From assembly GCA_021272315.1 (NCBI GenBank), contig JAJSLI010000121.1, forward strand, positions 1 through 64,000: 64,000 nt of DNA, given 5' to 3'. Numbering within the stretch: the stretch's first letter is position 1; each line of letters starts with the position of its first letter. Both the position numbers and the translations under genes were made by a program. This document shows, piece after piece, positions 1 through 64,000 of this stretch. The DNA is from Methylacidiphilales bacterium (GTDB lineage Bacteria; Verrucomicrobiota; Verrucomicrobiia; Methylacidiphilales; UBA1321). The notes below the pieces were generated by a model, which saw only the letters and a list, made by a program, of their open reading frames with translations, was not told where the DNA came from and made no database searches.

Positions 1-2148
1 GTCTGCTTCCTGTTCCTCGGCTCGTGGAGCTCGACCTTCAACGTCCTGCTCTCCATCCCGACCTCGGTGATGGGAACGTTCGCCGTGCTCTATTTCATGG
101 GCTTCACGCTCAACTTTTTCACGCTGCTGGGGCTGTCGCTGGCCATCGGCATCGTGGTGGATGATGCGATCATGGTGCTGGAGAACATCATGCGCCATGC
201 CGAGATGGGCAAGAGCCGGGTGCTGGCTTCGCGGGACGGGGCGCGCGAGATCACCTTTGCGGCGCTGGCGGCGACCATCGCGGTCGTGGCGATCTTTTTA
301 CCGGTGGCGTTCATGAGCGGGATCATCGGGCGGTTTTTCTTCCAGTTCGGCATCACGATCTCGGCGGCGGTGCTCCTCTCGCTGGTCGAGGCGATCACGG
401 TCACGCCGATGCGCTGCTCGCAGTTCATGGGTGATACGCGAAGCGGCTACGCGCGCTGGGCGGCGGAGGAGTTCGACAAGATTGGACAGGGGTACCGGCG
501 GGTGCTGGCGTTTTGCCTCGACCGGCGCGGCCCGGTGCTGGCGGTGGCCACGGTGGTGTTTCTGCTTTCCCTGGGACTGGCCTGGCTTCTGCCGAAGGAA
601 TTTTTGCCACGGCAGGACCAGAGTTCGTTCCTGATCCGGGTGCAGACGCCGGTCCATTCGTCGCTGGCGTTTACGGAGGAGAAACTGGCCGAGGCGGAAA
701 AAATTTTACAGACGCATCCTGAAATCGACCATTTCTTCTCGGCCATCGGCGGGTTCACCAGCGACACCGGGGCCGCGGACGGCGCGGTGACCGACGGGCA
801 GGTGAACAGCGCCCTGATCTACGTGACACTGCAGCCGAAGTCGAAGCGCGGAACGGGACAATTCGCGCTGATGGATGCCCTGCGGACGGAACTCGGGAAA
901 ATTCCCGGCATGACGGCGGTCCCGCAGGACCTCGCCTCGCACGATTTCATCGCGGGTCGTGGATTCCCGGTGGAGTTGAACCTGCGCGGTCCCGACTATG
1001 GCGTGCTGGAACAAAAATCGGGGGAGATTATCGACGCCATGAACCAGACGGGCGAGTTCCGGGACATCGACACCGATTTTCGCAATGGTATGCCCGAAGT
1101 GCGGATCTACCCCGACCGCGACCTGGCTACCGCGTCGGGCGTGTCGGTTGACACCATCGCCGGGACGGTGGAGGCGGCCATCGGGGGCACGGTGCAGGGT
1201 CGGTACACGAACAAGGATCGGCGCTACGACGTGCGGCTGCGGCTGGAGGGGGGCCAGCGGGTGGGCCCGGACGATATCCTGAAGCTCGACGTGCGGACCG
1301 ACTACAACGAACTAATCCCGATTTCGAGCGTGATCCGCACGGAGACGGTGAACACCTACCAGACGATCGCGCGGACGCTGCGCGAACGGTCCATCTCGAT
1401 TTACGCGAACATCGCGCCGGGGGTGTCGCAATCGGCGGCGCTGGACCAGGCGGAGGCCATTGCAAAACAGGCGCTGCCCGCCGGGTACCGCGTTTTTCTG
1501 AGCGGCGGAGCCCAGACGTTCCGCGAGACGTTTTCGAGCCTTACTTTCGCGCTTTGGCTCGGCGTCATCGTCTCGTACATGGTGCTGGCGTCGCAATTCA
1601 ACAGCTTCGTCCATCCTTTCGCCGTGCTGCTTTCGTTGCCGTTCAGCCTCAGCGGGGCGTTTTTTGCGCTGTGGCTGACCGGGCAGTCGCTGAACCTCTA
1701 CAGTCTCATTGGGCTGGTACTGCTGATGGGGATCGTGAAGAAAAATTCGATCCTGCTGGTCGAGTTCGCGAACCAAAAACGGTTCATGGAGGGCCTGTCG
1801 CCGCGGGAAGCGATTTTGTCCGCCGGGCCGATACGGCTGCGCCCGATCCTGATGACCTCGCTGGCCACGCTGGCCGCGGCGGTCCCGCCGGCGCTGGCGT
1901 TGGGCCCGGGCGCGGAGAGCCGCATTCCGATGGCAATCACGGTGATTGGCGGCGTGCTGGTGTCGACCTTCTTCACGCTGCTGGTCGTGCCGTGCGCCTA
2001 CAGCCTGCTGGTGCGGCTCGAAAGCCGGTCGCATCCGGAACAGGAGCTTTACGGCGGGCCGGTGAATCCGGTGATGAGGCCGGGGCATGAAACACCCGGA
2101 GCTCCGCAACCGGCGGCGGCAGGAAACGGGTCCCCCAGCCCGAGGTAG
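1..2148 (+). CDS. RND efflux transporter, 3' part (5' end outside window)
   Basis: Inner-membrane proton-driven pump of the AcrB/MdtB (HAE1) family, normally working with a periplasmic adaptor and an outer-membrane channel. The frame is open from base 1, so the first in-frame ATG at 67 is internal. About 715 residues are visible, beginning where AcrB is at roughly residue 350. The TM4 proton-relay pair is present as VVDDAIMVLEN (residues 54-55 of the visible part), and the TM10 lysine in GIVKKNSILLVEF. The C-terminus is a short Pro/Ala/Gly-rich tail. It ends three bases before the next RND gene and is closely related to it. The substrate cannot be read from the sequence. Confidence 0.95.
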   Translation, partial: VCFLFLGSWSSTFNVLLSIPTSVMGTFAVLYFMGFTLNFFTLLGLSLAIGIVVDDAIMVLENIMRHAEMGKSRVLASRDGAREITFAALAATIAVVAIFLPVAFMSGIIGRFFFQFGITISAAVLLSLVEAITVTPMRCSQFMGDTRSGYARWAAEEFDKIGQGYRRVLAFCLDRRGPVLAVATVVFLLSLGLAWLLPKEFLPRQDQSSFLIRVQTPVHSSLAFTEEKLAEAEKILQTHPEIDHFFSAIGGFTSDTGAADGAVTDGQVNSALIYVTLQPKSKRGTGQFALMDALRTELGKIPGMTAVPQDLASHDFIAGRGFPVELNLRGPDYGVLEQKSGEIIDAMNQTGEFRDIDTDFRNGMPEVRIYPDRDLATASGVSVDTIAGTVEAAIGGTVQGRYTNKDRRYDVRLRLEGGQRVGPDDILKLDVRTDYNELIPISSVIRTETVNTYQTIARTLRERSISIYANIAPGVSQSAALDQAEAIAKQALPAGYRVFLSGGAQTFRETFSSLTFALWLGVIVSYMVLASQFNSFVHPFAVLLSLPFSLSGAFFALWLTGQSLNLYSLIGLVLLMGIVKKNSILLVEFANQKRFMEGLSPREAILSAGPIRLRPILMTSLATLAAAVPPALALGPGAESRIPMAITVIGGVLVSTFFTLLVVPCAYSLLVRLESRSHPEQELYGGPVNPVMRPGHETPGAPQPAAAGNGSPSPR

Positions 2149-2151
2149 CAC

Positions 2152-5100
2152 ATGATGACGCTCTCCGACCTGTCGATCCGGCGTCCGGTGTTTGCCTGGA
2201 TGCTGATGGGGGCGCTGATGTTTTTCGGCGCGATCTGTTTCATGCGCCTGGGCGTGAGCCAGCTTCCGGAGGCAACCCAGCCGGTGCTGACGATCGAGGC
2301 CGACTGGACCGGGGCGTCGCCCGAGGTGATGGAGACGCAGGTGGTGAACCCGATCGAGCAGGCGGTGATTTCCGTCCAGGGCCTCCAGGATATCGAAGCC
2401 AACATGCGGCAGGGAATCGCGACGATCAAACTGTCGTTCTACACGACGAAGGACATTGACGCCGCGCTGCAGGAGACGAACGCGAAGCTGCGGTCGGTGA
2501 AGTTGCCGGACGACGTGCAACCGCCGACGATCATGAAGCTCAACACCGACGACCACCCGATCATGTGGCTGGCGGTGACGTCGACGAAGCGCTCGTTCAA
2601 GGACATCCTGACCTATGTCGACCTGAACCTGCGCGACCGATTCCGGGTGATTCCCGGCGTGGGCAACCTGATCCTCGGCGGGTGGTCCGACCGGAACCTG
2701 CGCGTGTGGGTTGACAACGACAAGCTGACGGCGCTTCAACTGACCATCCTGGACGTGCGCGACACGCTGCGGATGGAAAACAACGAGACCGCGTCCGGCT
2801 ACCTCGAAAACGGCCAGGAGCAGATGAACGTGCGGACGATGGGCGAGGCGATCTCGCCCCAGCAACTCGGCGATCTCCTCATCACGACGCGGGGCGGGCA
2901 GCGGATTTACCACTCGGACATCCACATCCGCGACGTGGCCACGGTGGAGGACGGGCTGTCGGACACGCGGAGCATGGCGCGAAGCGACGGGCTGGTGACG
3001 CTGGGAGTAGGCATCCAGAAGCAGCACGGCGAAAACGACGTGACCGTCGGGCAAAACGTGCGGGCCTTCGTGGACGAGATCAACCGGGAGATGCAGACGA
3101 GCGCTCCCGACATGCACGTGACGGTGAATTTCGACGGGACGCGGTTCACCTCGCAGGCCATCGGCGAGACGGAGCTGACCGTGCTGCTCTCCATCCTGGT
3201 AACGGGACTGGTCTGCTGGGCGTTCCTTGGCTCGTGGAGCTCGACCTTCAACGTGCTGCTCTCGATCCCGACCTCAGCTCTCGGGACGTTCATCGTGATG
3301 GATTTGCTCGGCTTCACGATCAACTTTTTCACGCTGCTGGGCATGTCGCTGGCCATCGGCATCGTGGTGGACGACGCGATCATGGTGCTGGAGAACATCG
3401 TGCGCCATTTCCACATGGGCAAGACGGCGCGGCAGGCTGCGCTGGACGGGGCGCGGGAAATCACCTTCGCGGCGACGGCGGCGACGGTTTCGGTCATCGC
3501 GGTGTTCATCCCGGTGGTGCTGGTGCAGGGAATGGTGGGGGTGTTCCTGTTTCAATTCGGGGCGACGATTTCGACGGCGGTGGGGCTGTCGCTGCTGGAG
3601 GCGATCACGCTGACGCCGATGCGGTGCTCGCAGTTCATGACCGCCCGGGAGGACGAATCGCGTTTCACGAATTTCGTGAACCGGATTTACGAGGAAGTGG
3701 CGCGGGCCTACCGGAAGCTGCTGGCGCTGGCGCTGCGGCATCGGTGGAAGGTGTTGGGGCTGGCGCTGCTGCTGTTCGCGGGGTCGCTCGGTTCGGTGCT
3801 GCTGCTCAACAAGGAATTTTTGCCCGTGCAGGACATCGGGGTTTTCATTATTGATTACCAGACGCCGGTGGGGTCGTCGCTGACGTTCACGAGCGCGAAG
3901 GCGGCGGAATTGGAAAACATCCTGAAAGCGGAGCCGTCCATCTCGCATTATTTTGTGAACGTCGGCGGGTTCAACGGCGGGGAGACGAACAAGGGGGTTG
4001 CGTTCGTGTCGCTCAAGGACCGGGGCCAGCGCAACGAAGGCCAGCGGCAGGTGATGGATTTCATACGGGATGAGATCACACGGAAGATTCCGAGCGATTT
4101 CACGGCGTTCCTCATCGATCCGTCGGGCAATTTCGGCGGGGCGAAGCGGGGAACGAGCCTGGAACTGAGCGTGCGCGGCGGCGATTACGGCGTGTTAAAG
4201 GAGAAGGCGGAGGAGATGACGAAACGGTTCGCGGCCAGCGGGCTGATGACGGACATCGACACCGATTTCCGCGACGGTGTGACGGAGGTCCATGTCGAGC
4301 CGGACCGCGACAAGGCGGCGGCCAGCGGCGTCAACGTACAGGACATCGCCGACACGATCAACGCGGCCATTGGCGGCGTGCGGCAGGGGAAATACACCAA
4401 CGGCATCCGGCGCTACGACGTGCGGCTGCGGCTGCGGCCGGAGCAGTGGCGGACGAAGGCGGACATCGACAATCTTCTCATCCGGACGAATTACGGGGAG
4501 TTGATCCCGCTCTCGTCGGTGACGACGGTGACGGAGGAGAAGGCGCTGTTGACGATCACGCGCGAGATGCGGCAGCGGGCGATCAACCTTTACGCCAACG
4601 TGGCCACGGGAAAATCGCTCGACCAGGTGATGGCCTTCGCGCGGACGACGGCGGACGCGGTCCTGCCCCCCGGCTACACGATGACGGAGGTGGGGGCGTC
4701 CAAGGACGTGATCGACGCGGCCTACAGTTTCTTGTTCACGCTGGTGATGGCGCTGGTGATTTCGTACATGGTGCTGGCGGTGCAGTTCAACAGCTTCATC
4801 CACCCGGTCCCGGTGATGGTCGCGATTCCGTTTTCACTGACCGGCGCGCTGCTCTCGCTGCTGGTGACGCACAATTCTCTGAATCTCTACAGTCTCATTG
4901 GGATCATCGTGCTGATGGGCATCACGCTGAAAAACTCGATCCTGCTGGTCGAGTTTTTCAACAAGCAGCGGCGCGAGCACGGGCTGCCGCTGCGCGAGGC
5001 GATCCTCGCGGGCGGGCCGATCCGGCTGCGTCCGATTGTGATGACCTCGACGGCGACGATGGCCGCCTCGGTCGTGCCCGCGCTGGGAATCGGCCCCGGC

Positions 5101-5292
5101 GCGGAGGTGCGCGTCTCCATGGCGGTGGTGATCATCGGCGGGGTGCTCGTCTCGACCCTCTTTTCGCTGGTCGTGGTGCCGTGCCTCTATGACATCATGG
5201 CCCCCGAGGAGGACAAGTCGCGCCCCACCCGCGAGGAACTCGACGCCGCCGATGCGCGGGAGGAAGAGGAAGCGCTGGCGCATCATTTGTAG
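2152..5292 (+). CDS. RND efflux transporter (AcrB/MdtC-like), complete
   Basis: Complete 1046-residue HAE1-type RND pump, the usual AcrB length. The N-terminus (MTLSDLSIRRPVFAWML) is the canonical cytoplasmic start before TM1. The TM4 aspartates fall at residues 407 and 408, as in AcrB, and the TM10 lysine is in GITLKNSILLVEF near residue 927. Two large periplasmic loops lie at about 35-340 and 560-870. The C-terminus is acidic (DAADAREEEEALAHHL). The gene starts 3 bp after the preceding RND gene, so the two are almost certainly co-transcribed, as in MdtBC, where two different RND subunits make one pump. Adaptor and outer-membrane genes are not in the window and may lie upstream. The start could be either of two adjacent ATGs (2152 or 2155). 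Confidence 0.96.
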   Translation: MMTLSDLSIRRPVFAWMLMGALMFFGAICFMRLGVSQLPEATQPVLTIEADWTGASPEVMETQVVNPIEQAVISVQGLQDIEANMRQGIATIKLSFYTTKDIDAALQETNAKLRSVKLPDDVQPPTIMKLNTDDHPIMWLAVTSTKRSFKDILTYVDLNLRDRFRVIPGVGNLILGGWSDRNLRVWVDNDKLTALQLTILDVRDTLRMENNETASGYLENGQEQMNVRTMGEAISPQQLGDLLITTRGGQRIYHSDIHIRDVATVEDGLSDTRSMARSDGLVTLGVGIQKQHGENDVTVGQNVRAFVDEINREMQTSAPDMHVTVNFDGTRFTSQAIGETELTVLLSILVTGLVCWAFLGSWSSTFNVLLSIPTSALGTFIVMDLLGFTINFFTLLGMSLAIGIVVDDAIMVLENIVRHFHMGKTARQAALDGAREITFAATAATVSVIAVFIPVVLVQGMVGVFLFQFGATISTAVGLSLLEAITLTPMRCSQFMTAREDESRFTNFVNRIYEEVARAYRKLLALALRHRWKVLGLALLLFAGSLGSVLLLNKEFLPVQDIGVFIIDYQTPVGSSLTFTSAKAAELENILKAEPSISHYFVNVGGFNGGETNKGVAFVSLKDRGQRNEGQRQVMDFIRDEITRKIPSDFTAFLIDPSGNFGGAKRGTSLELSVRGGDYGVLKEKAEEMTKRFAASGLMTDIDTDFRDGVTEVHVEPDRDKAAASGVNVQDIADTINAAIGGVRQGKYTNGIRRYDVRLRLRPEQWRTKADIDNLLIRTNYGELIPLSSVTTVTEEKALLTITREMRQRAINLYANVATGKSLDQVMAFARTTADAVLPPGYTMTEVGASKDVIDAAYSFLFTLVMALVISYMVLAVQFNSFIHPVPVMVAIPFSLTGALLSLLVTHNSLNLYSLIGIIVLMGITLKNSILLVEFFNKQRREHGLPLREAILAGGPIRLRPIVMTSTATMAASVVPALGIGPGAEVRVSMAVVIIGGVLVSTLFSLVVVPCLYDIMAPEEDKSRPTREELDAADAREEEEALAHHL

Positions 5293-5527
5293 CGGCGGTC
5301 GAAGCCCGTCCTGAGCAACGTCGAAGGAACCATCGCGGATTAACGCGTTTTATGCTTCGTTCCCAAATTTCATTTGGGAACGCCTCCTGTTCCTCGCGAA
5401 ATTCCATTTCGCGCCGGTCACACTACTTGTTCTCACGTCGAGATCGGCAATGAAATTGCCTCAGCAAGTGCGTTCCCAAGTGAAACTTGGGAACGAGGGG
5501 GAAATCAGCCAGCCTCTTTTGTTTAGG
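5293..5527. repeat. Intergenic stretch with three short palindromes
   Basis: No gene was seen between the RND stop and the small ORF at 5528. The stretch holds three hairpin-forming palindromes: 5358-5382 (arms CGTTCCCAAAT / ATTTGGGAACG), 5395-5413 (arms CGCGAAAT / ATTTCGCG) and 5471-5495 (arms CGTTCCCAAGT / ACTTGGGAACG). The first and third are versions of one sequence and look like dispersed REP-type palindromes. Positions 5306-5333 carry a motif (CCTGAGCAACGTCGAAGG) of a kind I recall as a dispersed repeat in many bacterial genomes. Base composition shifts to AT-richer after about 5500. Confidence 0.6.
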
Positions 5528-5755
5528 TTACGTCAAGTCCTTAGTGATTCGTTTACTAATCGGAAGGGCAAACAGCAATGCAAAGGATCCGACAAAAGTG
5601 CGAAAACCTATCATGGCAAGGTAATAGTGCCAGTTATGCCATGTCGGATCAGTACCACTCTTAGCTAAGCAAAAGGAGTAGTCATCTACGGCTCGGTAAT
5701 AACTATACAATCCAAACAGTCTAATTACCGTTGCCGACAGACTAACGCAGCTCAT
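5528..5755 (-). CDS. Small hypothetical membrane protein
   Basis: A 75-residue ORF in AT-rich DNA, not a shadow of another gene. It has a hydrophobic N-terminal segment (about 5-20) with aromatic residues, a polar aromatic middle (YYRAVDDYSFCLAK, about 19-32) and a second hydrophobic segment (about 48-65) followed by a basic end. Composition is plausible for a real two-pass membrane peptide. I do not recognise the family. Its lower GC content than neighbouring genes could mean recent acquisition. No ribosome-binding site was clearly seen, so the start is uncertain. Confidence 0.5.
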   Translation of the reverse strand: MSCVSLSATVIRLFGLYSYYRAVDDYSFCLAKSGTDPTWHNWHYYLAMIGFRTFVGSFALLFALPISKRITKDLT

Positions 5756-5927
5756 TTTATGATGGTTTCAGCATTTTATTAAAAGTCAATTAAAGAGGTC
5801 AGACCTGTAGATTGACACCAAGTTGGCGAATGGATCGGCAAGAGGGGACGAGTTTCTTCTGTGCCGGTGAATCACTAGAAATAGCGGCTTGGAAAAGAAA
5901 GGTCTCAGGATCAAAATAGCGTCCGCC

Positions 5928-6107
5928 ATGGATTCGGATAACGGTTTAACGCCGCCACAGGCAAAAGCGCAGGAGCCGGAAGCGGAAAAGCAACCGGACG
6001 GTCATTGCCCGGTCTGCGGGGCGGCGTTGATCCAGGAAAAATGCAAGGTGGTGTGCCGGAGTCCGCGCTGCACGTACCGGATTGTTTTCAACTGCTCGGA
6101 GTTTTAG
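5928..6107 (+). CDS. Small zinc-ribbon protein
   Basis: A 59-residue protein with two Cys pairs, CPVC (27-30) and C-x6-C around VVCRSPRC (43-48), plus another Cys at 39. This fits a small zinc ribbon. The N-terminal half is polar and rich in Glu, Pro and Ala. I chose the ATG at 5928; an upstream in-frame TTG at 5889 has no clear ribosome-binding site. The stop codon touches the first copy of a dispersed repeat at 6107. Function unknown; such proteins commonly bind nucleic acid or other proteins, but nothing here shows which. Confidence 0.7.
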   Translation: MDSDNGLTPPQAKAQEPEAEKQPDGHCPVCGAALIQEKCKVVCRSPRCTYRIVFNCSEF

Positions 6108-6301
6108 ACAGGATTAACAAGATTAACAGGATTGTAGATGCAGCGAGGGGTCCAGTTGCCTCGACCATCTTAACGGATGAGTTACCGTTTTGAGATAGAA
6201 TGGTGACCTGAAATTTCTTCCATCCCCGCAGCGTCAACGAGCCGGTCCATTTCCACGGTTTCCCTCCGGAAAAAAATCGCGTTAATCTTGTTAATCCTGT
6301 C
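6107..6301. repeat. Inverted pair of a dispersed repeat
   Basis: Two copies of the same 21-bp sequence (it begins GACAGGATTAACAAG) face each other at 6107-6127 and, reversed, at 6281-6301, with 153 bp between. A third exact copy is at 48183-48203, just upstream of valS. The spacer has no convincing gene. The structure resembles a miniature inverted-repeat element or a dispersed intergenic repeat pair. Confidence 0.6.
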
Positions 6302-6331
6302 AAAAAAACTCCGCCCTGATGTACTTCACGT

Positions 6332-7693
6332 CTACTTGCCGGGCGGGTTGTTGGGAGGAGGCGGAAGCGGACCGGTGTCCGTGCCCCTGCCGGCGAGGTT
6401 GCGGGCGAGGTCGAGGGCCTCGGCGCGGCTCTGGACGACACCTTCGAGCTGGGCGGTTTGGACGGCCTCGAGAATTTTGCCGACTTCCTTGCCGGGCCGG
6501 AGACCCATGGCCAAGAGATCGTGCCCGGTGATCAGCGGGGGCGGGTTGATTTGTTCAGGTCCCATGGTTTCGATCTGGTGCTTGAGAAAGTCGTAGTGGC
6601 GCAGATCGCCGTGGGAGCTGGCGCAATCGATGCGGTGCAGTTCCAGTTCGAGGAGAAAAGTGGGCCGGCTCATCATCTTCTTGAGCGTGCTGGCGCGCAT
6701 TTGGGGAACATCTTTGAACTGCATGTGGTGCTGGACGGCGTCGCGAACGGCCTGGATGGTTTTGTTGTCGTAACGGAGGCCGGTCATGATCCGCTCGGTC
6801 ATGTCGGCGCCGACGCTTTCGTGTTCGTTGAAGCGGATCCGTCCATTGGCGTCGACTTTGGCCGTGGGCTTTTTGCCGACGTCGTGGAAAAGGACGGCCA
6901 AGGCAAGTTCGAGATTGGGCTGCTCGATCTTGGAGAGCATGAGGCGCTCGTGCTCATAGACGTCGCCCTCGGGATGGAACTGGGGCGGCTGCTCGACGCC
7001 GTGCAGGGCGGCGATGTCGGGGAGGATTTCCCGGAGGAGGCCGCTTTGATCGAGGAGATCGAGTCCGATTTCCGGTTTGGAAGCGGTGAAGGTCTTGTTG
7101 AGTTCGTCGCGGATGCGTTCGGCGCTGACGGAGCGGATCAAGGGGGCGGCGGCGCGGATGGCCTCCCAGGTTTTGGGCTCAATCGTGAACATCAGGCGGG
7201 TGGCGAAGCGGATGGCGCGCAGCAGGCGCAGGTGGTCCTCGGCGAAGCGGTCGGCGGGGTTGCCGATGGCGCGGATGATTTTGGCGCGCAGATCGGCCTC
7301 GCCGCCGACGTAATCGATGAGACGTTCGGCGACGGGATCGTAGAAGAGTCCGTTGATGGTGAAGTCGCGGCGCCGGGCGTCTTCCTCGGCGGTGACGAAG
7401 CGGACCGATTCGGGACGGCGCCCGTCCTTGTAGGGGCCGTCCTGGCGGAAAGTGGCAACTTCGTAGGATTGGTCGCCAACGAGGATGCGGAGGACGCCGA
7501 ACGATTTGCCGGTGAGGTCGGTGACGCGGGGAAAGAGTTGCTGGACCGACTCGGGCCGGGCGCTGGTGGCGATGTCGATATCCTTGGCCTGACCGCCGAG
7601 GAGATGATCGCGGACGCAGCCGCCGGCGAAGTAGGCGGCATGCCCGGCCTGCTGCAGGCGGGCGACGATGTCCCGGGCCTCGGCATTCATCAT
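6332..7693 (-). CDS. CCA tRNA nucleotidyltransferase / poly(A) polymerase family protein with HD domain
   Basis: Class II nucleotidyltransferase that adds or repairs the tRNA 3' CCA end, or part of it. The N-terminus has the family signature GGCVRDHLLG followed by the metal-binding DID motif (about residues 18-40). The nucleotide- and RNA-binding helices follow, with RAIRFATRL near the middle. The C-terminal half carries an HD phosphohydrolase domain (FHDVGKKPTAK). Length 453 residues fits HD-containing bacterial members. The chosen ATG at 7693 overlaps the stop of the upstream flippase-like gene (ATGA); a second ATG follows at 7690. The longer open frame to 7786 lies inside that upstream gene. 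Sequence alone does not separate a full CCA-adding enzyme from A-adding or C-adding relatives. Confidence 0.9.
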   Translation of the reverse strand: MMNAEARDIVARLQQAGHAAYFAGGCVRDHLLGGQAKDIDIATSARPESVQQLFPRVTDLTGKSFGVLRILVGDQSYEVATFRQDGPYKDGRRPESVRFVTAEEDARRRDFTINGLFYDPVAERLIDYVGGEADLRAKIIRAIGNPADRFAEDHLRLLRAIRFATRLMFTIEPKTWEAIRAAAPLIRSVSAERIRDELNKTFTASKPEIGLDLLDQSGLLREILPDIAALHGVEQPPQFHPEGDVYEHERLMLSKIEQPNLELALAVLFHDVGKKPTAKVDANGRIRFNEHESVGADMTERIMTGLRYDNKTIQAVRDAVQHHMQFKDVPQMRASTLKKMMSRPTFLLELELHRIDCASSHGDLRHYDFLKHQIETMGPEQINPPPLITGHDLLAMGLRPGKEVGKILEAVQTAQLEGVVQSRAEALDLARNLAGRGTDTGPLPPPPNNPPGK

Positions 7694-8703
7694 TCGGAGA
7701 AAATGGGTTCGACCTCTTGCACGTTGGGCGGGGGCGTGTGGGTTTCGTGGCGGTAAAAGAAATAGAACGGACCGCCGGCCAGGCACCAGATGATGTTCAG
7801 CGCAAAAAAGGTGAGCGAAAAGGCGATGGCGTGGTCCGGGCCGATACCCAGCAGGACGAGGAAAGTCTTGAAGAGGGCCTCCCGAACGCCGATGCCCGAA
7901 ATGCTGACCGGGAGGGCGATGAGCATGTTGACGATGGCCACAATGGCGCAGAAGGCCACGAAATCGGGCTGGAGGCCCATGGCGCGAACGACGCAGTAGG
8001 CCATGAGGGTAATGCCTATGTGGGACGGGATGGTGCCGGCAACGGCGAGAAGGTTGATGCCGATGGTGCGGGCGCTGCGTTCATAGGCGGCGAAGAGGTT
8101 GCTTCCGCGATGGACCAAGGGGAGCTTCTTGATGAGATATCGAATGCCCTCGTGCTGCAGGAGGAGGGGCCCGAGGCAGGCGGCAATCGAGCCCACAATG
8201 CCGCCAAGAACAAAAAGGAAAAAGGTGCCGGTGAGCTTGCCGGTGTCCGGATGGGAAAGGAGGAGGGGCAATCGGCAGGCGGCAAGGACCGCGCCGAAAA
8301 GGAGGAGCGCGAGAAGACCAAGGACACGGTCAAGAATCACGGTAAAGGCGACGGCCGCCTTGCGTTGGGGAACAGCGCGCGTGACGTAGAAGATTTTAAA
8401 AACGTCGCCGCCGGTGGTTCCGACTCCGACGGTGCTGAAGAATTGGCCGATCATGTTGAGTTCGAAGATGCGCCAGAAGCGCATATGCACGTCGTGAACG
8501 CGGAGGAGCATGCGCCAGCGCCACGAGACAATAATCAGGGTGGGAACAAAGCAGACCAACGCGGCGAGCAGCCACGTAACGTCCATGGTGCGGACGTTGA
8601 GCCAGACCTTGTTCCAGTCGTTGGTGCGAACGACCCAGGTAATCGCGAAGAAGGAAACCAGGGCGCGAAAAATCAGCCCGAGGCGGCGGCGTAGGAATTC
8701 CAT
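7690..8703 (-). CDS. Flippase-like integral membrane protein (LPG synthase TM / UPF0104 family)
   Basis: A 337-residue polytopic membrane protein with about eight hydrophobic segments and the family features FSTVGVGTTGGDVFKI and SISGIGVREALFK, typical of the lysylphosphatidylglycerol synthase transmembrane domain (UPF0104). The soluble LPG synthetase domain is absent, so this is a stand-alone membrane unit, often thought to act in lipid or glycoconjugate translocation. The ATG at 8703 overlaps the 3' end of the epimerase-like gene by 31 bp, and its stop overlaps the start of the nucleotidyltransferase gene. The three genes therefore probably form one minus-strand operon. The substrate is unknown. 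Confidence 0.85.
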   Translation of the reverse strand: MEFLRRRLGLIFRALVSFFAITWVVRTNDWNKVWLNVRTMDVTWLLAALVCFVPTLIIVSWRWRMLLRVHDVHMRFWRIFELNMIGQFFSTVGVGTTGGDVFKIFYVTRAVPQRKAAVAFTVILDRVLGLLALLLFGAVLAACRLPLLLSHPDTGKLTGTFFLFVLGGIVGSIAACLGPLLLQHEGIRYLIKKLPLVHRGSNLFAAYERSARTIGINLLAVAGTIPSHIGITLMAYCVVRAMGLQPDFVAFCAIVAIVNMLIALPVSISGIGVREALFKTFLVLLGIGPDHAIAFSLTFFALNIIWCLAGGPFYFFYRHETHTPPPNVQEVEPIFSE

Positions 8704-9596
8704 AGATGACGGCTGGCGATGACCTGCTCTTCCGGGGTGCCGGGCGAGAGTTCCAATACAGCGATAGCGGTTTGTGGAAGCGCGGGCAAGAGCGCGGAGA
8801 AGTCGATTTCGCCGTGACCGAGGGGAAGATGGTCCTCCTGCGGGCGGCGGCAATCGTGGATATGGCAGCCCAGGAGGCGCGGCGCGCGCAGGCGCAGGGT
8901 TTCGGCGTGGGAGTGCCAGCCGAGAAATTCCTTGCGGGCGGCGTGGCCGAAATCGTGCCAATAACCGACGATGTCGGCGGGGAAGGCGTCGAGGACCAGG
9001 GGCATTTCCTCCTCGTGGGGAAATTCCTCGAAGTCTTCGCGGATTTCGAAACCGAGCTTGAGTTTGAGTTCGCCGGCCAGCGCCACGATGGGGTCGAGGC
9101 ATTCCTTCACGCGGGGCCAGACCAGGGCGGCAGCTTCGCGCCGCTCCTGGACGGCATGGACCTTGAGATCGGTGTAGCGGCGGTTGAGGTAGGCGCCCCG
9201 AAGGTAGAGGGCCTCGAGTTTCCGGGTGATTTTGCGCGGCCCGGCCCAGCCGAGGTGGAGGACGACAGCGCGGGCGCCGAACTTGGCCGCTTGGCGGAGG
9301 GTTTCCTCGGTGGCCCGGCGGGCGAGGCCCCGGACTTCGGGGCGCGGGTCGGAAAATTCGTAGCAGTTGGGGTTGGGATGAAAAACGCTGGTCGGGACGG
9401 GACAGAAGTTGTGCAGGGAATTGATCTTGATGAGGTCTTGCTCCCACGCCTTGACGATGCCGGGCCAGAGAGAGAGGCGGATGCCGTGACCGAGTTCGAC
9501 GGCGGAAAAGCCGAGCTGGCGGATTTCCTTGAGCATGTCGCAACCGTCCTGGTGCCGGTAGGAGTTCCAGCAGGTGGAGAGGGCCACGGGAGACAT
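8673..9596 (-). CDS. Sugar phosphate isomerase/epimerase family protein (TIM barrel)
   Basis: A 307-residue protein of the xylose-isomerase-like TIM barrel (AP endonuclease 2) superfamily. Visible barrel elements include a first strand (VALSTCWNSYRHQDG), LGFSAVELGHGIR, ARAVVLHLG, KLGFEIREDFEE, YWHDFGHAA and LLGCHIHDCRR. The acidic and histidine residues in these strands fit the divalent-metal site of the superfamily. First gene of the probable three-gene minus-strand operon; its 3' end overlaps the flippase-like gene by 31 bp. Substrate cannot be assigned; members include sugar isomerases, inosose dehydratases and endonucleases. Confidence 0.85.
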   Translation of the reverse strand: MSPVALSTCWNSYRHQDGCDMLKEIRQLGFSAVELGHGIRLSLWPGIVKAWEQDLIKINSLHNFCPVPTSVFHPNPNCYEFSDPRPEVRGLARRATEETLRQAAKFGARAVVLHLGWAGPRKITRKLEALYLRGAYLNRRYTDLKVHAVQERREAAALVWPRVKECLDPIVALAGELKLKLGFEIREDFEEFPHEEEMPLVLDAFPADIVGYWHDFGHAARKEFLGWHSHAETLRLRAPRLLGCHIHDCRRPQEDHLPLGHGEIDFSALLPALPQTAIAVLELSPGTPEEQVIASRHLWNSYAAASG

Positions 9597-9784
9597 GAAG
9601 AGATTTACCCTAGCACATTCGGCATCTCTTCGTCATGCCGATCTTGGGCAATCAAGATGGGACAGGCCGCAACCGATGACCAGAAGCGGGATACATAAAC
9701 AGGATGGAATTCTCGCTTCATAATGGACAGAATGAGCGTAAAGCTACCTTATCGGCGAAAGACAAACACTACCACCACCGACTT

Positions 9785-10918
9785 ATGAACCACCACCCCT
9801 GGATCGCAGTCGTACTCATGCTGGCATCGATGGTCTGCATTGAAGCGGATCCGCCCGCAACATCGCATGACGCCAGCTTCAGCCAGGAAGGCTTGTTCAA
9901 GGCGGATGTCTCCTCGCTTAAAGACACGGAACTGGTGGCGCACCCCGATGTGCCGCTGGCCGGGAACAAGAACGTGCTCTGGTGCGGGACGCTGCAACTG
10001 GCCTGGAACGAGGCGGTGGGGCTGGTGGGCGAGAAACTCCATTTTGTGAACCAACCGTCGGTGGTCAATCTGCTCAACCGGGCCGATTTCACCAAGGCCG
10101 ACCTCGACGCGGCGAGCTACGTGGCGATTGCCGATTTCGAGCACAATAACGTGGAGGATGAAATTCGCGCGGCGCTGGAGAAGACGTTCCAGGGCGCGGC
10201 GTCGCCCGAATTGATTCCGCCGAAGCCGCCAAATCCCGGGCCGTATGATTTCGTCGCCTACGCGTATCTCTACAAGGACCTGGCGTTTGCTCAACCGTTC
10301 GCGGACAACGACCCGCTGGCCTTCGGGACGACACAGGTGAAGAATTTTGGTACCGGCACAGCGCGGGACAACCTGCCGGACGGGGTGATGGACCAGGTTT
10401 CGATTTACGATTACCAGTCGGAGGACAATTTCATCATCAAGTTAAAACCGAAGGCGGAGGGTGATGAGTTGATCCTGGCGAAAGTGCCGCCCGGGGCGAC
10501 TCTTAAGGGGACAATCGACTTGGTGCTCAAACGGATCTCCGTACATGAGCCCGAGGAAATCGGGCCGAGTCCGGTATTGGCGATTCCCAAACTGAATTTT
10601 GATCTGCGGCGGGATTTTCAAGAACTCGAGGGTCTTACCTTGCAGCCAAGTGCAGCCGCCCATGTCAAAAACCTGATAACATCGGAGGTAAAGCAACTGG
10701 TGCGGTTTCAACTCAATGAGAAGGGCGCGATTTTGAAATCGGAGGCGACCATAGTTATGGCGGCAACGGCCATGGCGCCGGAGTATGAGCCGAAGCGCCA
10801 CATCATGATTTTCGACAAACCCTTTCTCATCCTGATGAAGCGGGCGAATTCGGACCGCCCTTATTTTGCGCTGTGGGTGGGCAACGCGTCGCTGCTCGTA
10901 CCGGCGAGCGGGACGTAA
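9785..10918 (+). CDS. Secreted protein with serpin-like segments
   Basis: A 377-residue protein with an N-terminal hydrophobic signal (about 5-21) starting at the ATG at 9785; an upstream in-frame ATG at 9704 would add 27 polar residues. The body resembles a serpin fold in three places. Residues 155-172 (DFVAYAYLYKDLAFAQPF) match the pattern of the serpin breach strand (VNYIYFKGKWxxPF). Residues about 305-328 (VRFQLNEKGAILKSEATIV) match the reactive-loop hinge (NEKGTEAAAAT). Residues 343-370 (FDKPFLILMKRANSDRPYF) match the C-terminal FxxxxPFLFLI block. The hinge has Ile/Leu/Lys/Glu where inhibitory serpins have small residues, so strand insertion may be impaired. Flanked by unrelated genes on both sides. 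The serpin assignment is inference from pattern, not from a search. Confidence 0.7.
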   Translation: MNHHPWIAVVLMLASMVCIEADPPATSHDASFSQEGLFKADVSSLKDTELVAHPDVPLAGNKNVLWCGTLQLAWNEAVGLVGEKLHFVNQPSVVNLLNRADFTKADLDAASYVAIADFEHNNVEDEIRAALEKTFQGAASPELIPPKPPNPGPYDFVAYAYLYKDLAFAQPFADNDPLAFGTTQVKNFGTGTARDNLPDGVMDQVSIYDYQSEDNFIIKLKPKAEGDELILAKVPPGATLKGTIDLVLKRISVHEPEEIGPSPVLAIPKLNFDLRRDFQELEGLTLQPSAAAHVKNLITSEVKQLVRFQLNEKGAILKSEATIVMAATAMAPEYEPKRHIMIFDKPFLILMKRANSDRPYFALWVGNASLLVPASGT

Positions 10919-11006
10919 TGGCGATCTATGCCCGTCGCTGAATTTTTGACGAAATTACGGAATTAACGGAATTTTTAGAAAGCAGGGGAAGTTTTTTGAA
11001 CAGGCA

Positions 11007-11046
11007 CGGCAGCGTTCTTTCAGGGCGAAGCGTTACCGCCGTCCGC
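11007..11046. repeat. Dispersed 40-bp repeat, copy 1 (overlaps 3' end of HIT gene)
   Basis: On the minus strand this 40-bp stretch matches 53166-53205 on the plus strand with only three differences. It contains the final codons and stop of the HIT gene plus 13 bp beyond. See also the copies at 53130-53205. Confidence 0.75.
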
Positions 11047-11520
11047 TAGGACCTTCTTCAGCGTCGCGTAGATCGTCTCTAGGTCATTGGGATGGACCCG
11101 GGTCCCGGCGGTCACGGTCATGAAATTGGCATCACCGCGCCACCGCGGGACCAGGTGGACATGGAGATGCTGTTCGATGCCAGCTCCCGCCGCGATGCCC
11201 AGGTTGATGCCCACGTTGAACCCGTGCGGGTGAAATGCCGCCGTTACCGCCGCCTTCATCTGCTTGAGCATGGTCATTAATTCGAGCAATTCATCGTCGC
11301 TCAGGTCCTCCAAGTCGGGGACGGCCCGATAAGGCACGATCATCAGGTGCGCCGTGTTGTACGGGTAGAGGTTCAGGACGGCAAAGCAGCTCTTGCCCCG
11401 CGCCAGGACATGGTTGGCCTGATCATCGGAGCTGCGTGCGATCTCGGCAAAGACATCGCCCCTCGCTTCCGAGGGCTGAGTCACGTAAAGATTGCGCCAC
11501 GAGGCCCAGAGATGTTCCAT
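11020..11520 (-). CDS. HIT family nucleotide hydrolase/transferase
   Basis: A 166-residue HIT-superfamily protein, most like the Ap4A phosphorylase/HIT-like branch. The catalytic histidine triad is HLHVHLVP (His118, 120 and 122), preceded by the usual GINLGIAAGAGIEQ nucleotide-binding loop. The ATG at 11520 is only 17 bp from the divergent holA start, so the promoters must overlap. The last eight residues (ADGGNASP) and the stop lie in a dispersed repeat whose second copy is at 53166-53205, so the C-terminus appears to have been rewritten by repeat insertion. Cytoplasmic; likely cleaves dinucleoside polyphosphates or similar nucleotides. Confidence 0.9.
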   Translation of the reverse strand: MEHLWASWRNLYVTQPSEARGDVFAEIARSSDDQANHVLARGKSCFAVLNLYPYNTAHLMIVPYRAVPDLEDLSDDELLELMTMLKQMKAAVTAAFHPHGFNVGINLGIAAGAGIEQHLHVHLVPRWRGDANFMTVTAGTRVHPNDLETIYATLKKVLADGGNASP

Positions 11521-11537
11521 ATACCCTCCAACTAATC

Positions 11538-12641
11538 ATGGCCACGCCAGCAAGCAATACGAAAGCAGCCGCCATCCATTTTTTGAGCGGCTCCGACGAG
11601 GACGCCGTCAAGAAGGCCGCCGCCGACTTGGCGCGCCGGTTCGCCCCCGACGACGCGATGAATTTTGAGACCATCGACGGCCGGGCCGATTCGGTTGACG
11701 ACGCCATCCGCTCCATCCAGAAGGTTCGCGAAGCCATCCTCACGCTTCCTTTCTTCGGCGGGGGCAAGCTTGTCTGGTGGAAGGGGGTCAATTTCTTCGA
11801 CGAAAGCGGCGTTGGCCGCCATGCCTCCGTCAAGGAGGCCCTCGAGGAATTTCTGCCCGACCTCGACAAGGTCGACGGAACATCGGTCACCCTTCTGATC
11901 AGCGCCTCCGGCGTCCACAAGGGCCGCGTCTTCGGCAAGGCGCTGCTCAAGCTGGCCCAAGCCAGGTATTTCGACCTGCCCGATCTCCGGAAAACGAGTG
12001 AGGACGAAATCATCTTCCAGATCGAGGGCCGGATGAAAGCCGCCCATCTGCGGCCCGGCCCCGGCGCGGCGGAACGCTTTTTCCAGGCGACTGGGATCGA
12101 CACTGCGCTCTGGTCTCAGGAAATCGAAAAGCTCAGCCTTTTTGCAGGGGAGGCGAAGGCCGAGTTGACCCGCGATGATGTCAATCACGTTATCAGCGGC
12201 AGCCGGGAAATCCTCGTCTGGGATTTCTGTCATGCGGTCCTCTCGGGTGAGGCAAAAGCGGCCCTCGCCCAACTTTCGATCCTTCTCGCCCAGGACGAAT
12301 CAGAAGTCGGCATCCTGATCCTGCTCGCGGGTCAGGTTCGCCAGGCCGCTCTCGCGGCGGTATTGCGCGATAATAAAATGCTCCGGCTGGCCAACCGCGG
12401 CTCGTTCACCTCGGCGGAAGTCAGCGCCGCGGGTGAAGCCTATCTCCCGCGAAAAAAAGACGGTGAACCGATCAGCACTTACGCCCTCGGTCAGGTGGCC
12501 CAGCGTAGTCAGCATCGGCCGGTTGCTTTTTGGTTTCATGCCCTTTCGCTCATCTTTCATGCCCAGCGGGAAATGCTTACGGGACTGGGGGACAAACGGC
12601 GCGTTCTGGAATTGGTTGTTTTTGGGATCGTTGCAGGATAG
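11538..12641 (+). CDS. holA: DNA polymerase III subunit delta
   Basis: A 367-residue clamp-loader delta subunit (HolA family, AAA+-like without a P-loop). N-terminal IHFLSGSDEDAVKKAA, then the conserved block with SIQKVREAILTLPFFGGGKLVWWKG, in which delta proteins carry the SLF/LPFF-type hydrophobic segment that opens the beta clamp. The middle has REILVWDFCHAVLSGEAKAAL and the C-terminal helical collar ends in MLTGLGDKRRVLELVVF. Length fits the family (about 340). The chosen ATG at 11538 gives MATPASNTK; the longer frame overlaps the divergent HIT gene. Confidence 0.88.
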   Translation: MATPASNTKAAAIHFLSGSDEDAVKKAAADLARRFAPDDAMNFETIDGRADSVDDAIRSIQKVREAILTLPFFGGGKLVWWKGVNFFDESGVGRHASVKEALEEFLPDLDKVDGTSVTLLISASGVHKGRVFGKALLKLAQARYFDLPDLRKTSEDEIIFQIEGRMKAAHLRPGPGAAERFFQATGIDTALWSQEIEKLSLFAGEAKAELTRDDVNHVISGSREILVWDFCHAVLSGEAKAALAQLSILLAQDESEVGILILLAGQVRQAALAAVLRDNKMLRLANRGSFTSAEVSAAGEAYLPRKKDGEPISTYALGQVAQRSQHRPVAFWFHALSLIFHAQREMLTGLGDKRRVLELVVFGIVAG

Positions 12642-12738
12642 TGTCTAAGCTTGCGGACTGTTCTTCTCATCGGTAAGATTGTACATTATTGAGTGTAAAA
12701 TGTTTGACCTCTGGCAGGCAAAGCAACTAGATACAAGC

Positions 12739-13476
12739 ATGTCATTTCGCGTAACGGCACTTAAGCGTCATTGCCTCGTGCTATTCCTTCTCGGAATGGT
12801 CTTCGTTCCGGCGTGGTCGCAGAACCCAGCCCCGGATCGCCCCGTTCTCTTCGACAACCGTGATGGCATCGCGACATTCTTCGGCACCTCACCGTTTGTC
12901 ACCTCTTCAACATCCAATCCCAATTACGCTGCCAATAGCCAATGGTTAAAAGTGGAGTTGCACTACAGTGTTACAACCAAACCCGATCAGCCTCCTTTCC
13001 TCCCGTCCGTCACCTTCAAGGTTTGGATCGAGGGGCGCGATTTGTACGATCCCCGGGGCAAGCCGGGCGTGGGAATTGCTGTCGCGCTGACCGGTTCGGT
13101 CACTTACATTAACGTCCCGGCAGGCAGGGACAACTACGGTGTTTTTTACGTCCATCCCAATACCCTGGCCCGCTACAGCACATCCGCCGGTTACACCGAC
13201 TTCGACCGCACGTTCAATGTTCATGCGGAAGCCTATGTCGGCGACCAACTCTCCGATTACTTTGACAAGAGAAAAGAAGATGACCTCAATTGGTTTAAGC
13301 CGCTGACGGTCATTGAAGGACTCGTCTATCGCCAGAATCAGTGCGCCTTTATCGTCGATTCACCGGATCGATATCCGGCCATCAAGCTGGAAGACAAGGA
13401 CTCGTCTTCCTCCTCTTCGGCTCCTTCGTTGTCGCCACCACCGGCGCCAGCGCCGACCCCGGCGCCTACCCAGTAA
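12739..13476 (+). CDS. Secreted protein of pilus-like locus (Amuc_1102-position)
   Basis: A 245-residue protein with a signal peptide (basic MSFRVTALKRH, then a hydrophobic stretch to about residue 29 ending AWSQ). The body is rich in beta-strand-like sequence (WLKVELHYSV, VTFKVWIEGRD, GVGIAVALTGS). The tail, after about residue 220, is low-complexity Ser then Pro/Ala. It is the first gene of the locus and ends 40 bp before the PilM-PilN fusion, the position held by Amuc_1102 in Akkermansia. I infer it is an exported component of that envelope machine; no enzyme motif is visible. Start chosen at 12739 for the signal peptide; an ATG at 12700 is also in frame. Confidence 0.75.
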   Translation: MSFRVTALKRHCLVLFLLGMVFVPAWSQNPAPDRPVLFDNRDGIATFFGTSPFVTSSTSNPNYAANSQWLKVELHYSVTTKPDQPPFLPSVTFKVWIEGRDLYDPRGKPGVGIAVALTGSVTYINVPAGRDNYGVFYVHPNTLARYSTSAGYTDFDRTFNVHAEAYVGDQLSDYFDKRKEDDLNWFKPLTVIEGLVYRQNQCAFIVDSPDRYPAIKLEDKDSSSSSSAPSLSPPPAPAPTPAPTQ

Positions 13477-13516
13477 CTTTTCGGAAATTTTATCCTTAGC
13501 CCGTAATTCTCCCATC

Positions 13517-15295
13517 ATGGCTGCTGCTCAAAAAGTCGTAACAGTTGATCTCGGCACAAGTACGCTCAAGTTTGGTGAGTTTGGTATTGGTCGTGGCGGC
13601 ACACTCACTCTGCTTCGCTACGGGATCGCCGAGCTGGGGCTTGATCCCAACAAGGAGGAAGTGAGATCCAAATTCATCACGCCCACCCTGGCCAAACTTT
13701 TCAAGGATCACGGCGTCCGCGCGGGTGAAGTCCTTCTCTCCATCTCCGGCCAAAGCGTCTTTATGCGCTTCGTGAAGCTTCCCGCCATCAACACCACCCA
13801 GGTTGAGGAGGTGGTTGCTTTCGAAGCCAAGCAAAACGTCCCCTTCCCTATTGATGAAGTGACTTGGGATTACCAGATGATGCCCAACCGCAGCGCCACG
13901 GCCGGAAGCGACGCCGAGGCAGTCATTGTGGCCATCAAGAAGGACGTTCTGGAGGCTGAGGTCGATGCGGTTGTAAAAGCCGGGATGAAAATCAAACGGG
14001 TCGACGTTGCCCCGTTCGCCCTTCTTAACGCCTTCCGCTACAGCGAACCTCAGACCGATGACTGCTCCCTTATCATCGACATGGGCGCCCGCTCGACCAA
14101 CCTTGTTTTTGTCGAAAAATCGAGCTTTTGGATACGGAATATTCCCATTGCGGGGAATCAAATTTCCCAGAACATCTGCAACGATCTCCAGGAACCCTTC
14201 GTCGCTGCCGAGACCCTTAAGAAGGGGAAGGGCTTCGTCTCCCTCGGCGGCGTTTACGCCGACCCGGAAGATGCCGACGCCGCCCGCATATCGAAGATTA
14301 TCCGGTCCACGATGACCAAGCTGCATATCGATATCAACCGCTCTGTCGCCTTTTATCGCACTTCCCTCAACGGCGGTCCTCCCAAACGGGTCTTTCTCAC
14401 CGGAGGCAGTTCCCAGCTTCCGTATCTCGATCTCTTCATTGCGGACAAGCTCAGCCTCCCGGTGGCCTACTTCAATCCCCTGCGCAACGTCGATCTCGCT
14501 CCCTCCCTCAATCGGGAGCATCTCCAGCAGAACAACTGTTGCACCGCGGAACTCGTCGGTCTGGCGCTGCGCGCAACGGGAAGCTGCCCGGCGGAAATCA
14601 ACCTCGAGGCCCCCAGCCTCGCCGCCCGTGCCGACAAACGCCGCAAGCAACCCTTTTATTTTTGCGCGCTTGCCATCTGGATCATTTTTTTCGTCTGCCT
14701 CTCTCTCTCTTTCTGGCAGCAAATCAACCTCACGAGGGCAACCACCGACAAACTCCGCAGTGAGACGGAACACCTTAAGAACAACGCGAGCTCGATCAAG
14801 CAACTGGCCGAGCAAGCCGATTCCCTCGACCGGGTCCGCAACGCCGTGGCGGCTCTCGGCCAGCAACGCAACGCCTGGCCGGAAATTCTTTCCGCCTTGA
14901 ACGACAAGATTCCCCAGGGCGTCTGGATTACGGAATTGACGCCCACTTATGAGGCCCCGGCGACTTCCGGCAGTCGGGGCGCGCAGGGCGGAGGACCGGC
15001 GCCGGTTTTCTCCGCAGGCAACACACAGGTGCCGAACCAAGTCAACGTACTCATCATTAATGGTCTCTACCATTCCTATGACAAGACCATGCAGGTGGAC
15101 TCGACAAGCTTGGGTGCTTTTGTCAACGCATTGGCCACGCTGCCTTATTTCAACATCAATACTGCGAAGACCAGTGAAACTCTCATTTCCTTCACCACGC
15201 ACGACACCGATCCCAATTCGTTTGCCCAGAGATTTTCCATCCATCTGAAACTCAAAAATCCGATCATCGTCAGGACGGATTTCCGCACTCCATGA
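13517..15295 (+). CDS. PilM-PilN fusion, type IV pilus-like assembly protein (Amuc_1101-like)
   Basis: A 592-residue protein joining two pilus-assembly modules. Residues 1 to about 370 are a PilM/FtsA-type actin-fold ATPase: VVTVDLGTSTLKFGEF near the start (phosphate 1), SLIIDMGARSTNLVFVE (phosphate 2) and RVFLTGGSSQLPYLD (adenosine motif). Residues about 380-402 form one transmembrane helix. The rest is a PilN-like part: a coiled coil (about 405-445) and a periplasmic domain with WPEILSALNDKIPQGVWITEL. In Pseudomonas-type systems PilM and PilN are separate and PilN's N-terminal peptide docks in PilM; here they are covalently joined. Its stop overlaps the next start (ATGA). No PilB/PilT ATPase is in the window. 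Confidence 0.88.
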   Translation: MAAAQKVVTVDLGTSTLKFGEFGIGRGGTLTLLRYGIAELGLDPNKEEVRSKFITPTLAKLFKDHGVRAGEVLLSISGQSVFMRFVKLPAINTTQVEEVVAFEAKQNVPFPIDEVTWDYQMMPNRSATAGSDAEAVIVAIKKDVLEAEVDAVVKAGMKIKRVDVAPFALLNAFRYSEPQTDDCSLIIDMGARSTNLVFVEKSSFWIRNIPIAGNQISQNICNDLQEPFVAAETLKKGKGFVSLGGVYADPEDADAARISKIIRSTMTKLHIDINRSVAFYRTSLNGGPPKRVFLTGGSSQLPYLDLFIADKLSLPVAYFNPLRNVDLAPSLNREHLQQNNCCTAELVGLALRATGSCPAEINLEAPSLAARADKRRKQPFYFCALAIWIIFFVCLSLSFWQQINLTRATTDKLRSETEHLKNNASSIKQLAEQADSLDRVRNAVAALGQQRNAWPEILSALNDKIPQGVWITELTPTYEAPATSGSRGAQGGGPAPVFSAGNTQVPNQVNVLIINGLYHSYDKTMQVDSTSLGAFVNALATLPYFNINTAKTSETLISFTTHDTDPNSFAQRFSIHLKLKNPIIVRTDFRTP

Positions 15296-16272
15296 AAAAA
15301 CTATCGCGGTTCGACATCTCGATCATCATCGCCTTCGTGATCATCGCTCTCATTGGTGGTGGAGCCGCCTATTACCTCGACGCTTACCAATTGGCCGATG
15401 CCCAGAACGATGTCCAGGCTGCCAACGACGATTTTCAACAATACTCCTCGAAGATGGTGTTTCTCCCCACCCGGGAAAATCTCAAGATTCTCCAGGGCAA
15501 CATCGATCTCATCCATACGCAGCTCGATCCCATGGTGAAGGATCATCTTCAAGCTCCGGGCAACAAACTGGCTGACATCGTCACCAAGAACACCGTCGAC
15601 TGGAAACGCGACCTCGACGATAACGTGGCCAAGCTCAATGCCGCCGCCAAAGCGCACAACGTCCAGGTCCCCGACAGTTATTATTACAGTTTTTCCTATT
15701 TTCTTAGCAATGCGCCCTCTGAAGAAAATACCGCGGTCCTGAGCAAGCAGCTTCTGGCCATCGAGGAGATAGTCAACATTCTCATCGGCGCGCCGGTCGA
15801 CGCCATCACTTCAATCCGCCGCACCTCGGAGGGCGCGGGCGCCAAGGATAGTGAATTGCTGCCCGGCCATTCCGTCGAAATCGCGGGTGGCCTCTACACC
15901 GCCTATCCCCTTGAAATCGAGTTCGACACGACGACCAATGCTCTCCGCAAAGTCGTCAATGACCTCATGCAGTCGCCCTACGTTTTTATCATTCGCAGCA
16001 TTTCGGTGCAAAACAACCACCCCACTTCGCCCCAACTCGGCGATCTCGACAAAATCGCCGGAGCTCAAGCGCAATCATCCGCTTCCGTCACGGATTCCCC
16101 CGGCGCCGTCGCCGAGACCAAATCCACGGCTGGCCCGCAATATCTCTTCGGCGGCGAAACTCTTCATGTCCGCATGCGCATCGATTTCATCGAGTGGAAG
16201 GGCCTCCCCTCCGACGCTGCCAATGCGGGGGAAACCCCCGCTCCCAATCCGGCTTCACCCACGGGCAACTGA
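15292..16272 (+). CDS. PilO-like envelope protein, Amuc_1100 family
   Basis: A 326-residue protein with a short cytoplasmic N-terminus, one transmembrane helix (about 7-27), a helical coiled-coil region (about 28-95) and a periplasmic C-terminal domain. The block YPLEIEFDTTTNALRKVVN followed by SPYVFIIRSISVQNN (about 204-240) has the same layout as the corresponding region of Akkermansia Amuc_1100 (PLEIAF..., then FTVNSIRIRN...), the TLR2-active pilus-associated protein. Family knowledge points to a PilO-like alpha/beta dimerisation fold. It overlaps the PilM-PilN gene by 4 bp and the next gene by 1 bp (TGATG), so it is translationally coupled. Homology is judged by eye and from gene order. 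Confidence 0.82.
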   Translation: MKKLSRFDISIIIAFVIIALIGGGAAYYLDAYQLADAQNDVQAANDDFQQYSSKMVFLPTRENLKILQGNIDLIHTQLDPMVKDHLQAPGNKLADIVTKNTVDWKRDLDDNVAKLNAAAKAHNVQVPDSYYYSFSYFLSNAPSEENTAVLSKQLLAIEEIVNILIGAPVDAITSIRRTSEGAGAKDSELLPGHSVEIAGGLYTAYPLEIEFDTTTNALRKVVNDLMQSPYVFIIRSISVQNNHPTSPQLGDLDKIAGAQAQSSASVTDSPGAVAETKSTAGPQYLFGGETLHVRMRIDFIEWKGLPSDAANAGETPAPNPASPTGN

Positions 16273-17351
16273 TGAAAACAAAACCAGAAACGCTCGTCCT
16301 CGCCCTGGCCCTCGGCTTCCTTGCCCTCGGTGCCGGCGCCTTGGGCTACTTGTTCCCCGATATCCAGGACCTCACCAACGTCAAATCCACCCAACCGAGC
16401 AACCCGCATAGTCTTCATCCTCTTCATGCGGCAGACCTCCAGGCCAGCTTCTCCGCGTGGACAGCGCCCGCTTCCTGGCCGGAGCCTGCCAACCAGCATC
16501 TTCTCTTCATCTCCGATCCCTATCTTTTCTATCCCGCTCGTTATCCCACCGGGGATTACATCGCCAAGCTCGACGAAAATGCGCGGTCCAACAAGGGTGT
16601 CCTTATCAGCTGGTATCGAAAGCACCATCTCGATTTCACCGCGCCAAACGTCGACGATCAGGATCCCGACGGCGACGGCTTCTCCAACATCGTCGAGTTC
16701 AAGAACGAGCAGCCGGGCCAGAGGCTCGATGCCTTCCATTGCGATGGCTCGAATTCGACCGATCCCCTCGATCCGCAGAGCCACCCAAGCTATCTTTCCC
16801 GACTTCGTCTTGAGAAATACGACAGCGTTCCCTTCCACATCGAGTTTCGCGGTTATCAGGAGATCAATGGTGTTTATCAGTTCCAGCTCTATCTCCGTGA
16901 CGTACCCAGCGAGCAACAGCCCCGGCTGAAAAAAACCGGCGATCCTCTTGGTCTCGAGGGTTACATTGTCGGCGACTTCCACCTCAACAATGTCCAGGAG
17001 AAAGATGTGCACACCGGCATCGTATCTCAGGTGGATGAATCCACGCTCGACCTCCTCAAGCCCGACATTGACTACAAGATCACCCTCACCTTTCGCAAGG
17101 AAGTTGATGCGCCCGAATCGACCGCCAGTTTGGTCATGTTAATGCCATCGGAAGTCGGCAAGGAAATCAAGGTGGCTCGTGACAAAGTCTTCTCTGTTCC
17201 CTTTATCACGGACAAACAATTCCGCCTTGTAGATGTTAGCGATGCCGGCGCTGTCATTCGCGATGCTGACCCTAAAAATCCTCAAAAAATACCGATTCTT
17301 AAGTTAATTCCGTCGGAATGGGACGATGTGCCGCAATCCAAATCCCCCTAA
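16272..17351 (+). CDS. Single-pass envelope protein of pilus-like locus (Amuc_1099-position)
   Basis: A 359-residue protein with an N-terminal transmembrane or signal-anchor segment (about 8-28, ending GYLFPDI) and a mostly polar periplasmic part. A Ca-binding-like segment DDQDPDGDGFSNIVEF (about 136-151) resembles a thrombospondin type 3/dockerin-like DxDxDG loop. PSYLSRLRLEKYDSVPFHIEF follows. It overlaps the Amuc_1100-like gene by one base and is followed by a 64-bp gap with a candidate promoter before the secretin, matching the position of Amuc_1099. Likely links the inner-membrane PilM/N/O part to the secretin, a PilP-like role by position only. Confidence 0.72.
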   Translation: MKTKPETLVLALALGFLALGAGALGYLFPDIQDLTNVKSTQPSNPHSLHPLHAADLQASFSAWTAPASWPEPANQHLLFISDPYLFYPARYPTGDYIAKLDENARSNKGVLISWYRKHHLDFTAPNVDDQDPDGDGFSNIVEFKNEQPGQRLDAFHCDGSNSTDPLDPQSHPSYLSRLRLEKYDSVPFHIEFRGYQEINGVYQFQLYLRDVPSEQQPRLKKTGDPLGLEGYIVGDFHLNNVQEKDVHTGIVSQVDESTLDLLKPDIDYKITLTFRKEVDAPESTASLVMLMPSEVGKEIKVARDKVFSVPFITDKQFRLVDVSDAGAVIRDADPKNPQKIPILKLIPSEWDDVPQSKSP

Positions 17352-17364
17352 GCTACTTTAGGAG

Positions 17365-17408
17365 TTGACTCCAAACGCTTTTTTACATAAAAATATTTAA
17401 ATCGGAGG
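17365..17408 (+). promoter_or_regulatory. Candidate internal promoter and ribosome-binding site before first secretin
   Basis: A TTGACT box (17365-17370) stands 17 bp upstream of TAAAAA (17388-17393), a fair sigma-70-like spacing with a weak -10. The stretch between is T/A-rich. A strong Shine-Dalgarno GGAGG is at 17404-17408, seven bases before the ATG at 17416. The secretin genes could be transcribed separately from the upstream pilus genes. Confidence 0.4.
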
Positions 17409-17415
17409 CCTACGA

Positions 17416-19974
17416 ATGATATTTAACCATGCCCGCCTGTTGCTCGCGGCCTCGCTTTTGCCATTCTCTACACTCTGGCTCCCAGCCGCTGATACAACTG
17501 CAGCCACGAGCCAGGAACCTACGGCAGTGCAAGCCGCTCAGTCCGAGTTGGTCCAGCGCCAGCAGCTCCTGATGAGCGCCAGGCAGGCGATTAACGACGG
17601 CCAGCGTCTCCTTATCACAAACAAGTACGACGAAGCTGCTGACCGTTTCCAGTACGCCCTTGATGCCCTCACCAACGGTGGCATCTCCGCGTCCCTCTAT
17701 AGCCGCGCCGAAGCCGGCCTCGCCGCCGCCAAGGCCGGGCAAGCCCAGGAACTGGCCAAGGATACCAAGTTTGCCCAGGCGGCCTCCCGGCTCGAGGAAG
17801 CCATCGATCTCCAGCCCAACGATCCGACTTATCCCAAGGACCTCGAAGACCTCAAAAAACAGCAGATGGCCTATGAGGCCCAGGTTCGCGATCCCGAAGG
17901 CACGGTCAACAACCCGGCCGTCACGGAAGACTTCAAGGATAGAGTTGCCACCGTCCAAAAGCTCCTCTTTCAGGGGAATGACTATTTCAAGACCGGCCAA
18001 TATGCCAGGGCCGAAGAGACCTACTCCAAGATACTCATTCTCGATCCATACAATAAGGCGGCCCGCGACGCGATGGACCATATGGAAAAATACCGTTATC
18101 GTGCCGATGCCGCCCGTCACGAAGAGTATGAGCAGGAAGGTTATACCGACCTCGATCTCAAGTGGGGCGAAGCCGTCTCGCCCGACATCGTCATTCCGCC
18201 CAACACGCAGGTCAAGGTTGAAACTTCCTCCAACCGCGGAGCGATCACGCGCAAGCTCCAGTCGATCATCATCGACAAGGTCAATTTCGACAAACTCGAC
18301 ATCGCCACGGTCATCCAATTTCTCCAGGATAAAAGCAAGGAACTTGACCCCGATCATCAAGGCATCAATTTCGTCCTACGCCTCACTTCGAACACTCCTC
18401 CTCCCGCTGATAACAGCACCACGCCCGCCGCACCGGCTGCCGCCCCGGGGGCGGCGCCTGCCGCGCCGGAAGGCACCGAGCAGAAGGAAATTCACCGCTC
18501 GGTCAGCATCACCCTCGAAAACGTCCCGCTGATCGAAGTCCTGCGCTACATCACCGAGCAGACCAATCTGCAGTACTCGGTCGAGGACTATGCCGTCTAT
18601 CTCCGCCCCTCCATCGACGAGGGTGAGACACTGACTGTCCGCACTTTTCTCGCCCCCCCCAATTTCTTCACAGGCTCGTCACTTCACGTCACCACTCCCA
18701 CCAGCACGGACCAGGGTGCCACGGTTTCAAGCGTGGCCACCGACGTTCAAGCGGAACTGGCCAGCCGCGGTATTCGCTTCCCCGAAGGCGCCACCGCCAC
18801 CTTCCTCTCCGGTTCAAGCAAGCTCGTGGTGCGCGATACCCCCGAGCAACTCGACCTCATCGCCAATCTCATCGACCAGCTCAACCAGGAAACGCCCCAG
18901 GTCGAGATCGAAGCCAAGCTGGCCGAGTTCAATCAGGATGCCATCAAGGGCCTTACCTTCAATTATGTCGTCGGGCCCTCGTCGATCTCCGGATCAATCT
19001 CCCAAGCTCAAACCGCTTTGCGCGGTCCAGGGTACGCGACCACTGGCGGCTATCCACCGGGAGGACTTGAGGCCGATAGCATTGATTCCCTTATTCAGGC
19101 CAACGCCGCCACCAGTACCGTGTTCCCCATCACCGACGAAGTCGTTAATCCCAATGTTCCCAACACGTTGGTTGTCGGTGCCACGATCAACGATACCGGG
19201 CTGGCTGCGATCATCCAGGCCATCAACAACATGACCGGCGTTTCCCTCCTCGCCGCTCCGACGGTCACGACCCAGAACGGCCTCAAGGCCAATATCGAAA
19301 TTGCCCGCGAATTTCCCTATCCCACCAGCTTCGATCAGCCCAAGTTGAGCAACACCGAGGTTGCCTACACCAGCGGTCCGGGCGCGTTTCAAGCCCTTAC
19401 CCTGGCCATCCCTCCCACGCCGCGCGAATTCGTCACTCAGGACATCGGCGTGAATCTCGAGGTCAAGCCCACCACCTATCCCGATCAACGTATTGACCTC
19501 GACATCACCCACGCGGAGGTCTTCGACTTCGACGGCTTCATCAACTATGGCCAGGGCATCGTCGAACTTCCGGCGTCGACCTCCACCCCGGTGGTTCTGA
19601 CCGCGGGCATCATCAACATGCCCGTTTTCAACCAACGCTCCGTCGTCACCGACCTCCAGGTCCTCGATGGTCAAACCGCCGTTATCGGCGGGCTTATCCG
19701 CGAAGATACGCAGGAAATCAACGACAAGGTCCCGGTCTTGGGCGATTTGCCCCTCGTCGGACGGCTTTTCCAGAGCAAAGTTACGGAACGGACCAAAAAG
19801 AACCTCATCATTTTCATCACCGCCCGATTGATCCGGTCCAACGGCAAGCCCGAATATATCAAGACGCTCAACGCCGAGCCGGCGGAGGAAGCGCTCCCCG
19901 AACCTGAACCGCTTGGGCCGGGTGTGGTTTTACCACCCCTTCCTCCCGGCTCCGAGGGAGGGCCCAATTCATGA
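17416..19974 (+). CDS. Secretin (type II secretion/type IV pilus outer-membrane channel), Amuc_1098-like
   Basis: An 852-residue outer-membrane secretin. A signal peptide covers about residues 1-25. TPR-like helical repeats follow (about 35-225), with DRFQYALDALTNGG and ARAEETYSKILILDP. An N0/STN-like unit includes LIEVLRYITEQTNLQYSV (about 373-390), then N-domains, and the secretin barrel runs from about residue 480. The conserved C-terminal block TDLQVLDGQTAVIGGLIRED...LGDLPLVGRLFQ lies at about 745-800. An Ala/Pro-rich linker sits near 335-350. The ATG at 17416 has a strong Shine-Dalgarno. It overlaps the next secretin start by 4 bp. Family role: a multimeric gated pore for a pilus or secreted proteins. 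Confidence 0.93.
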   Translation: MIFNHARLLLAASLLPFSTLWLPAADTTAATSQEPTAVQAAQSELVQRQQLLMSARQAINDGQRLLITNKYDEAADRFQYALDALTNGGISASLYSRAEAGLAAAKAGQAQELAKDTKFAQAASRLEEAIDLQPNDPTYPKDLEDLKKQQMAYEAQVRDPEGTVNNPAVTEDFKDRVATVQKLLFQGNDYFKTGQYARAEETYSKILILDPYNKAARDAMDHMEKYRYRADAARHEEYEQEGYTDLDLKWGEAVSPDIVIPPNTQVKVETSSNRGAITRKLQSIIIDKVNFDKLDIATVIQFLQDKSKELDPDHQGINFVLRLTSNTPPPADNSTTPAAPAAAPGAAPAAPEGTEQKEIHRSVSITLENVPLIEVLRYITEQTNLQYSVEDYAVYLRPSIDEGETLTVRTFLAPPNFFTGSSLHVTTPTSTDQGATVSSVATDVQAELASRGIRFPEGATATFLSGSSKLVVRDTPEQLDLIANLIDQLNQETPQVEIEAKLAEFNQDAIKGLTFNYVVGPSSISGSISQAQTALRGPGYATTGGYPPGGLEADSIDSLIQANAATSTVFPITDEVVNPNVPNTLVVGATINDTGLAAIIQAINNMTGVSLLAAPTVTTQNGLKANIEIAREFPYPTSFDQPKLSNTEVAYTSGPGAFQALTLAIPPTPREFVTQDIGVNLEVKPTTYPDQRIDLDITHAEVFDFDGFINYGQGIVELPASTSTPVVLTAGIINMPVFNQRSVVTDLQVLDGQTAVIGGLIREDTQEINDKVPVLGDLPLVGRLFQSKVTERTKKNLIIFITARLIRSNGKPEYIKTLNAEPAEEALPEPEPLGPGVVLPPLPPGSEGGPNS

Positions 19975-22577
19975 TTATGCCAGCATCTCAAACAGGGACT
20001 CCTTTCCTGCCATTATCCCTTTCCCTGGCCGTTCTTTTCGTGTTCGCCGGGACGGCTAGGCTCAACGCTCAGCAACCTGCTTCCGGAAGCGGCGCCGCCT
20101 CACCCACGGCCAACCCAACCCCCGGCCTTCTTACGCCTCCGCCCGATACCTCTGCGTCTTCAAGCAGCACCTCGCCCGCCGTACCTCCCCCGTCTGATAC
20201 CGGCACAACGACTCCCCCGGCGCCTCCGGCTGCGGCTTCCACCTCCACGCCCATGACACGGCAGGAGATTGCCCGCATTCAACAGCAGGAAATCATCCGC
20301 CGCCAGGAGCTCATCTTCCAGGCCAACGAATCGCTCAGCGCGGCGCGCAAGGCTGAACTGGCGCAGGATTACCCCGAAGCGCGGAAAGATTATCTCTTTT
20401 GCGTTGAAGCCTATGGTTCCATCTCCCGCGCCACCGTTGTCTATTCCAAGGCTGCCGAGGGTCTTACCCGCGTCGATTTTCAACTCTATGATGCCGCCCT
20501 GGCCCGGGGCGATACCAAACAGGCCAAGCAATTGATCGACGAAGTCGTGAAGTACAACCCGAACAACCAGCTGGCCAACCAGAAATTGCTGGCCATCAAT
20601 CGCGCCCTGGCCAATCCCAACGATACCTCGATCCTGGGCAACCCGGCCATCACGCCCGGCTTTGTCAGCCAGGTCAACCAGGTTCAGGAGCTATTCGCCT
20701 TGGCCGAGCAATATCGCCGGACGGGTCAATGGGACATGGAACAATCCACCCTGAAAAAAATCCTGGGCATTGATCCCTACAATATCGCCGCCACCAAGGC
20801 GCTCGAGCGGCTCCAAGCTGATAAATACGACTATGCCGAGCACGCGCGCGTCGAAAACCGCGACCAGCGCCTCCGCGAGGTGGAGGAAAAATGGTTTGTG
20901 CCCATCAACAACAACGAAGCCGGCCAGAATTCTCAGGAAGGCCAGCCCGTTCTTGAGCGCGCGACCACCTTCAACCTCGACCAGAAGCTCAAGAGCATCA
21001 ATCTCTCGCTCGATTTTACCAATGCCACCATCGAGGAGGCCACCAACTTCCTGACCGTCAAAAGCAAGGATCTCGATCCCGATCATAAGGGCGTCAACTT
21101 CATCATCGATCCCGACGCTTCCACTTCGGCCAAGCCGATCACCCTGACGCTCACCAACGTACCCATGGGCGAAGCGCTCCGCTATATTTGTCAGCTTGCC
21201 GGTGTCAAATTCAAGGTCCAGGACTACGCGATCTCCATTGTTTCGTTCTCGAAAAATACCGATGAACTTATCAGCCGCACCTTCATCGTACCGCCCAACT
21301 TCGTCGCGCCGCCTCAGGAAGCGGCTGACACGAGTAGTGCCTTCGGCGCTGGCGGGGGCAGCCGTCCGCTACCCACCCCTACCGCTACGCCGGCAACGGG
21401 GGCTGCGGCCAACGAGGACCCCGTCCTGACCGCCCTTAAGGCCAAGGGCTTGAGTTTTCCTCCGGGTGCCAGCGCTGTTTACACTCCCACCACCGGGCAA
21501 TTGACCGTGGTCGACACCGCCGACCAGATGGAATTGCTCGAAGAGTTGGTCAATGCCGGTCAAGCCCCCACCCTGATGGTTCGCGTGGCCACCAAGTTTG
21601 TCGAAATCAACCAGACCGATCTCAACGATCTCACCGTCAATATCTCAGCCAATACCGCAGTCAATCAAATATTTCACCATATTAAGGTTGGGACTCAATT
21701 CAACACGGCCCTGCCCGGCGCCTTGAATATTTCCCCGGACAGCATTGATGCCCTGATTACTCCGACGGCCACGACGTTCAACCAACTCACGGTCCACGGA
21801 TTTGTCGGACCCTCCACTTTCGAGATGCTCATCACTGCTCTCGCCCAAAAGCGGAGTTTCGATCTTCTCACCGAGCCCGCCGTGCTGACCAAGAGCGGCG
21901 AAACGGGCACGATGACGGCTGTTCGTATTTTCCCCTATCCCACCGCCTTCGATCCTCCGCAGTTGGTCCAGCCCACCACCACCTCTTCCACCTCGATCAC
22001 CGTCGTCGCGTTTGCTCCGCCCACGATCATTCCCACGACTCCGACTGAATTCAAGCGCCGTAACATTGGAGAAACACTTACCGTCAAGCCCCAGATCGTT
22101 GCCGATAACAAGACCATCGACCTGTCCCTTGTCCCTGAAGTCACGGATTTCGAGGGATTCATCAACTATGGCAGCGCGATTTATGTCGCGAATCCCACGG
22201 ATGAAGATGGGGATCTTTTCCCCGGCACAACCGCCTTCTCGCTCCTCACGCCTAACATTCTCCAACAGCCCGTCTTCAACGTCCGGCACATCAGCACCAA
22301 GGTGCTGATCCAGGACGGCGCGACCGTTGTCCTTGGCGGCTTGATCCGTGACGACGTCGAAACTGTCAATGACCGCGTCCCCTTCCTGGGCGACCTGCCG
22401 TTTATCGGGAGGCTTTTCCAGTCCAAGGCGGTACAGGATACCAAGAAAGACCTTCTCATCTTTGTCACGGCCAACATCTACCAAAACGACGGCGAACTCC
22501 TTAATCCGCCGGTAGAGGCCAACGCCGCGGATGTCCTCACGGGTCACACTATCGTAGCCCCCGTCGCCACACCTTAG
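19971..22577 (+). CDS. Second, tandem secretin with N-terminal TPR-like repeats
   Basis: An 868-residue secretin, paralogous to the preceding gene and overlapping it by 4 bp (ATGA). It has a signal peptide (about 1-33), a Pro/Ser/Thr-rich linker (about 35-85), TPR-like helices (about 95-290), an STN/N0-like unit (TNVPMGEALRYICQLAG, near 395-411), a second flexible Gly/Pro/Thr-rich insert (about 445-480) and the secretin domain. The C-terminal block VLIQDGATVVLGGLIRDD...LGDLPFIGRLFQ is at about 777-825. Two secretins in direct tandem could build a mixed ring or serve two channels. After its stop comes a repeat-rich intergenic region, so this is probably the last gene of the operon. Confidence 0.93.
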   Translation: MIMPASQTGTPFLPLSLSLAVLFVFAGTARLNAQQPASGSGAASPTANPTPGLLTPPPDTSASSSSTSPAVPPPSDTGTTTPPAPPAAASTSTPMTRQEIARIQQQEIIRRQELIFQANESLSAARKAELAQDYPEARKDYLFCVEAYGSISRATVVYSKAAEGLTRVDFQLYDAALARGDTKQAKQLIDEVVKYNPNNQLANQKLLAINRALANPNDTSILGNPAITPGFVSQVNQVQELFALAEQYRRTGQWDMEQSTLKKILGIDPYNIAATKALERLQADKYDYAEHARVENRDQRLREVEEKWFVPINNNEAGQNSQEGQPVLERATTFNLDQKLKSINLSLDFTNATIEEATNFLTVKSKDLDPDHKGVNFIIDPDASTSAKPITLTLTNVPMGEALRYICQLAGVKFKVQDYAISIVSFSKNTDELISRTFIVPPNFVAPPQEAADTSSAFGAGGGSRPLPTPTATPATGAAANEDPVLTALKAKGLSFPPGASAVYTPTTGQLTVVDTADQMELLEELVNAGQAPTLMVRVATKFVEINQTDLNDLTVNISANTAVNQIFHHIKVGTQFNTALPGALNISPDSIDALITPTATTFNQLTVHGFVGPSTFEMLITALAQKRSFDLLTEPAVLTKSGETGTMTAVRIFPYPTAFDPPQLVQPTTTSSTSITVVAFAPPTIIPTTPTEFKRRNIGETLTVKPQIVADNKTIDLSLVPEVTDFEGFINYGSAIYVANPTDEDGDLFPGTTAFSLLTPNILQQPVFNVRHISTKVLIQDGATVVLGGLIRDDVETVNDRVPFLGDLPFIGRLFQSKAVQDTKKDLLIFVTANIYQNDGELLNPPVEANAADVLTGHTIVAPVATP

Positions 22578-22619
22578 CTTTTTCGAAAATACTGTAGCCG
22601 CTACGAGACCATCGTCGTT

Positions 22620-22813
22620 TGAGGCCCAGAGGGCCGAAAAGAGATTAGCCGGTGGCGCCAGCCACCGGTTTGGCCCGCAAGGTCAACCGCCCCGGATGGG
22701 GCGGCGGATAAATTTGCCTCTCAGAGATTCCGTCGCCCCTCCAGGGCGGGTTCTTTTGTTACGCTTTACCGGTGGTTGGCACCACCGGCTAATTTCCGTT
22801 GGCCCACCGGGCC
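22620..22813. repeat. Cluster of GC-rich palindromes downstream of secretin operon
   Basis: The gap between the secretin and the gene at 22914 (about 335 bp) has no gene but a run of hairpins: 22649-22668 (CCGGTGGC/GCCACCGG), 22687-22704 (CCGCCCC/GGGGCGG), about 22733-22747 (CGCCC/GGGCG), 22769-22788 (CCGGTGGT/ACCACCGG) and 22801-22813 (GGCCC/GGGCC). They look like dispersed intergenic palindromes and could also act as a transcription terminator or mRNA stabiliser for the pilus locus. Confidence 0.6.
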
Positions 22814-22913
22814 AAAAGGCAGAAGGGCGGCTACGATATTTTTGAAAGCGCTATAGGGTCATCCTTCAACTTCATTTTGACTTTCAACCGGGTTGCGTAA
22901 TGCTTATCAGCGT

Positions 22914-23294
22914 ATGGACATCATCGCCGCTGGCGGTCTACGAGGGGAGGAGATTTTTTTTCTACTCGTTACCGTTGCCGTTGCGGCAGGCGTGTCACTG
23001 ACGATCTTTGCCGCCTGCTACCTTTGGTTTCGGCGGCAGCAGAGCCAACTTCAGAAAAAAAAGTTCAATGACCTGGTTGGGAATGAACATAATCCCGACT
23101 GCTTCTTTCTTACCGGACGCGATGCCGCTCTTCACGGCGAACTCGTCGCCCAGTTCAAAGTCAACCGCGGCAAACAGGTTGTTTCCCTTTTGGAATCGGA
23201 CGGCAAACGCTTCCTCCATGTCGAGGGCAAGCTGTCCGCTCCCGAGCGGGCCAAGATGGTCCGCTACCTCAAGTCCGAAGGTTTTATGAGTTAG
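22914..23294 (+). CDS. Small membrane-anchored hypothetical protein
   Basis: A 126-residue protein with one transmembrane helix (about 14-40) followed by a basic, Gln/Lys-rich stretch (RRQQSQLQKKKF) and a cytoplasmic domain of about 80 residues. No known motif; DCFFLTGRDAALHGEL and VSLLESDGKRFLHVEGKLS look like beta-strand segments. The ATG at 22914 is preferred to an in-frame TTG at 22893. It ends 32 bp before the convergent HAD gene. Family not recognised. Confidence 0.65.
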   Translation: MDIIAAGGLRGEEIFFLLVTVAVAAGVSLTIFAACYLWFRRQQSQLQKKKFNDLVGNEHNPDCFFLTGRDAALHGELVAQFKVNRGKQVVSLLESDGKRFLHVEGKLSAPERAKMVRYLKSEGFMS

Positions 23295-23326
23295 AGCCTT
23301 CGGTTGAGAGAAATGTTTCCAAGGAC

Positions 23327-23989
23327 TCAATACTTCGCAGCCGCGCGGAGGTCTGAGCGGTAGGGCCGTACGTCGATCCAAGTCATGCCGGCGGCCTGGG
23401 CGGCGAGAAATCCAGGTTCGGCGTCCTCGAAGACGAGACAGTGCTTCGGATCGACCGCAAGCAACTTGGCCGCGCGCAGGAAAAGTTCCGGGCTTGGTTT
23501 GCCCTGGGCGACCTGGTCGGAACCGATGACGAACTTCACGATTTCGCCGGGACCATAGTCGATGCCGAGGTGACGGAGAGTCTGGCAGACGATTTCAGTT
23601 TGGCCGCCCGAGGCAACGGCAACTTTCGCCTTGGACCCGAGGTGGCGCAGGACATCGATGACTTCCCGGACCGGCCCGATCCGGGGGAGCATTTCCAGGA
23701 AGAGCATCTCCTTGTCGTGGGCGGTTTGTTCGGGCGGAAGGTGGTAACCGAAGTCGTGGTTAAGCCGTTCGACAATCTGGCGCGCGGGCATTCCGCCAAA
23801 GCGGTAAAATATTTCCTCGGTGAAGTCGGAGGGGCGTCCGAGTTTTTCGAGCAGCGATTTGCTCCAGGCCAGGTAGTGCAGGGGCATGCTGTCGGCAAGG
23901 GTGCCGTCGCAGTCGAAGATGAAGCCGTCGCAGGCGGCGCGATCCACGACGGAAATGAGGGATGGGGCAGAGTTGGGTGACGCGATCAT
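23327..23989 (-). CDS. HAD-superfamily hydrolase (beta-phosphoglucomutase/phosphatase-like)
   Basis: A 220-residue HAD subfamily IA protein. Motif I is FIFDCDGTLADS (nucleophile Asp and acid/base Asp), the helical cap follows (MPLHYLAWSKSLLEKLGR onwards), motif II is VAVASGG, motif III includes the lysine in AQGKPSPELFLRAA, and motif IV is CLVFEDAEPG. This layout is typical of beta-phosphoglucomutase-like phosphatases acting on small phosphorylated metabolites. Cytoplasmic. Length is normal for the family. The specific substrate cannot be inferred. Confidence 0.88.
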   Translation of the reverse strand: MIASPNSAPSLISVVDRAACDGFIFDCDGTLADSMPLHYLAWSKSLLEKLGRPSDFTEEIFYRFGGMPARQIVERLNHDFGYHLPPEQTAHDKEMLFLEMLPRIGPVREVIDVLRHLGSKAKVAVASGGQTEIVCQTLRHLGIDYGPGEIVKFVIGSDQVAQGKPSPELFLRAAKLLAVDPKHCLVFEDAEPGFLAAQAAGMTWIDVRPYRSDLRAAAKY

Positions 23990-24067
23990 GAATTTTAAAA
24001 TTGAGGCAATGCGATTCTAACTCCGCCACGCTCGGCTGCCACCGTTATTAAAGGATAAGCTCTTAAG

Positions 24068-24613
24068 TCACGGATGATGGAATTGGGGGCCGATGATGGC
24101 GAAGATGAAACGACCAAGAAAATAAATTTCGAATATGGCGGCGCGGCGGTCCTCATTTTCAATCTGGCTTGGATCGGCGTCCATGTCGGATTCGCTGATG
24201 CCGTGATCGAGGGCGACGAGGAGGCGGCGGTCATTGATCATGGCGAGAAATTCGTCGCGCTCGGCGGAACTGATCTCAATAATCCAGGGATCGCGATCCT
24301 TGGCGGCTTTAAATTCGCGGACCCAATTTTCGGCGAGAGCGAGGCGTTCGGAGCGCAGATCCATGCGCGTGTCGGCGAGGATCTCCTCGGCGGACTGAAG
24401 TTCGCGCGGCTCGGGCCCGGTGTCGGGTGGCATCATTGTGCCGGGCGGCAGGCTGCCCTTGCCGAGCCAGTAGTCGCGCTGTGTGGGAGGGAGCTGCGCA
24501 ACGTCTTGCCGGTAATGGACGGCGAGTTGCGCCAAGACGTTGACGATGAAATAGGCCTCGGGCTCGGTAAAGCTGAGTCGCCAGCGGTCGGATTCGAGGG
24601 CCTTGCAGATCAT
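24068..24613 (-). CDS. DUF2017-like protein encoded directly after ClpS
   Basis: A 181-residue protein. The C-terminal part (about 105-175) has the pattern of DUF2017: a short strand (WIIEISSAERDEFLAMIND), RRLLVALDHGISESDMD and a final hydrophobic helix (FEIYFLGRFIFAII). In actinobacteria DUF2017 genes directly follow clpS, and here the start overlaps the clpS stop by 4 bp (ATGA), which supports the assignment. The biochemical role is unknown; the fixed neighbourhood suggests a function tied to ClpS/Clp proteolysis. The call is by eye and context. Confidence 0.65.
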   Translation of the reverse strand: MICKALESDRWRLSFTEPEAYFIVNVLAQLAVHYRQDVAQLPPTQRDYWLGKGSLPPGTMMPPDTGPEPRELQSAEEILADTRMDLRSERLALAENWVREFKAAKDRDPWIIEISSAERDEFLAMINDRRLLVALDHGISESDMDADPSQIENEDRRAAIFEIYFLGRFIFAIIGPQFHHP

Positions 24614-25002
24614 TGCTGCTCCATGGTCGTATTTAAACCGAATCCGCGCAAGCGGTGGACGAGAAGTTCCGATTTCTCGCGCGTTTCCTGGGCGACGACG
24701 CTTTTGCCTTTATGGTGGACTTCCCACATATGCCGCGTGGCGTCCTGCTCATTCATTTTCAGGACGGTCTTGAAGACGTAGACCACATATTCCATGAGAT
24801 TGACGGGATCGTTCCAGACGATGACGGTCCAACCGCGCTCAAAGGCCTCCTTGAGTCTTTCGTCGACGTCGATGTCCGGGCTGGTCTCCGTGCCCGGCTG
24901 GGCCGCGAGAACGACTTGCGTGCGGCGGTCCCGCAATGGCGGGATCGCCACGGCATCGTCAGTACCGCGGGGTGTTGGGATCAATATCTTCGCTCCAGGC
25001 AT
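24610..25002 (-). CDS. clpS: ATP-dependent Clp protease adaptor ClpS
   Basis: N-degron adaptor that delivers proteins with destabilising N-terminal residues to ClpAP/ClpCP. The core has VIVWNDPVNLMEYVVYV (the Asn-Asp of the binding pocket, with NDP instead of NDD), then ATRHMWEVHHKGKSVVA, which carries the conserved pocket His, and SELLVHRLRGFGL. The length is about 130 residues from the ATG at 25002, which has an AGGTGG ribosome-binding site five bases upstream. That start overlaps the MoeB-like gene by 44 bp. A GTG at 24951 would give 113 residues, closer to the usual ClpS, and avoid the overlap. Middle gene of the moeB-clpS-DUF2017 run. Confidence 0.88.
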   Translation of the reverse strand: MPGAKILIPTPRGTDDAVAIPPLRDRRTQVVLAAQPGTETSPDIDVDERLKEAFERGWTVIVWNDPVNLMEYVVYVFKTVLKMNEQDATRHMWEVHHKGKSVVAQETREKSELLVHRLRGFGLNTTMEQQ

Positions 25003-26146
25003 CGATTCCACCTGCTACATTTTTGATTTTTCGGAATCCGGCGTCGTGAAGCAATTTCCACGCCTTGGCGCTGCGGGCTCCGTCTTTACAATAAAGCCAG
25101 ATTTCGCGGGCGCTATCGAGTTCGTGCATCCGCTGGCTGAATTCGGCCAGGGAAATGAGGCGCGAACCGGGAATCTGAGCGATTTTGGCCTCGAAGGGTT
25201 CGCGAATGTCAAGAAGGTCGATTTCAGAGGGTATTTTGCCAGCATCGAGCGCCGCTTTGACCTCTTCAACGTCGATCTCATCGAGGTGAACGGCCTTTTT
25301 CTGCGCCGGGGCGACGCCACAGAAGAATTCGTAGTCGATGAGTTCCTTGATCGTGGCCTTGGGACCGCAGAGCGGGCATGCGGGGTCCTTGCGAAGCCTC
25401 ATCTCGCGGAACTTCATCTTCAGCGCGTCAAAAAGAAGCAGCCGTCCGATAAGCGGATCGCCTTGGCCGATGATGAGCTTGACCGCTTCGGTCGCCTGGA
25501 TGGTGCCGATAACGCCGGGCAATACGCCCAGGACGCCGCCTTCAGCGCAGCTCGGGACGGTGCCCGGCTCGGGGGGCTCGGGATGAAGGCAGCGGTAACA
25601 GGGACCGCGCGAGGCCCAGAAAACGGTGGCTTGGCCCTCGAAACGGAAGATGGAGCCGTAAACGTTCGGCTTGTCCAGCAGCGCGCAGGCGTCGTTGACC
25701 AGATAGCGGGTGGGGAAGTTATCGGTGCCGTCGATGACGATGTCGTAATCGCGCAGGAGGTCGAGCGCGTTGTCGGAGCGTAGCGAGGTGTCGTAGGTCT
25801 TGATGTCGATGACGGGATTGATCTCCTGCATCATCTCGACCGCCGACCGGGTCTTGAGCTTTCCGACGTTGCCGGTTTTGTGAATAATCTGACGGTGGAG
25901 GTTGGAGAGATCGACGGTGTCGAAATCGACCACGCCGATGTGGCCGACGCCGGCTGCGGCGAGATAGGCCAGGATGGGCGCGCCGAGGCCGCCCGTGCCG
26001 ACGACGATGACGCGGGCCGCCTTGAGCTTCTGCTGACCTTCCAGCGTCACCTCCGGCATGATGAGATGGCGCCCGTAACGGCGGATCTCGTCATTGGTGA
26101 AGGACATGCCCGGGAAGGCCTTGGCGATGCGGGGGATGAAACTCAT
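24959..26146 (-). CDS. MoeB/ThiF-family adenylyltransferase with C-terminal rhodanese domain
   Basis: A 395-residue E1-like enzyme that adenylates the C-terminal glycine of a ubiquitin-fold sulfur carrier (MoaD/ThiS/CysO type) and, through its rhodanese domain, can transfer sulfur to it. The nucleotide-binding loop is VVGTGGLGAP (about 49-57), then VDFDTVDLSNLHRQ. Paired zinc cysteines are CYRC and CPLC. The C-terminal rhodanese (from about 285) has IDLLDIREPFE and the active-site Cys in IWLYCKDGARSAKAW. This is the MoeZ/MOCS3 architecture. First gene of a minus-strand operon with clpS and the DUF2017-like gene. No carrier protein gene is in the window. Confidence 0.92.
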   Translation of the reverse strand: MSFIPRIAKAFPGMSFTNDEIRRYGRHLIMPEVTLEGQQKLKAARVIVVGTGGLGAPILAYLAAAGVGHIGVVDFDTVDLSNLHRQIIHKTGNVGKLKTRSAVEMMQEINPVIDIKTYDTSLRSDNALDLLRDYDIVIDGTDNFPTRYLVNDACALLDKPNVYGSIFRFEGQATVFWASRGPCYRCLHPEPPEPGTVPSCAEGGVLGVLPGVIGTIQATEAVKLIIGQGDPLIGRLLLFDALKMKFREMRLRKDPACPLCGPKATIKELIDYEFFCGVAPAQKKAVHLDEIDVEEVKAALDAGKIPSEIDLLDIREPFEAKIAQIPGSRLISLAEFSQRMHELDSAREIWLYCKDGARSAKAWKLLHDAGFRKIKNVAGGIDAWSEDIDPNTPRY

Positions 26147-26221
26147 AAAGTGAAGCCTGTTAATTTATCGCGGTTTGGCCTTGGATAAATAAAAATCGGC
26201 TAAACACTAGAATACAGGGAT

Positions 26222-27343
26222 ATGTCGCAACGCAAGGTCGAGTTTATTTGGGTCAACACGCCGCAGGCGCTCGACTTTTTTGTCACGAGCCTGCGCGGTT
26301 ACTTTCCTCTTGCTCTCGATACTGAGGCCGACAGCCTGCACCACTACCGCGAGAGTGTCTGCCTCATCCAGGTGACGCATGCGGAGCAGCATTTCCTCAT
26401 TGACCCGCTTCACCCTTTTTCGCTCGACGAACTCTGGCCGCCGACCAGCCGCCACACTTGGATCCTGCACGGGGCCGACTTCGACCTGCGGATGCTGCGC
26501 CGGGCGGGCGCGCCGGAGCCGCAGGCGGTCTTCGACACGATGCTGGCGGCGCAGCTCGTCGGGCTGCGGGCCTTCGGTTACGGGGCGCTGGTGGAGCAGT
26601 TTTGCGGGATCACGCTCGACAAAAAGAGCCAGAAAGCCGACTGGTCGCAGCGGCCCCTATCGCCGGCGATGATCGACTACGCGGTGCAGGACACCCAGTA
26701 CCTGGAGCCGATTGCGGAAGCGCTCGGACGCCAACTCGACGACAAGAGGCGGCGCGAGTGGCACGAGCAATCCTGCGCACGAGTGGTTGCGTCAAGCCGG
26801 ATCGCACGCGAGGATGATCCCGAGAATGCCTGGCGGATCAGCGGCTCGTCGCTGCTCTCACCACCGGCGCAGGCGATCGTAAAGGAACTGTGGCACTGGC
26901 GCGAGAAGGAGGCCGAGACGGTCGATTTGCCGGTGTTCAAGGTGCTGCACAACGAACTGCTCCTCGATCTGGCCGTTTGGTGTGCGGAAAATCCACGCGT
27001 GCCGCCGATGGGCGCTCCCTGCTGGCCGAGGCGCAGTTCGCCGCCGCGCTCGGAACGGCTGGTCGAGGCGATTGAGCGGGGACGCGCCGCACCGCCGATT
27101 CCGCGCCCGCCGCGTCCTGAACGCCCGCCGCGCGACATTGCCGCCGAGCAGCGGATGGAGAAGCTTCGGGCCCATCGAGACAAAGTGGCCGTCGAACTGG
27201 GGCTCGATCCGACGGTGATCGCGGCGAAATCGGTGCTTCAGGATGTCGCGCGAAAACCGGAAACGGCGGCAGAGACGCTCATTGCGGATAGCCGCTGGTG
27301 CCCGTGGCAGTGGGAATTGATCAAGCCTGCCCTGAACGGGTAA
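26222..27343 (+). CDS. rnd: Ribonuclease D
   Basis: A 373-residue 3'-5' exoribonuclease of the DEDD family, acting in tRNA 3'-end trimming and stable-RNA turnover. Exo I is ALDTEADSLHHY (Asp33, Glu35), Exo II WILHGADFDLRML and Exo III YAVQDTQYL. An HRDC domain follows (about 205-260: AIVKELWHWREKEAE, LPVFKVLHNELLLDLA). A Pro/Arg-rich linker at about 280-305 leads to a second helical unit near the C-terminus. Length matches E. coli RNase D (375). Divergent from the MoeB-like gene with 75 bp between starts. Confidence 0.92.
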   Translation: MSQRKVEFIWVNTPQALDFFVTSLRGYFPLALDTEADSLHHYRESVCLIQVTHAEQHFLIDPLHPFSLDELWPPTSRHTWILHGADFDLRMLRRAGAPEPQAVFDTMLAAQLVGLRAFGYGALVEQFCGITLDKKSQKADWSQRPLSPAMIDYAVQDTQYLEPIAEALGRQLDDKRRREWHEQSCARVVASSRIAREDDPENAWRISGSSLLSPPAQAIVKELWHWREKEAETVDLPVFKVLHNELLLDLAVWCAENPRVPPMGAPCWPRRSSPPRSERLVEAIERGRAAPPIPRPPRPERPPRDIAAEQRMEKLRAHRDKVAVELGLDPTVIAAKSVLQDVARKPETAAETLIADSRWCPWQWELIKPALNG

Positions 27344-27349
27344 CCAGTC

Positions 27350-27547
27350 TTACTTTTTCCGCGAGGTCGCGTTGCCGGCAAACTTACGGAGCTTGCCGCG
27401 CAAGGGGAAGCCGACCATGCGCCAGACCGGGTTAGGCAGTTTTTCGAGGTCGGCGCCCACTTTCGCGCGGCGGTCAAACACCTGAGCGCGGCCCTCGTAA
27501 CGTACCCGACTTTTTAACGAAATCATCCGGCTACTCATAAACGACAC
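27350..27547 (-). CDS. Small basic hypothetical protein
   Basis: A 65-residue strongly basic ORF (VRYEGRAQVFDRRAKVGAD and VWRMVGFPLRGKLRKFAGN are recognisable segments), convergent with rnd and starting 6 bp after its stop. The start is uncertain; MISLKSRV at 27526 is an alternative. Composition is plausible for a real nucleic-acid-binding or membrane-surface peptide, but no family was recognised. Confidence 0.45.
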   Translation of the reverse strand: MSFMSSRMISLKSRVRYEGRAQVFDRRAKVGADLEKLPNPVWRMVGFPLRGKLRKFAGNATSRKK

Positions 27548-27619
27548 CTTTAATTAAGCGCAACGCCAACGCGTTGCAAATGAGATCGTTTCGACTATAA
27601 CCCATTGTCGCTGTAAAAA

Positions 27620-27853
27620 TTACAGCAACTCGCTTGGTGGTATGGAATTGGGCAGGCGCTTGCCTAAAATCTCTGCCTGCGAAATTACTCGCCGCGCATC
27701 AGCGTCAAAACGGTATCCGTGGCAGTTTGGACACGTTACCGCGTTTCGCACCACGATAGATTCACATCCCTCGCAGACCTTATAGAGTCCGGGTTGCCGG
27801 GCGATTTGCGCCGCTCGTTCCGCGCGCGCCGCCAGAGATTCGTTGTCCGTCAT
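27620..27853 (-). CDS. Small zinc-ribbon protein
   Basis: A 77-residue protein with a four-cysteine zinc ribbon: CEGCESIV and CPNCHGYRFD (C-x2-C, 14 residues, C-x2-C). The N-terminal helix is Ala/Arg-rich (SLAARAERAAQIAR), and the C-terminal segment has RRVISQAEILGKRL. Its layout suggests a conserved small regulatory or structural protein; the function is unknown. It lies between the small basic ORF and the TonB-family gene on the same strand. Confidence 0.75.
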   Translation of the reverse strand: MTDNESLAARAERAAQIARQPGLYKVCEGCESIVVRNAVTCPNCHGYRFDADARRVISQAEILGKRLPNSIPPSELL

Positions 27854-27913
27854 GGTTGTGCCGATTTAGCCGCTCAATCGGTCGCTTTGTCGAGGAATCT
27901 GTGCGGCATTTTA

Positions 27914-29002
27914 TCAATGCCCGTAAATGCTGAACGTGAAATCGTCGGTGAAGCTGTCGGTGCCCAGTTCCTTGAGGAGCGCCGGGCTGAATGGTGGAAG
28001 GGGGGCCGCTTCGGTGATCGAATTCCGGCTGATCGAAAGCAGCAACTCCATGGTGCCGCTGCCACCGTCGAGCACCTTCGTGGTCACTGTTCCATCCGCA
28101 AAGACCGTGTATTGGATGCGTACACTGCCGACCGGCAGCACTTGGAGTTGATTATCAACTTTCGGGTACCAGCGCGAACCCACTGCGCGGTAGACAATGG
28201 CCTTGTATTTGCCCAACTCCGTCGCCATCGCATCGGGCGAAGCGTTGCCTGTGAGCCCCACCCGGCCCTGCACATCGGCCGGTACCTGCTGCATCAGCGG
28301 GGGAGGCACCGCCGTCTGGCTCGCGGTTTGCGCTGTTTGCGGCGACAGGGTCGGCGCGTTGATGGCGGGGAGCTCCGGCAAGCCATTTGGATCATACTGC
28401 ACCGGTTTGGGTTGCGGCGGTGCCTTGGACGGGGTGGGTGGCGGCTTCTGCGCGGTCGACGGGTTCGGTGTGGGCGGGTTTTGCTGGGGCTTGACCTGCT
28501 GCGGCTTCGGTTGCGGCGGATTCGGCTGCGGTTTTTGTTGCTGTTCCCGCTTGGGCGTCGGCGGCGCCGTGGCGGGTTGCGGCTTTTGCGTCGAAGGGCT
28601 GTTCGGGGATTGTTCGAGACTGTCCGCATGCACGTTCTTGCTTGTGACATCGGGCATGATCGAGTTGGGATTGCGTGAGGTCTGGCTGCGCGAAGTCAGG
28701 TTCGTGTTGTTGTCCGATATGATCGGGACGTTCTTGGGTTGCACGTTCTGCTGGGGCTGCGTCGGCATAAACTGGGCTTTGGGCGGCTGGGCCGGAGGTG
28801 GTGGCAGCAGGGTAAGGCTCACCTCGGGGTTTTGCGGAGTCACCAGATTCAGCTTGGCGGGCGGCAAGTAGATCGACACCAGCAGGATGCCCAGCACGAG
28901 AAGGGCGTGGACGAGAAGCGAGGCCAGGACAAAAATCAAGACCCACGTCGTGGTCGTCTGGTCCGGGTCCCGGTAGGGCATCTGTGTGGCATGCGGCATC
29001 AT
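27914..29002 (-). CDS. TonB-family energy-transducing protein
   Basis: A 362-residue protein with a short cytoplasmic start, one transmembrane helix (about 20-44: WVLIFVLASLLVHALLVLG), a long Pro/Gln/Lys-rich periplasmic spacer (about 50-230) and a C-terminal TonB-like domain (about 265-360: KAIVYRAVGSRWYP and GSVRIQYTVFADGTVTTKVLDG). Family role: transmits proton-motive force from ExbB/ExbD to outer-membrane receptors, or, in TolA-like cases, acts in envelope integrity. No exbBD is adjacent. The ATG at 29002 is chosen because the longer frame overlaps the divergent symporter promoter; a second ATG follows at once. Confidence 0.85.
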   Translation of the reverse strand: MMPHATQMPYRDPDQTTTTWVLIFVLASLLVHALLVLGILLVSIYLPPAKLNLVTPQNPEVSLTLLPPPPAQPPKAQFMPTQPQQNVQPKNVPIISDNNTNLTSRSQTSRNPNSIMPDVTSKNVHADSLEQSPNSPSTQKPQPATAPPTPKREQQQKPQPNPPQPKPQQVKPQQNPPTPNPSTAQKPPPTPSKAPPQPKPVQYDPNGLPELPAINAPTLSPQTAQTASQTAVPPPLMQQVPADVQGRVGLTGNASPDAMATELGKYKAIVYRAVGSRWYPKVDNQLQVLPVGSVRIQYTVFADGTVTTKVLDGGSGTMELLLSISRNSITEAAPLPPFSPALLKELGTDSFTDDFTFSIYGH

Positions 29003-29079
29003 GCGCACTATAGCAAAACATCGTGAAAAAACCGGAAATCCTTTTGCTCTTGGCGCATTACCGTTTATTAACTTTGGAG

Positions 29080-30735
29080 ATGTCATTCTTCTGGGACGGT
29101 CTGGCCATCTTCGCCTACTTCACGCTGGTTATCGGCGTCGGTCTCTCCTCCGTGAGGCGCCGGGGCCAGAATATGCGCGAGTTCAGCGTCGGCAGCCGCC
29201 AGCTCCCCTGGGGCGCCGTTCTGGCCTCCATTATTGCGGCGGAATTGAGCGCGGGCACCTTTCTGGGTACGCCCGGCGAGGGCTACCACGGGCGCAACTT
29301 CGCCTACGCCCAACTGGCCATCGGCACCGTCATAGCCCGCGTCATCGTCGCCTACCTCTTCATTCGCCCCTTCTACGACGGCAACGTCGTTTCTATCTAT
29401 GAATTTCTCCGCCACCGTTTCGGCGACGCTACCCGCGACGCCGCTTCCGCCGTGTTCCTGCTCACGCGGCTGCTGGCCAGCGGCGCGCGGCTCTACGTTG
29501 CCGCCGTCATCCTCGTCCTCGGCTATGAAATGATCCACGGCGCCGCCGCAACCAACGCCGAAACCATCACGATTTACGCCGGGGCCGTCCTGCTCATTAC
29601 CATTCTCACCACGGCTTATACCGCGGCGGGCGGCATCCGCGCCGTCGTCTGGACCGATGTCATCCAAGCCACCGTGATGGGTGGTGCGCTCCTTTATGCG
29701 CTTATCTCGCTTTGGTTCAGCGTCGGCGGATGGGCGGGCGCGAAAGGTTTTCTCAACGGCCCCGACGATCTCAGGTTTTACCAAGACGGGATCGACCACA
29801 GCAAGGGTGTCCTTGACAACATCAGCGGCATCCTCGGCAGCGAATACACCATCTGGGCGGCGTTGCTTGGCTCGGTCTTCACCACCATGGCCACCCACGG
29901 CACAGATCAGGACATGGTGCAGCGCATGCTGACGGCCAAGAATTTTCACAAGAGCCGGCTGGCGCTGGTCCTTTCTGGTCTGGTTGATCTCCCGTTCAGC
30001 TTCGCCTTCCTCTTCGTCGGCATCCTGATCTACGTCTTTTACCAGCAACATCCTGACCCCGCGCTGCCAACCAAGAACCCCGAAATCTTTTCCTACTACA
30101 TCCTCCACCAGCTTCCGCCCGGCGCGCGCGGTCTTCTCGTCGCGGGCGTGCTGGCCACCGCCATGGGTTCGCTCAGCACGGCCCTCAACGCCCTGGCCAC
30201 CAGCTTCACCCAGGATTTTTGGGTGCCCCGCTGGGGGAGGGGGGCCGATTCCCGCCGTGTCGTCAGCGCCGTCCGCTGGAGCACTGTCGTCTTTGCGCTG
30301 CTCCTGGCCATCGTCGCGACCGTCACCGCCGCGGTGGTCGTCTACTCGCCCCACGCCCGTATTATTCCCATCGTCCTCGGCATCTTTGGCTACACCTATG
30401 GTTCGCTGCTCGGCATCTTCCTCCTCGGCCTGACCACGAAGGACCGCGGTACTGAGCGCGGCAATCTCATCGCCATGCTCGCGGGCTTCCTGGCGGTGGC
30501 CGTCTGGTCCGGACTGCCGTGGGACCTCGTCAATGCCGTGCGCGGCAAAAGCGACGACATCGGAAGCGACATCATCTGGTTCGCGCAGCATGGCCTGCTC
30601 CAGTTCAGTGAGGGCTACGTCCACGCGCCCGCTTGGCTCGTTCAGATCGAGTTTCCCTGGCGCATCATGTTCGGCACCCTGACGACTTACGCCGTGGCGT
30701 GGTGTTTTCGGCGCAGTTCCGCAGGCGATGCGTAG
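29080..30735 (+). CDS. Sodium:solute symporter (SSS family)
   Basis: A polytopic protein of about 551 residues with 12-13 hydrophobic segments. Family features include FSVGSRQLPWGAVLASIIAA near the start (the G-x-R-x-x-PWxx pattern), AYTAAGGIRAVVWTDVIQA in TM5-6, GTDQDMVQRMLTAKN and ATAMGSLSTALNALATSFT. Uses the sodium gradient to import a solute (sugars, acids, amino acids); specificity is not readable. The ATG at 29080 begins MSFFWDGLAIF; an in-frame GTG at 29023 would add 19 residues and lies 20 bp from the divergent TonB-like gene start. Downstream is a perfect hairpin likely to terminate it. Confidence 0.92.
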   Translation: MSFFWDGLAIFAYFTLVIGVGLSSVRRRGQNMREFSVGSRQLPWGAVLASIIAAELSAGTFLGTPGEGYHGRNFAYAQLAIGTVIARVIVAYLFIRPFYDGNVVSIYEFLRHRFGDATRDAASAVFLLTRLLASGARLYVAAVILVLGYEMIHGAAATNAETITIYAGAVLLITILTTAYTAAGGIRAVVWTDVIQATVMGGALLYALISLWFSVGGWAGAKGFLNGPDDLRFYQDGIDHSKGVLDNISGILGSEYTIWAALLGSVFTTMATHGTDQDMVQRMLTAKNFHKSRLALVLSGLVDLPFSFAFLFVGILIYVFYQQHPDPALPTKNPEIFSYYILHQLPPGARGLLVAGVLATAMGSLSTALNALATSFTQDFWVPRWGRGADSRRVVSAVRWSTVVFALLLAIVATVTAAVVVYSPHARIIPIVLGIFGYTYGSLLGIFLLGLTTKDRGTERGNLIAMLAGFLAVAVWSGLPWDLVNAVRGKSDDIGSDIIWFAQHGLLQFSEGYVHAPAWLVQIEFPWRIMFGTLTTYAVAWCFRRSSAGDA

Positions 30736-30787
30736 AGTACGGCGTGAAGTTGCATGACGATTTTTCGGCTTATCGTCGCGAATCATC

Positions 30788-30809
30788 GCGAAGGGTGACG
30801 TCCCTTCGC
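30788..30809. terminator. Candidate bidirectional terminator hairpin
   Basis: A perfect 8-bp stem (GCGAAGGG / CCCTTCGC) with a 6-nt loop sits between the convergent symporter (ends 30735) and beta-propeller gene (ends 30841). No U-tract follows on either strand, so intrinsic termination is only suggested. Confidence 0.45.
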
Positions 30810-30840
30810 CAAGCGGCCCAATGCGCAGGCAAGGAAAGGC

Positions 30841-32235
30841 TTACGCCGCAGACACGCCGATGACGCGCAGCGTGGAAGGCGGCGGCCAGGGCTCGGGGCG
30901 CGGCAGGTCGCGATTCTCGGGCAGTGTTTCCCAGCGCAGTTTATAGGTCTTGCCGTCGGCAGCCTGGCCGGTATCACTGAGCCATTTCACCCGCATTCCT
31001 GGAAAGGTCGATTCGACTTTGCTGAATTGCCACCAGACCTTATTTTGACTGGATGTCGGCATGCGACCCACGAGCTTCATCGTTTGTGGATCGATTTCCC
31101 AGAAGTCATTTCCCAGTTCTTTATCCACGATTTGGATACACATTTTGTCGCCGCGTAATTCGACGGGTGCAACGCCGATAGGGGGAGCGAACGTGCCGCC
31201 GCCGCTAAATTCATACCGTACATTCCAATCCGAGGCGAGGTGCAGTTGCCACGCGCCGTTTTCATAGCGGGCAAGGTAGAGTTGGGTTTTCCCATTGGCA
31301 TCGTATTTGGTGTAGGAGATAATGGGTTGCTTGTTCGCGTCGAAACCGATTTGTCCCATCGTATTGAGAATGCCGCCATTGACCGGAATCGGATCAACGA
31401 CGACGCCCTGGGTCGTGCCGGTGATGGGCAGCGTCAGCGGCTGGCCGTCAACCGTTTCCCAGTGGACCATGTCCTTGCTGCGCATGTAGCTCAGGTCATG
31501 ACAGGTGGACGCGTCCGGGGTATTGCGCCAGACCCAACTGACATGGTAGTAGCCGTCCGGGCCCGTTTTCGGGCCCTGCATGTAGGCGTTCATGTGCTGG
31601 CCGCTGCCGCTGTCATCCTTGCCTTCCATCAGGGGCACGTCGATGAGGCGGCTCCACGTTTGGGATGTGGGATTGTAAATATTGAAATAATTGTTCCCGT
31701 TGCCGCTGCTGCCGTCGCGGTAGGAGAAAAGCAAATCGCCCGAGGGTCCGTTAAAAAACCGGGGATAGGTGACGCTGTTTTCATTCTGGCCGGTCATACT
31801 GGGAACCGCTGTGACGCTGTCGATGTCGAGAGGTTTGCTCCCGCGAAAATAGACCAGCGGCACGGCGTGCATGTTGCCGGAGACATGGAGACAGCCCGTA
31901 GGGTCGAACGCCATGACAATGTAGTTGTGGGTGTCCCATCCGATGGTGGTTGGCAGTTTTTTGAATGCCCATGTTTTGTCGCCCAGTGTTCGCAGGGCGA
32001 GGGTCATTTGCCGTTGATCGTCGTAATAGGCGACGAATTGTTGATTGTCTTTTGTGAGGAGGACAAAGTTGACCGGATGCCCCGCCCATACGGGTGCGAT
32101 ATCAACAACGTCCGCATCGCCTGATGGAGCGTCGGCACGGCTGTACCTGGGGAGAATGAAATAACTGACGCCCAGAATTGAAAGAGAACCGAGAAATTTT
32201 CGACGGGAAACGAGGTTGGTTTGATTTTTTTTCAT
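30841..32235 (-). CDS. Secreted BNR-4-type beta-propeller protein, possibly a polysaccharide lyase
   Basis: A 464-residue exported protein. The N-terminus has a Tat-like signal (SRRKFLGSLSILG, about 10-22). The body has repeated propeller-like segments and BNR-4 family features: FVAYYDDQRQMTLALR, the histidine-rich block with His103, His117 and His123 (DTHNY, CLHVSGNMHAV), HMNAYMQGPKTGPDGYYHVS, CHDLSYMRSKDMVHWE and IISYTKYD. The 20-residue spacing of His103 and His123 resembles the catalytic pair of PL25 ulvan lyases, also seven-bladed propellers, so a lyase role on an acidic polysaccharide is possible but unproven. Located next to a sodium:solute symporter (convergent), without other carbohydrate genes. 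Somewhat lower GC than neighbours. Confidence 0.75.
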   Translation of the reverse strand: MKKNQTNLVSRRKFLGSLSILGVSYFILPRYSRADAPSGDADVVDIAPVWAGHPVNFVLLTKDNQQFVAYYDDQRQMTLALRTLGDKTWAFKKLPTTIGWDTHNYIVMAFDPTGCLHVSGNMHAVPLVYFRGSKPLDIDSVTAVPSMTGQNENSVTYPRFFNGPSGDLLFSYRDGSSGNGNNYFNIYNPTSQTWSRLIDVPLMEGKDDSGSGQHMNAYMQGPKTGPDGYYHVSWVWRNTPDASTCHDLSYMRSKDMVHWETVDGQPLTLPITGTTQGVVVDPIPVNGGILNTMGQIGFDANKQPIISYTKYDANGKTQLYLARYENGAWQLHLASDWNVRYEFSGGGTFAPPIGVAPVELRGDKMCIQIVDKELGNDFWEIDPQTMKLVGRMPTSSQNKVWWQFSKVESTFPGMRVKWLSDTGQAADGKTYKLRWETLPENRDLPRPEPWPPPSTLRVIGVSAA

Positions 32236-32608
32236 AAGGCTTTGATCCAGGTCATGGCAGGAGATGCAACACGTTGCCCTTTTAAAATTGCGCGGCGGGT
32301 GCCAAAAAAGTCATCGGGTTAATGCGTGATGTTTTGAGGGCGGATTTATTTTTAATTGTTAGCTAATCATTCAAAAAATCAGTTGAACCTGCATTTCAAG
32401 CAATTCAACTTGGCAACTCGGGCACAACTAGTCCTAAACTCGAAATATGGCAATTACAGTGCTATTCAAACAGTTGACTTGAACTGCGAAAGATCCCGGG
32501 GGCGTTGATCACTATTTCCCAAAGCTGGGCTGCCGAGTATCGGCCTTGAAGTCTCCCTGTTCAATCGTGCCAAATAGCACGAAAAAAAAGGCAGGTCATT
32601 TAGCCGAT
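32236..32608. other. AT-richer gap, no gene seen
   Basis: The 373 bp upstream of the beta-propeller gene and downstream of gpsA hold no convincing ORF, RNA gene or repeat. Base composition is clearly more AT-rich than the surroundings (for example about 32340-32480). It must contain the promoter of the beta-propeller gene, but no box stood out. Confidence 0.6.
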
Positions 32609-33496
32609 TCACTCCCCTCGCGCGGCGCGACCGAGCAAATTCTTCACCGCATCGATGGGCGGAACGCCCTCGTAGAGTACGGCATGGAGCTGCGTCACGA
32701 TCGGCTTCGAGTCGGCGGGAATCGCCTGGTTGAGATAGACCGCCCGCGTCGTCGGGAGTCCCTCGCAGACGCCTCCCAGTTTCGGCAAAATCTCCTCCGG
32801 GGAAAATCCCTGCGCCAGCAGCGTCCCGAAGCGGAAATTGCGGCTCTGGTCACTCGTCGCCGTCAGCATCAGGTCGCCGAGGCCGCTCAGCCCCGCAAAG
32901 GTTTCGGCCCGCGCACCCGCCTGCACGCCAATTCGTGTCATCTCCGCCAGGCAGCGCGTAATCAGCCCGGCCATCGAGTTCTGCCCCAGCTTCAGCCCGT
33001 GGCAGGTCCCCGCCGCGATGGCGTAGATGTTCTTCAGTGCGCCGCCCAGCTCGACGCCGATCAGGTCCGACGAGCGGTAGGTGCGGAAACTCGGTTGGTG
33101 CAGGATGGCCTGGAACTCCCTCGTCAGTTCGTCGGTCTGCGCCGCGATCGTGCATGTCGCCGGAAGCCCTGCCACGATTTCCGCCGCGAACGTCGGCCCC
33201 GACAGCGCCCCCACGCGCGTTTCGTTCCACGTTTCCGTCACGATCTGGCTCACCCGGTCGCCGGTTGTAATTTCAAGCCCCTTGCAGAGGCTTAGCACCG
33301 GGACGCCCGGCGGGGGCAGGTGCGTCAGCGTTTCGCGGATATGCTGCACCGGCAGCGCCAGCAGCACGTAGTCGGGCCGGGGACCGGGCCAAGTCGTATC
33401 GGAGTGGGCCAGAAACGCCACCTCGTGCTGCAACCGTCCGGCCACCTGGCCGACTGCACGTCCCCAGGCCCCGTGTCCAATAATCGTGATCTTCAT
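32609..33496 (-). CDS. gpsA: NAD(P)-dependent glycerol-3-phosphate dehydrogenase
   Basis: A 295-residue GpsA that reduces dihydroxyacetone phosphate to sn-glycerol 3-phosphate for phospholipid synthesis. N-terminal Rossmann loop IIGHGAWGRAVG (GxGxxG, residues 7-12), then LSLCKGLE, ALSGPTFAAEIVAGLP, VELGGALKNIYAIAAG (catalytic Lys), LAEMTRIG and FAGLSGLGDLMLTATS. Shorter than the 330-340 of many GpsA proteins because the segment after the Rossmann loop is compact. The start at 33496 overlaps the plsY stop by 4 bp; the much longer open frame upstream is a shadow of plsY. Confidence 0.92.
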   Translation of the reverse strand: MKITIIGHGAWGRAVGQVAGRLQHEVAFLAHSDTTWPGPRPDYVLLALPVQHIRETLTHLPPPGVPVLSLCKGLEITTGDRVSQIVTETWNETRVGALSGPTFAAEIVAGLPATCTIAAQTDELTREFQAILHQPSFRTYRSSDLIGVELGGALKNIYAIAAGTCHGLKLGQNSMAGLITRCLAEMTRIGVQAGARAETFAGLSGLGDLMLTATSDQSRNFRFGTLLAQGFSPEEILPKLGGVCEGLPTTRAVYLNQAIPADSKPIVTQLHAVLYEGVPPIDAVKNLLGRAARGE

Positions 33497-34131
33497 GCGG
33501 CATCCTTCTTTTTCGACAAATTGATCTTCGATTCCGTCCCGGCCAGCAACCTCTCGATATTGGAGCGATGTCGCCACGCCGCAAGCCCTCCGGCGAAAAC
33601 GGTGAAACCAAAATAGACCCACTGGTGTGGGTAAAACCATGCCGCCGCCAGCGGCAGCGAGGCCGCGGCCAGCAGCGATCCGACAGAAACCGTCCGCGTG
33701 ACCAGTACCCCGACAATCCAGGTCAACAAAGAGACCATCATCACCCAGGGAAGGATCGCGCCCAGCACGCCCGCCGATGTCGCGATACCCTTGCCTCCCT
33801 TGAACCCGAGCCACGGCGTGTAGTTGTGGCCCAGGATTGCGGCCACCCCGCCCAGCACCAGCAGGAGCGCCACCGGCCACGAATTCTCGTCGGGAAAGCA
33901 GAAAACGCGCACCAAGCAGAGCGGAAGGAAACTTTTCAGGAAATCGCACGCGAACGCCGCGAAGCCCCAGTTGCGCCCCAGCACCCGGCCCGTGTTCGTC
34001 GCGCCGATGTTGCCGCTGCCGTGCTGTCGGATGTCGATGCCGCGGGCGCAGCCCATCAGGTACCCGGCGGGAATCGACCCCGCCAGATAGAAAACCACCA
34101 GCCACAGCCACTGGACAGCGCTTGGTACCAT
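33493..34131 (-). CDS. plsY: Acyl-phosphate:glycerol-3-phosphate acyltransferase PlsY
   Basis: A 212-residue inner-membrane enzyme that acylates glycerol 3-phosphate with acyl phosphate, the first step of phosphatidic acid formation. Signature loops: GSIPAGYLMG, HGSGNIGATNTGRVLG and LGHNYTPWLGFKGGKGIATSAG, with five or more hydrophobic segments. The ATG at 34131 has a GAAGG Shine-Dalgarno; the longer frame to 34194 has none. Overlaps gpsA by 4 bp, so the enzyme that makes glycerol 3-phosphate and the one that uses it are coupled. Confidence 0.94.
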   Translation of the reverse strand: MVPSAVQWLWLVVFYLAGSIPAGYLMGCARGIDIRQHGSGNIGATNTGRVLGRNWGFAAFACDFLKSFLPLCLVRVFCFPDENSWPVALLLVLGGVAAILGHNYTPWLGFKGGKGIATSAGVLGAILPWVMMVSLLTWIVGVLVTRTVSVGSLLAAASLPLAAAWFYPHQWVYFGFTVFAGGLAAWRHRSNIERLLAGTESKINLSKKKDAA

Positions 34132-34291
34132 GCCGCCTTCAATACGATGCCGCGCCGGGGCGGCAAGAAGATTCCGCCAGATGATGCAAAACATTACCTG
34201 AAAGCCTTGTTCCTTTTCGGCACTCTTGGGCGGCTTTGAACTCCTGCTTGTGGACTTTACGGGCGACGTTGGTACGCCATTCTCAAAACCG

Positions 34292-35635
34292 ATGAAAGTT
34301 GCCGTTCACTGGTTCCGTTGCGATTTGCGCCTCAGCGACAACACCGCCCTGCATGCCGCCGTCACCGCCTCGGATGCCGTCGTCCCCGTTTTTATTTTCG
34401 ACCCAAAAATTCTTACCGCACCCGATGTCAGCCCCGGCCAGGTCGCCTTCATGATCGAGTGCCTCCGTTCACTTGAGAAAAATATCGCGACAGCCGGAGG
34501 CAGGCTCATCTTTCGCCACGGCCCGGTTCTCGAAGAAATGCGCACTGTCCTGCGCGAAGCGGGCGCGAAGGTGCTCTATTACAACCGCGATTACGAGCCC
34601 TACGCCCGTGCGCGCGACATCGCGGTGGAAAAGCTCGCCAGGTCGCTCGGAGTTGAGGTTCACAGTTACAAGGACAACGTCATCCATGAGCCACACGAAG
34701 TCCTCAAGGCTGACGGCAGCCCCTATGGCGTCTTCACGCCCTATAGCCGCGTCTGGCGCTCCATGGCCAAACCCGCGGTTGCGCCAGCCGTCAAATTCTC
34801 ACACCCGACGGGTTTAAAATGGCCGCCGAGTCTGCCGCTTCCCTCGGCCAGGGAACTTGGGTTCAGCGTTGATGTCACCCTGCCGCCCGCCGGTGAACGG
34901 GCCGCTCGTGACCGGCTTGGGGAATTTGCCTCAGTCGATCTTCTTCAATACGCCAAAAACCGTGATTTTCCCGCGCGTGACGCTACCTCCCGCCTTTCTC
35001 CTCACCTTCGCCTGGGGACTCTCTCTCCGCGCACCGTATTTAAGGCAGCTGAAAAAGCGGGCCTTCATCATCCTGATGCGCTGGCCTCGACCGACAGCCT
35101 GGTCAGCGAACTCATCTGGCGCGATTTTTACCGCCAGATTCTCTGGCATTTCCCCCATGTCGCCGGTGCCTGCTTTCGTCCGCAGTACGACGCGCTCGCA
35201 TGGGAGAACGACGAAAGACTTTTTGCTGCGTGGTGTGCAGGCCGCACCGGTTATCCGTTAGTGGACGCCGGCATGCGTCAGCTCAACACCACCGGCTGGA
35301 TGCACAACCGCGTTCGCATGGTTGTTGCCATGTTCCTGACCAAGGATCTGCTCATTTCCTGGCAATGGGGCGAACGCTACTTCATGCAGAAACTCCTCGA
35401 TGCCGACCTCGCCTCCAATAACGGCGGCTGGCAATGGAGCGCCGGTACCGGCACCGATGCCCAGCCTTGGTTTCGCATCTTCAATCCCTCCTCGCAGGCC
35501 CAGAAATTCGATCCTGAAGGCCTCTACATCCACCGCTACGTTCCGGAAGCGGATACGCTCGCTTATCCCGCGCCTATCGTCGATCATTCCCGTCAGCGTC
35601 TCAAGACCCTGGCCCTTTTCCGCAATAGAACATGA
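34292..35635 (+). CDS. phr: Deoxyribodipyrimidine photolyase
   Basis: A 447-residue cryptochrome/photolyase family enzyme that uses blue light and FADH- to split UV pyrimidine dimers. N-terminal Rossmann-type antenna domain (VHWFRCDLRLSDNTALH, residues 5-21). FAD domain with LRLGTLSPRTVF, SELIWRDFYRQIL and DAGMRQLNTTGWMHNRVRM, then the signature DLASNNGGWQWSAGTGTDA and FRIFNPSSQAQKFDP, which carry the flavin-contact Asn and Trp residues of the electron-transfer chain. Class I CPD photolyase is most likely. The ATG at 34292 is chosen; an upstream in-frame TTG lacks support. Its stop overlaps the next start by 4 bp. Confidence 0.94.
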   Translation: MKVAVHWFRCDLRLSDNTALHAAVTASDAVVPVFIFDPKILTAPDVSPGQVAFMIECLRSLEKNIATAGGRLIFRHGPVLEEMRTVLREAGAKVLYYNRDYEPYARARDIAVEKLARSLGVEVHSYKDNVIHEPHEVLKADGSPYGVFTPYSRVWRSMAKPAVAPAVKFSHPTGLKWPPSLPLPSARELGFSVDVTLPPAGERAARDRLGEFASVDLLQYAKNRDFPARDATSRLSPHLRLGTLSPRTVFKAAEKAGLHHPDALASTDSLVSELIWRDFYRQILWHFPHVAGACFRPQYDALAWENDERLFAAWCAGRTGYPLVDAGMRQLNTTGWMHNRVRMVVAMFLTKDLLISWQWGERYFMQKLLDADLASNNGGWQWSAGTGTDAQPWFRIFNPSSQAQKFDPEGLYIHRYVPEADTLAYPAPIVDHSRQRLKTLALFRNRT

Positions 35636-37305
35636 GCGATCCCAGCCCCCATATTCCCGCTCCGATCCAACCGGCCAAACTGCGTATCTGCTGGCTCCGG
35701 GTCTGGGTCTACCTGCTCGCCATTTTCGCTATTGGGGCAATGTGGTCTGCCGCGGGCTTCTATACTCTCTGGCATCATCCGATCCGCGTCATCAACAAGG
35801 CCCTGGCCCAGCTCCCGTACCCCCACGTCATCGGCAAGACGACCTGGATTGCTCCCCGCGTCCTTGAAATCCACGATCTCAGGCTCGGCGATTTTTTTTA
35901 CGCCGACAAGGTTGTTTTGACCTTCAGCATCCCCGGACTCATCCGGCACCATGTGAAGAAAATCGAATTGTTCGGTCCGCAGCTTTACACCAAGGCCCTC
36001 TACGCCATGCTTGAAAAACACGCCAAGAGCAAGGGCCGCGGCCTCGACTGGACCCTCGACCGGATCGAGATCAACCGCGGCACCCTCATGATTAACCATA
36101 TCACCGAGGATACCCCCGTCACTCTCCGGCTCGGCGTCCGCAGCCCTGTCATCCTCAACGATGTCATGCTCAACAAGCCCAATGCGAGCGCCTCAATGAA
36201 CAAGGAACAGGTCATCGATCTCCAAAACGTCGTCATCGTTTCCCCCTTCGACGCCCTTGTGCCCGTCTTGGGCTTTCCGTTGACCCGGGTCCGTTTTACC
36301 TACAATGAGCTTTGGCACCATCAAATCCGCGAAATCGACTTCATCCGTCCGATTATGTTTCTCGGCCAGGATCTCTTCTGGTTCGCCGGGGAATTCAAGA
36401 AGGGCCGTTCTGCTCTCCCCATGGAGGGTGTTACGGCCCCCTGGCGGGTCGGCCACATGGAAGTCCAGTACGGCCAGCTCGCCGTCAACGTCTTTGGCCA
36501 GCCCGTCGTCCATTTCCCCTTTTTTTACACGTGCGAAGTCGACGATGTCCGGCTTGATCAACTCGATCAGATCTCGGTCAAGAGCTCCATTCCGATTCAG
36601 CGTCTCAATCAGGACTACCCCGACTACAAAATCCGGATTGTTGGACTTACGGGTCAACTCAACTTCAATCTTCCCGTCAAAGACGCTTTGGCCAATAATA
36701 TCGTCAACACCCTCAAGGTGGATGAGCTTTCCTGGGATGACCTCCCCGTTACCGAGGTATCGAGCAACCTGACCTTCGATCCCAATGGCATGTACGGCAA
36801 TCTCAACGGCAAGTGTGAGGGAGGCGATCTCGCCGGCAATTTTGAATTTTACTACGCCAAGGACTTCTCCTGGAACGTCAATTTTTTCGCCCAGAAAGTC
36901 AACAGCCAACCCATTGCCGCCGCTCTCGGTGGAAAATATCTCGACCTGACCGGCGAGCTCGACGGCACCATTTCCATTCAGGGCAAATCGACCGACATCC
37001 TTGCTTGCCATGGTTCGCTCGCCCTGCCGAATCCGGGTGTTCTTGTCATTAAGTCATTCGATGGCCTGCTGAAAAATGGTTCCGTACCACCCTCCCTAAA
37101 GGACCAGTTCTCCAAGATTGCCGTTGAGGCCTTCCGCACCTATCCTTATCAAAGCGGTATCTTTAAAATCGATTATAAACCTAGCGGCGGCACAGGCATC
37201 CTTAAATTGAACGGACCCAACGGCCGACGCTCTTTTGAAATGTATTGGCATCCCTACGATGAGTCCGACAGTTCCAAGGTTGCCAATCAGGGGGGCAACC
37301 AGTAG
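35632..37305 (+). CDS. YdbH-like AsmA-superfamily protein (lipid-transport bridge candidate)
   Basis: A 557-residue protein with one N-terminal transmembrane helix (about 21-44) and a long beta-rich periplasmic part. The C-terminal third matches the YdbH pattern: YLDLTGELDGTISIQGKS, CHGSLALPNPGVLVI, FRTYPYQSGIFKIDY and GTGILKLNGPNGRRSFEMYW. E. coli YdbH (879 residues) works with TamB and YhdP in moving phospholipids to the outer membrane, and pairs with the lipoprotein YnbE. Here the next gene encodes a YnbE-YdbL-type lipoprotein, which strongly supports the call. It is shorter than E. coli YdbH. Translationally coupled to phr by a 4-bp overlap. Confidence 0.8.
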   Translation: MSDPSPHIPAPIQPAKLRICWLRVWVYLLAIFAIGAMWSAAGFYTLWHHPIRVINKALAQLPYPHVIGKTTWIAPRVLEIHDLRLGDFFYADKVVLTFSIPGLIRHHVKKIELFGPQLYTKALYAMLEKHAKSKGRGLDWTLDRIEINRGTLMINHITEDTPVTLRLGVRSPVILNDVMLNKPNASASMNKEQVIDLQNVVIVSPFDALVPVLGFPLTRVRFTYNELWHHQIREIDFIRPIMFLGQDLFWFAGEFKKGRSALPMEGVTAPWRVGHMEVQYGQLAVNVFGQPVVHFPFFYTCEVDDVRLDQLDQISVKSSIPIQRLNQDYPDYKIRIVGLTGQLNFNLPVKDALANNIVNTLKVDELSWDDLPVTEVSSNLTFDPNGMYGNLNGKCEGGDLAGNFEFYYAKDFSWNVNFFAQKVNSQPIAAALGGKYLDLTGELDGTISIQGKSTDILACHGSLALPNPGVLVIKSFDGLLKNGSVPPSLKDQFSKIAVEAFRTYPYQSGIFKIDYKPSGGTGILKLNGPNGRRSFEMYWHPYDESDSSKVANQGGNQ

Positions 37306-37340
37306 GATCAAATTTCGTATTGCCATTTTCCGCCCCGCCC

Positions 37341-37865
37341 ATGGCCCGGCACTCATTCGTGAATTTTTCTTCAGCACTCCCATTTAAAATAAGCGCAGGT
37401 CCTGCCGGACTTATTTTGGCTGGGGCCTGCCTTGCCGGCTGCTCTCCCACCATCAATCTCGCGACGCCCCAGCCCGTCAAGGTTGACGTCGCCGTCCGCC
37501 TCGATGTTTATCAGAAAACCTCCCCCACCAAGGCGAAGGAAGAGCAGTCCAACCTCCAGATTGCTGCCAACCGCCGTGAGCGTTCGGGTGAAATCCAGCA
37601 ATTGAAAAACAACCGCATTATCGGCGAGGACCGGGACGGTTATCTCGACATCCGCAACCCGCCCAGCGACCCGAAGTACCTCGCTTACGCCAAGGGCGTC
37701 GTCGATGCCGAGAATGCCGACCGATCATTCCTTTACCTCGCCAATGCCCAAAGCAAAAGTGAACCGCTCGAACTCGCCGAGCGGGATTATGCCCAGCTTT
37801 GGCGGGACCGCGCCTTCCCCGGTGAATGGGTGCAGAAAGAAGACGGAACTTGGATTCAAAAATAA
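37341..37865 (+). CDS. YnbE-YdbL fusion lipoprotein
   Basis: A 174-residue lipoprotein. The signal peptide ends in a lipobox (CLAGC, Cys near residue 34). A YnbE-like segment follows (SPTINLATPQPVKVDVAVRL, about 35-54), then a DUF1318/YdbL-like part: RRERSGEIQQLKNNRIIGE, VVDAENADRSFLYLANA and AFPGEWVQKEDGTWIQK at the C-terminus. In E. coli, YnbE and YdbL are separate products of the ydbH-ynbE-ydbL operon: YnbE extends YdbH to the outer membrane and YdbL regulates YnbE. Here both are in one chain behind a YdbH-like gene. The ATG at 37341 is chosen to give the lipoprotein signal; a TTG at 37320 is also open. Confidence 0.82.
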   Translation: MARHSFVNFSSALPFKISAGPAGLILAGACLAGCSPTINLATPQPVKVDVAVRLDVYQKTSPTKAKEEQSNLQIAANRRERSGEIQQLKNNRIIGEDRDGYLDIRNPPSDPKYLAYAKGVVDAENADRSFLYLANAQSKSEPLELAERDYAQLWRDRAFPGEWVQKEDGTWIQK

Positions 37866-37915
37866 GATCGTCTTCCCGCGGTATAGAGCCGGAGACCCCG
37901 GTCAATGGGGCCTCG

Positions 37916-40231
37916 ATGAACAGCTCCGCTGTCGCGTCCGCCGCCAAACTTCCCATCAAGCGCCACCATACCCGTCATCGCGCCATTCTCAGCGTGGTCT
38001 TTTGGACCCTCATGGCCGCTGTCTTCATCCTGCCCGCCTGGAAGTTTACCGAGCGCATCCAGAGCACACTCAGCGGCATGAAGGGCGCTCCCTCCGAAAT
38101 TGTCCGTGCAAACGTCGTCAAGAATTTCTCCGCCGCGCTCGCCTTTCCCACCGCCATCGTCTGGGACGCTCGAGGTGTCCCGCCGGACCAGGCCAACGCC
38201 GCTTGGGCCAATCTCCTCGCCACCATCGGTAGCGACCCGAACATCAAGGAGGTTACCGACGGTCGCGTCATGATAGAAAACTGGCCCCGCAGCGACTGGT
38301 ATGCCGGCTTCGTCGCCGTTAACGCCGACAACAAGCCTGCCTATACCTACGGCGACGCTGAAAAAGCCGTCCGTGGTCTCCGCGAAGACCTCGGCAAAAT
38401 GACCTTCCCCGGTACGTCACGACCATGGGTCACGGGCGGTCCGGCTCTTTTCTTCGATCTCAACCAGGCCTCGACCGAATCGCTGCGTTCCGGGGAAATG
38501 ATCGCCCTGCCGATTACTTTCATCATTCTCCTTCTCGTCTTTCGCTCCCTTGTTGCCGCCTTGTTGCCCGTACTTGTCGCGACTCTTGGCGTCATTTGCA
38601 CCCTCGGTATTCTCAGCTTTTTTGCCGGGGTCATGCACGTCACTTTTTTTGTCCCCAATCTCGTCACGATGATCGGCCTCGGTGTCGGCATCGACTACTG
38701 CCTCATTTATCTCGCTCGCTACCGTCGTGAGCGCGCCAATCACCTCACCACTCTGGAAGCCCTCCAAATCACTCGCAAGACTGCCGGTAAAACCGTCCTT
38801 GTATCCGCCTTCATGGTCATGAGCGGTTTTTTCACTCTCCTCTTTATCCCACTCGAGTTTTTTACCTCCATCGCCGTCGGCGGCGTCCTCGTTGTCGCCT
38901 GTGTCGCCCTCGCCACGCTTACTCTCCTGCCGGCCATGATTTTCCTTGTCGGCTCCAAGTTGGAATTGGGCAGCGGCTTCCTCAGTCCGTTGCAAAAATT
39001 CCGACTGGCGCCCCGGTTCTGCGAGCAGTGGGCCCGCTTCGTTGTCTTCCGTCCCAAGTTCTGCGTCGCCATCGGCCTGCTGATTCTCGGCTTGCTTGCC
39101 ATTCCTTTCTTCCGTCTCAACATTGCTTCCGTCGAGGCCAAGAACATTCCGCCTCATTCCGAGTCCCGTCTCGGCTACGAGAGCCTGACGCGTAATCTCG
39201 GCGCCGGCTGGATGATGCCCGCCATCATCCTGGTCCAGCATCCCAAGGACGACTGGATGGACAGCGACGGCCTCGCGGCTGAAAAGCAACTCGTCGAAAA
39301 ACTCTCCGATCCCAAAATCTTGCCCAACACCGAAAAGATCATCACGGTTAGCGATAGTTCCGGACCGCGCCGCATTCAGCAGTCCCGCATGGGTCTTCTT
39401 ACCAGCTACAACGACACCACCCAGAGCATCATCCTCATGCTCAGCCATGCCGACCCCCAATCGCCGACCGCGCGCGTCTGGCTCGACGGCATAACCAAGA
39501 TACTCGCCGACGCCGAGAAGGCCGACCCCAACGGCCCCCGTTACTATGTCGGCGGACTTCCCTCCGTTACCCTTTCCGCCGACCGCATCATCATGAGCGC
39601 ACTGCCCAGGGTCATCCTGGTGACCCTCTTAAGCACCTTCATTCTGCTCATCATTTTCATGCGCTCGCTCCTGGTCGCGCTCAAGGCCATCATCCTCAAT
39701 CTCTTTTGCGTCATGGCCGCCTACGGTTTCCAGGTCCTTTGTTTTCAGGACGGCTGGGGCGCGCGCCTTTTCAATCTCTTCTCGACTGACGGTCTCAACA
39801 CCGTTGTCCTCGTGATTTGCTTCTGCGCCCTTTTCGGACTTTCCATGGACTACGAAGTTTTCATCCTGAGTGCCGTCCGCGAAAGCTGGCTCGATCAGCA
39901 CAATATGCGTCTTGCCGTGCAGGAGGGCCTCATGCGTGTTGCCGGCATCATCAGTTCCGCCGCCATTATCATGATTTCGGTCTTCCTCGCTTTCGGTTTT
40001 GGCGATGTGGTCGAGATCGAGCAGCTCGGCGTCGGCCTCTCGTTTGCGGTTCTTCTCGACGCCACCGTCATCCGCCTCCTGCTTGTTCCCGGCATCATGA
40101 TCCTGATGGGCAAATGGGCCTTTTGGATGCCTGGTCGCGCCCTCCCGGTGGCCGAGCGCCACCCGCGCGGCCATCATTACGACGGCCAAAAAATCAATCC
40201 GGTGGAAACCAATCGGGCTGCAGGGATTTGA
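37916..40231 (+). CDS. MMPL-family RND transporter
   Basis: A 771-residue inner-membrane protein with the duplicated MMPL layout: one TM near the N-terminus, a periplasmic domain, then five TM segments, each half repeated. Half 1 has MIGLGVGIDYCLIYLARYRRE and half 2 LFGLSMDYEVFILSAVRESW, the conserved TM4/TM10 motifs with Asp-Tyr. Likely exports lipids or hydrophobic compounds. The ATG at 37916 lies 50 bp after the YnbE-YdbL stop, in the same direction, so it may belong to the envelope-lipid operon. The last 19 bp overlap the antisense tRNA-Pro gene, and the final residues (NRAAGI) are encoded there. Confidence 0.88.
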   Translation: MNSSAVASAAKLPIKRHHTRHRAILSVVFWTLMAAVFILPAWKFTERIQSTLSGMKGAPSEIVRANVVKNFSAALAFPTAIVWDARGVPPDQANAAWANLLATIGSDPNIKEVTDGRVMIENWPRSDWYAGFVAVNADNKPAYTYGDAEKAVRGLREDLGKMTFPGTSRPWVTGGPALFFDLNQASTESLRSGEMIALPITFIILLLVFRSLVAALLPVLVATLGVICTLGILSFFAGVMHVTFFVPNLVTMIGLGVGIDYCLIYLARYRRERANHLTTLEALQITRKTAGKTVLVSAFMVMSGFFTLLFIPLEFFTSIAVGGVLVVACVALATLTLLPAMIFLVGSKLELGSGFLSPLQKFRLAPRFCEQWARFVVFRPKFCVAIGLLILGLLAIPFFRLNIASVEAKNIPPHSESRLGYESLTRNLGAGWMMPAIILVQHPKDDWMDSDGLAAEKQLVEKLSDPKILPNTEKIITVSDSSGPRRIQQSRMGLLTSYNDTTQSIILMLSHADPQSPTARVWLDGITKILADAEKADPNGPRYYVGGLPSVTLSADRIIMSALPRVILVTLLSTFILLIIFMRSLLVALKAIILNLFCVMAAYGFQVLCFQDGWGARLFNLFSTDGLNTVVLVICFCALFGLSMDYEVFILSAVRESWLDQHNMRLAVQEGLMRVAGIISSAAIIMISVFLAFGFGDVVEIEQLGVGLSFAVLLDATVIRLLLVPGIMILMGKWAFWMPGRALPVAERHPRGHHYDGQKINPVETNRAAGI

Positions 40232-40286
40232 ACCCTGGACCTCGCCGACCCGAACGGCGCGCTCTACCAAGCTGAGCCACAGCCCG
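40213..40286 (-). tRNA. tRNA-Pro (anticodon CGG)
   Basis: On the minus strand a full cloverleaf: acceptor stem CGGGCTG/CAGCCCG with discriminator A, D-arm GCTC-AGCTTGGTA-GAGC, anticodon stem CGCCG/CGGCG with loop TTCGGGT (anticodon CGG, Pro), five-base variable region and T-arm CAGGG-TTCAAAT-CCCTG. The 74-nt count includes the discriminator; CCA is not encoded. Its 3' end overlaps the end of the convergent MMPL gene. Confidence 0.95.
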
Positions 40287-40517
40287 AATAAGAAATCGAC
40301 CCGTCACCTGACGGATCGTGGGATGCCGATACTCTCGCAGTTCAGCCCGAGAGGCAAGCTCAACCCAAAGAAACCGGCTTGATCGTCACGCAATACCGGG
40401 TCGCCTTGAGGTTTGCCGCTTCGCCAGAAGGCAAAAAATACTGCTGACCGCAGGACCCCGGCGCAGCCTTGTCCTATTTGAAAACACACCCTATTGTCAC
40501 CCTTTCAGGCCAGCCCA

Positions 40518-41738
40518 ATGAACATTGCCCTGCTTCACTATTCTTTCTGGCCCGAAAGCGGCGGGGTCGAGCATGTCATCCGGGACCAGGCGAACTTGCT
40601 CAAGCGCACCGGCCACCAAATCAATGTCTTCAGCGGCGTCGGCATGGACCTGGGCGAAGGCTACGTCTTTGAGCTTCTCCCAGAACTTGCTCCCGGCTAC
40701 GAACTCAACCTCGCCGTCCGTTCCGTCCTTGAACGCGGCCAGTCCGACCAGAATTTCAGCAAGTACCGCACCCTTCTGGTCGAGACCCTCGATGCCGCTT
40801 TCTCCGGCTTCGATCTCATCCTTGTCCACAACATCTTCACCGTCCATTTCAACCTCGCGCTCACCCGCGCCCTGCACGATCTCGCCCCCCGCCACAAAAT
40901 GGTCGCATGGACCCACGACCTCACCGCGACCAATACCGATTACGTTTTGCCCAACCCCACGCAGCCGCCATGGAACCTCATGAGCACCAGTTCGCCCGAC
41001 GTCGCCTACGTCGCCACCTCGGACCTTCGCGCGCAGGAAATTAAAACGCACCTCAAGCCCGCCGTTACGCCCCATGTGGTTCCGAACATGGTCGACCCCG
41101 CACGCATCTTCGGCCTTACGCCCGAAATGCGCGAATCGCTTCCCTCGCTCCTGCTGCCTGAACGCGACTTTGTTTTTCTGCTGCCCGCCCGCATCATGGT
41201 CCGGAAAAACATCGAGTTTGCCATCGAAGTCGTCAAAAAACTCGTCGAATCGAAGCGCGATCCCTTGCTGCTTATCACGGGCACCAACGACGCCAACAGC
41301 GCCGCCGCCAAGCACTACAGCGATTTCTTGCGTCAGTCTCTCCCGAAGCATCTTCTTAACCACGTCGTTTTCGTCAGCGACTTCTTCACCGTTCACGACG
41401 CGACCCTCCGCGACCTCTTTCTCATCGCCGATTGTCTTTTCTATCCCTCCCGGCGGGAAGGCTTCGGTCTCCCCGTCGTGGAGGCCGCCCTCTGTCGTCT
41501 TCCGGTCTGGTGCGGCAATGTCCCCGCTTACCAGGCCATCGGCGGTGAAGAAGTTTTCCTGCTCGACGATCTCGCCAAGCTCCCCGCCGCCATCGCGTGG
41601 CTGGAGGCCCAGCCCGTTTTTCGCCAGCAGCGCAAATGCCGCCGCGCGTTTGACCCCGCGGTCATTTATAGGAAATACTACGAGCCTCTTCTCCCCACCC
41701 TCATGCTCCAACACCCCAAACCCTCATCCTCCCTATGA
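40518..41738 (+). CDS. Glycosyltransferase family 4 protein
   Basis: A 406-residue GT-B fold glycosyltransferase. The N-terminal domain starts MNIALLHYSFWPESGGVEHV, the Gly-rich acceptor-side loop of GT4 enzymes. The C-terminal domain has VFLLPARIMVRKNIEFAIE (R-x-x-x-K-N nucleotide-sugar contact) and the EX7E motif in FYPSRREGFGLPVVEAALC. Cytoplasmic; transfers a sugar from a nucleotide-sugar to an unknown acceptor. Start chosen at the ATG 40518; a TTG at 40494 is also open. Overlaps the next gene by 4 bp. Confidence 0.9.
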   Translation: MNIALLHYSFWPESGGVEHVIRDQANLLKRTGHQINVFSGVGMDLGEGYVFELLPELAPGYELNLAVRSVLERGQSDQNFSKYRTLLVETLDAAFSGFDLILVHNIFTVHFNLALTRALHDLAPRHKMVAWTHDLTATNTDYVLPNPTQPPWNLMSTSSPDVAYVATSDLRAQEIKTHLKPAVTPHVVPNMVDPARIFGLTPEMRESLPSLLLPERDFVFLLPARIMVRKNIEFAIEVVKKLVESKRDPLLLITGTNDANSAAAKHYSDFLRQSLPKHLLNHVVFVSDFFTVHDATLRDLFLIADCLFYPSRREGFGLPVVEAALCRLPVWCGNVPAYQAIGGEEVFLLDDLAKLPAAIAWLEAQPVFRQQRKCRRAFDPAVIYRKYYEPLLPTLMLQHPKPSSSL

Positions 41739-42667
41739 TCCAAGAAATCGCCTACGGCGGCTGGAAACGCAACCTGCGCCTCCATGGCCGCTCCACTGAA
41801 CTCATCATTACCCTCGACGTCGGCCCGCGCGTCATTCGCTACGCCCATCACGACGGTCCCAACGTTTTTGCCGAATTGCCCGAACAGATCGGCGGCAGCG
41901 GAGAAAGCGAGTGGAAAATCCGCGGTGGCCATCGTTTCTGGACCGCCCCCGAATCCGATCACTCTTACGAGCCCGACAACGGCCCCATCACCTGGAAAAA
42001 ACTTGGCGAGGATGCCGTCGAAATTATCCAGCCCCCCAGCAAATCGTACGGTTTCCAAAAATCGCTCAAGATTGAACTTCTTGAGCACGAACTCGTCCGC
42101 GTCACCCACCGGCTGGCCAACGTTGGAGCAAAGCCCCTTGACTTAAGTCCCTGGGTTCTTTCCGTCATGGCCCCCGGCGGTACCGCGCTTATTCCGCAGC
42201 CGCCGCTCGATCTCCATCCCAACGAATTTCCCGAGGGCCGCAAGATTGAGCCGAAGGATTTATTGCCCAACCGCGAAATCATCCTCTGGCCCTACACCAA
42301 CCTGGGCGATGGGCGCTTCGCCTACAGCAAGCATTTCCTCCGTGTCAGCCAGCATCCCGAAAAAAACTCGAACAAAATCGGCCTGAAGCTTCCCACCGGC
42401 TGGGTTGCCTACCAGAATCGCGATTACGTTTTCGCCAAGCACTTCACCTACGACCCTGCCAAGCCCTATCCCGACTGCGGCGTCAACTTCGAGCTCTTCA
42501 CCAACCCCGTCATCCTTGAGCTTGAATCGCTCGCCCCGAGCCTGCCAATCGCGCCCGGTGCCTTCCGGGAACATATCGAGCATTGGGTCCTCCGTAAGAC
42601 CGTGGCTGATCTCCGCAGCGAAAAGTCAGCTCTCGAGTTCTTCGGGACACTGCCCGCCATCGGGTAG
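41735..42667 (+). CDS. Galactose-mutarotase-like/DUF4380-type protein
   Basis: A 310-residue protein of the beta-sandwich mutarotase-like superfamily. Features: LHGRSTELIITLDVGPRVIRYAH near the N-terminus, WKIRGGHRFWTAPE, GFQKSLKIELLEHELVRVTHRL and LSPWVLSVMAPGGTALIPQP. These fit aldose-1-epimerase-like folds and DUF4380. Translationally coupled (4-bp overlap) to the GT4 gene, suggesting a carbohydrate-related role, but catalytic residues cannot be fixed by eye. Confidence 0.8.
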   Translation: MIQEIAYGGWKRNLRLHGRSTELIITLDVGPRVIRYAHHDGPNVFAELPEQIGGSGESEWKIRGGHRFWTAPESDHSYEPDNGPITWKKLGEDAVEIIQPPSKSYGFQKSLKIELLEHELVRVTHRLANVGAKPLDLSPWVLSVMAPGGTALIPQPPLDLHPNEFPEGRKIEPKDLLPNREIILWPYTNLGDGRFAYSKHFLRVSQHPEKNSNKIGLKLPTGWVAYQNRDYVFAKHFTYDPAKPYPDCGVNFELFTNPVILELESLAPSLPIAPGAFREHIEHWVLRKTVADLRSEKSALEFFGTLPAIG

Positions 42668-42699
42668 GGCAAATCAAGTTATCGTGCCCACATTCCGTT

Positions 42700-42777
42700 G
42701 GTAGCCGTCGACCGCCGGGCGATGGTCAGTAGAGTTCGGTCAAGGAAGGCACCGTCGCCCGGCGGTCGACGGCTACC
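42700..42777. repeat. 23-bp perfect inverted repeat upstream of integrase
   Basis: The arms 42700-42722 and 42755-42777 are exact reverse complements (arm starts GGTAGCCGTCGACCGCCG) with a 32-bp loop. The innermost 14 bp of the right arm (GGTCGACGGCTACC, 42764-42777) recurs at 45494-45507, at the valS 3' end. It could be a dispersed palindrome or part of an integration site. Confidence 0.65.
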
Positions 42778-42954
42778 TTCGGAGCCTTTTGGCAAAGTAG
42801 TGAAGATCAAAAGGAACTGCTCCGGGTAACGTCGTTCTGGGCGCAAATGCGACCAGATTTGCGACTGCTTGGCGTGATTCGGGAAGATTCAGTTTAAACT
42901 CACTGAACTCTCCCACAGTCCACTAACGGTCGCGAACCTTGATCCTGCACACTC

Positions 42955-44055
42955 ATGAGCGTTGGAGAAACGATCATGCAGGAAAGATTCAGGATGTTCC
43001 GCCGCGCGGGCGGTAACTTTTATTCGAGAGACAAAATCACCGGACGTTCCGAGAGCCTTGGAACTTCCGAACGCACACAAGCCAAGCAACTGCTCGCAGC
43101 CCGCAACCAAGCGGCCGCGCAGCCACAGCTCAACCGGACGATGGCGAAGGCGTACCTCTCGGCCAAGTCGCCCGATCTGCTCACGCGGACCTGGGCCGAT
43201 TTGATGGAGCACTACACCGCATCCGGCGTGGAATCGACGCGCAAACGGAAGGCCACGGCGTTCCGCAGCCGTCCTTTCGCACTCCTGCGCGGCGTCACGC
43301 TCATGGACACGGAGGCCGCTCATTTCTTGGCGGTTCTCCAGCATGAACGGACAGGCAATTCGACGCATCATTATCTGCGCCGTCTCCACAACTATGCTCT
43401 GCATCTCGGCTGGCTGCTTATGCCGGTTATGGCGGATGCGGCATGGCCGGAAGTGCGGCGCAGGAAGTTTGCGGCAATCACGCAGGAAGAGCATTACCGG
43501 ATCGTGGAGCGGGAGGCCATGCTGGAGCGGAAACTCTATTACGAAATGTTGTGGGAAACGGGCGGCTCTCAGTCCGATATTGCTGCCTTGCACTGGAACC
43601 AGATTGATCTCGGAAACGAAACGATTCGCTTTGTTCGCCGCAAGCTCGAAGGAAAAGAATCGGGAGGCGAAAGCCTCCTGCGCATCGGGCCGTGCATCCG
43701 AAGACTGCTCGATCAACTTCCACAAAGTGGGTGGCTCTTTCCAAGGCTGAGCACTTGGAGCTCAGATAGTCGCTCATCAGAGTTCTGTCGCCGATGCCGT
43801 ATGCTTGGGATTACTGGCAAAAGTCTGCACTCCTACCGCTATGCCTGGGCGCAACGAGCGCGTGCGGCGGGAATGCCGGAACGAGAAGCAATGAATCATC
43901 TCGGTCACGAATCACGGGCGGTCCACGCTGCCTATGCCGGCGGAGCACAAGTCGCGGTGCTTCCGCTTGAGTTTTACGAAGCGCAAAGGGAACAGAAGGT
44001 AATCCAGTTCGAACAAGCGGCAGCACCACCGACAGCCTCGGCTAGTCATAGATGA
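42955..44055 (+). CDS. Tyrosine recombinase/integrase family protein with altered Arg motif
   Basis: A 366-residue phage-integrase-type protein. The N-terminal SAM-like DNA-binding domain spans about 70-160 (TWADLMEHYTASGVES). The catalytic domain begins near FAAITQEEHYRIV. Box I reads WETGGSQSDIAALHW, where the usual catalytic Arg (TGLRxSE) is replaced by Ser. Box II is intact as SLHSYRYAWAQRA (HxxR), then MNHLGHESRAVHAAY, with the His and the nucleophile Tyr. The loss of the first catalytic Arg may reflect a distinct subfamily rather than a dead gene. First gene of the candidate island. Basic, soluble, cytoplasmic. Confidence 0.8.
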   Translation: MSVGETIMQERFRMFRRAGGNFYSRDKITGRSESLGTSERTQAKQLLAARNQAAAQPQLNRTMAKAYLSAKSPDLLTRTWADLMEHYTASGVESTRKRKATAFRSRPFALLRGVTLMDTEAAHFLAVLQHERTGNSTHHYLRRLHNYALHLGWLLMPVMADAAWPEVRRRKFAAITQEEHYRIVEREAMLERKLYYEMLWETGGSQSDIAALHWNQIDLGNETIRFVRRKLEGKESGGESLLRIGPCIRRLLDQLPQSGWLFPRLSTWSSDSRSSEFCRRCRMLGITGKSLHSYRYAWAQRARAAGMPEREAMNHLGHESRAVHAAYAGGAQVAVLPLEFYEAQREQKVIQFEQAAAPPTASASHR

Positions 44056-44141
44056 CCGCGCGTAGTCGTCTGTGACGATCATCACAACGTGCCAGCAGAA
44101 CAGAGGAAGACCGCGAACCACGACAAGAAAGCGTTTTGAAG

Positions 44142-44181
44142 CCCAACCGCCCCTTAAAAGCAAAGCTCGGGGGCGGTTGGG
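44142..44181. terminator. Perfect hairpin after integrase gene
   Basis: A 12-bp perfect stem (CCCAACCGCCCC, 44142-44153, with GGGGCGGTTGGG, 44170-44181) with a 16-nt loop lies 86 bp after the integrase stop. No T-tract follows on the plus strand, so termination is only suggested. The rest of 44056-44351 contains no gene that I can support. Confidence 0.5.
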
Positions 44182-44351
44182 AAGCAAAACGCGCACGGAT
44201 CACGGCTTGTAACGATGATGAATCACGACGAGCAATGGAGAATCATGGCTCCGTCCGACTGCCACACCGAAACTCGTTCGGGGTGGCGTGTCGTTTTTTC
44301 TATACCCTGATTTTACAGCTTAACCATTGCAGGCCGTGTTAGTCTAACGTC

Positions 44352-45311
44352 ATGAATTCGCCATGGGCTCGCTACCAAGTAAGAGCGATCCTCATTGGTC
44401 TATTGTGGTGGATTCCATACTTGGTGATTTTGAGATATCTTCCGGGCTCTACGGCGCTGATATTTCTTCCTGCGTTTCCTATCCTCATCGCATTTTTGGT
44501 AGCCGTGATTACCGGCCCCTTCGATTTATTGGCGCTCGTGACGCTCTTGATACCGGGCGCATTCTATTTCATAACCTCGACTCACATTGACTGGGTATGG
44601 CATTCACGCCATGTGGGAACACTAATCGGCCCTTCACCCATTCTTGACATATTGACTTTGGTAACAACCGCTGCCCTAGCTATCGTCGGTATTGCCCTAA
44701 AACGCTGGCTTACGAGTCACAGGCCAGAATTGAACCCGCAGGAAGTCCGTTCGCTGTACAGATGCCTAACTTGGGATGTGGGGTTGCTCACGGCTACCGT
44801 GGTGGTAGTGCTGGTCATCGACGCAGCCAAGATTTCATACGAGAATGAGCCTCAAGTTCTCGCTGAGAACCAAAAAGAAGTTCTACGATCCTTTTCGGCA
44901 ACCGAGGCGGATAAGCTCCAAGTGGTGATGAAGCTGCAATACAGTCGGTCGCCTGAAACCATGGACGTGCTGCGGCAGGCACTAAATGACACCTCATCTT
45001 CCGTGAAAATTGTTGCCGCTGCTTGCTTGTTGGAAAAAGGCGACATTAGCGGGCTGACCCTGCTAGAGGCACGATTAATGCACTCTTCCACGATCACGAT
45101 TACCAATGAACACCAAGTGATTCATTCCGACTGGTTGGGTTATGGTGAGGGAGGTCCAGTCAGTTTGACGTTCAATCTGGGCCGATACCTAGGCTCCATC
45201 ACTGATCCGAATGCAGTGCCGATCCTTGAACGTCTAACATCTTCGACAGACCCGGACATTCAAAGCGGTGCCAATCAGGCTTTAGACAATATACGTCTAG
45301 CGCACCGCTAG
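44352..45311 (+). CDS. Membrane protein with C-terminal HEAT-like repeats
   Basis: A 319-residue protein. The N-terminal half has four or five hydrophobic segments (about 12-30, 33-55, 57-75, 95-117 and 140-162). The C-terminal part has HEAT-like helix pairs: SRSPETMDVLRQALNDTSSS with VKIVAAACLLEKGD, then TDPNAVPILERLTSSTDPD with IQSGANQALDNI. No catalytic motif is seen. It lies in lower-GC DNA behind the integrase gene and is the only other cargo of the candidate island. Family not recognised; an envelope-associated scaffold or sensor is possible. Confidence 0.72.
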   Translation: MNSPWARYQVRAILIGLLWWIPYLVILRYLPGSTALIFLPAFPILIAFLVAVITGPFDLLALVTLLIPGAFYFITSTHIDWVWHSRHVGTLIGPSPILDILTLVTTAALAIVGIALKRWLTSHRPELNPQEVRSLYRCLTWDVGLLTATVVVVLVIDAAKISYENEPQVLAENQKEVLRSFSATEADKLQVVMKLQYSRSPETMDVLRQALNDTSSSVKIVAAACLLEKGDISGLTLLEARLMHSSTITITNEHQVIHSDWLGYGEGGPVSLTFNLGRYLGSITDPNAVPILERLTSSTDPDIQSGANQALDNIRLAHR

Positions 45312-45502
45312 CTGTCTTGATGTAGCGTAAGAGTATCCCCTCTCTGTTGCGAATTGTGTGACCAAATTCGCGACCACTGCGACCGAAAATGCGACCGCTT
45401 TAAAAGAGCCCCATTAAACCGGATTAAGCTGGGTTCAGCTTGATTAGGAGCCTCTTAGCGGTACTGTGCTTTCCGTTCTCGAGTGTGCAGGTAGGTCGAC
45501 GG

Positions 45503-48169
45503 CTACCCTTGTAATTTCTCCAAGCTCTCTCGCAGCGATTTTTCCTTCTCGACGAGGGAGACTTCGAGGGCACGCCATTCCTCGACCTTGGCGGGCGGCG
45601 CCTTGGCCAGCATGTTGGCATCGCCGAGCTTGCGGCGGGTCTGTTCGAGGTCCTTCTCGACTTTGGCGAGGTCTTTGGTGAGGCGCTGTTTCTGTAAGGC
45701 AGGGTCGATAACGCCTCCCGAAATATAGAGGTCTCCCAACGGGGTGAATGTTTTTATAGCTGCTTTCACATCCTCGAAACGCAGCGCAAACGCGTTCAAA
45801 AGCGATTCAAAAACGCCTCTTTCGCTTTCTGTGAGGATCAGGTGTCCTGCTGAAACTAGCGAGTAATAAGCCTTTTGATTGGAGGGAATACCAAGGTCTG
45901 CACGAAGGGACCTCCCCATATCCGCGCTGAGATAGATTCCTTGCGCACGCGAAGACCACGTTTCCGGGCGGGGTGATTTCGTTGGCCACGTCGTGGTCAG
46001 AATGGTTTCCTCGCCGAAACCAAGTTCGCACCAGAGTTCTTCCGTCACGAAGGGCGCGAAAGGGTGAAGAAGGCGCAGAACGCGGCTCATCACGTAATCA
46101 AAGGTGGCGAGCGTGCCTGCACGGGTGGGGGAATCGGCTTGGGCGAAGTCGATCTTGGCAGCTTCAACGAAGCGGGAGGCGAAATCGTTCCAGACGAAAT
46201 CGTAAAGCTGGCTGGCGGCTTCGCTAAAATTAAAAGCTTTGAGCGCAACAAGCGCATTGCGTTCGCCTTCAAGGAGGAAATGGAGCCGGTCAAGCAATTC
46301 GTCGGCGAAGATGGAGCGCGTGTGCCGAAATGGATCTGCCTGCGGGTCGATGGCCCCCTGCATGGTGCGGAACCGGCAGATGTTCCAGAGCTTGTTGCAG
46401 AAGTTGCGGCCCTCTTCGATTTGCTTTTCGTCGAAGCGGATGTCAGCGCCTTGCGGTGCGATGCGGATCAGGCCGAAGCGGAGGCCGTCCGCGCCATACT
46501 TGGCAATGAGATCGAGCGGGTCGGGCGAGTTGCCGAGCGATTTCGAGAGTTTACGGCCCTGCTTGTCGCGGATCAGGCCGGTGAAATAGACGTCTTTGAA
46601 AGCAAGATTGGCTTCGAGAGTTTCGGACTCTGTTGCCTTTTCGCCGTTGGGTTTGAAGTGGAGCCCGGCAATGAGCATGCGCGCGACCCAGAGAAAAATG
46701 ATGTCGGGGCCGGTGACGAGCGCGCTGGTCGGATAGAATTTCTGGCGTGTGCCGTCCTCGGTGCGCATGGTTTCGTAGGCCCAGAGCCACGAGGAGAACC
46801 AAGTGTCGAGGGAGTCGGGGTCTTGTTCCCAGCCTTCGCCCGGGGATGTGATCTGGCAAACCGTCTCTTCGCCGTGGACTTTTTTGTCGTCCGTCCAAAC
46901 GATTCGATACCAGACGGGAATCCGATGTCCCCACCAGACTTGGCGGGAGATGCACCAATCCTGAATGTTCTCGATCCAGTGTTCGTAGGTCTTGGTCCAG
47001 AATTCGGGGTGAAATTTGACGTGGCCTTTCTGCAAAAGCGCGAGAGCTTCCTTAATATTCGGATATTTTAAAAACCATTGCGTACTCAAACGCGGCTCGA
47101 TGGCTTCATTGGCGCGTTCGCTGAACCCGACCGTGTTTTCATAGGGTTCTTCCTTCTCGAGAAGCCCACGCTCCTTGAGCAATTCGGCGGAGCGTTTGCG
47201 GGCTTCGAAGCGGTCGAGGCTGTGGAGTTCAGAGGCATCGTGTTCGCCGGGGTCGTTGATTTTTGCTTTTGGAGTGAGAATGTCGATGGCGGGCAGGTTG
47301 TGCCTTTTGCCGATTTCGTAGTCGGCCTTGTCGTGGGCGGGTGTGACCTTGAGAACGCCGGTGCCGAAGCCTTCTTCCACCGCGTCGTCGGCGATAATCG
47401 GGATTTCGGCGCGATGAAGGGGGCGGATGACCTTGCGTCCGACTAGATGGGCCCACTTGCCGCCTGGTTTCACCGCGAGAGCGACGTCGGCCATGATGGT
47501 TTCGGGCCGGGTGGTAGCGACGACGAGATGGTTGTTGGGCTCGCCAACCAACTGATATTTGACGTGGTAGAGGAAACCCTTTTGCTTCGTGGGGATCACT
47601 TCCTCGTCGGAGATGGCGGTGAGGGAGCCGGGACACCAGTTGACCATCCGGGTGCCGCGATAAATAAGACCTTCGTTGTAGAGCCTTACGAATACCTCCT
47701 GGACGGCGTGCTTGTAGTCTTTGTCCATGGTGAAGCGCTCGCGGGACCAGTCGCAGGAGCAGCCGAGCTTGCGGAGTTGCTGCGTGATGATGCCGCCGAA
47801 TTCCTCCTTCCATTTCCAGATGCGGGCGACGAATTCGTCGCGGGTAAAATCGTGGCGCGTTTTTTTCTCCGTGTTGCGAATGTGTTTTTCGACCGCGGTC
47901 TGGGTGGCGAGGCCAGCGTGGTCGGTGCCGGGAAGCCAGAGGACTTCCCTGCCTTCCATGCGAGCCTTGCGGCAGAGGATGTCCTGAAGGGTGTTGTTGA
48001 GGACGTGGCCGAGGGTGAGCTTGCCCGTGACGTTGGGCGGCGGCATGACGATGGAGTAGGGGGGCTTCGCCGACTTGGGATTGGCGCGAAAATAGCCGCC
48101 CTCCTGCCACTTTTTGTAGAGGCGATCTTCGACTTGCTGCGGTTCGTAGGCTTTGGCGAGTTCGGGCAT
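45503..48169 (-). CDS. valS: Valine--tRNA ligase
   Basis: An 888-residue class I aminoacyl-tRNA synthetase. HIGH motif variant in MPPPNVTGKLTLGHVLNN (about 42-59), KMSKS as KLSKSLGNSPDP, the CP1 editing domain with TTRPETIMADVALAV, and a C-terminal coiled-coil tRNA-binding arm (LTKDLAKVEKDLEQTRRKL). The ATG at 48169 (MPELAKAYEP) is chosen; the longer frame runs into a dispersed repeat upstream. The stop at 45503 lies inside the GGTCGACGGCTACC repeat at the right edge of the candidate island. Confidence 0.96.
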   Translation of the reverse strand: MPELAKAYEPQQVEDRLYKKWQEGGYFRANPKSAKPPYSIVMPPPNVTGKLTLGHVLNNTLQDILCRKARMEGREVLWLPGTDHAGLATQTAVEKHIRNTEKKTRHDFTRDEFVARIWKWKEEFGGIITQQLRKLGCSCDWSRERFTMDKDYKHAVQEVFVRLYNEGLIYRGTRMVNWCPGSLTAISDEEVIPTKQKGFLYHVKYQLVGEPNNHLVVATTRPETIMADVALAVKPGGKWAHLVGRKVIRPLHRAEIPIIADDAVEEGFGTGVLKVTPAHDKADYEIGKRHNLPAIDILTPKAKINDPGEHDASELHSLDRFEARKRSAELLKERGLLEKEEPYENTVGFSERANEAIEPRLSTQWFLKYPNIKEALALLQKGHVKFHPEFWTKTYEHWIENIQDWCISRQVWWGHRIPVWYRIVWTDDKKVHGEETVCQITSPGEGWEQDPDSLDTWFSSWLWAYETMRTEDGTRQKFYPTSALVTGPDIIFLWVARMLIAGLHFKPNGEKATESETLEANLAFKDVYFTGLIRDKQGRKLSKSLGNSPDPLDLIAKYGADGLRFGLIRIAPQGADIRFDEKQIEEGRNFCNKLWNICRFRTMQGAIDPQADPFRHTRSIFADELLDRLHFLLEGERNALVALKAFNFSEAASQLYDFVWNDFASRFVEAAKIDFAQADSPTRAGTLATFDYVMSRVLRLLHPFAPFVTEELWCELGFGEETILTTTWPTKSPRPETWSSRAQGIYLSADMGRSLRADLGIPSNQKAYYSLVSAGHLILTESERGVFESLLNAFALRFEDVKAAIKTFTPLGDLYISGGVIDPALQKQRLTKDLAKVEKDLEQTRRKLGDANMLAKAPPAKVEEWRALEVSLVEKEKSLRESLEKLQG

Positions 48170-48182
48170 GGGGAAATTTTTG

Positions 48183-48203
48183 GACAGGATTAACAAGATT
48201 AAC
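48183..48203. repeat. Third copy of the 21-bp dispersed repeat
   Basis: Exact match to 6107-6127 and, reversed, to 6281-6301, located in the leader of valS and the 5' region of the divergent gene at 48253. Confidence 0.65.
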
Positions 48204-48252
48204 GGGATTGGGGAAGCTTGCGAGTAAACATCCAACGACCCATGCTGGATTT

Positions 48253-48822
48253 ATGCGAAAGCGAATGGCTGGGCTTTGCTGGGTGCTCGTGGCCTTGACG
48301 ATGATCAATGCGTCGGCCGATGCGCGGACAGAGCAGCCGTATTTGAAGAACGCGATCAAGGCGAGTTTGATCTTCGAAACTTCGCCGAAACATCCCACCC
48401 ATCTCCAAGTCTATTTGCATCTCGTCGATGTGGACAATGCCTTGAATGAATGGTTGGCCGATCCTGGGATGGGAGTCGAGGCTGAACTTTTGGATCCGAG
48501 CGGTAAACCGGCTGGGTGGCCTCCAGGGGGATGGAACCTCGCGCTAATATCCTCTCCGTACGTCCTGACGCTGCCCGGCGGTTCGCGGCTGGACTTGCTC
48601 ATTTCTCATGATTGGGGAGTCGACGATCCGTCCGGCGGATATGTGCTTGGGATTAATTATCACATTTGGTTCATCCCGAAGGACAAAGTTGGATCGTATA
48701 CACTACGGATTAAATTTCCGGGGGTGTTTCCAGTGCCCGTGAAAACCTCGCCTGCCCCAAAGCCATGGATTCTCTTCGATATACCTCCGCAGAAAATTGT
48801 TATTTCCAAGTCATTGGACTGA
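48253..48822 (+). CDS. Secreted hypothetical protein
   Basis: A 189-residue protein with a signal peptide (MRKRMAGLCWVLVALTMI, then a cleavage-like ASADA). The body has beta-strand-like segments (ASLIFETSPKHPTHLQVYLH, YHIWFIPKDKVGSYTLRIKF) and a Pro-rich middle. Domain composition resembles small exported beta-sandwich proteins. The ATG at 48253 gives the signal peptide. Divergent from valS with an 83-bp gap that holds the dispersed repeat. No family recognised. Confidence 0.65.
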   Translation: MRKRMAGLCWVLVALTMINASADARTEQPYLKNAIKASLIFETSPKHPTHLQVYLHLVDVDNALNEWLADPGMGVEAELLDPSGKPAGWPPGGWNLALISSPYVLTLPGGSRLDLLISHDWGVDDPSGGYVLGINYHIWFIPKDKVGSYTLRIKFPGVFPVPVKTSPAPKPWILFDIPPQKIVISKSLD

Positions 48823-48829
48823 TGGTGCC

Positions 48830-50404
48830 TCATTGCCTTGATAAGAGAAAATCAACGCTGTCCCTCAAAGCGAGCCAGGAAGCCTCGATGATGTCGAAGG
48901 AGACGCCGACGGTGGCCCAAGTGGTGTCGCCGTCGCTTGATTCGATGAAGACGCGGGTCTTGGCGGCGGTGCCGCTTTTGGAATCGATGATGCGGACCTT
49001 GTAATCGACGAGTTTCATTTTGGCGATGGCAGGATAGAAGCGCAGCAGCGCCTCGCGCAACGCGGCGTCGAGCGCGTTCACGGGGCCGTCGCCTTCGGCC
49101 ACGGTATGGACTTTTTCACTGTTGATGAGGAGCTTGAGGGTGGCTTCGCAGGTGTCCTCTTTTTTTGCGCCGTCCTTGCGGATTGAGACGTGATACTCGA
49201 GGAGCTCGAAGTGGGGTTTGTACTGGCCGAGTTCTTTCCGGACGAGCAGTTCGAAGGAGGCGTCGGCGGCCTCAAACTCGTAGCCTTCGTTTTCGAGATG
49301 CTTGACCTGGTCGAGGACCTTCAACGCTTCGGGGCTTTTTTCCCCGAGCTTGAGACCGAGGGTGCGGGCCTTGAGCATGATGTTGGCGCGTCCGGCCAGT
49401 TCGCCGACGAGGACGCGCTGCGAGTTGCCGACTTTAGCGGGCTCGATGTGCTCGTAGCTGCGGGCGAGCTTGTTCACGGCGTTAACGTGGATGCCGCCCT
49501 TGTGCGCAAAAGCGGCGCTGCCGACGAAAGGCGCGCGGCCGCTGGGGCGCTGATTGGCTACCTCGTCGACGAAGAGGGAGAGGTCGCGGAGCTGGGCGAG
49601 ATTTTCGTCGCTCAGCACGCGGCGGTTCATCTTGAGCTGGAGGTTGGCGATGGCGGTGACGAGATTGCAGTTGCCCGTGCGCTCGCCGTAGCCGTTGACA
49701 GTGCCCTGAACCTGGAGGGCGCCGGCTTCGATACCCGCGAGGGCGTTGGCGACGCCGAGACCGCAGTCGTCATGGGTGTGGATGCCGAGCTTGGCTTTCG
49801 TGACGCGCTTGTGGAGTTCGCCGGTGATGCGACCGACTTCGGCTGGAAGCGAACCGCCGTTGGTGTCGCAGAGGACAAGGTAGGAAGCCCCGGCCTCGTC
49901 GGCGGCCTGGTAGCAGGCGGTGGTGTAGGCGGCGTCTTCCTTGTAGCCGTCGAAAGTGTGTTCGCCGTCGAAGACAACTTCGCGCCCGTTTTCGACCAGG
50001 TAGCGGATGGTGTCGCGGATCATGGCGAGATTTTCGTCGGGGGTGGTGCGCAAGATTTCGTTTACATGCAGGAGGGAGGTCTTGCAGACGAGCGTGACGA
50101 CGGGCGTGCCGGCATCGAGGAGCATGGCGACCTGGGGGTCCTTCTCGACAGGCGTATGGGCGCGCCGGGTGCTGCCGAAAGCGGCGAGTTTGGCGTTCTT
50201 GAACTTGAGTTTTTTAGCTTCGCGGAAGAACTCGACGTCCTTTTCATTGGAGCCGGGCCAGCCGCCCTCGATATAGTGCATGCCGAAGGCGTCGAGGCGC
50301 TGGGCGATGCGGAGCTTGTCGGCGAGCGAAAAATGGATGCCTTCACCCTGCGCTCCGTCGCGCAGCGTGGTGTCGTACAGGGTGATTTGAGCCGGGTTTG
50401 ACAT
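48830..50404 (-). CDS. cimA: (R)-citramalate synthase
   Basis: A 524-residue enzyme that condenses pyruvate and acetyl-CoA to citramalate, the threonine-independent entry to isoleucine synthesis. The N-terminal HMGL-type barrel has ITLYDTTLRDGAQGEGIHF (catalytic RDG), EGGWPGSNEKD and the metal-site HTHDD-type segment in LGIHTHDDCGLGVANALAG. The C-terminal LeuA-type regulatory domain (about 390-520) includes SEKVHTVAEGDGPVNALDAA. WPGSN and the long spacing after the RDG box point to CimA rather than 2-isopropylmalate synthase. Monocistronic by position. Confidence 0.9.
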   Translation of the reverse strand: MSNPAQITLYDTTLRDGAQGEGIHFSLADKLRIAQRLDAFGMHYIEGGWPGSNEKDVEFFREAKKLKFKNAKLAAFGSTRRAHTPVEKDPQVAMLLDAGTPVVTLVCKTSLLHVNEILRTTPDENLAMIRDTIRYLVENGREVVFDGEHTFDGYKEDAAYTTACYQAADEAGASYLVLCDTNGGSLPAEVGRITGELHKRVTKAKLGIHTHDDCGLGVANALAGIEAGALQVQGTVNGYGERTGNCNLVTAIANLQLKMNRRVLSDENLAQLRDLSLFVDEVANQRPSGRAPFVGSAAFAHKGGIHVNAVNKLARSYEHIEPAKVGNSQRVLVGELAGRANIMLKARTLGLKLGEKSPEALKVLDQVKHLENEGYEFEAADASFELLVRKELGQYKPHFELLEYHVSIRKDGAKKEDTCEATLKLLINSEKVHTVAEGDGPVNALDAALREALLRFYPAIAKMKLVDYKVRIIDSKSGTAAKTRVFIESSDGDTTWATVGVSFDIIEASWLALRDSVDFLLSRQ

Positions 50405-50464
50405 GATGAAATGAAATTTTGGTTTGGATTTGTTGACAAAAGGGAAAACAGGGGGTTGCGGCTG

Positions 50465-50737
50465 GAACTCTTATCCAAAGTAGCCACGGGCCGCGCCGGG
50501 AGGGATTCGGCCTTCCCACGCGGAGCCGAGCGACGAGCATAGCCGGAATGCTACGTGAGAAGCGAGCGACAAAGTGGGAAGGCCGAAGAACCCCGGCCCT
50601 TCGGGTTGCCTATTTTTTAGCCTCTGACTTCGTTGCTCGTCGGTCAAAGACCGCAGAGGGTATTCTCCCTCCTCGCGCCTCGTTAGAGGCCAAAAAATAA
50701 AGGCAACGCGACTCATGGCTACTTTGGATAAGAGTTC
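50465..50737. mobile_element. MITE-like element with nested inverted repeats
   Basis: A 273-bp non-coding element bounded by a perfect 22-bp terminal inverted repeat (50465-50486 and 50716-50737; arm contains CTTATCCAAAGTAGCCA). Inside are two further inverted repeats: CGGCCTTCCCAC at 50508-50519 with its complement at 50574-50585, and an imperfect pair at 50605-50628 and 50682-50706. It can fold into a three-way structure. No transposase gene is inside, and no clear target-site duplication was seen. Confidence 0.65.
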
Positions 50738-50978
50738 TTGGCAGCTCAACGCCCAAGGCATGAAGCTAGCCAAAGACGGCGCGACGGGCAACGCCGCGCG
50801 TTAGCTAATTCGGACGGCGACGGGCGCGACCGGGGCCCGCAGCAAAGCCGCGATGGCAGGGGAAAAGGTGGTCAAGCGCATGGGGACAGTTAAGAGGCGA
50901 TCTTGCACAATGTCAAGAAAGAGAGAGAGTGAAGGGAATACCAGCCGGTCTCCAACCCTCCAACCTGATATCCAACCC

Positions 50979-51458
50979 ATGAAAATAATCCTTCTCTGTG
51001 CCGTTTTGTTTTGTGTCGCCCCCATCCTGATGGCCGATCCGACGGTCGATCAGACCAAGCCGCTGGATTTGAAATTCACCGCAGTGGATGGAAGCCAGGT
51101 CGACCTGGCGAACCTGCGCGGAAAGGTGGTGCTCATCGACTTCTGGGCGACGTGGTGTCCGCCCTGTCGCGGGGAAGTGCCCAACGTGGTGGCAGCCTAC
51201 CAGAAATATCACGGCCAGGGCTTTGAGGTGATCGGGATTTCTCTCGATCAGGACAAGGACGCTCTGCTGGCCTTTACGAAGCAAAACGGCATGGTCTGGC
51301 CGCAGTATTTCGACGGGCAGGGCTGGAACAATTCGGTCAGCAGCCGGTTTGGCATCGATTCGATTCCGGCCATGTGGCTGGTGGGGAAAGACGGAAAAGT
51401 GGCTACCATGGACGGTCGCGACGACCTTGCCGGTCAAGTCGAGAAGCTGCTCAAATAA
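50979..51458 (+). CDS. TlpA-like thiol-disulfide oxidoreductase
   Basis: A 159-residue exported thioredoxin-fold protein. A signal peptide covers about residues 1-20 (MKIILLCAVLFCVAPILMA). The redox-active motif is WATWCPPC, preceded by LRGKVVLIDF; the cis-Pro segment is GIDSIPAMWLVG. Family role: reduces or isomerises disulfides in the periplasm, often for c-type cytochrome maturation. The ATG at 50979 is chosen to give the signal peptide; the longer frame upstream is not supported. Followed 48 bp later by hpf. Confidence 0.9.
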   Translation: MKIILLCAVLFCVAPILMADPTVDQTKPLDLKFTAVDGSQVDLANLRGKVVLIDFWATWCPPCRGEVPNVVAAYQKYHGQGFEVIGISLDQDKDALLAFTKQNGMVWPQYFDGQGWNNSVSSRFGIDSIPAMWLVGKDGKVATMDGRDDLAGQVEKLLK

Positions 51459-51506
51459 CGGGCTTCCGCCATCGACAGGGGCTTAATCTGAATGTAACTT
51501 GAAGCC

Positions 51507-51860
51507 ATGCAAATTCATATCAGTCCCCGCGATGTCAAGCTGACCGGAGCCATTCATGGTTATGTTGCGCAAAAAATCGAGAGTCTGGAACATTTCGGCC
51601 TTGGGTTGATCGGGGCGCACGTGGCGCTCTGGCACGACGACAAACGCGCCTACAAACACGCGTTCGTGGTGAAGGTGCACCTGGCCCTGCCGGGGCCCGA
51701 TATTTTTGCGGAGGACCACGGGCACGATCTTTATCAGGCAATTGACGTGGTGACGGACCGGTTGGCGGAGCAACTGCGGCATCGCAAGAGCAAGTTGGTC
51801 AAGGGTTCGCGCGAGAAAAGCCGCAAGGAGAAAATCCGCCGTCAGATTGCGGTGGCCTGA
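51507..51860 (+). CDS. hpf: Ribosome hibernation promoting factor (short HPF/RaiA family)
   Basis: A 117-residue protein of the HPF/RaiA family. MQIHISPRDVKLTGAIHGYV begins a strand-helix unit. DLYQAIDVVTDRLAEQLRHR is the second helix, followed by a basic tail (KSKLVKGSREKSRKEKIRR). The family binds the 30S decoding centre and inactivates or stores ribosomes in stationary phase. The long-form C-terminal dimerisation domain is absent. Confidence 0.88.
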   Translation: MQIHISPRDVKLTGAIHGYVAQKIESLEHFGLGLIGAHVALWHDDKRAYKHAFVVKVHLALPGPDIFAEDHGHDLYQAIDVVTDRLAEQLRHRKSKLVKGSREKSRKEKIRRQIAVA

Positions 51861-51969
51861 TTTCCAAACTGTCGAAAAGCGCATTTGTGCCGACGGATGA
51901 AACCTTCCGCTCGACAAGGGGAAGGACCACGGTTAAATCAGCAGGGTTTAACCCGACATTCCAACCGAT

Positions 51970-53124
51970 TTGAGCACGCCCACCCCTCCCTCCGTTTACA
52001 ACCGCGCCAATCCTTTCAAGGCGCGGCTTATCGCCAATTATTCGCTGACCTCCGCCGGGTCGAACAAGGATACGCGACATGTCGTGGTAAGTCTTGGGGG
52101 TAGCGGGATTGTCTACATGCCCGGAGATTCGCTGGGCGTGGTGCCGCGGAATTTTCCGCGCCTGGTGGCCGAACTTTTGCCGCACCTGGGGCTTGACGTG
52201 GAGGCGACGGTGGACCAGCCAACCGGGCCGGCGCCGTTGCGCGAGGTGTTGATCAACCAGTACATTCTCAATCGGGTAAGCAAGAAGTTCGTCAAGGCGC
52301 TGTTGGAAAAGCTGCCCGAAGGCGGGAAGAAGCAGCAACTCGCCGAAATCGTGAACAACCCCGAGGCGTTCGACGATTACGTTTTTACGCGCGACTACAC
52401 CGACGTGCTGGTCGAATACCCGGCGTCATTTTCGGCGGCGGAATTTTTGCCGCTGGCCAACAAGGTGGCGCCGCGGCTCTACTCGATCGCTTCCTCGCCG
52501 AAGGCGCATCCGGGCGAAGTGCACCTGACGATAGCGGTGGTGAAGTACGCAACGCACGGCCGGGAGAAATTTGGGCTGGCCTCGGGCTATCTCTGCCATG
52601 GTCAGGACCTGAACAAGGACGAGGTACCGGTTTATATCCAGCCGACGAAGCATTTTCACATGCCGGCGCCCGACGCGGCGATCATCATGGTGGGGCCGGG
52701 TACGGGCATCGCGCCGTTCCGGGCCTTCCTTGAGGAACGTGGGATGACCGGCGCTACGGGCAAAAACTGGCTTTTCTTTGGCGACCAGAAGAAGGCAACC
52801 GATTTTCTTTACGAAGCCGAGTTTGCGGAAATGCAGAGCAAGGGGCTGCTGACACGGTTTGACACCGCGTTCTCACGCGACCAGGCCCAAAAATTTTACG
52901 TGCAGGATCGGATGCAGGAGAGCGGCGCGGAACTGTGGAAATGGCTTCAGGACGGCGCCTATTTCTACGTCTGCGGCGACGCGAAGCGGATGGCGCGAGA
53001 CGTGCACCAGAAGCTGATCGATATCGCGCAGGAGCACGGCGGCCTTTCACCCGAAGCGGCCAAGGAGTATGTCGAGGTGACGCTGGCCAAGACGGAAAAG
53101 CGCTACCTCAAGGACGTCTATTGA
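51970..53124 (+). CDS. CysJ/NADPH-reductase-like flavoprotein lacking the flavodoxin domain
   Basis: A 384-residue cytoplasmic FAD/NADP-binding reductase of the sulfite reductase alpha/cytochrome P450 reductase superfamily. FAD motif RLYSIASSP (about 169-177), substrate-domain insert (about 65-150), NADP loop GPGTGIAPFRAFLEER (about 242-257), and the C-terminal YVCGDAKRMARDVHQKL. The flavodoxin domain of full CysJ is missing, so electrons must pass to a separate partner, such as a hemoprotein sulfite reductase or ferredoxin. The only plausible start in front of the conserved N-terminus is TTG at 51970, an unusual codon. No cysI is in the window. Confidence 0.82.
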   Translation: MSTPTPPSVYNRANPFKARLIANYSLTSAGSNKDTRHVVVSLGGSGIVYMPGDSLGVVPRNFPRLVAELLPHLGLDVEATVDQPTGPAPLREVLINQYILNRVSKKFVKALLEKLPEGGKKQQLAEIVNNPEAFDDYVFTRDYTDVLVEYPASFSAAEFLPLANKVAPRLYSIASSPKAHPGEVHLTIAVVKYATHGREKFGLASGYLCHGQDLNKDEVPVYIQPTKHFHMPAPDAAIIMVGPGTGIAPFRAFLEERGMTGATGKNWLFFGDQKKATDFLYEAEFAEMQSKGLLTRFDTAFSRDQAQKFYVQDRMQESGAELWKWLQDGAYFYVCGDAKRMARDVHQKLIDIAQEHGGLSPEAAKEYVEVTLAKTEKRYLKDVY

Positions 53125-53129
53125 TCGGT

Positions 53130-53205
53130 CCTGCGGACGGCAGGTGCTGGCGCACGGCAGATCCTGCGGACGGCGGTAATGCTTCGCCCTGAAAGAATGC
53201 TGGCG
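53130..53205. repeat. Dispersed 40-bp repeat, copies 2 and partial 3
   Basis: 53166-53205 matches the reverse complement of 11007-11046 with three differences. Just upstream, 53130-53152 carries the two ends of the same repeat with the centre deleted (TCCTGCGGACGGC then GTGCTGGCG). The pair lies in the gap after the flavoprotein stop. Confidence 0.7.
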
Positions 53206-53251
53206 CGCGCGGAACCGTCACGCGCGTTCTGCTTGAGTTGAAAACACACCC

Positions 53252-53647
53252 ATGCGCATCGACCGGCTCGACCATCTCGTACTTACTGTCGCCGATCTCG
53301 ACGCGACTGTGCGGTTCTATGTCGAGGTTCTTGGGATGCAGGAAGTGATCTTTTGGGGTGGGCGCCGGGCCCTGACCTTCGGGTGTCAGAAAATCAACCT
53401 GCACCAGCTGGGCGCCGAGATTGAGCCGAAGGCATACGCCGCTCAGCCCGGTTCGGCCGATCTTTGTTTCATCACCGAGACTCCACTGGTGCAGGTGATT
53501 GAGGACTGGAAACGAAAGGGCGTGACGGTTGAACTCGGGCCGGTGGAAAGGACAGGTGCAACAGGCAGGATCCTCTCCGTTTACCTGCGCGATCCTGACC
53601 GTAATCTGATCGAGATTTCGAACGAGATTTTTGAGAACAAACTCTAG
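53252..53647 (+). CDS. VOC/glyoxalase-family protein
   Basis: A 131-residue vicinal-oxygen-chelate protein. Paired beta-alpha-beta-beta-beta modules: DRLDHLVLTVADLDATVRFY, LGMQEVIFWGGRRALTFG, then ADLCFITETPLVQVIEDWKR and ILSVYLRDPDRNLIEISNE, with metal-ligand His and Glu positions near the usual sites. Family members are glyoxalases, dioxygenases or antibiotic-resistance proteins; the reaction here is unknown. The stop codon is shared with the convergent purC stop (CTAG palindrome). Confidence 0.85.
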   Translation: MRIDRLDHLVLTVADLDATVRFYVEVLGMQEVIFWGGRRALTFGCQKINLHQLGAEIEPKAYAAQPGSADLCFITETPLVQVIEDWKRKGVTVELGPVERTGATGRILSVYLRDPDRNLIEISNEIFENKL

Positions 53648-54516
53648 CTGCTCAGCCGTTCCAGCGCTTCGAGGTACTTGGCCTTCGTATTTAGCACAAC
53701 TTCTGGCGGAAGTTCCGGCCCGGGAGCGGTTTTATTCCAAGTGGTGAGAGTTTTAAGATAATCCCGCAGGTATTGCTTGTCGAAGCTGGGCTGCGGGCCG
53801 CCGGGCGCGTAGGTGTCGGCGGGCCAGAAACGAGAGCTGTCGGGGGTAAAGATTTCGTCGGCGAGGAGGATCTTTCCGGTGGCGACTTCACAGCCAAATT
53901 CGAGCTTGGTATCGGCTAAAAGAATGCCGCGCTGGGCGGCGTAGCCGGCGGCCCAAGTATAGAGACGTAGGGTGAGATCGTACAATTCCTTGTAGCCAGC
54001 GTCGCCCAGCACCGCACGGGCTTCAGAGGGCGTAAGGTTTTCGTCGTGACCTTGGTTGTTTTTACGGGCTGGGGTGAAGAGGGGTTCGGGAAGCTTGTCC
54101 GATTCGCGCAAACCGGCTGGAACGCGGTGGCCGCCAACGGTTCTGTGCTCACGGTATTCTTCCCAGCCGGAACCGGCGAGGTAGCCGCGGGCGACGCATT
54201 CGACCGGGAATATCTCGCAGCGACGGGCTCGGGTAAGACGTCCTTCAAACTCGGGCAGGACCACGCCGGGGGGCAACTCGTAGCCGAGGACGTGATTGAG
54301 GCAAATTTTTTCGGTGACCGTGAACCAGTGCCGCGAGAGCGCCGTCAGGATTTTGCCTTTGTCGGGAATTGGCGTCGGCATGATCACGTCGTAGGCTGAA
54401 ATACGATCAGAGGCGACGAGCCAGATTTCTTCCTGCCAGCGGTAGATATCGCGTACTTTGCCGCTGCGCACGAGATGAACCCCTGCTTGTTTCAGGCGGT
54501 CGGACCAGGAATCCAT
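53644..54516 (-). CDS. purC: Phosphoribosylaminoimidazole-succinocarboxamide synthase
   Basis: A 290-residue SAICAR synthetase of purine biosynthesis that joins CAIR and aspartate using ATP. Features: HLVRSGKVRDIYRW at the start, VASDRISAYDVIMPTPIPDKG, CEIFPVECVARGYLAGSGW (family signature), ADTKLEFGCEV and LADEIFTPDSSRFWPADTY. Length is normal for the larger type. The ATG at 54516 is preferred to a TTG six bases upstream. Convergent with the VOC gene, overlapping by 4 bp. Confidence 0.95.
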   Translation of the reverse strand: MDSWSDRLKQAGVHLVRSGKVRDIYRWQEEIWLVASDRISAYDVIMPTPIPDKGKILTALSRHWFTVTEKICLNHVLGYELPPGVVLPEFEGRLTRARRCEIFPVECVARGYLAGSGWEEYREHRTVGGHRVPAGLRESDKLPEPLFTPARKNNQGHDENLTPSEARAVLGDAGYKELYDLTLRLYTWAAGYAAQRGILLADTKLEFGCEVATGKILLADEIFTPDSSRFWPADTYAPGGPQPSFDKQYLRDYLKTLTTWNKTAPGPELPPEVVLNTKAKYLEALERLSS

Positions 54517-54835
54517 GGACAAAGTCTAGGGAGTGTTTTCAAATAGAACAAGGCTGCGACTATATCCTGCCGTCGGCAGTATTTTTACCCAAAGTTTTTC
54601 GAGGCCTTTTTCAGCAAACTCCCAGGAGTGATTTCTCAATCTTGAGCTCCTGACCTAACTGGTTTGTTTTTCAGCAACTTGCGGAAGCTATTCGCAATCC
54701 GAAAATTTTTTGGCCATCATTAATGAGATTTTTATGACTAATCTCCAGACGGAATGAAAATAATTAAACAGATAATTAATTTACGGCTTGCGTTAGCCAT
54801 TGTCTGTTGTTAACATAACCAAGGATTGGTTGATT
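54517..54835. other. AT-rich intergenic region, no gene seen
   Basis: The 319 bp between purC and the hybrid kinase has no convincing ORF or RNA. It is AT-rich and must contain both promoters. A small palindrome (CTGCCGTCGGCAG, about 54569-54581) is the only structured spot. No strong sigma-70 boxes could be assigned by eye. Confidence 0.55.
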
Positions 54836-56377
54836 ATGAGCTTGCGAATCCTCCATCTCGAAGACTCGGCGGAGGATTGTGAATTGATTCGACGGTTGCT
54901 CGTAGAAGATGGTTTGGAGTGTGAACTCAAAAGGCACGATACCCATTCCGGGTTTGTGCAGGAATTGGAAAAGCGGGAGTACGATCTAATTTTCGCCGAT
55001 TGTGCTTTGCCGCAGTTCAGCGGGCACGACGCACTGCAGCTTTCCCGCAAGGTTGCGCCGGAGGTACCCTTTATTTTTGTTTCGGGAACAATGGGGGAAG
55101 AAACGGCGATTGAGTCGCTACGTGACGGTGCGACCGATTACGTGCTCAAGCAGCGCCTCTCCCGGCTGGTGCCGGCGGTGCGGCGCGCCTTGGCGGAAGC
55201 GGCTGAAAAGAAAAAGAACAAGGAAATGGAGCAGCATCTGCGCCAGGCCCAGCGGCTCGAGGCGGTAGGAATGCTCGCGGGTGGTGTGGCGCACGACTTC
55301 AACAACATCCTCACGATCATCAAGGGCCATGTCTCTTTGCTGCCGGCGGAAAGCGCGAATCCTCCGCGGGTGAAGGAGATCAGCGCGACGATCGACTTCG
55401 CGGCGCAACGGGGGGCGGACTTGGTAAAACAACTGCTGGCATTTGCCCGCAAGAGTGACGGCAGCTTTACCTCGGCCAACGTCAACCGGCAGGTGCAGGA
55501 AATCGTGAAGATGTTGCGGGAAGCGTTCCCGCGCAACATCAGCTTCAAGATGGAATTGGACGAACAACTTCCGGAAATCCTGGCAGATCCGGGGCAATTG
55601 GAACGGGTCGTCATCAACCTTGCCACCAATGCCCGCGACGCGATGCCTGACGGCGGTAAAATCACGTTTTCGACCCGGCGGGTGCAGGGAAACCAAGTCC
55701 CGTTTGTGACCTCGGCGGAGCGTGATCATCCCCATCTTTGCCTTAGCGTGACCGATACGGGAACCGGCATGGACGAAGAGACACGACAGCATATTTTTGA
55801 ACCCTTTTTTACGACCAAGCCAAAGGGAAAGGGTACCGGGCTCGGCATGCCCGTGGTTTACGGGTTGATGCAGTCGCACAACGGCGTGGTCGACATCTGG
55901 TCCGAAAAGGGGAAGGGAACGTCGGTTTCACTTTACTTCCCCATGCCGGAGAGTTCGGTGCCGGTTCCGGCAAAGGGGTCCGTTGAGCAGGCTAAATCGG
56001 TCGAGGGTTCGGAAACGGTGCTGATTGTCGACGATGAAGCGGATGTCCGTTATTTCATGGAAATTATCCTGCAGATGCACGGCTACCATGTGATCGCCGT
56101 GCCGAATGCTGAGGAAGCCCTCGAAATTCTCAAGATCCGTGGACATGGGGTCCATCTCATTTTTTCTGATCTGGGTTTGCCGAAGATGAACGGTTTCGGG
56201 TTGAGCACGCTGGTGAAGAGATTATATCCCCAAATCAGGATTATCCTGGCCAGCGGCTATCTCGACGTGGCGATCAAGACGCGGATGGTGGAGCTGGCGA
56301 TCGACGGATTCATGTCGAAGCCGTACGAGACGCCGACGCTGCTGAGCACGGTACGATCGGTTCTGGACAAGAAGTAG
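54836..56377 (+). CDS. Hybrid histidine kinase with N- and C-terminal receiver domains
   Basis: A 513-residue cytoplasmic two-component protein in three parts. A receiver-like domain (about 3-120: RILHLEDSAEDCELIRRLL, LIFADCALPQFSG). A histidine-kinase core with the phosphoacceptor His153 in GGVAHDFNNILTIIKGH and HATPase boxes N (VINLATNARDAM), G1 (DTGTGMDEETRQ) and G2 (FFTTKPKGKGTGLGM). A second receiver (about 395-510: VLIVDDEADVRYFMEI, LIFSDLGLPKMNGFG). No transmembrane segment, so it senses a cytoplasmic signal or another protein. It lies upstream of a peptide ABC importer, but a 111-bp gap separates them. The ATG at 54836 is preferred; an in-frame start 36 bp upstream is less likely. Confidence 0.9.
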   Translation: MSLRILHLEDSAEDCELIRRLLVEDGLECELKRHDTHSGFVQELEKREYDLIFADCALPQFSGHDALQLSRKVAPEVPFIFVSGTMGEETAIESLRDGATDYVLKQRLSRLVPAVRRALAEAAEKKKNKEMEQHLRQAQRLEAVGMLAGGVAHDFNNILTIIKGHVSLLPAESANPPRVKEISATIDFAAQRGADLVKQLLAFARKSDGSFTSANVNRQVQEIVKMLREAFPRNISFKMELDEQLPEILADPGQLERVVINLATNARDAMPDGGKITFSTRRVQGNQVPFVTSAERDHPHLCLSVTDTGTGMDEETRQHIFEPFFTTKPKGKGTGLGMPVVYGLMQSHNGVVDIWSEKGKGTSVSLYFPMPESSVPVPAKGSVEQAKSVEGSETVLIVDDEADVRYFMEIILQMHGYHVIAVPNAEEALEILKIRGHGVHLIFSDLGLPKMNGFGLSTLVKRLYPQIRIILASGYLDVAIKTRMVELAIDGFMSKPYETPTLLSTVRSVLDKK

Positions 56378-56488
56378 TCTTCCGCCGCTTCCCTCGTTTT
56401 CCAGCGTTGACGGACACGCAGGTTTACCTTCATTCCTGCGGTCATTCCTGTTACAAGCCAGTTGTTTTGGCGCCGCAAGCGCAGACTC

Positions 56489-57478
56489 ATGACGACTTAT
56501 CTTATCCGCCGCATCCTGCTTCTTGTGCCGACGCTCCTCGGAATCACGCTGCTGACGTTTCTGCTGGTGAGGGAGGCGCCGGGCAACATTGCGTTGATGA
56601 AGGGCGCGGGTGGAGAAAACGGCAGCCGCGCCATGACTGCCGAGCAGCGGGAGGCGATGATCAAGCTTTACGGTTTGGACAAGGATCCGTTCACGGCCTA
56701 CGCGGAGTGGATAGGGCGCTTGACGCGGCTGGACCTTGGCGATTCGTGGGTGGACCATCGGTCGGTAGTGGCGAAGATTGGCGAACGGATCGGGCTGACG
56801 GCCAGCCTGGCCGGTTCGGCGTTGCTTATTTCCTATCTGGTGGCCATCCCTCTTGGGGTGATCGCGGCGATCAAGCGCGGGCAGGTGACGGACCGGGCCA
56901 TCAGCTTCACGGTCTTTGTCCTCTACTCGATCCCGAGTTTTGCCGCAGCCCTGCTGCTGATCCTGCTTGTGGCTGGCGGCGATTATCTGAATCTGCTGCC
57001 GATGTACGGAACCAATTCGATCAACGCCTCGGAGATGGGCCGGTTCGAATGGCTCTGGGACCGGATTCAGCACATGATTTTGCCGGTGATTTGCCTCACT
57101 TATGGCAGCCTTTCCTATATTTCGCGGTATGCGCGGGTGTCAATGCTCGAGGCGCTGGCGCAGGACTTTATCCGGACGGCACGGGCCAAGGGGTTGCCGG
57201 AGCGGCTGGTGATCCTGCACCACGCGCTGCGCAACGCGCTGATCCCCATCATCACGATCTTTGCCTTGGAACTGCCGGTTTTAATCAGCGGGGCGGTGAT
57301 CATCGAGGAGATTTTCTCTCTGCCGGGGATGGGGCAACTGATGTTCGCGTCGCTGGAGGCACGGGACAATCCGACGATCATGGGGATCACGGTTTTTGTG
57401 TCGATCCTTACGCTGCTGGGCTACCTTCTGGCCGATATCCTTTATGTCGTGGTTGATCCGCGCATCCGCTACGAATGA
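56489..57478 (+). CDS. ABC transporter permease (peptide/nickel type, DppB/YejB-like)
   Basis: A 329-residue inner-membrane permease with about six TM segments. N-terminal YLIRRILLLVPTLLGITLLTF, the family opening. The BPD-transporter motif includes YARVSMLEALAQDFIRTARA and ALRNALIPIITIFALELPVLI (the EAA loop). The C-terminal DPRIRYE is typical. It starts a four-gene cluster: its stop overlaps the next permease by 4 bp, and two ATPase genes follow. Together they would move peptides or similar solutes across the inner membrane. Confidence 0.93.
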   Translation: MTTYLIRRILLLVPTLLGITLLTFLLVREAPGNIALMKGAGGENGSRAMTAEQREAMIKLYGLDKDPFTAYAEWIGRLTRLDLGDSWVDHRSVVAKIGERIGLTASLAGSALLISYLVAIPLGVIAAIKRGQVTDRAISFTVFVLYSIPSFAAALLLILLVAGGDYLNLLPMYGTNSINASEMGRFEWLWDRIQHMILPVICLTYGSLSYISRYARVSMLEALAQDFIRTARAKGLPERLVILHHALRNALIPIITIFALELPVLISGAVIIEEIFSLPGMGQLMFASLEARDNPTIMGITVFVSILTLLGYLLADILYVVVDPRIRYE

Positions 57479-58620
57479 ACCAAACCAACTTTGTTCACGA
57501 GAGTTACGCGCAACGCATTTGGAGGCGGTTTAGGGCCGAACCTTTTGCGCGGAATGGACTTTGGACGATTCTTGTCCTGTTCGCCGTCGCGGCACTGGCT
57601 CCTTTCTTGGCCAACAGCCACGCGATCATACGCGTGGCGGATGGGCGGGTGACGTTTCCAATTTTTCCGAGCCTGGAGCCGATCGAGTGGCGCTTCCTTC
57701 TCTACGTCCCGCTGGCGGGACTAGCGTGGCTTTTTCGCCGGAGACTTTTTGCGCGTCCGCTGGGTGGCGCCACCTTTTTGCTGGCGCTTGTGATCCTGAT
57801 TGAAGTCTGGCTGGTTTTTCACCATGTGGTGAACGATCCGACCAATGATCGGGACCGTCCTGCTGCCTTCAAGCTGATGCCACTGGTGCCCTTCTCACCG
57901 GTTGAGACAGCCTCCGAGCCCTTCCTACCGCCGTCGTGGACCCATCCGTGCGGAACTGATTCGACCGGACGAGACATCGCCGCGCGGATGCTACACGGCG
58001 CGCGCACCTCGCTCTCCATCGGATTCGTGGCCCAGAGCATCGCGCTGTCCATCGGTGTGACGCTGGGAAGCCTGGCCGGTTATTACCGGAGCTGGCCCGA
58101 CATTGCGATCTGCCGCCTGATCGAGATTATGGACTGTTTCCCTCCGCTGTTGCTCATTCTGGTGGCGGTCAGCCTCTTCGAGTCGCAGAACAACATGTTC
58201 TATATCATGGCGGTAATCGGGCTGACGACCTGGACGGGAATGGCCCGGTTGGTTCGGGGCGAATTTCTACGTCTGAGCGGCTTGCCGTTCACACTGGCGG
58301 CGCAGGCCATCGGGGCGGGAGACCTGCGGGTGATTGTGCGGCATATTCTGCCCAACGCTCTCGGGCCGATCCTGGTCGCGGGCACATTCGGCGTAGCTTC
58401 GACGATTTTGCTCGAGTCGAGCCTGAGTTTCCTCGGTTTCGGAATGCAGGCGCCGACACCGTCCTGGGGCGATATTTTGGGCGAGTCGCGGCTCTACATC
58501 GACTTTGCGTGGTGGCTCGCCTTTTTTCCGGGACTCGCCATTCTCATCACAATCATGTCCTACAATTTTGTCGGGGAGGGGCTGCGCGACGCGGTTGACC
58601 CGCGCCTGCGGATCAAATAA
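57475..58620 (+). CDS. ABC transporter permease (peptide type, DppC/YejE-like, extended)
   Basis: A 381-residue permease, partner of the preceding gene. TM1 lies at about residues 23-40. A long insert (about 45-150), with further hydrophobic stretches and a periplasmic loop, makes it longer than E. coli DppC (300), closer to YejE. The core has GTDSTGRDIAARMLHGARTSL and FLRLSGLPFTLAAQAIGAGD with HILPNALGPILVAGT (EAA loop), then DPRLRIK at the end. Coupled to the next ATPase gene with 2 bp between. Confidence 0.92.
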   Translation: MNQTNFVHESYAQRIWRRFRAEPFARNGLWTILVLFAVAALAPFLANSHAIIRVADGRVTFPIFPSLEPIEWRFLLYVPLAGLAWLFRRRLFARPLGGATFLLALVILIEVWLVFHHVVNDPTNDRDRPAAFKLMPLVPFSPVETASEPFLPPSWTHPCGTDSTGRDIAARMLHGARTSLSIGFVAQSIALSIGVTLGSLAGYYRSWPDIAICRLIEIMDCFPPLLLILVAVSLFESQNNMFYIMAVIGLTTWTGMARLVRGEFLRLSGLPFTLAAQAIGAGDLRVIVRHILPNALGPILVAGTFGVASTILLESSLSFLGFGMQAPTPSWGDILGESRLYIDFAWWLAFFPGLAILITIMSYNFVGEGLRDAVDPRLRIK

Positions 58621-58622
58621 TC

Positions 58623-59453
58623 ATGGCCTTGTTGCACGTCGAGAACCTGGGCATTCATTTTGGCCCGCCGGAAGACCCGGTGCGGGCGGTGGATGGCATT
58701 TCGTTTGAAATGGCCGCGGGCGAGACGATGGCGTTGGTGGGCGAAAGCGGCAGCGGCAAGAGCGTGACGGCGCTGGCGCTGACGCGGTTGCTGGCGTCGC
58801 CCCCCGCGCGGTATGTGTCGGGCCGGATCGAGTTCGAGGGGCGCGACGTGCTGCGGTTGCCGGAGCGCGAACTGCGCGCATTGCGTGGCAGCGGCATCGC
58901 CTACGTTTTCCAGGAGCCGTCGTCGTCGCTAAACCCGGTGTTCACTATCGGCTACCAGATTCGTGAAGCGATCGATCTGCACCGTCCGGAAATCAGGGAT
59001 GTCACGGGCGAGATCGTGCGAGCGCTCGACACGGTAGGTATTCGCGAGCCGGAAAAGCGGCTGAACGATTACCCGCACCAGTTGAGCGGCGGCATGCAGC
59101 AGCGGGTGATGATCGCCATGGCGCTGGCCTGCCGGCCCCGGCTGCTGGTGGCGGACGAGCCGACAACGGCGCTCGACGTGACCATCCAGAAACAGATCAT
59201 GGACCTGCTCAAGGCGTTGAAGCAACAGAGCAACATGGCGATTTTGCTCATCACGCATAATTTCGGGTTGGTGGCCGATTTCGCAGACCGGGTGCTGGTG
59301 ATGTTCCAGGGCCGGATCGTGGAGAGCGGCCCAACCGCGGAGGTTTTGCGAAATCCCCAACACCTCTACACTCGCGCACTGATCGAATGCGTGCCGAAGC
59401 TGGGCCAGAAGCAGCGCCGTCTGAAGGTGATCGACTATGCCGGAATCAACTGA
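58623..59453 (+). CDS. ABC transporter ATP-binding protein (DppD-like)
   Basis: A 276-residue peptide-importer ATPase. Walker [11 protein letters not shown] (about 38-47), Q-loop [10 protein letters not shown], signature [17 protein letters not shown], Walker [13 protein letters not shown] and H-loop [10 protein letters not shown]. Lacks the C-terminal oligopeptide domain with Cys that some DppD proteins have. Overlaps the next ATPase gene by 17 bp. Energises transport with its neighbour. Confidence 0.93.
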
Positions 59454-60252
59454 CGCCTCATCCCCGGACCCGATCCTGAAGGTTGAGAACCTGAAGGTCT
59501 ATTTCCCGATTTTGGGCGGTGTGTTTCGGCACAAGGTCGGCGAAGTGAAGGCGGTGGACGACGTGTCGTTCGAGGTCCAGCGCGGCAAGACGGTGGGGCT
59601 CGTGGGTGAAAGCAGCAGTGGCAAGACGACGATCGGGCGCGCGATCATCCGGCTGACGGAGCCGACGGCGGGCACGATTAGCTATGATGGAAAGGTGGTG
59701 TCAAAATTGAGCGCCGCGGCATTCCGCCCCTACCGGAAAAAAATCCAGATCATCTTCCAGGACCCCTATAATTCTCTGAATCCCCGGCTATCGATCTTCG
59801 AAATCATTGGCGAGGCGTTGGAAATTCATTTTCCGGAAATGACGCCGGCCGACCGGCGGGCGCGGGTGGCGGAATTGCTCGGCAAGGTGGGACTGAAGCG
59901 TGACCACCTCGACCGTTACCCGCACGAATTCAGCGGCGGGCAGCGGCAGCGCATCGGCATCGCGCGCGCGCTGGCGGTCAATCCGGAGTTTCTGGTTTGC
60001 GACGAGCCGGTGAGCGCGCTCGATGTCTCGGTGCAGGCGCAGATCGTCAACCTGCTGCAGGACTTGCAGGAGGAGCTGGGGCTGACCTACCTCTTCATCG
60101 CGCATGACCTGGCGGTGGTGGAACACATCAGCGATTTTGTCCTGGTGATGAATGACGGCAAGATCGTCGAAGCGGCGTCAGCTGAGGCGATTTACGAGAA
60201 TCCTCAACACGATTACACGCGCAAGCTGCTCAGCGCCGTACCAAAAATGTAG
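59437..60252 (+). CDS. ABC transporter ATP-binding protein (DppF-like)
   Basis: A 271-residue second ATPase of the importer. Walker [12 protein letters not shown] (Ser-Ser in place of the usual Gly-Cys), Q-loop [14 protein letters not shown], signature [18 protein letters not shown], Walker [13 protein letters not shown] and H-loop [14 protein letters not shown]. The DppF hallmark Asp-Pro after the Q-loop is present. Four genes (two permeases, two ATPases) lie together, but no periplasmic binding protein gene is found before or after. Confidence 0.93.
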
Positions 60253-60288
60253 TGGCAGGCCCCAATCCAAAAATGACCATCTCCGGGT

Positions 60289-60960
60289 CTACTCGGTCTC
60301 GACGATCAACGCGCCGTCCTTGATCTCGAGGGTCTTGGCATGGGCGAGGAGGTTCTTGAAGTAGGGGCTTTGCTGTGCTTCGGCGTTCATAATCGCCTCA
60401 AGTTGCTGCTGGAGCAGAGGTAGTTTGTTGTCGGGTAGGGTTTGATCGCCGTACTTGAGGCTGTATAGGGTGAGGTGAATGGTGTGGCTGCCAGGATCCA
60501 GGTTAAAGCCGAGCGTCGTGTCGATGTTGAAGAAGCGGTCCTTGTAAATGCCGAAGGGGATGAAATCGAGGGGCAGGCTCGCCTGGGCCTGCGCCTTGTC
60601 GTCGGTCATGGCAATGAAGGCGTGAATCTTTAGCTGGCTGCAGGTGGAATCGTGGGCGATGAACGAATTTATTTCATCGGCGCTCAGTTGGAGAGAGGCG
60701 GGTTGGTTTTGTTGCAGGGCCTGATTGAAAGCGATGATTTTTTGTTTGGCCCCATTGTAAACGTCATCGCTGCCGTTGTAGGTCGGTACATCCGACGCAG
60801 TGAGCGAAGTCAGCGCGTAAAAGCCCCGGTAAGCCAGATAGGTTGAGCCACCGACAAGGCCGAGGAAAAGGACGGCCAGAATGATGAGAATGATGCAGCC
60901 GCAACCGAAACAACCGAGACCGCTTTTTTTTTGGGCCGGAGCCGGAGGAGGGTTGGCCAT
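60289..60960 (-). CDS. Membrane-anchored hypothetical protein
   Basis: A 223-residue protein with a Pro/Ala-rich N-terminus, a Cys-Gly cluster (GLGCFGCGC, about 14-22), one TM helix (about 21-46) and an extracytoplasmic domain. Segments LQLSADEINSFIAHDS and LGFNLDPGSHTIHLTLYSL look like helix then beta-sandwich. No enzymatic motif. The cysteines before the TM could be lipid-modified or bind metal, but no lipobox is clear. First ATG chosen. Located 12 bp upstream of the glycosylase gene stop, same strand. Confidence 0.7.
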   Translation of the reverse strand: MANPPPAPAQKKSGLGCFGCGCIILIILAVLFLGLVGGSTYLAYRGFYALTSLTASDVPTYNGSDDVYNGAKQKIIAFNQALQQNQPASLQLSADEINSFIAHDSTCSQLKIHAFIAMTDDKAQAQASLPLDFIPFGIYKDRFFNIDTTLGFNLDPGSHTIHLTLYSLKYGDQTLPDNKLPLLQQQLEAIMNAEAQQSPYFKNLLAHAKTLEIKDGALIVETE

Positions 60961-60972
60961 GGTGCCTTTGGT

Positions 60973-61626
60973 TTATCGGAGTGTTGACGTGAGGGCAAGT
61001 CCCGGTTGAATGACCGATCTTCTCCACGCCGGATGTTCGGCAATGAGCCGCAGGGCGCGCGGCAGCAGCACACGACCTGGTTTCTGATGGGGCCAAGGCG
61101 AAGCGCCGGAGGGATGGGGAAGGGGAACAAGATCGAAACGGTGACCGGCAAAGCTGGCGGGAAAAGCCAGGCCGATGACTTCGTCGAGCTTGCCGCAGGG
61201 GATAAACTGGAGGATGGCGAGCTTGCCGACGGCGATGACGAGTTGCGGTTGCAACAGGGCCATCTCGGCTTCAAGCCAGCCGGCGCAGTTGGCGATTTCG
61301 GCCGGGTCGGGCACGCGGTCACCGCCCCCGTTTTTTTTACCGGGAAAACAGCGGCAGACAGCGGCCATGTAAACGCGGGAACGGAAGGCGGCTTCATCGA
61401 CGCCGGTGTGGTCCTTGAACCAGCGGAAAAGTTTCTTGCCCGCGGTCCAGGCGAAGGGCCGCCCGAGAACCGGTTCCTTGTCGCCGGGGGCCTGACCGAC
61501 GAGAAGAACGCGGCTGACGACAGCGCCGCCGCTGACAACGGGCTTTTGCATTTTCGGGCAGAGACGGCAGCGCCGCAGGGCGGTGACATGCCGGTCGAGG
61601 AGGCTCTGCCGGGAGGCTTCACTCAT
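60973..61626 (-). CDS. Uracil-DNA glycosylase superfamily protein
   Basis: A 217-residue UDG-fold protein of the family 4-like, Fe-S type. Motif 1 is VGQAPGDKEPVLGRPFAWTAG (DNA-uracil pocket; about 43-62 in position), and motif 2 PHPSGASPWPH near the C-terminus. Cys20 and Cys23 with CRCFPG (about 101-106) and NCAGW could hold a 4Fe-4S cluster. HPSGASPW differs from the usual family-4 HPS pattern, so the exact family and substrate (uracil or another deaminated base) are uncertain. The start at 61626 overlaps the TgpA-like gene by 8 bp. Confidence 0.82.
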   Translation of the reverse strand: MSEASRQSLLDRHVTALRRCRLCPKMQKPVVSGGAVVSRVLLVGQAPGDKEPVLGRPFAWTAGKKLFRWFKDHTGVDEAAFRSRVYMAAVCRCFPGKKNGGGDRVPDPAEIANCAGWLEAEMALLQPQLVIAVGKLAILQFIPCGKLDEVIGLAFPASFAGHRFDLVPLPHPSGASPWPHQKPGRVLLPRALRLIAEHPAWRRSVIQPGLALTSTLR

Positions 61627-63757
61627 GGGCGGAGGAGGCTGCGGCCTGAGAGGCGGCGATTTGGGCGAGGAGCGCCTGTAATTCTTTGGGCGTGGCCGGT
61701 TCGACAGGGAGAGGGCCGTAACGAAAGCGGGCGACAATGGCGCCAACGTGATGGATGGCTTCCTCTTTTTCGGGGAAGGCTTCGGCCACGCGGTCTGTGT
61801 AGGCGAGGGGACCTTCCCATTTGGCGCGGGGAATGCCGCGCTGAGCCATGCTGCGGCAGAATTTTGCGTAAAGATTTTCGATGGGAGGGTTGACCACGCG
61901 CGGGCGCATTAAGCGCCGGAAAATGAGGAAGCAAAGGAGAATCGCTGCCGCACAGACGAGGCCGAGGGCCTGCTGGCCGAAGCCGAGAAACCGGGCGAGC
62001 TTGGTTTGCGTGTCAGGATTGTAGGAGAAGACCCAGTCGTCCCAACTGACCTCGACCTGCTCGCGGCGCATATCGAGGTCGTTCAGGACGTGGTTTGTCC
62101 ATTCGGGCAGATAGGTCTCGGCAAAATTCAACGGACGGGAGGTCATGCGGATTGGCTGATTTTCTTCCGCCCCGCCCGAATCGGAAGAGGCGAAGTTGGC
62201 CAGGCCGGGAGGAAGGATGGAGGTGGGATCGATTCGGATCCACCGTCTTTTTGCGTCGATCCAGACTTCGTCCCACGCGTGGGCGTCCGATTGCCGGACA
62301 ATATAGACATCCTTGTACGGATTGTACTCCGCGCCTTGATAACCGACGACAAGCCGGGCGGGAATGTTTTCGAGCCTCATCAGGACGGCAAAGGCGGAGG
62401 CAAAGTATTCGCAGTAACCGGCCTTGGTGGTGAAAAGGAAATAGGAAAGCCAATCGCGGCCCGGCGGGGTGTTTCCGGGCGAAGCGGTGTAAATGAATCC
62501 TTCATGGCGAAAATAGTGGAGAACGGCCACGACATAGGCTTCCTGTTCGGGGTGCGCCGCATGCAACCGGTCTGCCAGCGCGGTGACCTGCGGATCGATG
62601 TGATCGGGGTCATCCTTATCCTTGCTCGGAAGCTGCGTGGCAGCGTCGTATTCAAACCGGTTGACCAGTTTGAGCGGGTCCTTAGACGGGGCTGGGGCCA
62701 GTTGGGAAGCCGACTGAACAGTATAACGCTCGGTGTGGTCGATAGGGTTGTCCGTGGATCCGAGTTGCAGGATCCAACCGCTCAAGAGCAGAGACTCTTT
62801 CCAGAGCCCGGTTTCCTCGTCGTTATAAGCTTTTGTGAACGGATAATCGAGGGCAAAGAGCCATCGTTGATTGTGGGGCAGGATGGTAATTTCCTCTGTG
62901 ACTTCGGTGCTGTCGGGGTCCTCCACCGGGCGGTCGCCAAGGTTGGCTCCCATTTTTCCGGGCGTCCAGGCGCCTGCCTGGTATTCCCAGAGCACGAGGC
63001 CGCGCCAATACATCGTCTCCGGATCGGGGATGCTGCCGGCGGTGAACCGGACGTACATGGCCGTCGAATCGTTGTTGGCCAGGCGCGCGACGGAACCCGG
63101 TTCGACCCGGTCACTGATGCCCAGAGGCGCTTCATTTAGGGTGATCTGGAGCTTGCCGGTGAAACGCGGCAGGAAAAAGAAAAGGAAAAGGGTCAGTGGC
63201 AGGGCTTGGAGAAAAACGACGCCGGCAAGGCCCAGCATCGGGAGCAGGTGGTTATCCGGTCGATCCCCCATGCCGTTGCGAAGGAGTGTGGCGGTCAGGA
63301 GCCACATCATGATGAGGCAATAAATGAAGAGCTCAAGCGCCTGCGAATAGAGCAACGCGCTCATGACGATGAAAAAACTTGAAAAAATGATCACATTGAC
63401 GTCGCGCGGACCTCGTAGTTCGTAAAACTTGATCGTCATTAGTCCGGCCATAAAGGCGGTTTCGGCCTCCCGGCTGAAGAGGGTCTGGAATAGCAGGGCT
63501 ATCGCGGTGAGCAGACAGAGGGCGAGCAGGGCGGTAAAAAGGGTGCTGGGGAGAGGCAGGCGATAAATTTCGAGTACGGCGCGGATGGCGAGCGCGCCAA
63601 CGATGATCATGCTGATCCAGATGGGCAGGACATCAATCTGGGGTAGAAGCGTGAGGATGAAGCCGCCGACGAGCCAAAAGAAAAGCGTGAGTGAAGGGCG
63701 GGGCGTTGGCACCGCCGGACGGACCGGCCGGAGAAAAAGCGCGGACCAAGGCGGCAT
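61619..63757 (-). CDS. TgpA-like DUF3488/transglutaminase membrane protein
   Basis: A 712-residue inner-membrane protein. The N-terminal part (about 1-200) has several TM segments, and a periplasmic transglutaminase-like domain lies at about 395-530. The catalytic triad is visible: Cys in TKAGYCEYFASAFAVLMR, His in SDAHAWDEVWI and Asp in WIRIDPTS. A final TM helix (about 585-605) and a cytoplasmic DUF4129-like tail follow. The family acts on periplasmic proteins, possibly in cell-wall metabolism. It ends 8 bp into the glycosylase gene and starts just after the purN stop. Confidence 0.92.
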   Translation of the reverse strand: MPPWSALFLRPVRPAVPTPRPSLTLFFWLVGGFILTLLPQIDVLPIWISMIIVGALAIRAVLEIYRLPLPSTLFTALLALCLLTAIALLFQTLFSREAETAFMAGLMTIKFYELRGPRDVNVIIFSSFFIVMSALLYSQALELFIYCLIMMWLLTATLLRNGMGDRPDNHLLPMLGLAGVVFLQALPLTLFLFFFLPRFTGKLQITLNEAPLGISDRVEPGSVARLANNDSTAMYVRFTAGSIPDPETMYWRGLVLWEYQAGAWTPGKMGANLGDRPVEDPDSTEVTEEITILPHNQRWLFALDYPFTKAYNDEETGLWKESLLLSGWILQLGSTDNPIDHTERYTVQSASQLAPAPSKDPLKLVNRFEYDAATQLPSKDKDDPDHIDPQVTALADRLHAAHPEQEAYVVAVLHYFRHEGFIYTASPGNTPPGRDWLSYFLFTTKAGYCEYFASAFAVLMRLENIPARLVVGYQGAEYNPYKDVYIVRQSDAHAWDEVWIDAKRRWIRIDPTSILPPGLANFASSDSGGAEENQPIRMTSRPLNFAETYLPEWTNHVLNDLDMRREQVEVSWDDWVFSYNPDTQTKLARFLGFGQQALGLVCAAAILLCFLIFRRLMRPRVVNPPIENLYAKFCRSMAQRGIPRAKWEGPLAYTDRVAEAFPEKEEAIHHVGAIVARFRYGPLPVEPATPKELQALLAQIAASQAAASSAHE

Positions 63758-63766
63758 GCGCCCAGT

Positions 63767-64000
63767 TTAAGGCGGGGAGGGACTTCTCGCCAAGACCTTC
63801 GCGAGGGCGGCGGGATAGAGCTCGTGCTCGGCCATCTGGATGCGGGCGTGAAGCGATTCGGGCGTGTCGCCGGGCAGAATGGGAACCCGTTGCTGCGCGA
63901 TGATTTCTCCGCCGTCGACTTCGCGATTGACGAAGTGCACGGTGCAGCCGGTTTCGGCAGCGCCCGCGGCGAGAGCCTGTTCCCAGGCGCGCAGGCCCTT
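63767..64000 (-). CDS. purN: Phosphoribosylglycinamide formyltransferase, 3' part (5' end outside window)
   Basis: The last 77 residues of PurN, running off the right edge of the window (open frame from 64000 on the minus strand, no start visible). The segments AAETGCTVHFVNREVDGG, IIAQQRVPILPGDTPESL and MAEHELYPAALAK are typical of the family. PurN transfers a formyl group from 10-formyl-THF to GAR in purine synthesis. It sits 9 bp upstream of the TgpA-like gene, same strand. Confidence 0.9.
   Translation of the reverse strand, partial: KGLRAWEQALAAGAAETGCTVHFVNREVDGGEIIAQQRVPILPGDTPESLHARIQMAEHELYPAALAKVLARSPSPP

Follow-up and report, generated by a model that had tools for sequence, protein, structure and literature searches.

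A predicted serpin-fold protein with an altered hinge, from a bacterial clade of Planctomycetota and Verrucomicrobiota

The gene at 9785..10918 (+) of the window, i.e., the whole stretch of 64,000 nucleotides that was analysed, encodes a protein of 377 aa which, judging from its predicted structure, almost certainly has a serpin fold, and which belongs to a separate, apparently undescribed clade of bacterial proteins, seen mostly in Planctomycetota and Verrucomicrobiota. The hinge and the shutter of inhibitory serpins are replaced in this clade, and the residue statistics together with the model indicate that the protein is very probably non-inhibitory. The explanation that we prefer, with moderate confidence, is that of an exported member of a serpin-fold clade whose hinge would be built in as a strand and which would act as a recognition domain. 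The initial annotation had already described a divergent secreted serpin-like protein, and this description is borne out by the fold searches and by an N-terminal hydrophobic segment from which export is predicted.

Regarding the gene itself, the first ATG upstream lies at 9704 and would extend the ORF to 9704-10918 (+); the ATG at 9785 precedes the hydrophobic N-terminus and is supported as the start by the family alignment. The putative export segment, signal-peptide-like, covers residues 1-23 (9785..9853, +), with a hydropathy peak of 1.67 over residues 7-25 and a low-confidence model helix at residues 6-14. A crude scan, which took in the 50 of 51 family members carrying the helix-B motif that it requires, gave a membrane or signal-like segment ahead of the domain in 35/50 and a lipobox-like motif in 9/50, and three members (L053, L054 and L034) had 5-7 membrane or signal-like segments each. 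The window protein stands alone, with no sigma part in the Pfam search, and its gene is the sole PF00079 match in its own genome (3.83 Mb in 169 contigs) at E-values up to 10. Elsewhere in the window, two adjoining genes at 17416-19974 and 19971-22577 (+) carry a Pfam Secretin domain each (E = 4.1e-35 and 2.3e-31), with a weak STN match in each of these tandem secretins (17416-22577, +), and 61619-63757 (-) encodes a TgpA-type transglutaminase-like protein with a DUF4129 tail.

Among 24,736 Pfam models, Serpin is the only family matched by the window protein, over residues 282-361, at E = 0.0032 and 17.2 bits, i.e., under the curated cut-off of 27; the NCBIfam search of the protein gave no match, and phmmer with the protein alone against solved structures reached PAI-1 at E = 0.49. 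A scan of the genome collection for relatives yielded 15 loci, three of them from one genome (L007, L009 and L020). Nine of the 14 family members that were aligned match Pfam Serpin (best E = 1.1e-4), and the profile of these 14 sequences (A2) places PAI-1 first among solved structures (E = 0.001), lists flavodoxins and a SarA entry at E = 0.6-1, and also finds a canonical serpin, L065, in one Verrucomicrobiota genome (E = 6.7e-5). The full-length set comprises 51 members (61 ORFs with an A2-profile E < 1e-5, minus 10 fragments; the Bacteroidota matches L088 and L090, found later, lie outside it). Its profile was aligned by hhalign with 11 canonical bacterial serpins at E = 1.2e-7, with a probability of 94% over 228 columns, against 0.52 for a reversed control (n = 1) and 0.2 at best for column-shuffled ones (n = 20), which places the family in the serpin superfamily. 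Aligned separately, the C-terminal part gave E = 9.7e-7 and the region preceding strand 5A gave E = 9.3e-4, at a probability of 22%. A filter on the hinge motif reduced 15 loci (L044, L065 and L070-L082) to the 11 canonical sequences, so that their intact hinge is given by construction. A PF00079 stretch in G109:C90 (E = 0.013) was judged spurious after its ORFs had been read, and a pattern scan of viral_contigs gave 21 matches, with no relative among them.

The comparison of an AlphaFold model with serpins, which had been proposed from the start, agrees with the homology. An AF2 model built on the 14-sequence alignment (pLDDT 79.3, pTM 0.79; no conclusion is drawn from the single-sequence model, at pLDDT 36) retrieved serpins in 50/50 of the Foldseek matches listed, with a best E of 5.4e-10, and in all 50 of the VIA matches listed, the best being cleaved PAI-1 (Z 17.6, rmsd 4.7, 277 residues), with an alignment covering model residues 51-371; the three-dimensional model thus has serpin topology. 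Foldseek TM-scores to serpins are only about 0.40-0.50, with rmsd 7-12, so that the model is considerably different from every solved serpin structure. On this model, the fold is a shortened serpin fold, the region before helix F being shorter. Among the matches listed, the best ones are mainly cleaved, loop-inserted or latent serpin forms: the first five VIA matches are all to RCL-cleaved serpins or to Pso p27, and for antithrombin 1e05 Foldseek places chain L (E = 1.1e-8), which we take to be the latent form, ahead of chain I (9.1e-8), presumably the active form in that crystal. Corticosteroid-binding globulin is also among the best Foldseek matches. In the model, a strand at residues 303-311 is followed by a two-residue turn and a strand at 314-322, an order which, read from the secondary-structure string, is that of 5A and 4A in relaxed serpins. 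Together, this string and the match ranking suggest, for one AF2 model, that the protein is in a relaxed state.

At the residue level, the three serpin-like segments that had been pointed out in the initial annotation are indeed present, and in the order given there, at residues 158-172 (AYAYLYKDLAFAQPF), 311-314 (NEKG) and 343-373 (FDKPFLILM...PYFALWVGN). The modelled helix-B-like region at residues 63-81 (NVLWCGTLQLAWNEAVGLV; 9971..10027, +) contains W74, conserved in 50/51 members; its equivalence to the S53-P54-x-S56 of serpins was set by eye, and in this comparison, likewise by eye, the position of Ser56 is Phe in 30/51. The profile alignment with canonical serpins starts at the helix-F-like region, residues 123-135 (10151..10189, +), modelled as a helix over the same residues, and continues through the strand-3A-like residues 156-168 (10250..10288, +; model strand 156-167) and the strand-5A-like residues 303-311 (10691..10717, +), both assigned from the model, the profile alignment and the column counts. 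The position of the reactive-centre loop is occupied by residues 323-340 (10751..10804, +), the stretch most variable in sequence and length across the family, with 20-31 residues from the Gly at P15 to the Phe of FDKPF in the 51 members, and with residues 324-338 modelled at pLDDT <50. It is followed by a C-terminal PF-type block, strands 4B/5B, at residues 343-373 (10811..10903, +), recognized by the Pfam Serpin match and by its conserved columns (P346 50/51, F347 49/51, P359 51/51, W364 50/51). Of the sheet A and reactive loop for which a check had been advised, the former has its 3A-like and 5A-like strands, with the hinge modelled as a strand after 5A; the site of the latter is a variable stretch of low pLDDT.

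Hints about function come from relatives with additional domains. In two Planctomycetota genomes, the serpin-like domain lies behind an ECF sigma factor within one ORF (L029 and L030), with sigma-70 regions 2 and 4 above the Pfam cut-offs. Compared with one another, the two sigma parts give E = 4.6e-23, and identity between the two serpin-like parts is just 36%, so an isolated assembly error does not explain the fusion. A crude scan showed a membrane segment in L029 and none between the sigma and the serpin-like parts of L030; the window protein does not combine sigma regions, membrane segment and outer domain as an ECF sigma sensor would. Two sets of 119 genomes related to G268 and to G131, mostly overlapping the earlier sample, and their classes (12 and 3 genomes) yielded no further sigma fusions. 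Other fusions involve TPR (L009), HEAT (L014), DUF2950 (L028) and DUF1559 (L039). On the basis of the sigma and other domain fusions, the export segments and the precedent of sigma factors with outer extensions, a recognition or sensing role is proposed tentatively, at slightly below even confidence. The protein would then be a stable domain for extracytoplasmic recognition, with a variable loop and surface that may bind a ligand or a partner protein. In relatives, where a membrane anchor or even an ECF sigma factor precedes it, the domain would serve as the sensor, as the two sigma fusions suggest.

That same loop could instead work against proteases without any insertion, residues 323-340 being a tight-binding or cleavable substrate whose cleavage would be the signal in the sigma fusions. 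Its variability would fit such a bait, and proteolytic activation of ECF sigma factors that carry extensions has precedents (IutY; proposed also for ECF52), according to passages of PMC8999054; against this, the loop sequences have no common P1 pattern by eye, and there is no peptidase among 20 nearby genes, 19 from 11/13 homologue loci, not all of them immediate neighbours, plus one upstream of the window gene. We thus regard it as an unlikely explanation, albeit the best placed of the alternatives. Some of the nearby genes lack a Pfam match; the others encode an esterase, sulfatase-modifying-like and beta-lactamase-like proteins, an oxidoreductase, a rhamnogalacturonan lyase, an ABC transporter, GH39 and further unrelated families, and no common partner gene was found near the homologues (11 loci).

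The preferred reading, a recognition domain with a built-in hinge, takes residues 312-322 (EKGAILKSEAT; 10718..10750, +) as an altered hinge and a candidate permanently inserted strand 4A, from the model strand at 314-322 and the column counts. In the 51 full-length members, P15 is Gly in all 51, P14 is Ala in 40 and Val in 9, P10 is Ser in 41 and P8 is Ala in 33, P12 is bulky in 50/51 (Leu 31, Val 18, Ile 1), P13 and P11 are variable or charged, and P9 is mostly Glu (29/51). This pattern, with core-facing positions small or aliphatic and outer ones polar or free, suggests a fixed strand with alternating faces. The P14-P8 segment AILKSEA, the mobile hinge in inhibitory serpins, would accordingly have become a built-in strand of sheet A, and on the model its permanent insertion as strand 4A seems somewhat probable; the protein would already be in the relaxed state, and trapping a protease by loop insertion would be impossible because AILKSEA would already form part of the sheet.

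The opposite possibility is an inhibitory serpin after all, with a loop that is cleaved by a protease and inserts by means of an unconventional hinge. The fold found by Foldseek and VIA is that of serpins, and the 20-31 residues that separate the hinge Gly from the FDKPF strand are enough for a reactive loop. However, the sign of inhibitory competence given in passages of PMC8233489 is ExGTEAAAA at P17-P9, with small residues at P12-P9, and the window protein has EKGAILKSE, its P12 being bulky like that of nearly the whole clade. The shutter residues His334 and Asn186, described in parts of PMC8198886 as highly conserved and straddling the region of sheet A that receives the inserting loop, are also replaced: in the hhalign register, Q304 of the strand-5A-like segment occupies the His334 position (Gln in 49/51) and A160 of the strand-3A-like segment that of Asn186 (Ala in 41/51). 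Since the hinge segment is, in addition, already a strand in the AF2 model, inhibition by insertion is considered very improbable. The earlier suspicion of a non-inhibitory hinge is hence backed by the statistics of 51 members, and the classical route to the suggested inhibition of host or competitor proteases finds no support, since both elements on which it depends, hinge and shutter, are replaced.

The homologue search in related genomes that had been advised was productive. Profile matches occur in 23/392 Planctomycetota genomes (G234, G364 and G383 being partial or weak) and in 14/387 Verrucomicrobiota genomes, the window included and one of them the canonical serpin L065; within the window's own genus, 3/8 genomes have a family member (G000, G003 and G004, window genome included), G004 with two full copies and one fragment. 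Matches were also obtained in 3/296 genomes of the phylum of a Flavobacterium match and in 4/282 of that of a Polyangiaceae match, the latter partial or weak except in the starting genome. A branch of length 3.8 with 100/100 support separates the 51 full-length members in the tree from 8 of the 11 canonical bacterial serpins, and the window's genus clusters with a Phycisphaerales sequence, L010 (99/97), which suggests that the gene has moved between phyla. Nine of the 14 Verrucomicrobiota matches belong to a distant branch, which the tree represents by eight full-length sequences. In L056-L063, from this branch, a Pro is often kept at the serpin Pro54 position (TPLFQ) and a (D/E)PFG motif is followed by prolines in the loop; these sequences may stand closer to the point where the family joins canonical serpins. 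In 6/13 genomes reached through relatives there are also serpins that pass the Pfam cut-off, and therefore the clade co-exists with canonical serpins. The Planctomycetota genome G311 (L036, L046 and L051) has four matches, two of them ~6 kb apart on one contig, and the Polyangiaceae genome G108 (L076-L082) scores above the Pfam cut-off with seven canonical serpins of nearly full length and with two shorter matches. No description of the clade was found in the literature, seen in part and with subscription journals little covered, on bacterial, planctomycete, verrucomicrobial or non-inhibitory serpins; a search, similarly covered, on sigma factors and planctomycetes gave nothing, and the words Verrucomicrobi and Planctomyc are absent from the main text of PMC8233489.

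Patchiness of this kind, at 23/392 and 14/387 genomes, and some broken or partial copies (L020, with an in-frame stop before the C-terminal block at 3401-3718, and L021, at 4042-4185, matching at its C-terminal end only) could be taken as signs of a former inhibitory serpin in decay and without function. Against this stand ORFs that are long and intact, a motif proper to the whole family, repeated domain fusions and purifying selection (pN 0.213 against pS 0.594 between the window and L008, synonymous sites being near saturation in other pairs), by which the idea is largely refuted; we hold it to be highly improbable, and the label of a degenerate serpin is not supported. That the likeness is chance or convergence of another fold can practically be dismissed, for even if the single-sequence search stays under the Pfam cut-off, TM-scores are near 0.45 and the A2 profile lists flavodoxins at E = 0.6-1, the profile-profile E of 1.2e-7 stands against >=0.2 in 21 controls, and serpins make up 50/50 of the structural matches listed.

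Returning to the preferred recognition domain, an exported bacterial clade in which hinge and shutter are consistently replaced would offer a serpin fold that naturally lacks the metastable spring, and it would bear on the origin or loss of that spring. The sigma-factor fusions make a function directly testable. Bacterial serpins are mostly taken as inhibitory, one Streptomyces clade being suspected otherwise, in the passages concerned of PMC8233489. A bolder proposal, which we consider rather unlikely, is that a serpin branch in Planctomycetota and Verrucomicrobiota was turned from a suicide inhibitor into a permanently loop-inserted module for extracytoplasmic recognition, which came to serve ECF sigma factors as their outer sensor in at least two lineages; if true, it would mean serpin-based signal transduction in bacteria.

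Compared with the serpin superfamily (PF00079), the order of elements from helix F on, the C-terminal PFL block and the fold are alike; the window protein, by contrast, falls below the Pfam cut-off, its hinge and shutter are replaced and the region before helix F is shortened. Ovalbumin and corticosteroid-binding globulin are non-inhibitory serpins, in which the fold is used for something other than protease trapping, and a similar non-trapping use is predicted for the window protein; those two are animal proteins well inside the serpin family, whereas the window clade is bacterial and more divergent, with strand 4A modelled as built in. As in IutY and ECF52, in the account given by passages of PMC8999054, L029 and L030 join a sigma factor and an extra domain in one polypeptide; their extension is serpin-like, a case not found in those passages, and the window protein has no sigma part. 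The clade is separate from the canonical serpins sampled; the nearest described serpins would be the prokaryotic groups S-U of Spence et al. 2021 (PMC8233489). The Group U serpins of Streptomyces, in which breach and shutter are altered, are, like the window clade, bacterial and proposed to be non-inhibitory; however, according to passages of that paper, many of them keep the consensus hinge and are easily found by BLAST, whereas in the window clade the hinge is replaced and the single-sequence similarity is marginal.

Follow-up and report, generated by a model that had tools for sequence, protein, structure and literature searches.

A tandem secretin pair in a MUL2-like pilus locus of a Methylacidiphilales bacterium and the recurrence of secretin doubling across Verrucomicrobiota

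Results

A six-gene operon with two adjacent secretins

The window, meaning the whole 64,000-nucleotide stretch of Methylacidiphilales DNA analyzed here (contig JAJSLI010000121.1), carries at positions 12739-22577 of the + strand six co-directional, nearly touching genes, which we named A to F:

12739..13476, +, gene A: secreted protein, Amuc_1102-like (MUL2A-like); NF042424, AlphaFold/Foldseek match to 7dsz
13517..15295, +, gene B: PilM-PilN-type fusion, Amuc_1101-like (MUL2B-like); PF11104, TIGR01175, NF045709, PDB PilM
15292..16272, +, gene C: PilO-position protein, Amuc_1100-like; phmmer to Amuc_1100 structures, NF038287
16272..17351, +, gene D: single-pass periplasmic protein at the PilP position, Amuc_1099-like; NF042425, AlphaFold, VIA
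17416..19974, +, gene E: secretin 1, Amuc_1098 family; PF00263, STN, TPR, NF042912
19971..22577, +, gene F: secretin 2, Amuc_1098 family; PF00263, NF042912; overlaps secretin 1 by 4 bp

An earlier sequence-only reading of this DNA had described the genes as overlapping or nearly touching, and the coordinates agree: B and C overlap by 4 bp, C and D by 1 bp (TGATG, the A being common to both), and E and F by 4 bp (ATGA). For gene B, the ATG at 13517 matches the PilM start, and the open frame extends back to 13313. Directly 3' of the operon, at 22632-22816 of the window, lies a palindromic repeat, GCCGGTGGCGCCAGCCACCGG, with an inverted copy 121 bp further on. The bacterium's own genome has 15 occurrences of the motif, against 0 in a reversed control, and contigs C13, C71, and C153 carry pairs with this same 121-bp spacing; the repeat pair looks like a mobile REPIN-type element.

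Protein identities

For every gene, the top NCBIfam model was the corresponding Amuc family (A, 1102; B, 1101; C, 1100; D, 1099; E and F, 1098), which, together with a sequence match of C to Amuc_1100 in the PDB and a fold match of A to Amuc_1102, bears out the Amuc_1098-1102-type order and homology named in the sequence-only reading. Only D scored above its NCBIfam equivalog cut-off and four of the five families fell below theirs, so that A, B, C, E, and F are, as judged by these curated thresholds, homologues rather than NCBI equivalogs.

Specifically, the sole NCBIfam match of A was NF042424 (Amuc_1102_rel; 38.6 bits versus a cut-off of 55). A Foldseek comparison with the Amuc structures had been proposed, and the AlphaFold model of this 12739 product (pLDDT 85.6) found Amuc_1102 (7dsz) as its best PDB match, with an E value of 3.9e-10 and a TM score of 0.73 by target length. 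Gene B matched PF11104 PilM_2 (E 2e-37), TIGR01175 pilM (149.7 bits, over the cut-off of 133), NF045709 Amuc_1101_fam (494 bits, under the cut-off of 650), and PilM in the PDB (E 3e-30), while its PilN half gave a weak Pfam PilN match (E 0.15). The Amuc_1100-like character proposed for the 15292 product, gene C, was upheld: a missing match had been named as the outcome that would count against it, and phmmer instead matched the Amuc_1100 crystal structures 6laf, 6kny, and 6lad (E 1-2e-6, best 1.3e-6). Its NF038287 Amuc_1100_fam match (E 1.4e-31) reached 110 bits versus a curated cut-off of 180. Pfam PilO matched none of 11 members of the gene C family, and across relatives neither the PilO- nor the PilP-position proteins gave a Pfam family indicating PilO or PilP.

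Gene D reached 100.7 bits with NF042425 Amuc_1099_fam, over the cut-off of 50, and its AlphaFold model had a pLDDT of 91. Plain Foldseek returned no significant match for this model; in a second-look VIA search, the beta domain had a single match at Z>=5, the HR domain of GspB (4wfw; Z 6.0, 69 residues, rmsd 3.0), the next being at 4.3. PilP was absent from that listing, which we did not count as evidence against it. The match is suggestive of an HR-like domain in the modeled protein, at the PilP position; HR-type domains also occur in PilP and GspC, where they link the inner-membrane frame to the secretin. Gene D further carries a DPDGDGF repeat of the calcium-binding type, and TSP3_bac was found in 25 of 56 family members.

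Two full-length secretins of the same family

The second full-length secretin that had been proposed, overlapping the first by 4 bp, is confirmed. The domains of both products are complete, from an N-terminal TPR region through STN/N0 and N1 to the barrel (PF00263; E value 4e-35 for gene E and 2e-31 for gene F). NF042912 Amuc_1098_fam was the top model for both (E, 517 bits; F, 538 bits; cut-off 750), and the PilQ model TIGR02515 scored the operon secretins under its cut-off. The two proteins share 30% identity over 824 columns, and in our trees E falls in the order's first-copy clade and F in its second-copy clade. Conservation of N0, N1, and the barrel was about equal in both copies, with few copy-specific residues and, in every lineage, no residue fixed differently between first and second copies. 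For both copies dN was far under dS, of which, with dS near saturation, only the direction is safe; these comparisons indicate that both are under purifying selection.

One reading of gene F is that it is a captured type II GspD, the secretin fold being common to GspD and to both operon secretins. We rejected this candidate, which we regard as most improbable: the best family of F was Amuc_1098 at 538 bits, against 109 bits for GspD (cut-off 351), and F groups with the locus's own secretins. Had it been tied to an unrelated type II system, the sequence-only reading would have been weakened; the trees and the Amuc_1098 score place it with the locus instead.

Secretin number across Verrucomicrobiota

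Counting gene B at E 1e-30 or better, the operon was widespread, with hits in 89 of the 113 genomes sampled at class level and 99 of the 115 sampled at phylum level (the two samples overlap), and most loci had a single secretin. Within Methylacidiphilales, profile searches found the locus in most sampled genomes outside the family coded f9, and there two secretins are the rule. Gene order was kept across the order and the phylum, and the order A-B-C-D followed by two secretins was verified in fetched loci of relatives. The two secretins adjoin each other on a single contig in the source genome and in 23 of 40 relatives from its order, so this arrangement is far beyond chance. The survey proposed in the sequence-only reading thus sustained its five-gene order; its description of two secretins as unusual was partly wrong, given a pair that is order-wide and recurs elsewhere in the phylum.

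Tandem pairs were also found in families f21, f22, f24, f26, f28, f33, and f36 and, elsewhere in the phylum, in f43, f48, and f53, and f12 had one partial pair at a contig edge (L128). In f21 (L120, L121), the secretins lie apart from genes A to D and are still paired with a 4-bp overlap. Each of the 16 sampled f11 genomes had, besides the operon copy, a second copy unlinked to it, and one f34 genome (G103) had three copies. Families f17 and f41 are missing the second copy and have kept the first copy and the rest of the operon.

Open frames of more than 2000 aa (L134 2166-9071, L135 2710-9001) each include one region resembling part of the secretin family. The source assembly itself holds a second, partial PilMN-PilO locus (L028, G000:C14:1-4872), which shares 60-64% identity with loci from other families at class level (f40, f42, f29) and does not group with those of the window's order; the contig may be a contaminant, contamination of this assembly being put at 4.5%.

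Repeated origin of the second secretin

In the trees, first and second copies formed separate clades within each of three lineages: (i) the window's order with f21, f24, and f28; (ii) f22, f26, f33, and f36, where f17 and f41, which have one copy each, group with the first copies; and (iii) f43, f48, and f53. A further set, beside f11's own operon secretin, was made up of the dispersed f11 copies. Approximately unbiased (AU) tests rejected one shared origin of the lineage (i) and lineage (ii) second copies (p 0.0006), as well as one shared by the dispersed f11 copies and the lineage (ii) second copies (p 2e-6). When all lineage (i) second copies were taken as one clade, the AU test gave p 0.21, which neither rejects nor proves the clade, and the f21/f24 pair was placed ambiguously in the careful tree. 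The separateness of lineage (iii) rests on the tree, where its eight rows join with support of 97. Taken together, the trees and these tests point toward no fewer than three tandem duplications, plus one or more dispersed ones. Judging from these sequence relationships, every pair is derived from the locus's own secretin, and no second copy came from type II secretion. In the window's order, the tandem duplication would have preceded diversification, with both copies then kept complete and constrained.

A second secretin in Akkermansia muciniphila

Work on the Amuc_1098-1102 locus has concerned host signaling and the use of mucin, and has assumed a single secretin. The A. muciniphila genome G129 has a product that matches the solved Amuc_1100 without a difference over 287 residues, and the operon secretin of G129 has 907 residues, the published length of Amuc_1098 (PMC4960237). 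A second Amuc_1098-family secretin, 36% identical to the operon copy, lies ~0.67 Mb away. The two scored 990 bits (unlinked copy) and 1119 bits with NF042912, both over the cut-off of 750, and no further secretin was found in G129. Since the genome has a single two-domain PilC ORF, its gene content indicates that A. muciniphila has two related secretins and one inner-membrane platform. The unlinked Akkermansia secretin adjoins a conserved protein of ~546 aa (L100 5694-7334, L129 2678-4324) with no Pfam family above cut-off, and in L101 a 514-aa protein follows it.

Motor, prepilins, and co-loss

In the source genome, contig C92 ends with tandem PilB genes (PilB-PilB), C132 carries a PilB C terminus with an adjoining PilC, and C169 carries a PilT pair (PilT-PilT); there are also 15 N_methyl prepilins. 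Both G018 and A. muciniphila have the PilB-PilB-PilC cluster as well. Tandem PilB-type ATPases (L103 7207-10372, L102 5729-9056), seen in this genome and in A. muciniphila, are also found where the operon has one secretin, as in G047, and are thus not tied to secretin doubling. The source genome also contains a Tad system and additional PilC-like genes, which makes one shared motor less clear here; it is clearest in A. muciniphila.

The sequence-only reading was right that no ATPase or pilin gene lies within 12739-22577, and it had taken this absence to suggest a distinct secretion or surface-display system. That the operon stands alone, without motor or pilins, now seems very unlikely, as motor and prepilin genes are encoded elsewhere in the genome and the operon is lost together with PilC. 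Specifically, the operon, PilC, and every secretin are jointly absent in 10 of 10 genomes (2.2-2.5 Mb) of the sister family f9, and in f22 the 0.9-Mb genomes are without PilC and the operon, while a 2.5-Mb genome with the same genus code (G123) keeps all. That these parts are missing together supports one machine. PilC does occur in some other genomes that have no clear gene B; in these, the operon may have diverged past our threshold.

Discussion

Our results suggest that the operon encodes those components of an Amuc_1098-1102-type (MUL2) pilus-like type IV machine that span the envelope. It combines a PilM-N fusion (cytoplasm and inner membrane) with a PilO-like protein, a protein at the PilP position, an Amuc_1102-like secreted protein, and the outer-membrane secretin; the motor (PilB, PilC, and PilT) and the prepilins are encoded elsewhere in the genome. 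The motor would build a pilus-like fiber on the PilMNO(P)-like frame, and the fiber would exit through the secretin rings. Both secretins would form outer-membrane rings docking on this same frame, and linkage and gene overlap suggest similar amounts of the two, as translational coupling would give. Our leading reading, which we consider about evenly balanced between right and wrong, is of a MUL2-like type IV pilus envelope complex with two alternative homomeric channels on one inner-membrane frame. Our data cover gene content, homology, trees, constraint, and the presence and co-loss of motor genes; beyond these we infer the shared frame, the homomeric rings, and a surface or glycan attachment as proposed for MUL2.

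A different arrangement, tentative and less probable, is that both secretins co-assemble in one hetero-oligomeric outer-membrane ring, for which an overlapping tandem would give equal amounts. The same adjacent order in at least three separately duplicated lineages, the 4-bp overlaps and tight tandem linkage, the f21 pair that stays a unit apart from its operon, and the same domains with few copy-specific residues in both copies are in line with it. However, the copies are only ~30% identical here and 36% in A. muciniphila, all 16 sampled f11 genomes have them unlinked, and f17 and f41 lost one copy and kept the remaining operon. The unlinked f11 copy and the loss in f17 and f41 lead us to favor separate channels over an obligate mixed ring. 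A simpler explanation, that duplicates merely raise the amount of channel, accords with repeated separate duplication and with the lack of any fixed difference between copies; yet identity of ~30% and separate clades through the depth of an order are not needed for dosage, and we think this explanation rather improbable. We therefore favor two channels on one frame over a mixed ring, and a mixed ring over plain dosage.

The locus itself is already known, and the tandem secretin is a variant of it. A 2026 survey, in which the proposed role of MUL2 is attachment to mucin or other glycans, did not detect the locus in Methylacidiphilales (PMC13174399); our results extend the Amuc_1098-1102 locus to this order. 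Among the papers open to our literature search, we found none on paired, multiple, or mixed secretins of this family, and the recurrence of secretin doubling and the second copy in Akkermansia may be new observations. With confidence and doubt in near-equal measure, we propose that a two-secretin type IV pilus machine evolved repeatedly and independently in Verrucomicrobiota-type bacteria, with a single inner-membrane motor served by two diverged channels or by a mixed ring, and that the A. muciniphila layout of two secretins and one PilC has gone unnoticed in the searchable literature. The doubled secretin invites a question that can be tested directly, namely whether a single pilus motor serves two different gates or one mixed gate.

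Relative to known systems, the operon resembles type II secretion (GspL-GspM-GspC-GspD) in combining a secretin with a putative HR-type domain, and GspL is likewise a fusion of PilM-like and PilN-like parts. It differs in its profile scores, which are 15.7 for GspL (cut-off 65) and, for the two secretins, 131 and 109 for GspD (cut-off 351). The likeness to the type IVa PilM-N-O-P-Q set is broader: PilM homology, a putative PilN-like fusion half, a protein at the PilO position, a possible HR-like domain at the PilP position, and a secretin at the PilQ position, with PilB, PilC, PilT, and prepilins encoded in the genome as for a type IVa pilus machine. Unlike in type IVa systems, PilM is fused here to the PilN-like part, there are two secretins, the PilP-position protein is larger and carries the DPDGDGF repeat, and the Pfam PilO and PilP models are unmatched. 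The closest likeness is to Amuc_1098-1102 (MUL2 plus secretin), with five matching gene families in the identical, co-directional order 1102-1101-1100-1099-1098; this soil-type bacterium has the same pilus-assembly gene set as Akkermansia. Both also have a second Amuc_1098-family secretin, which is the next gene here, whereas in A. muciniphila it lies 0.67 Mb distant.
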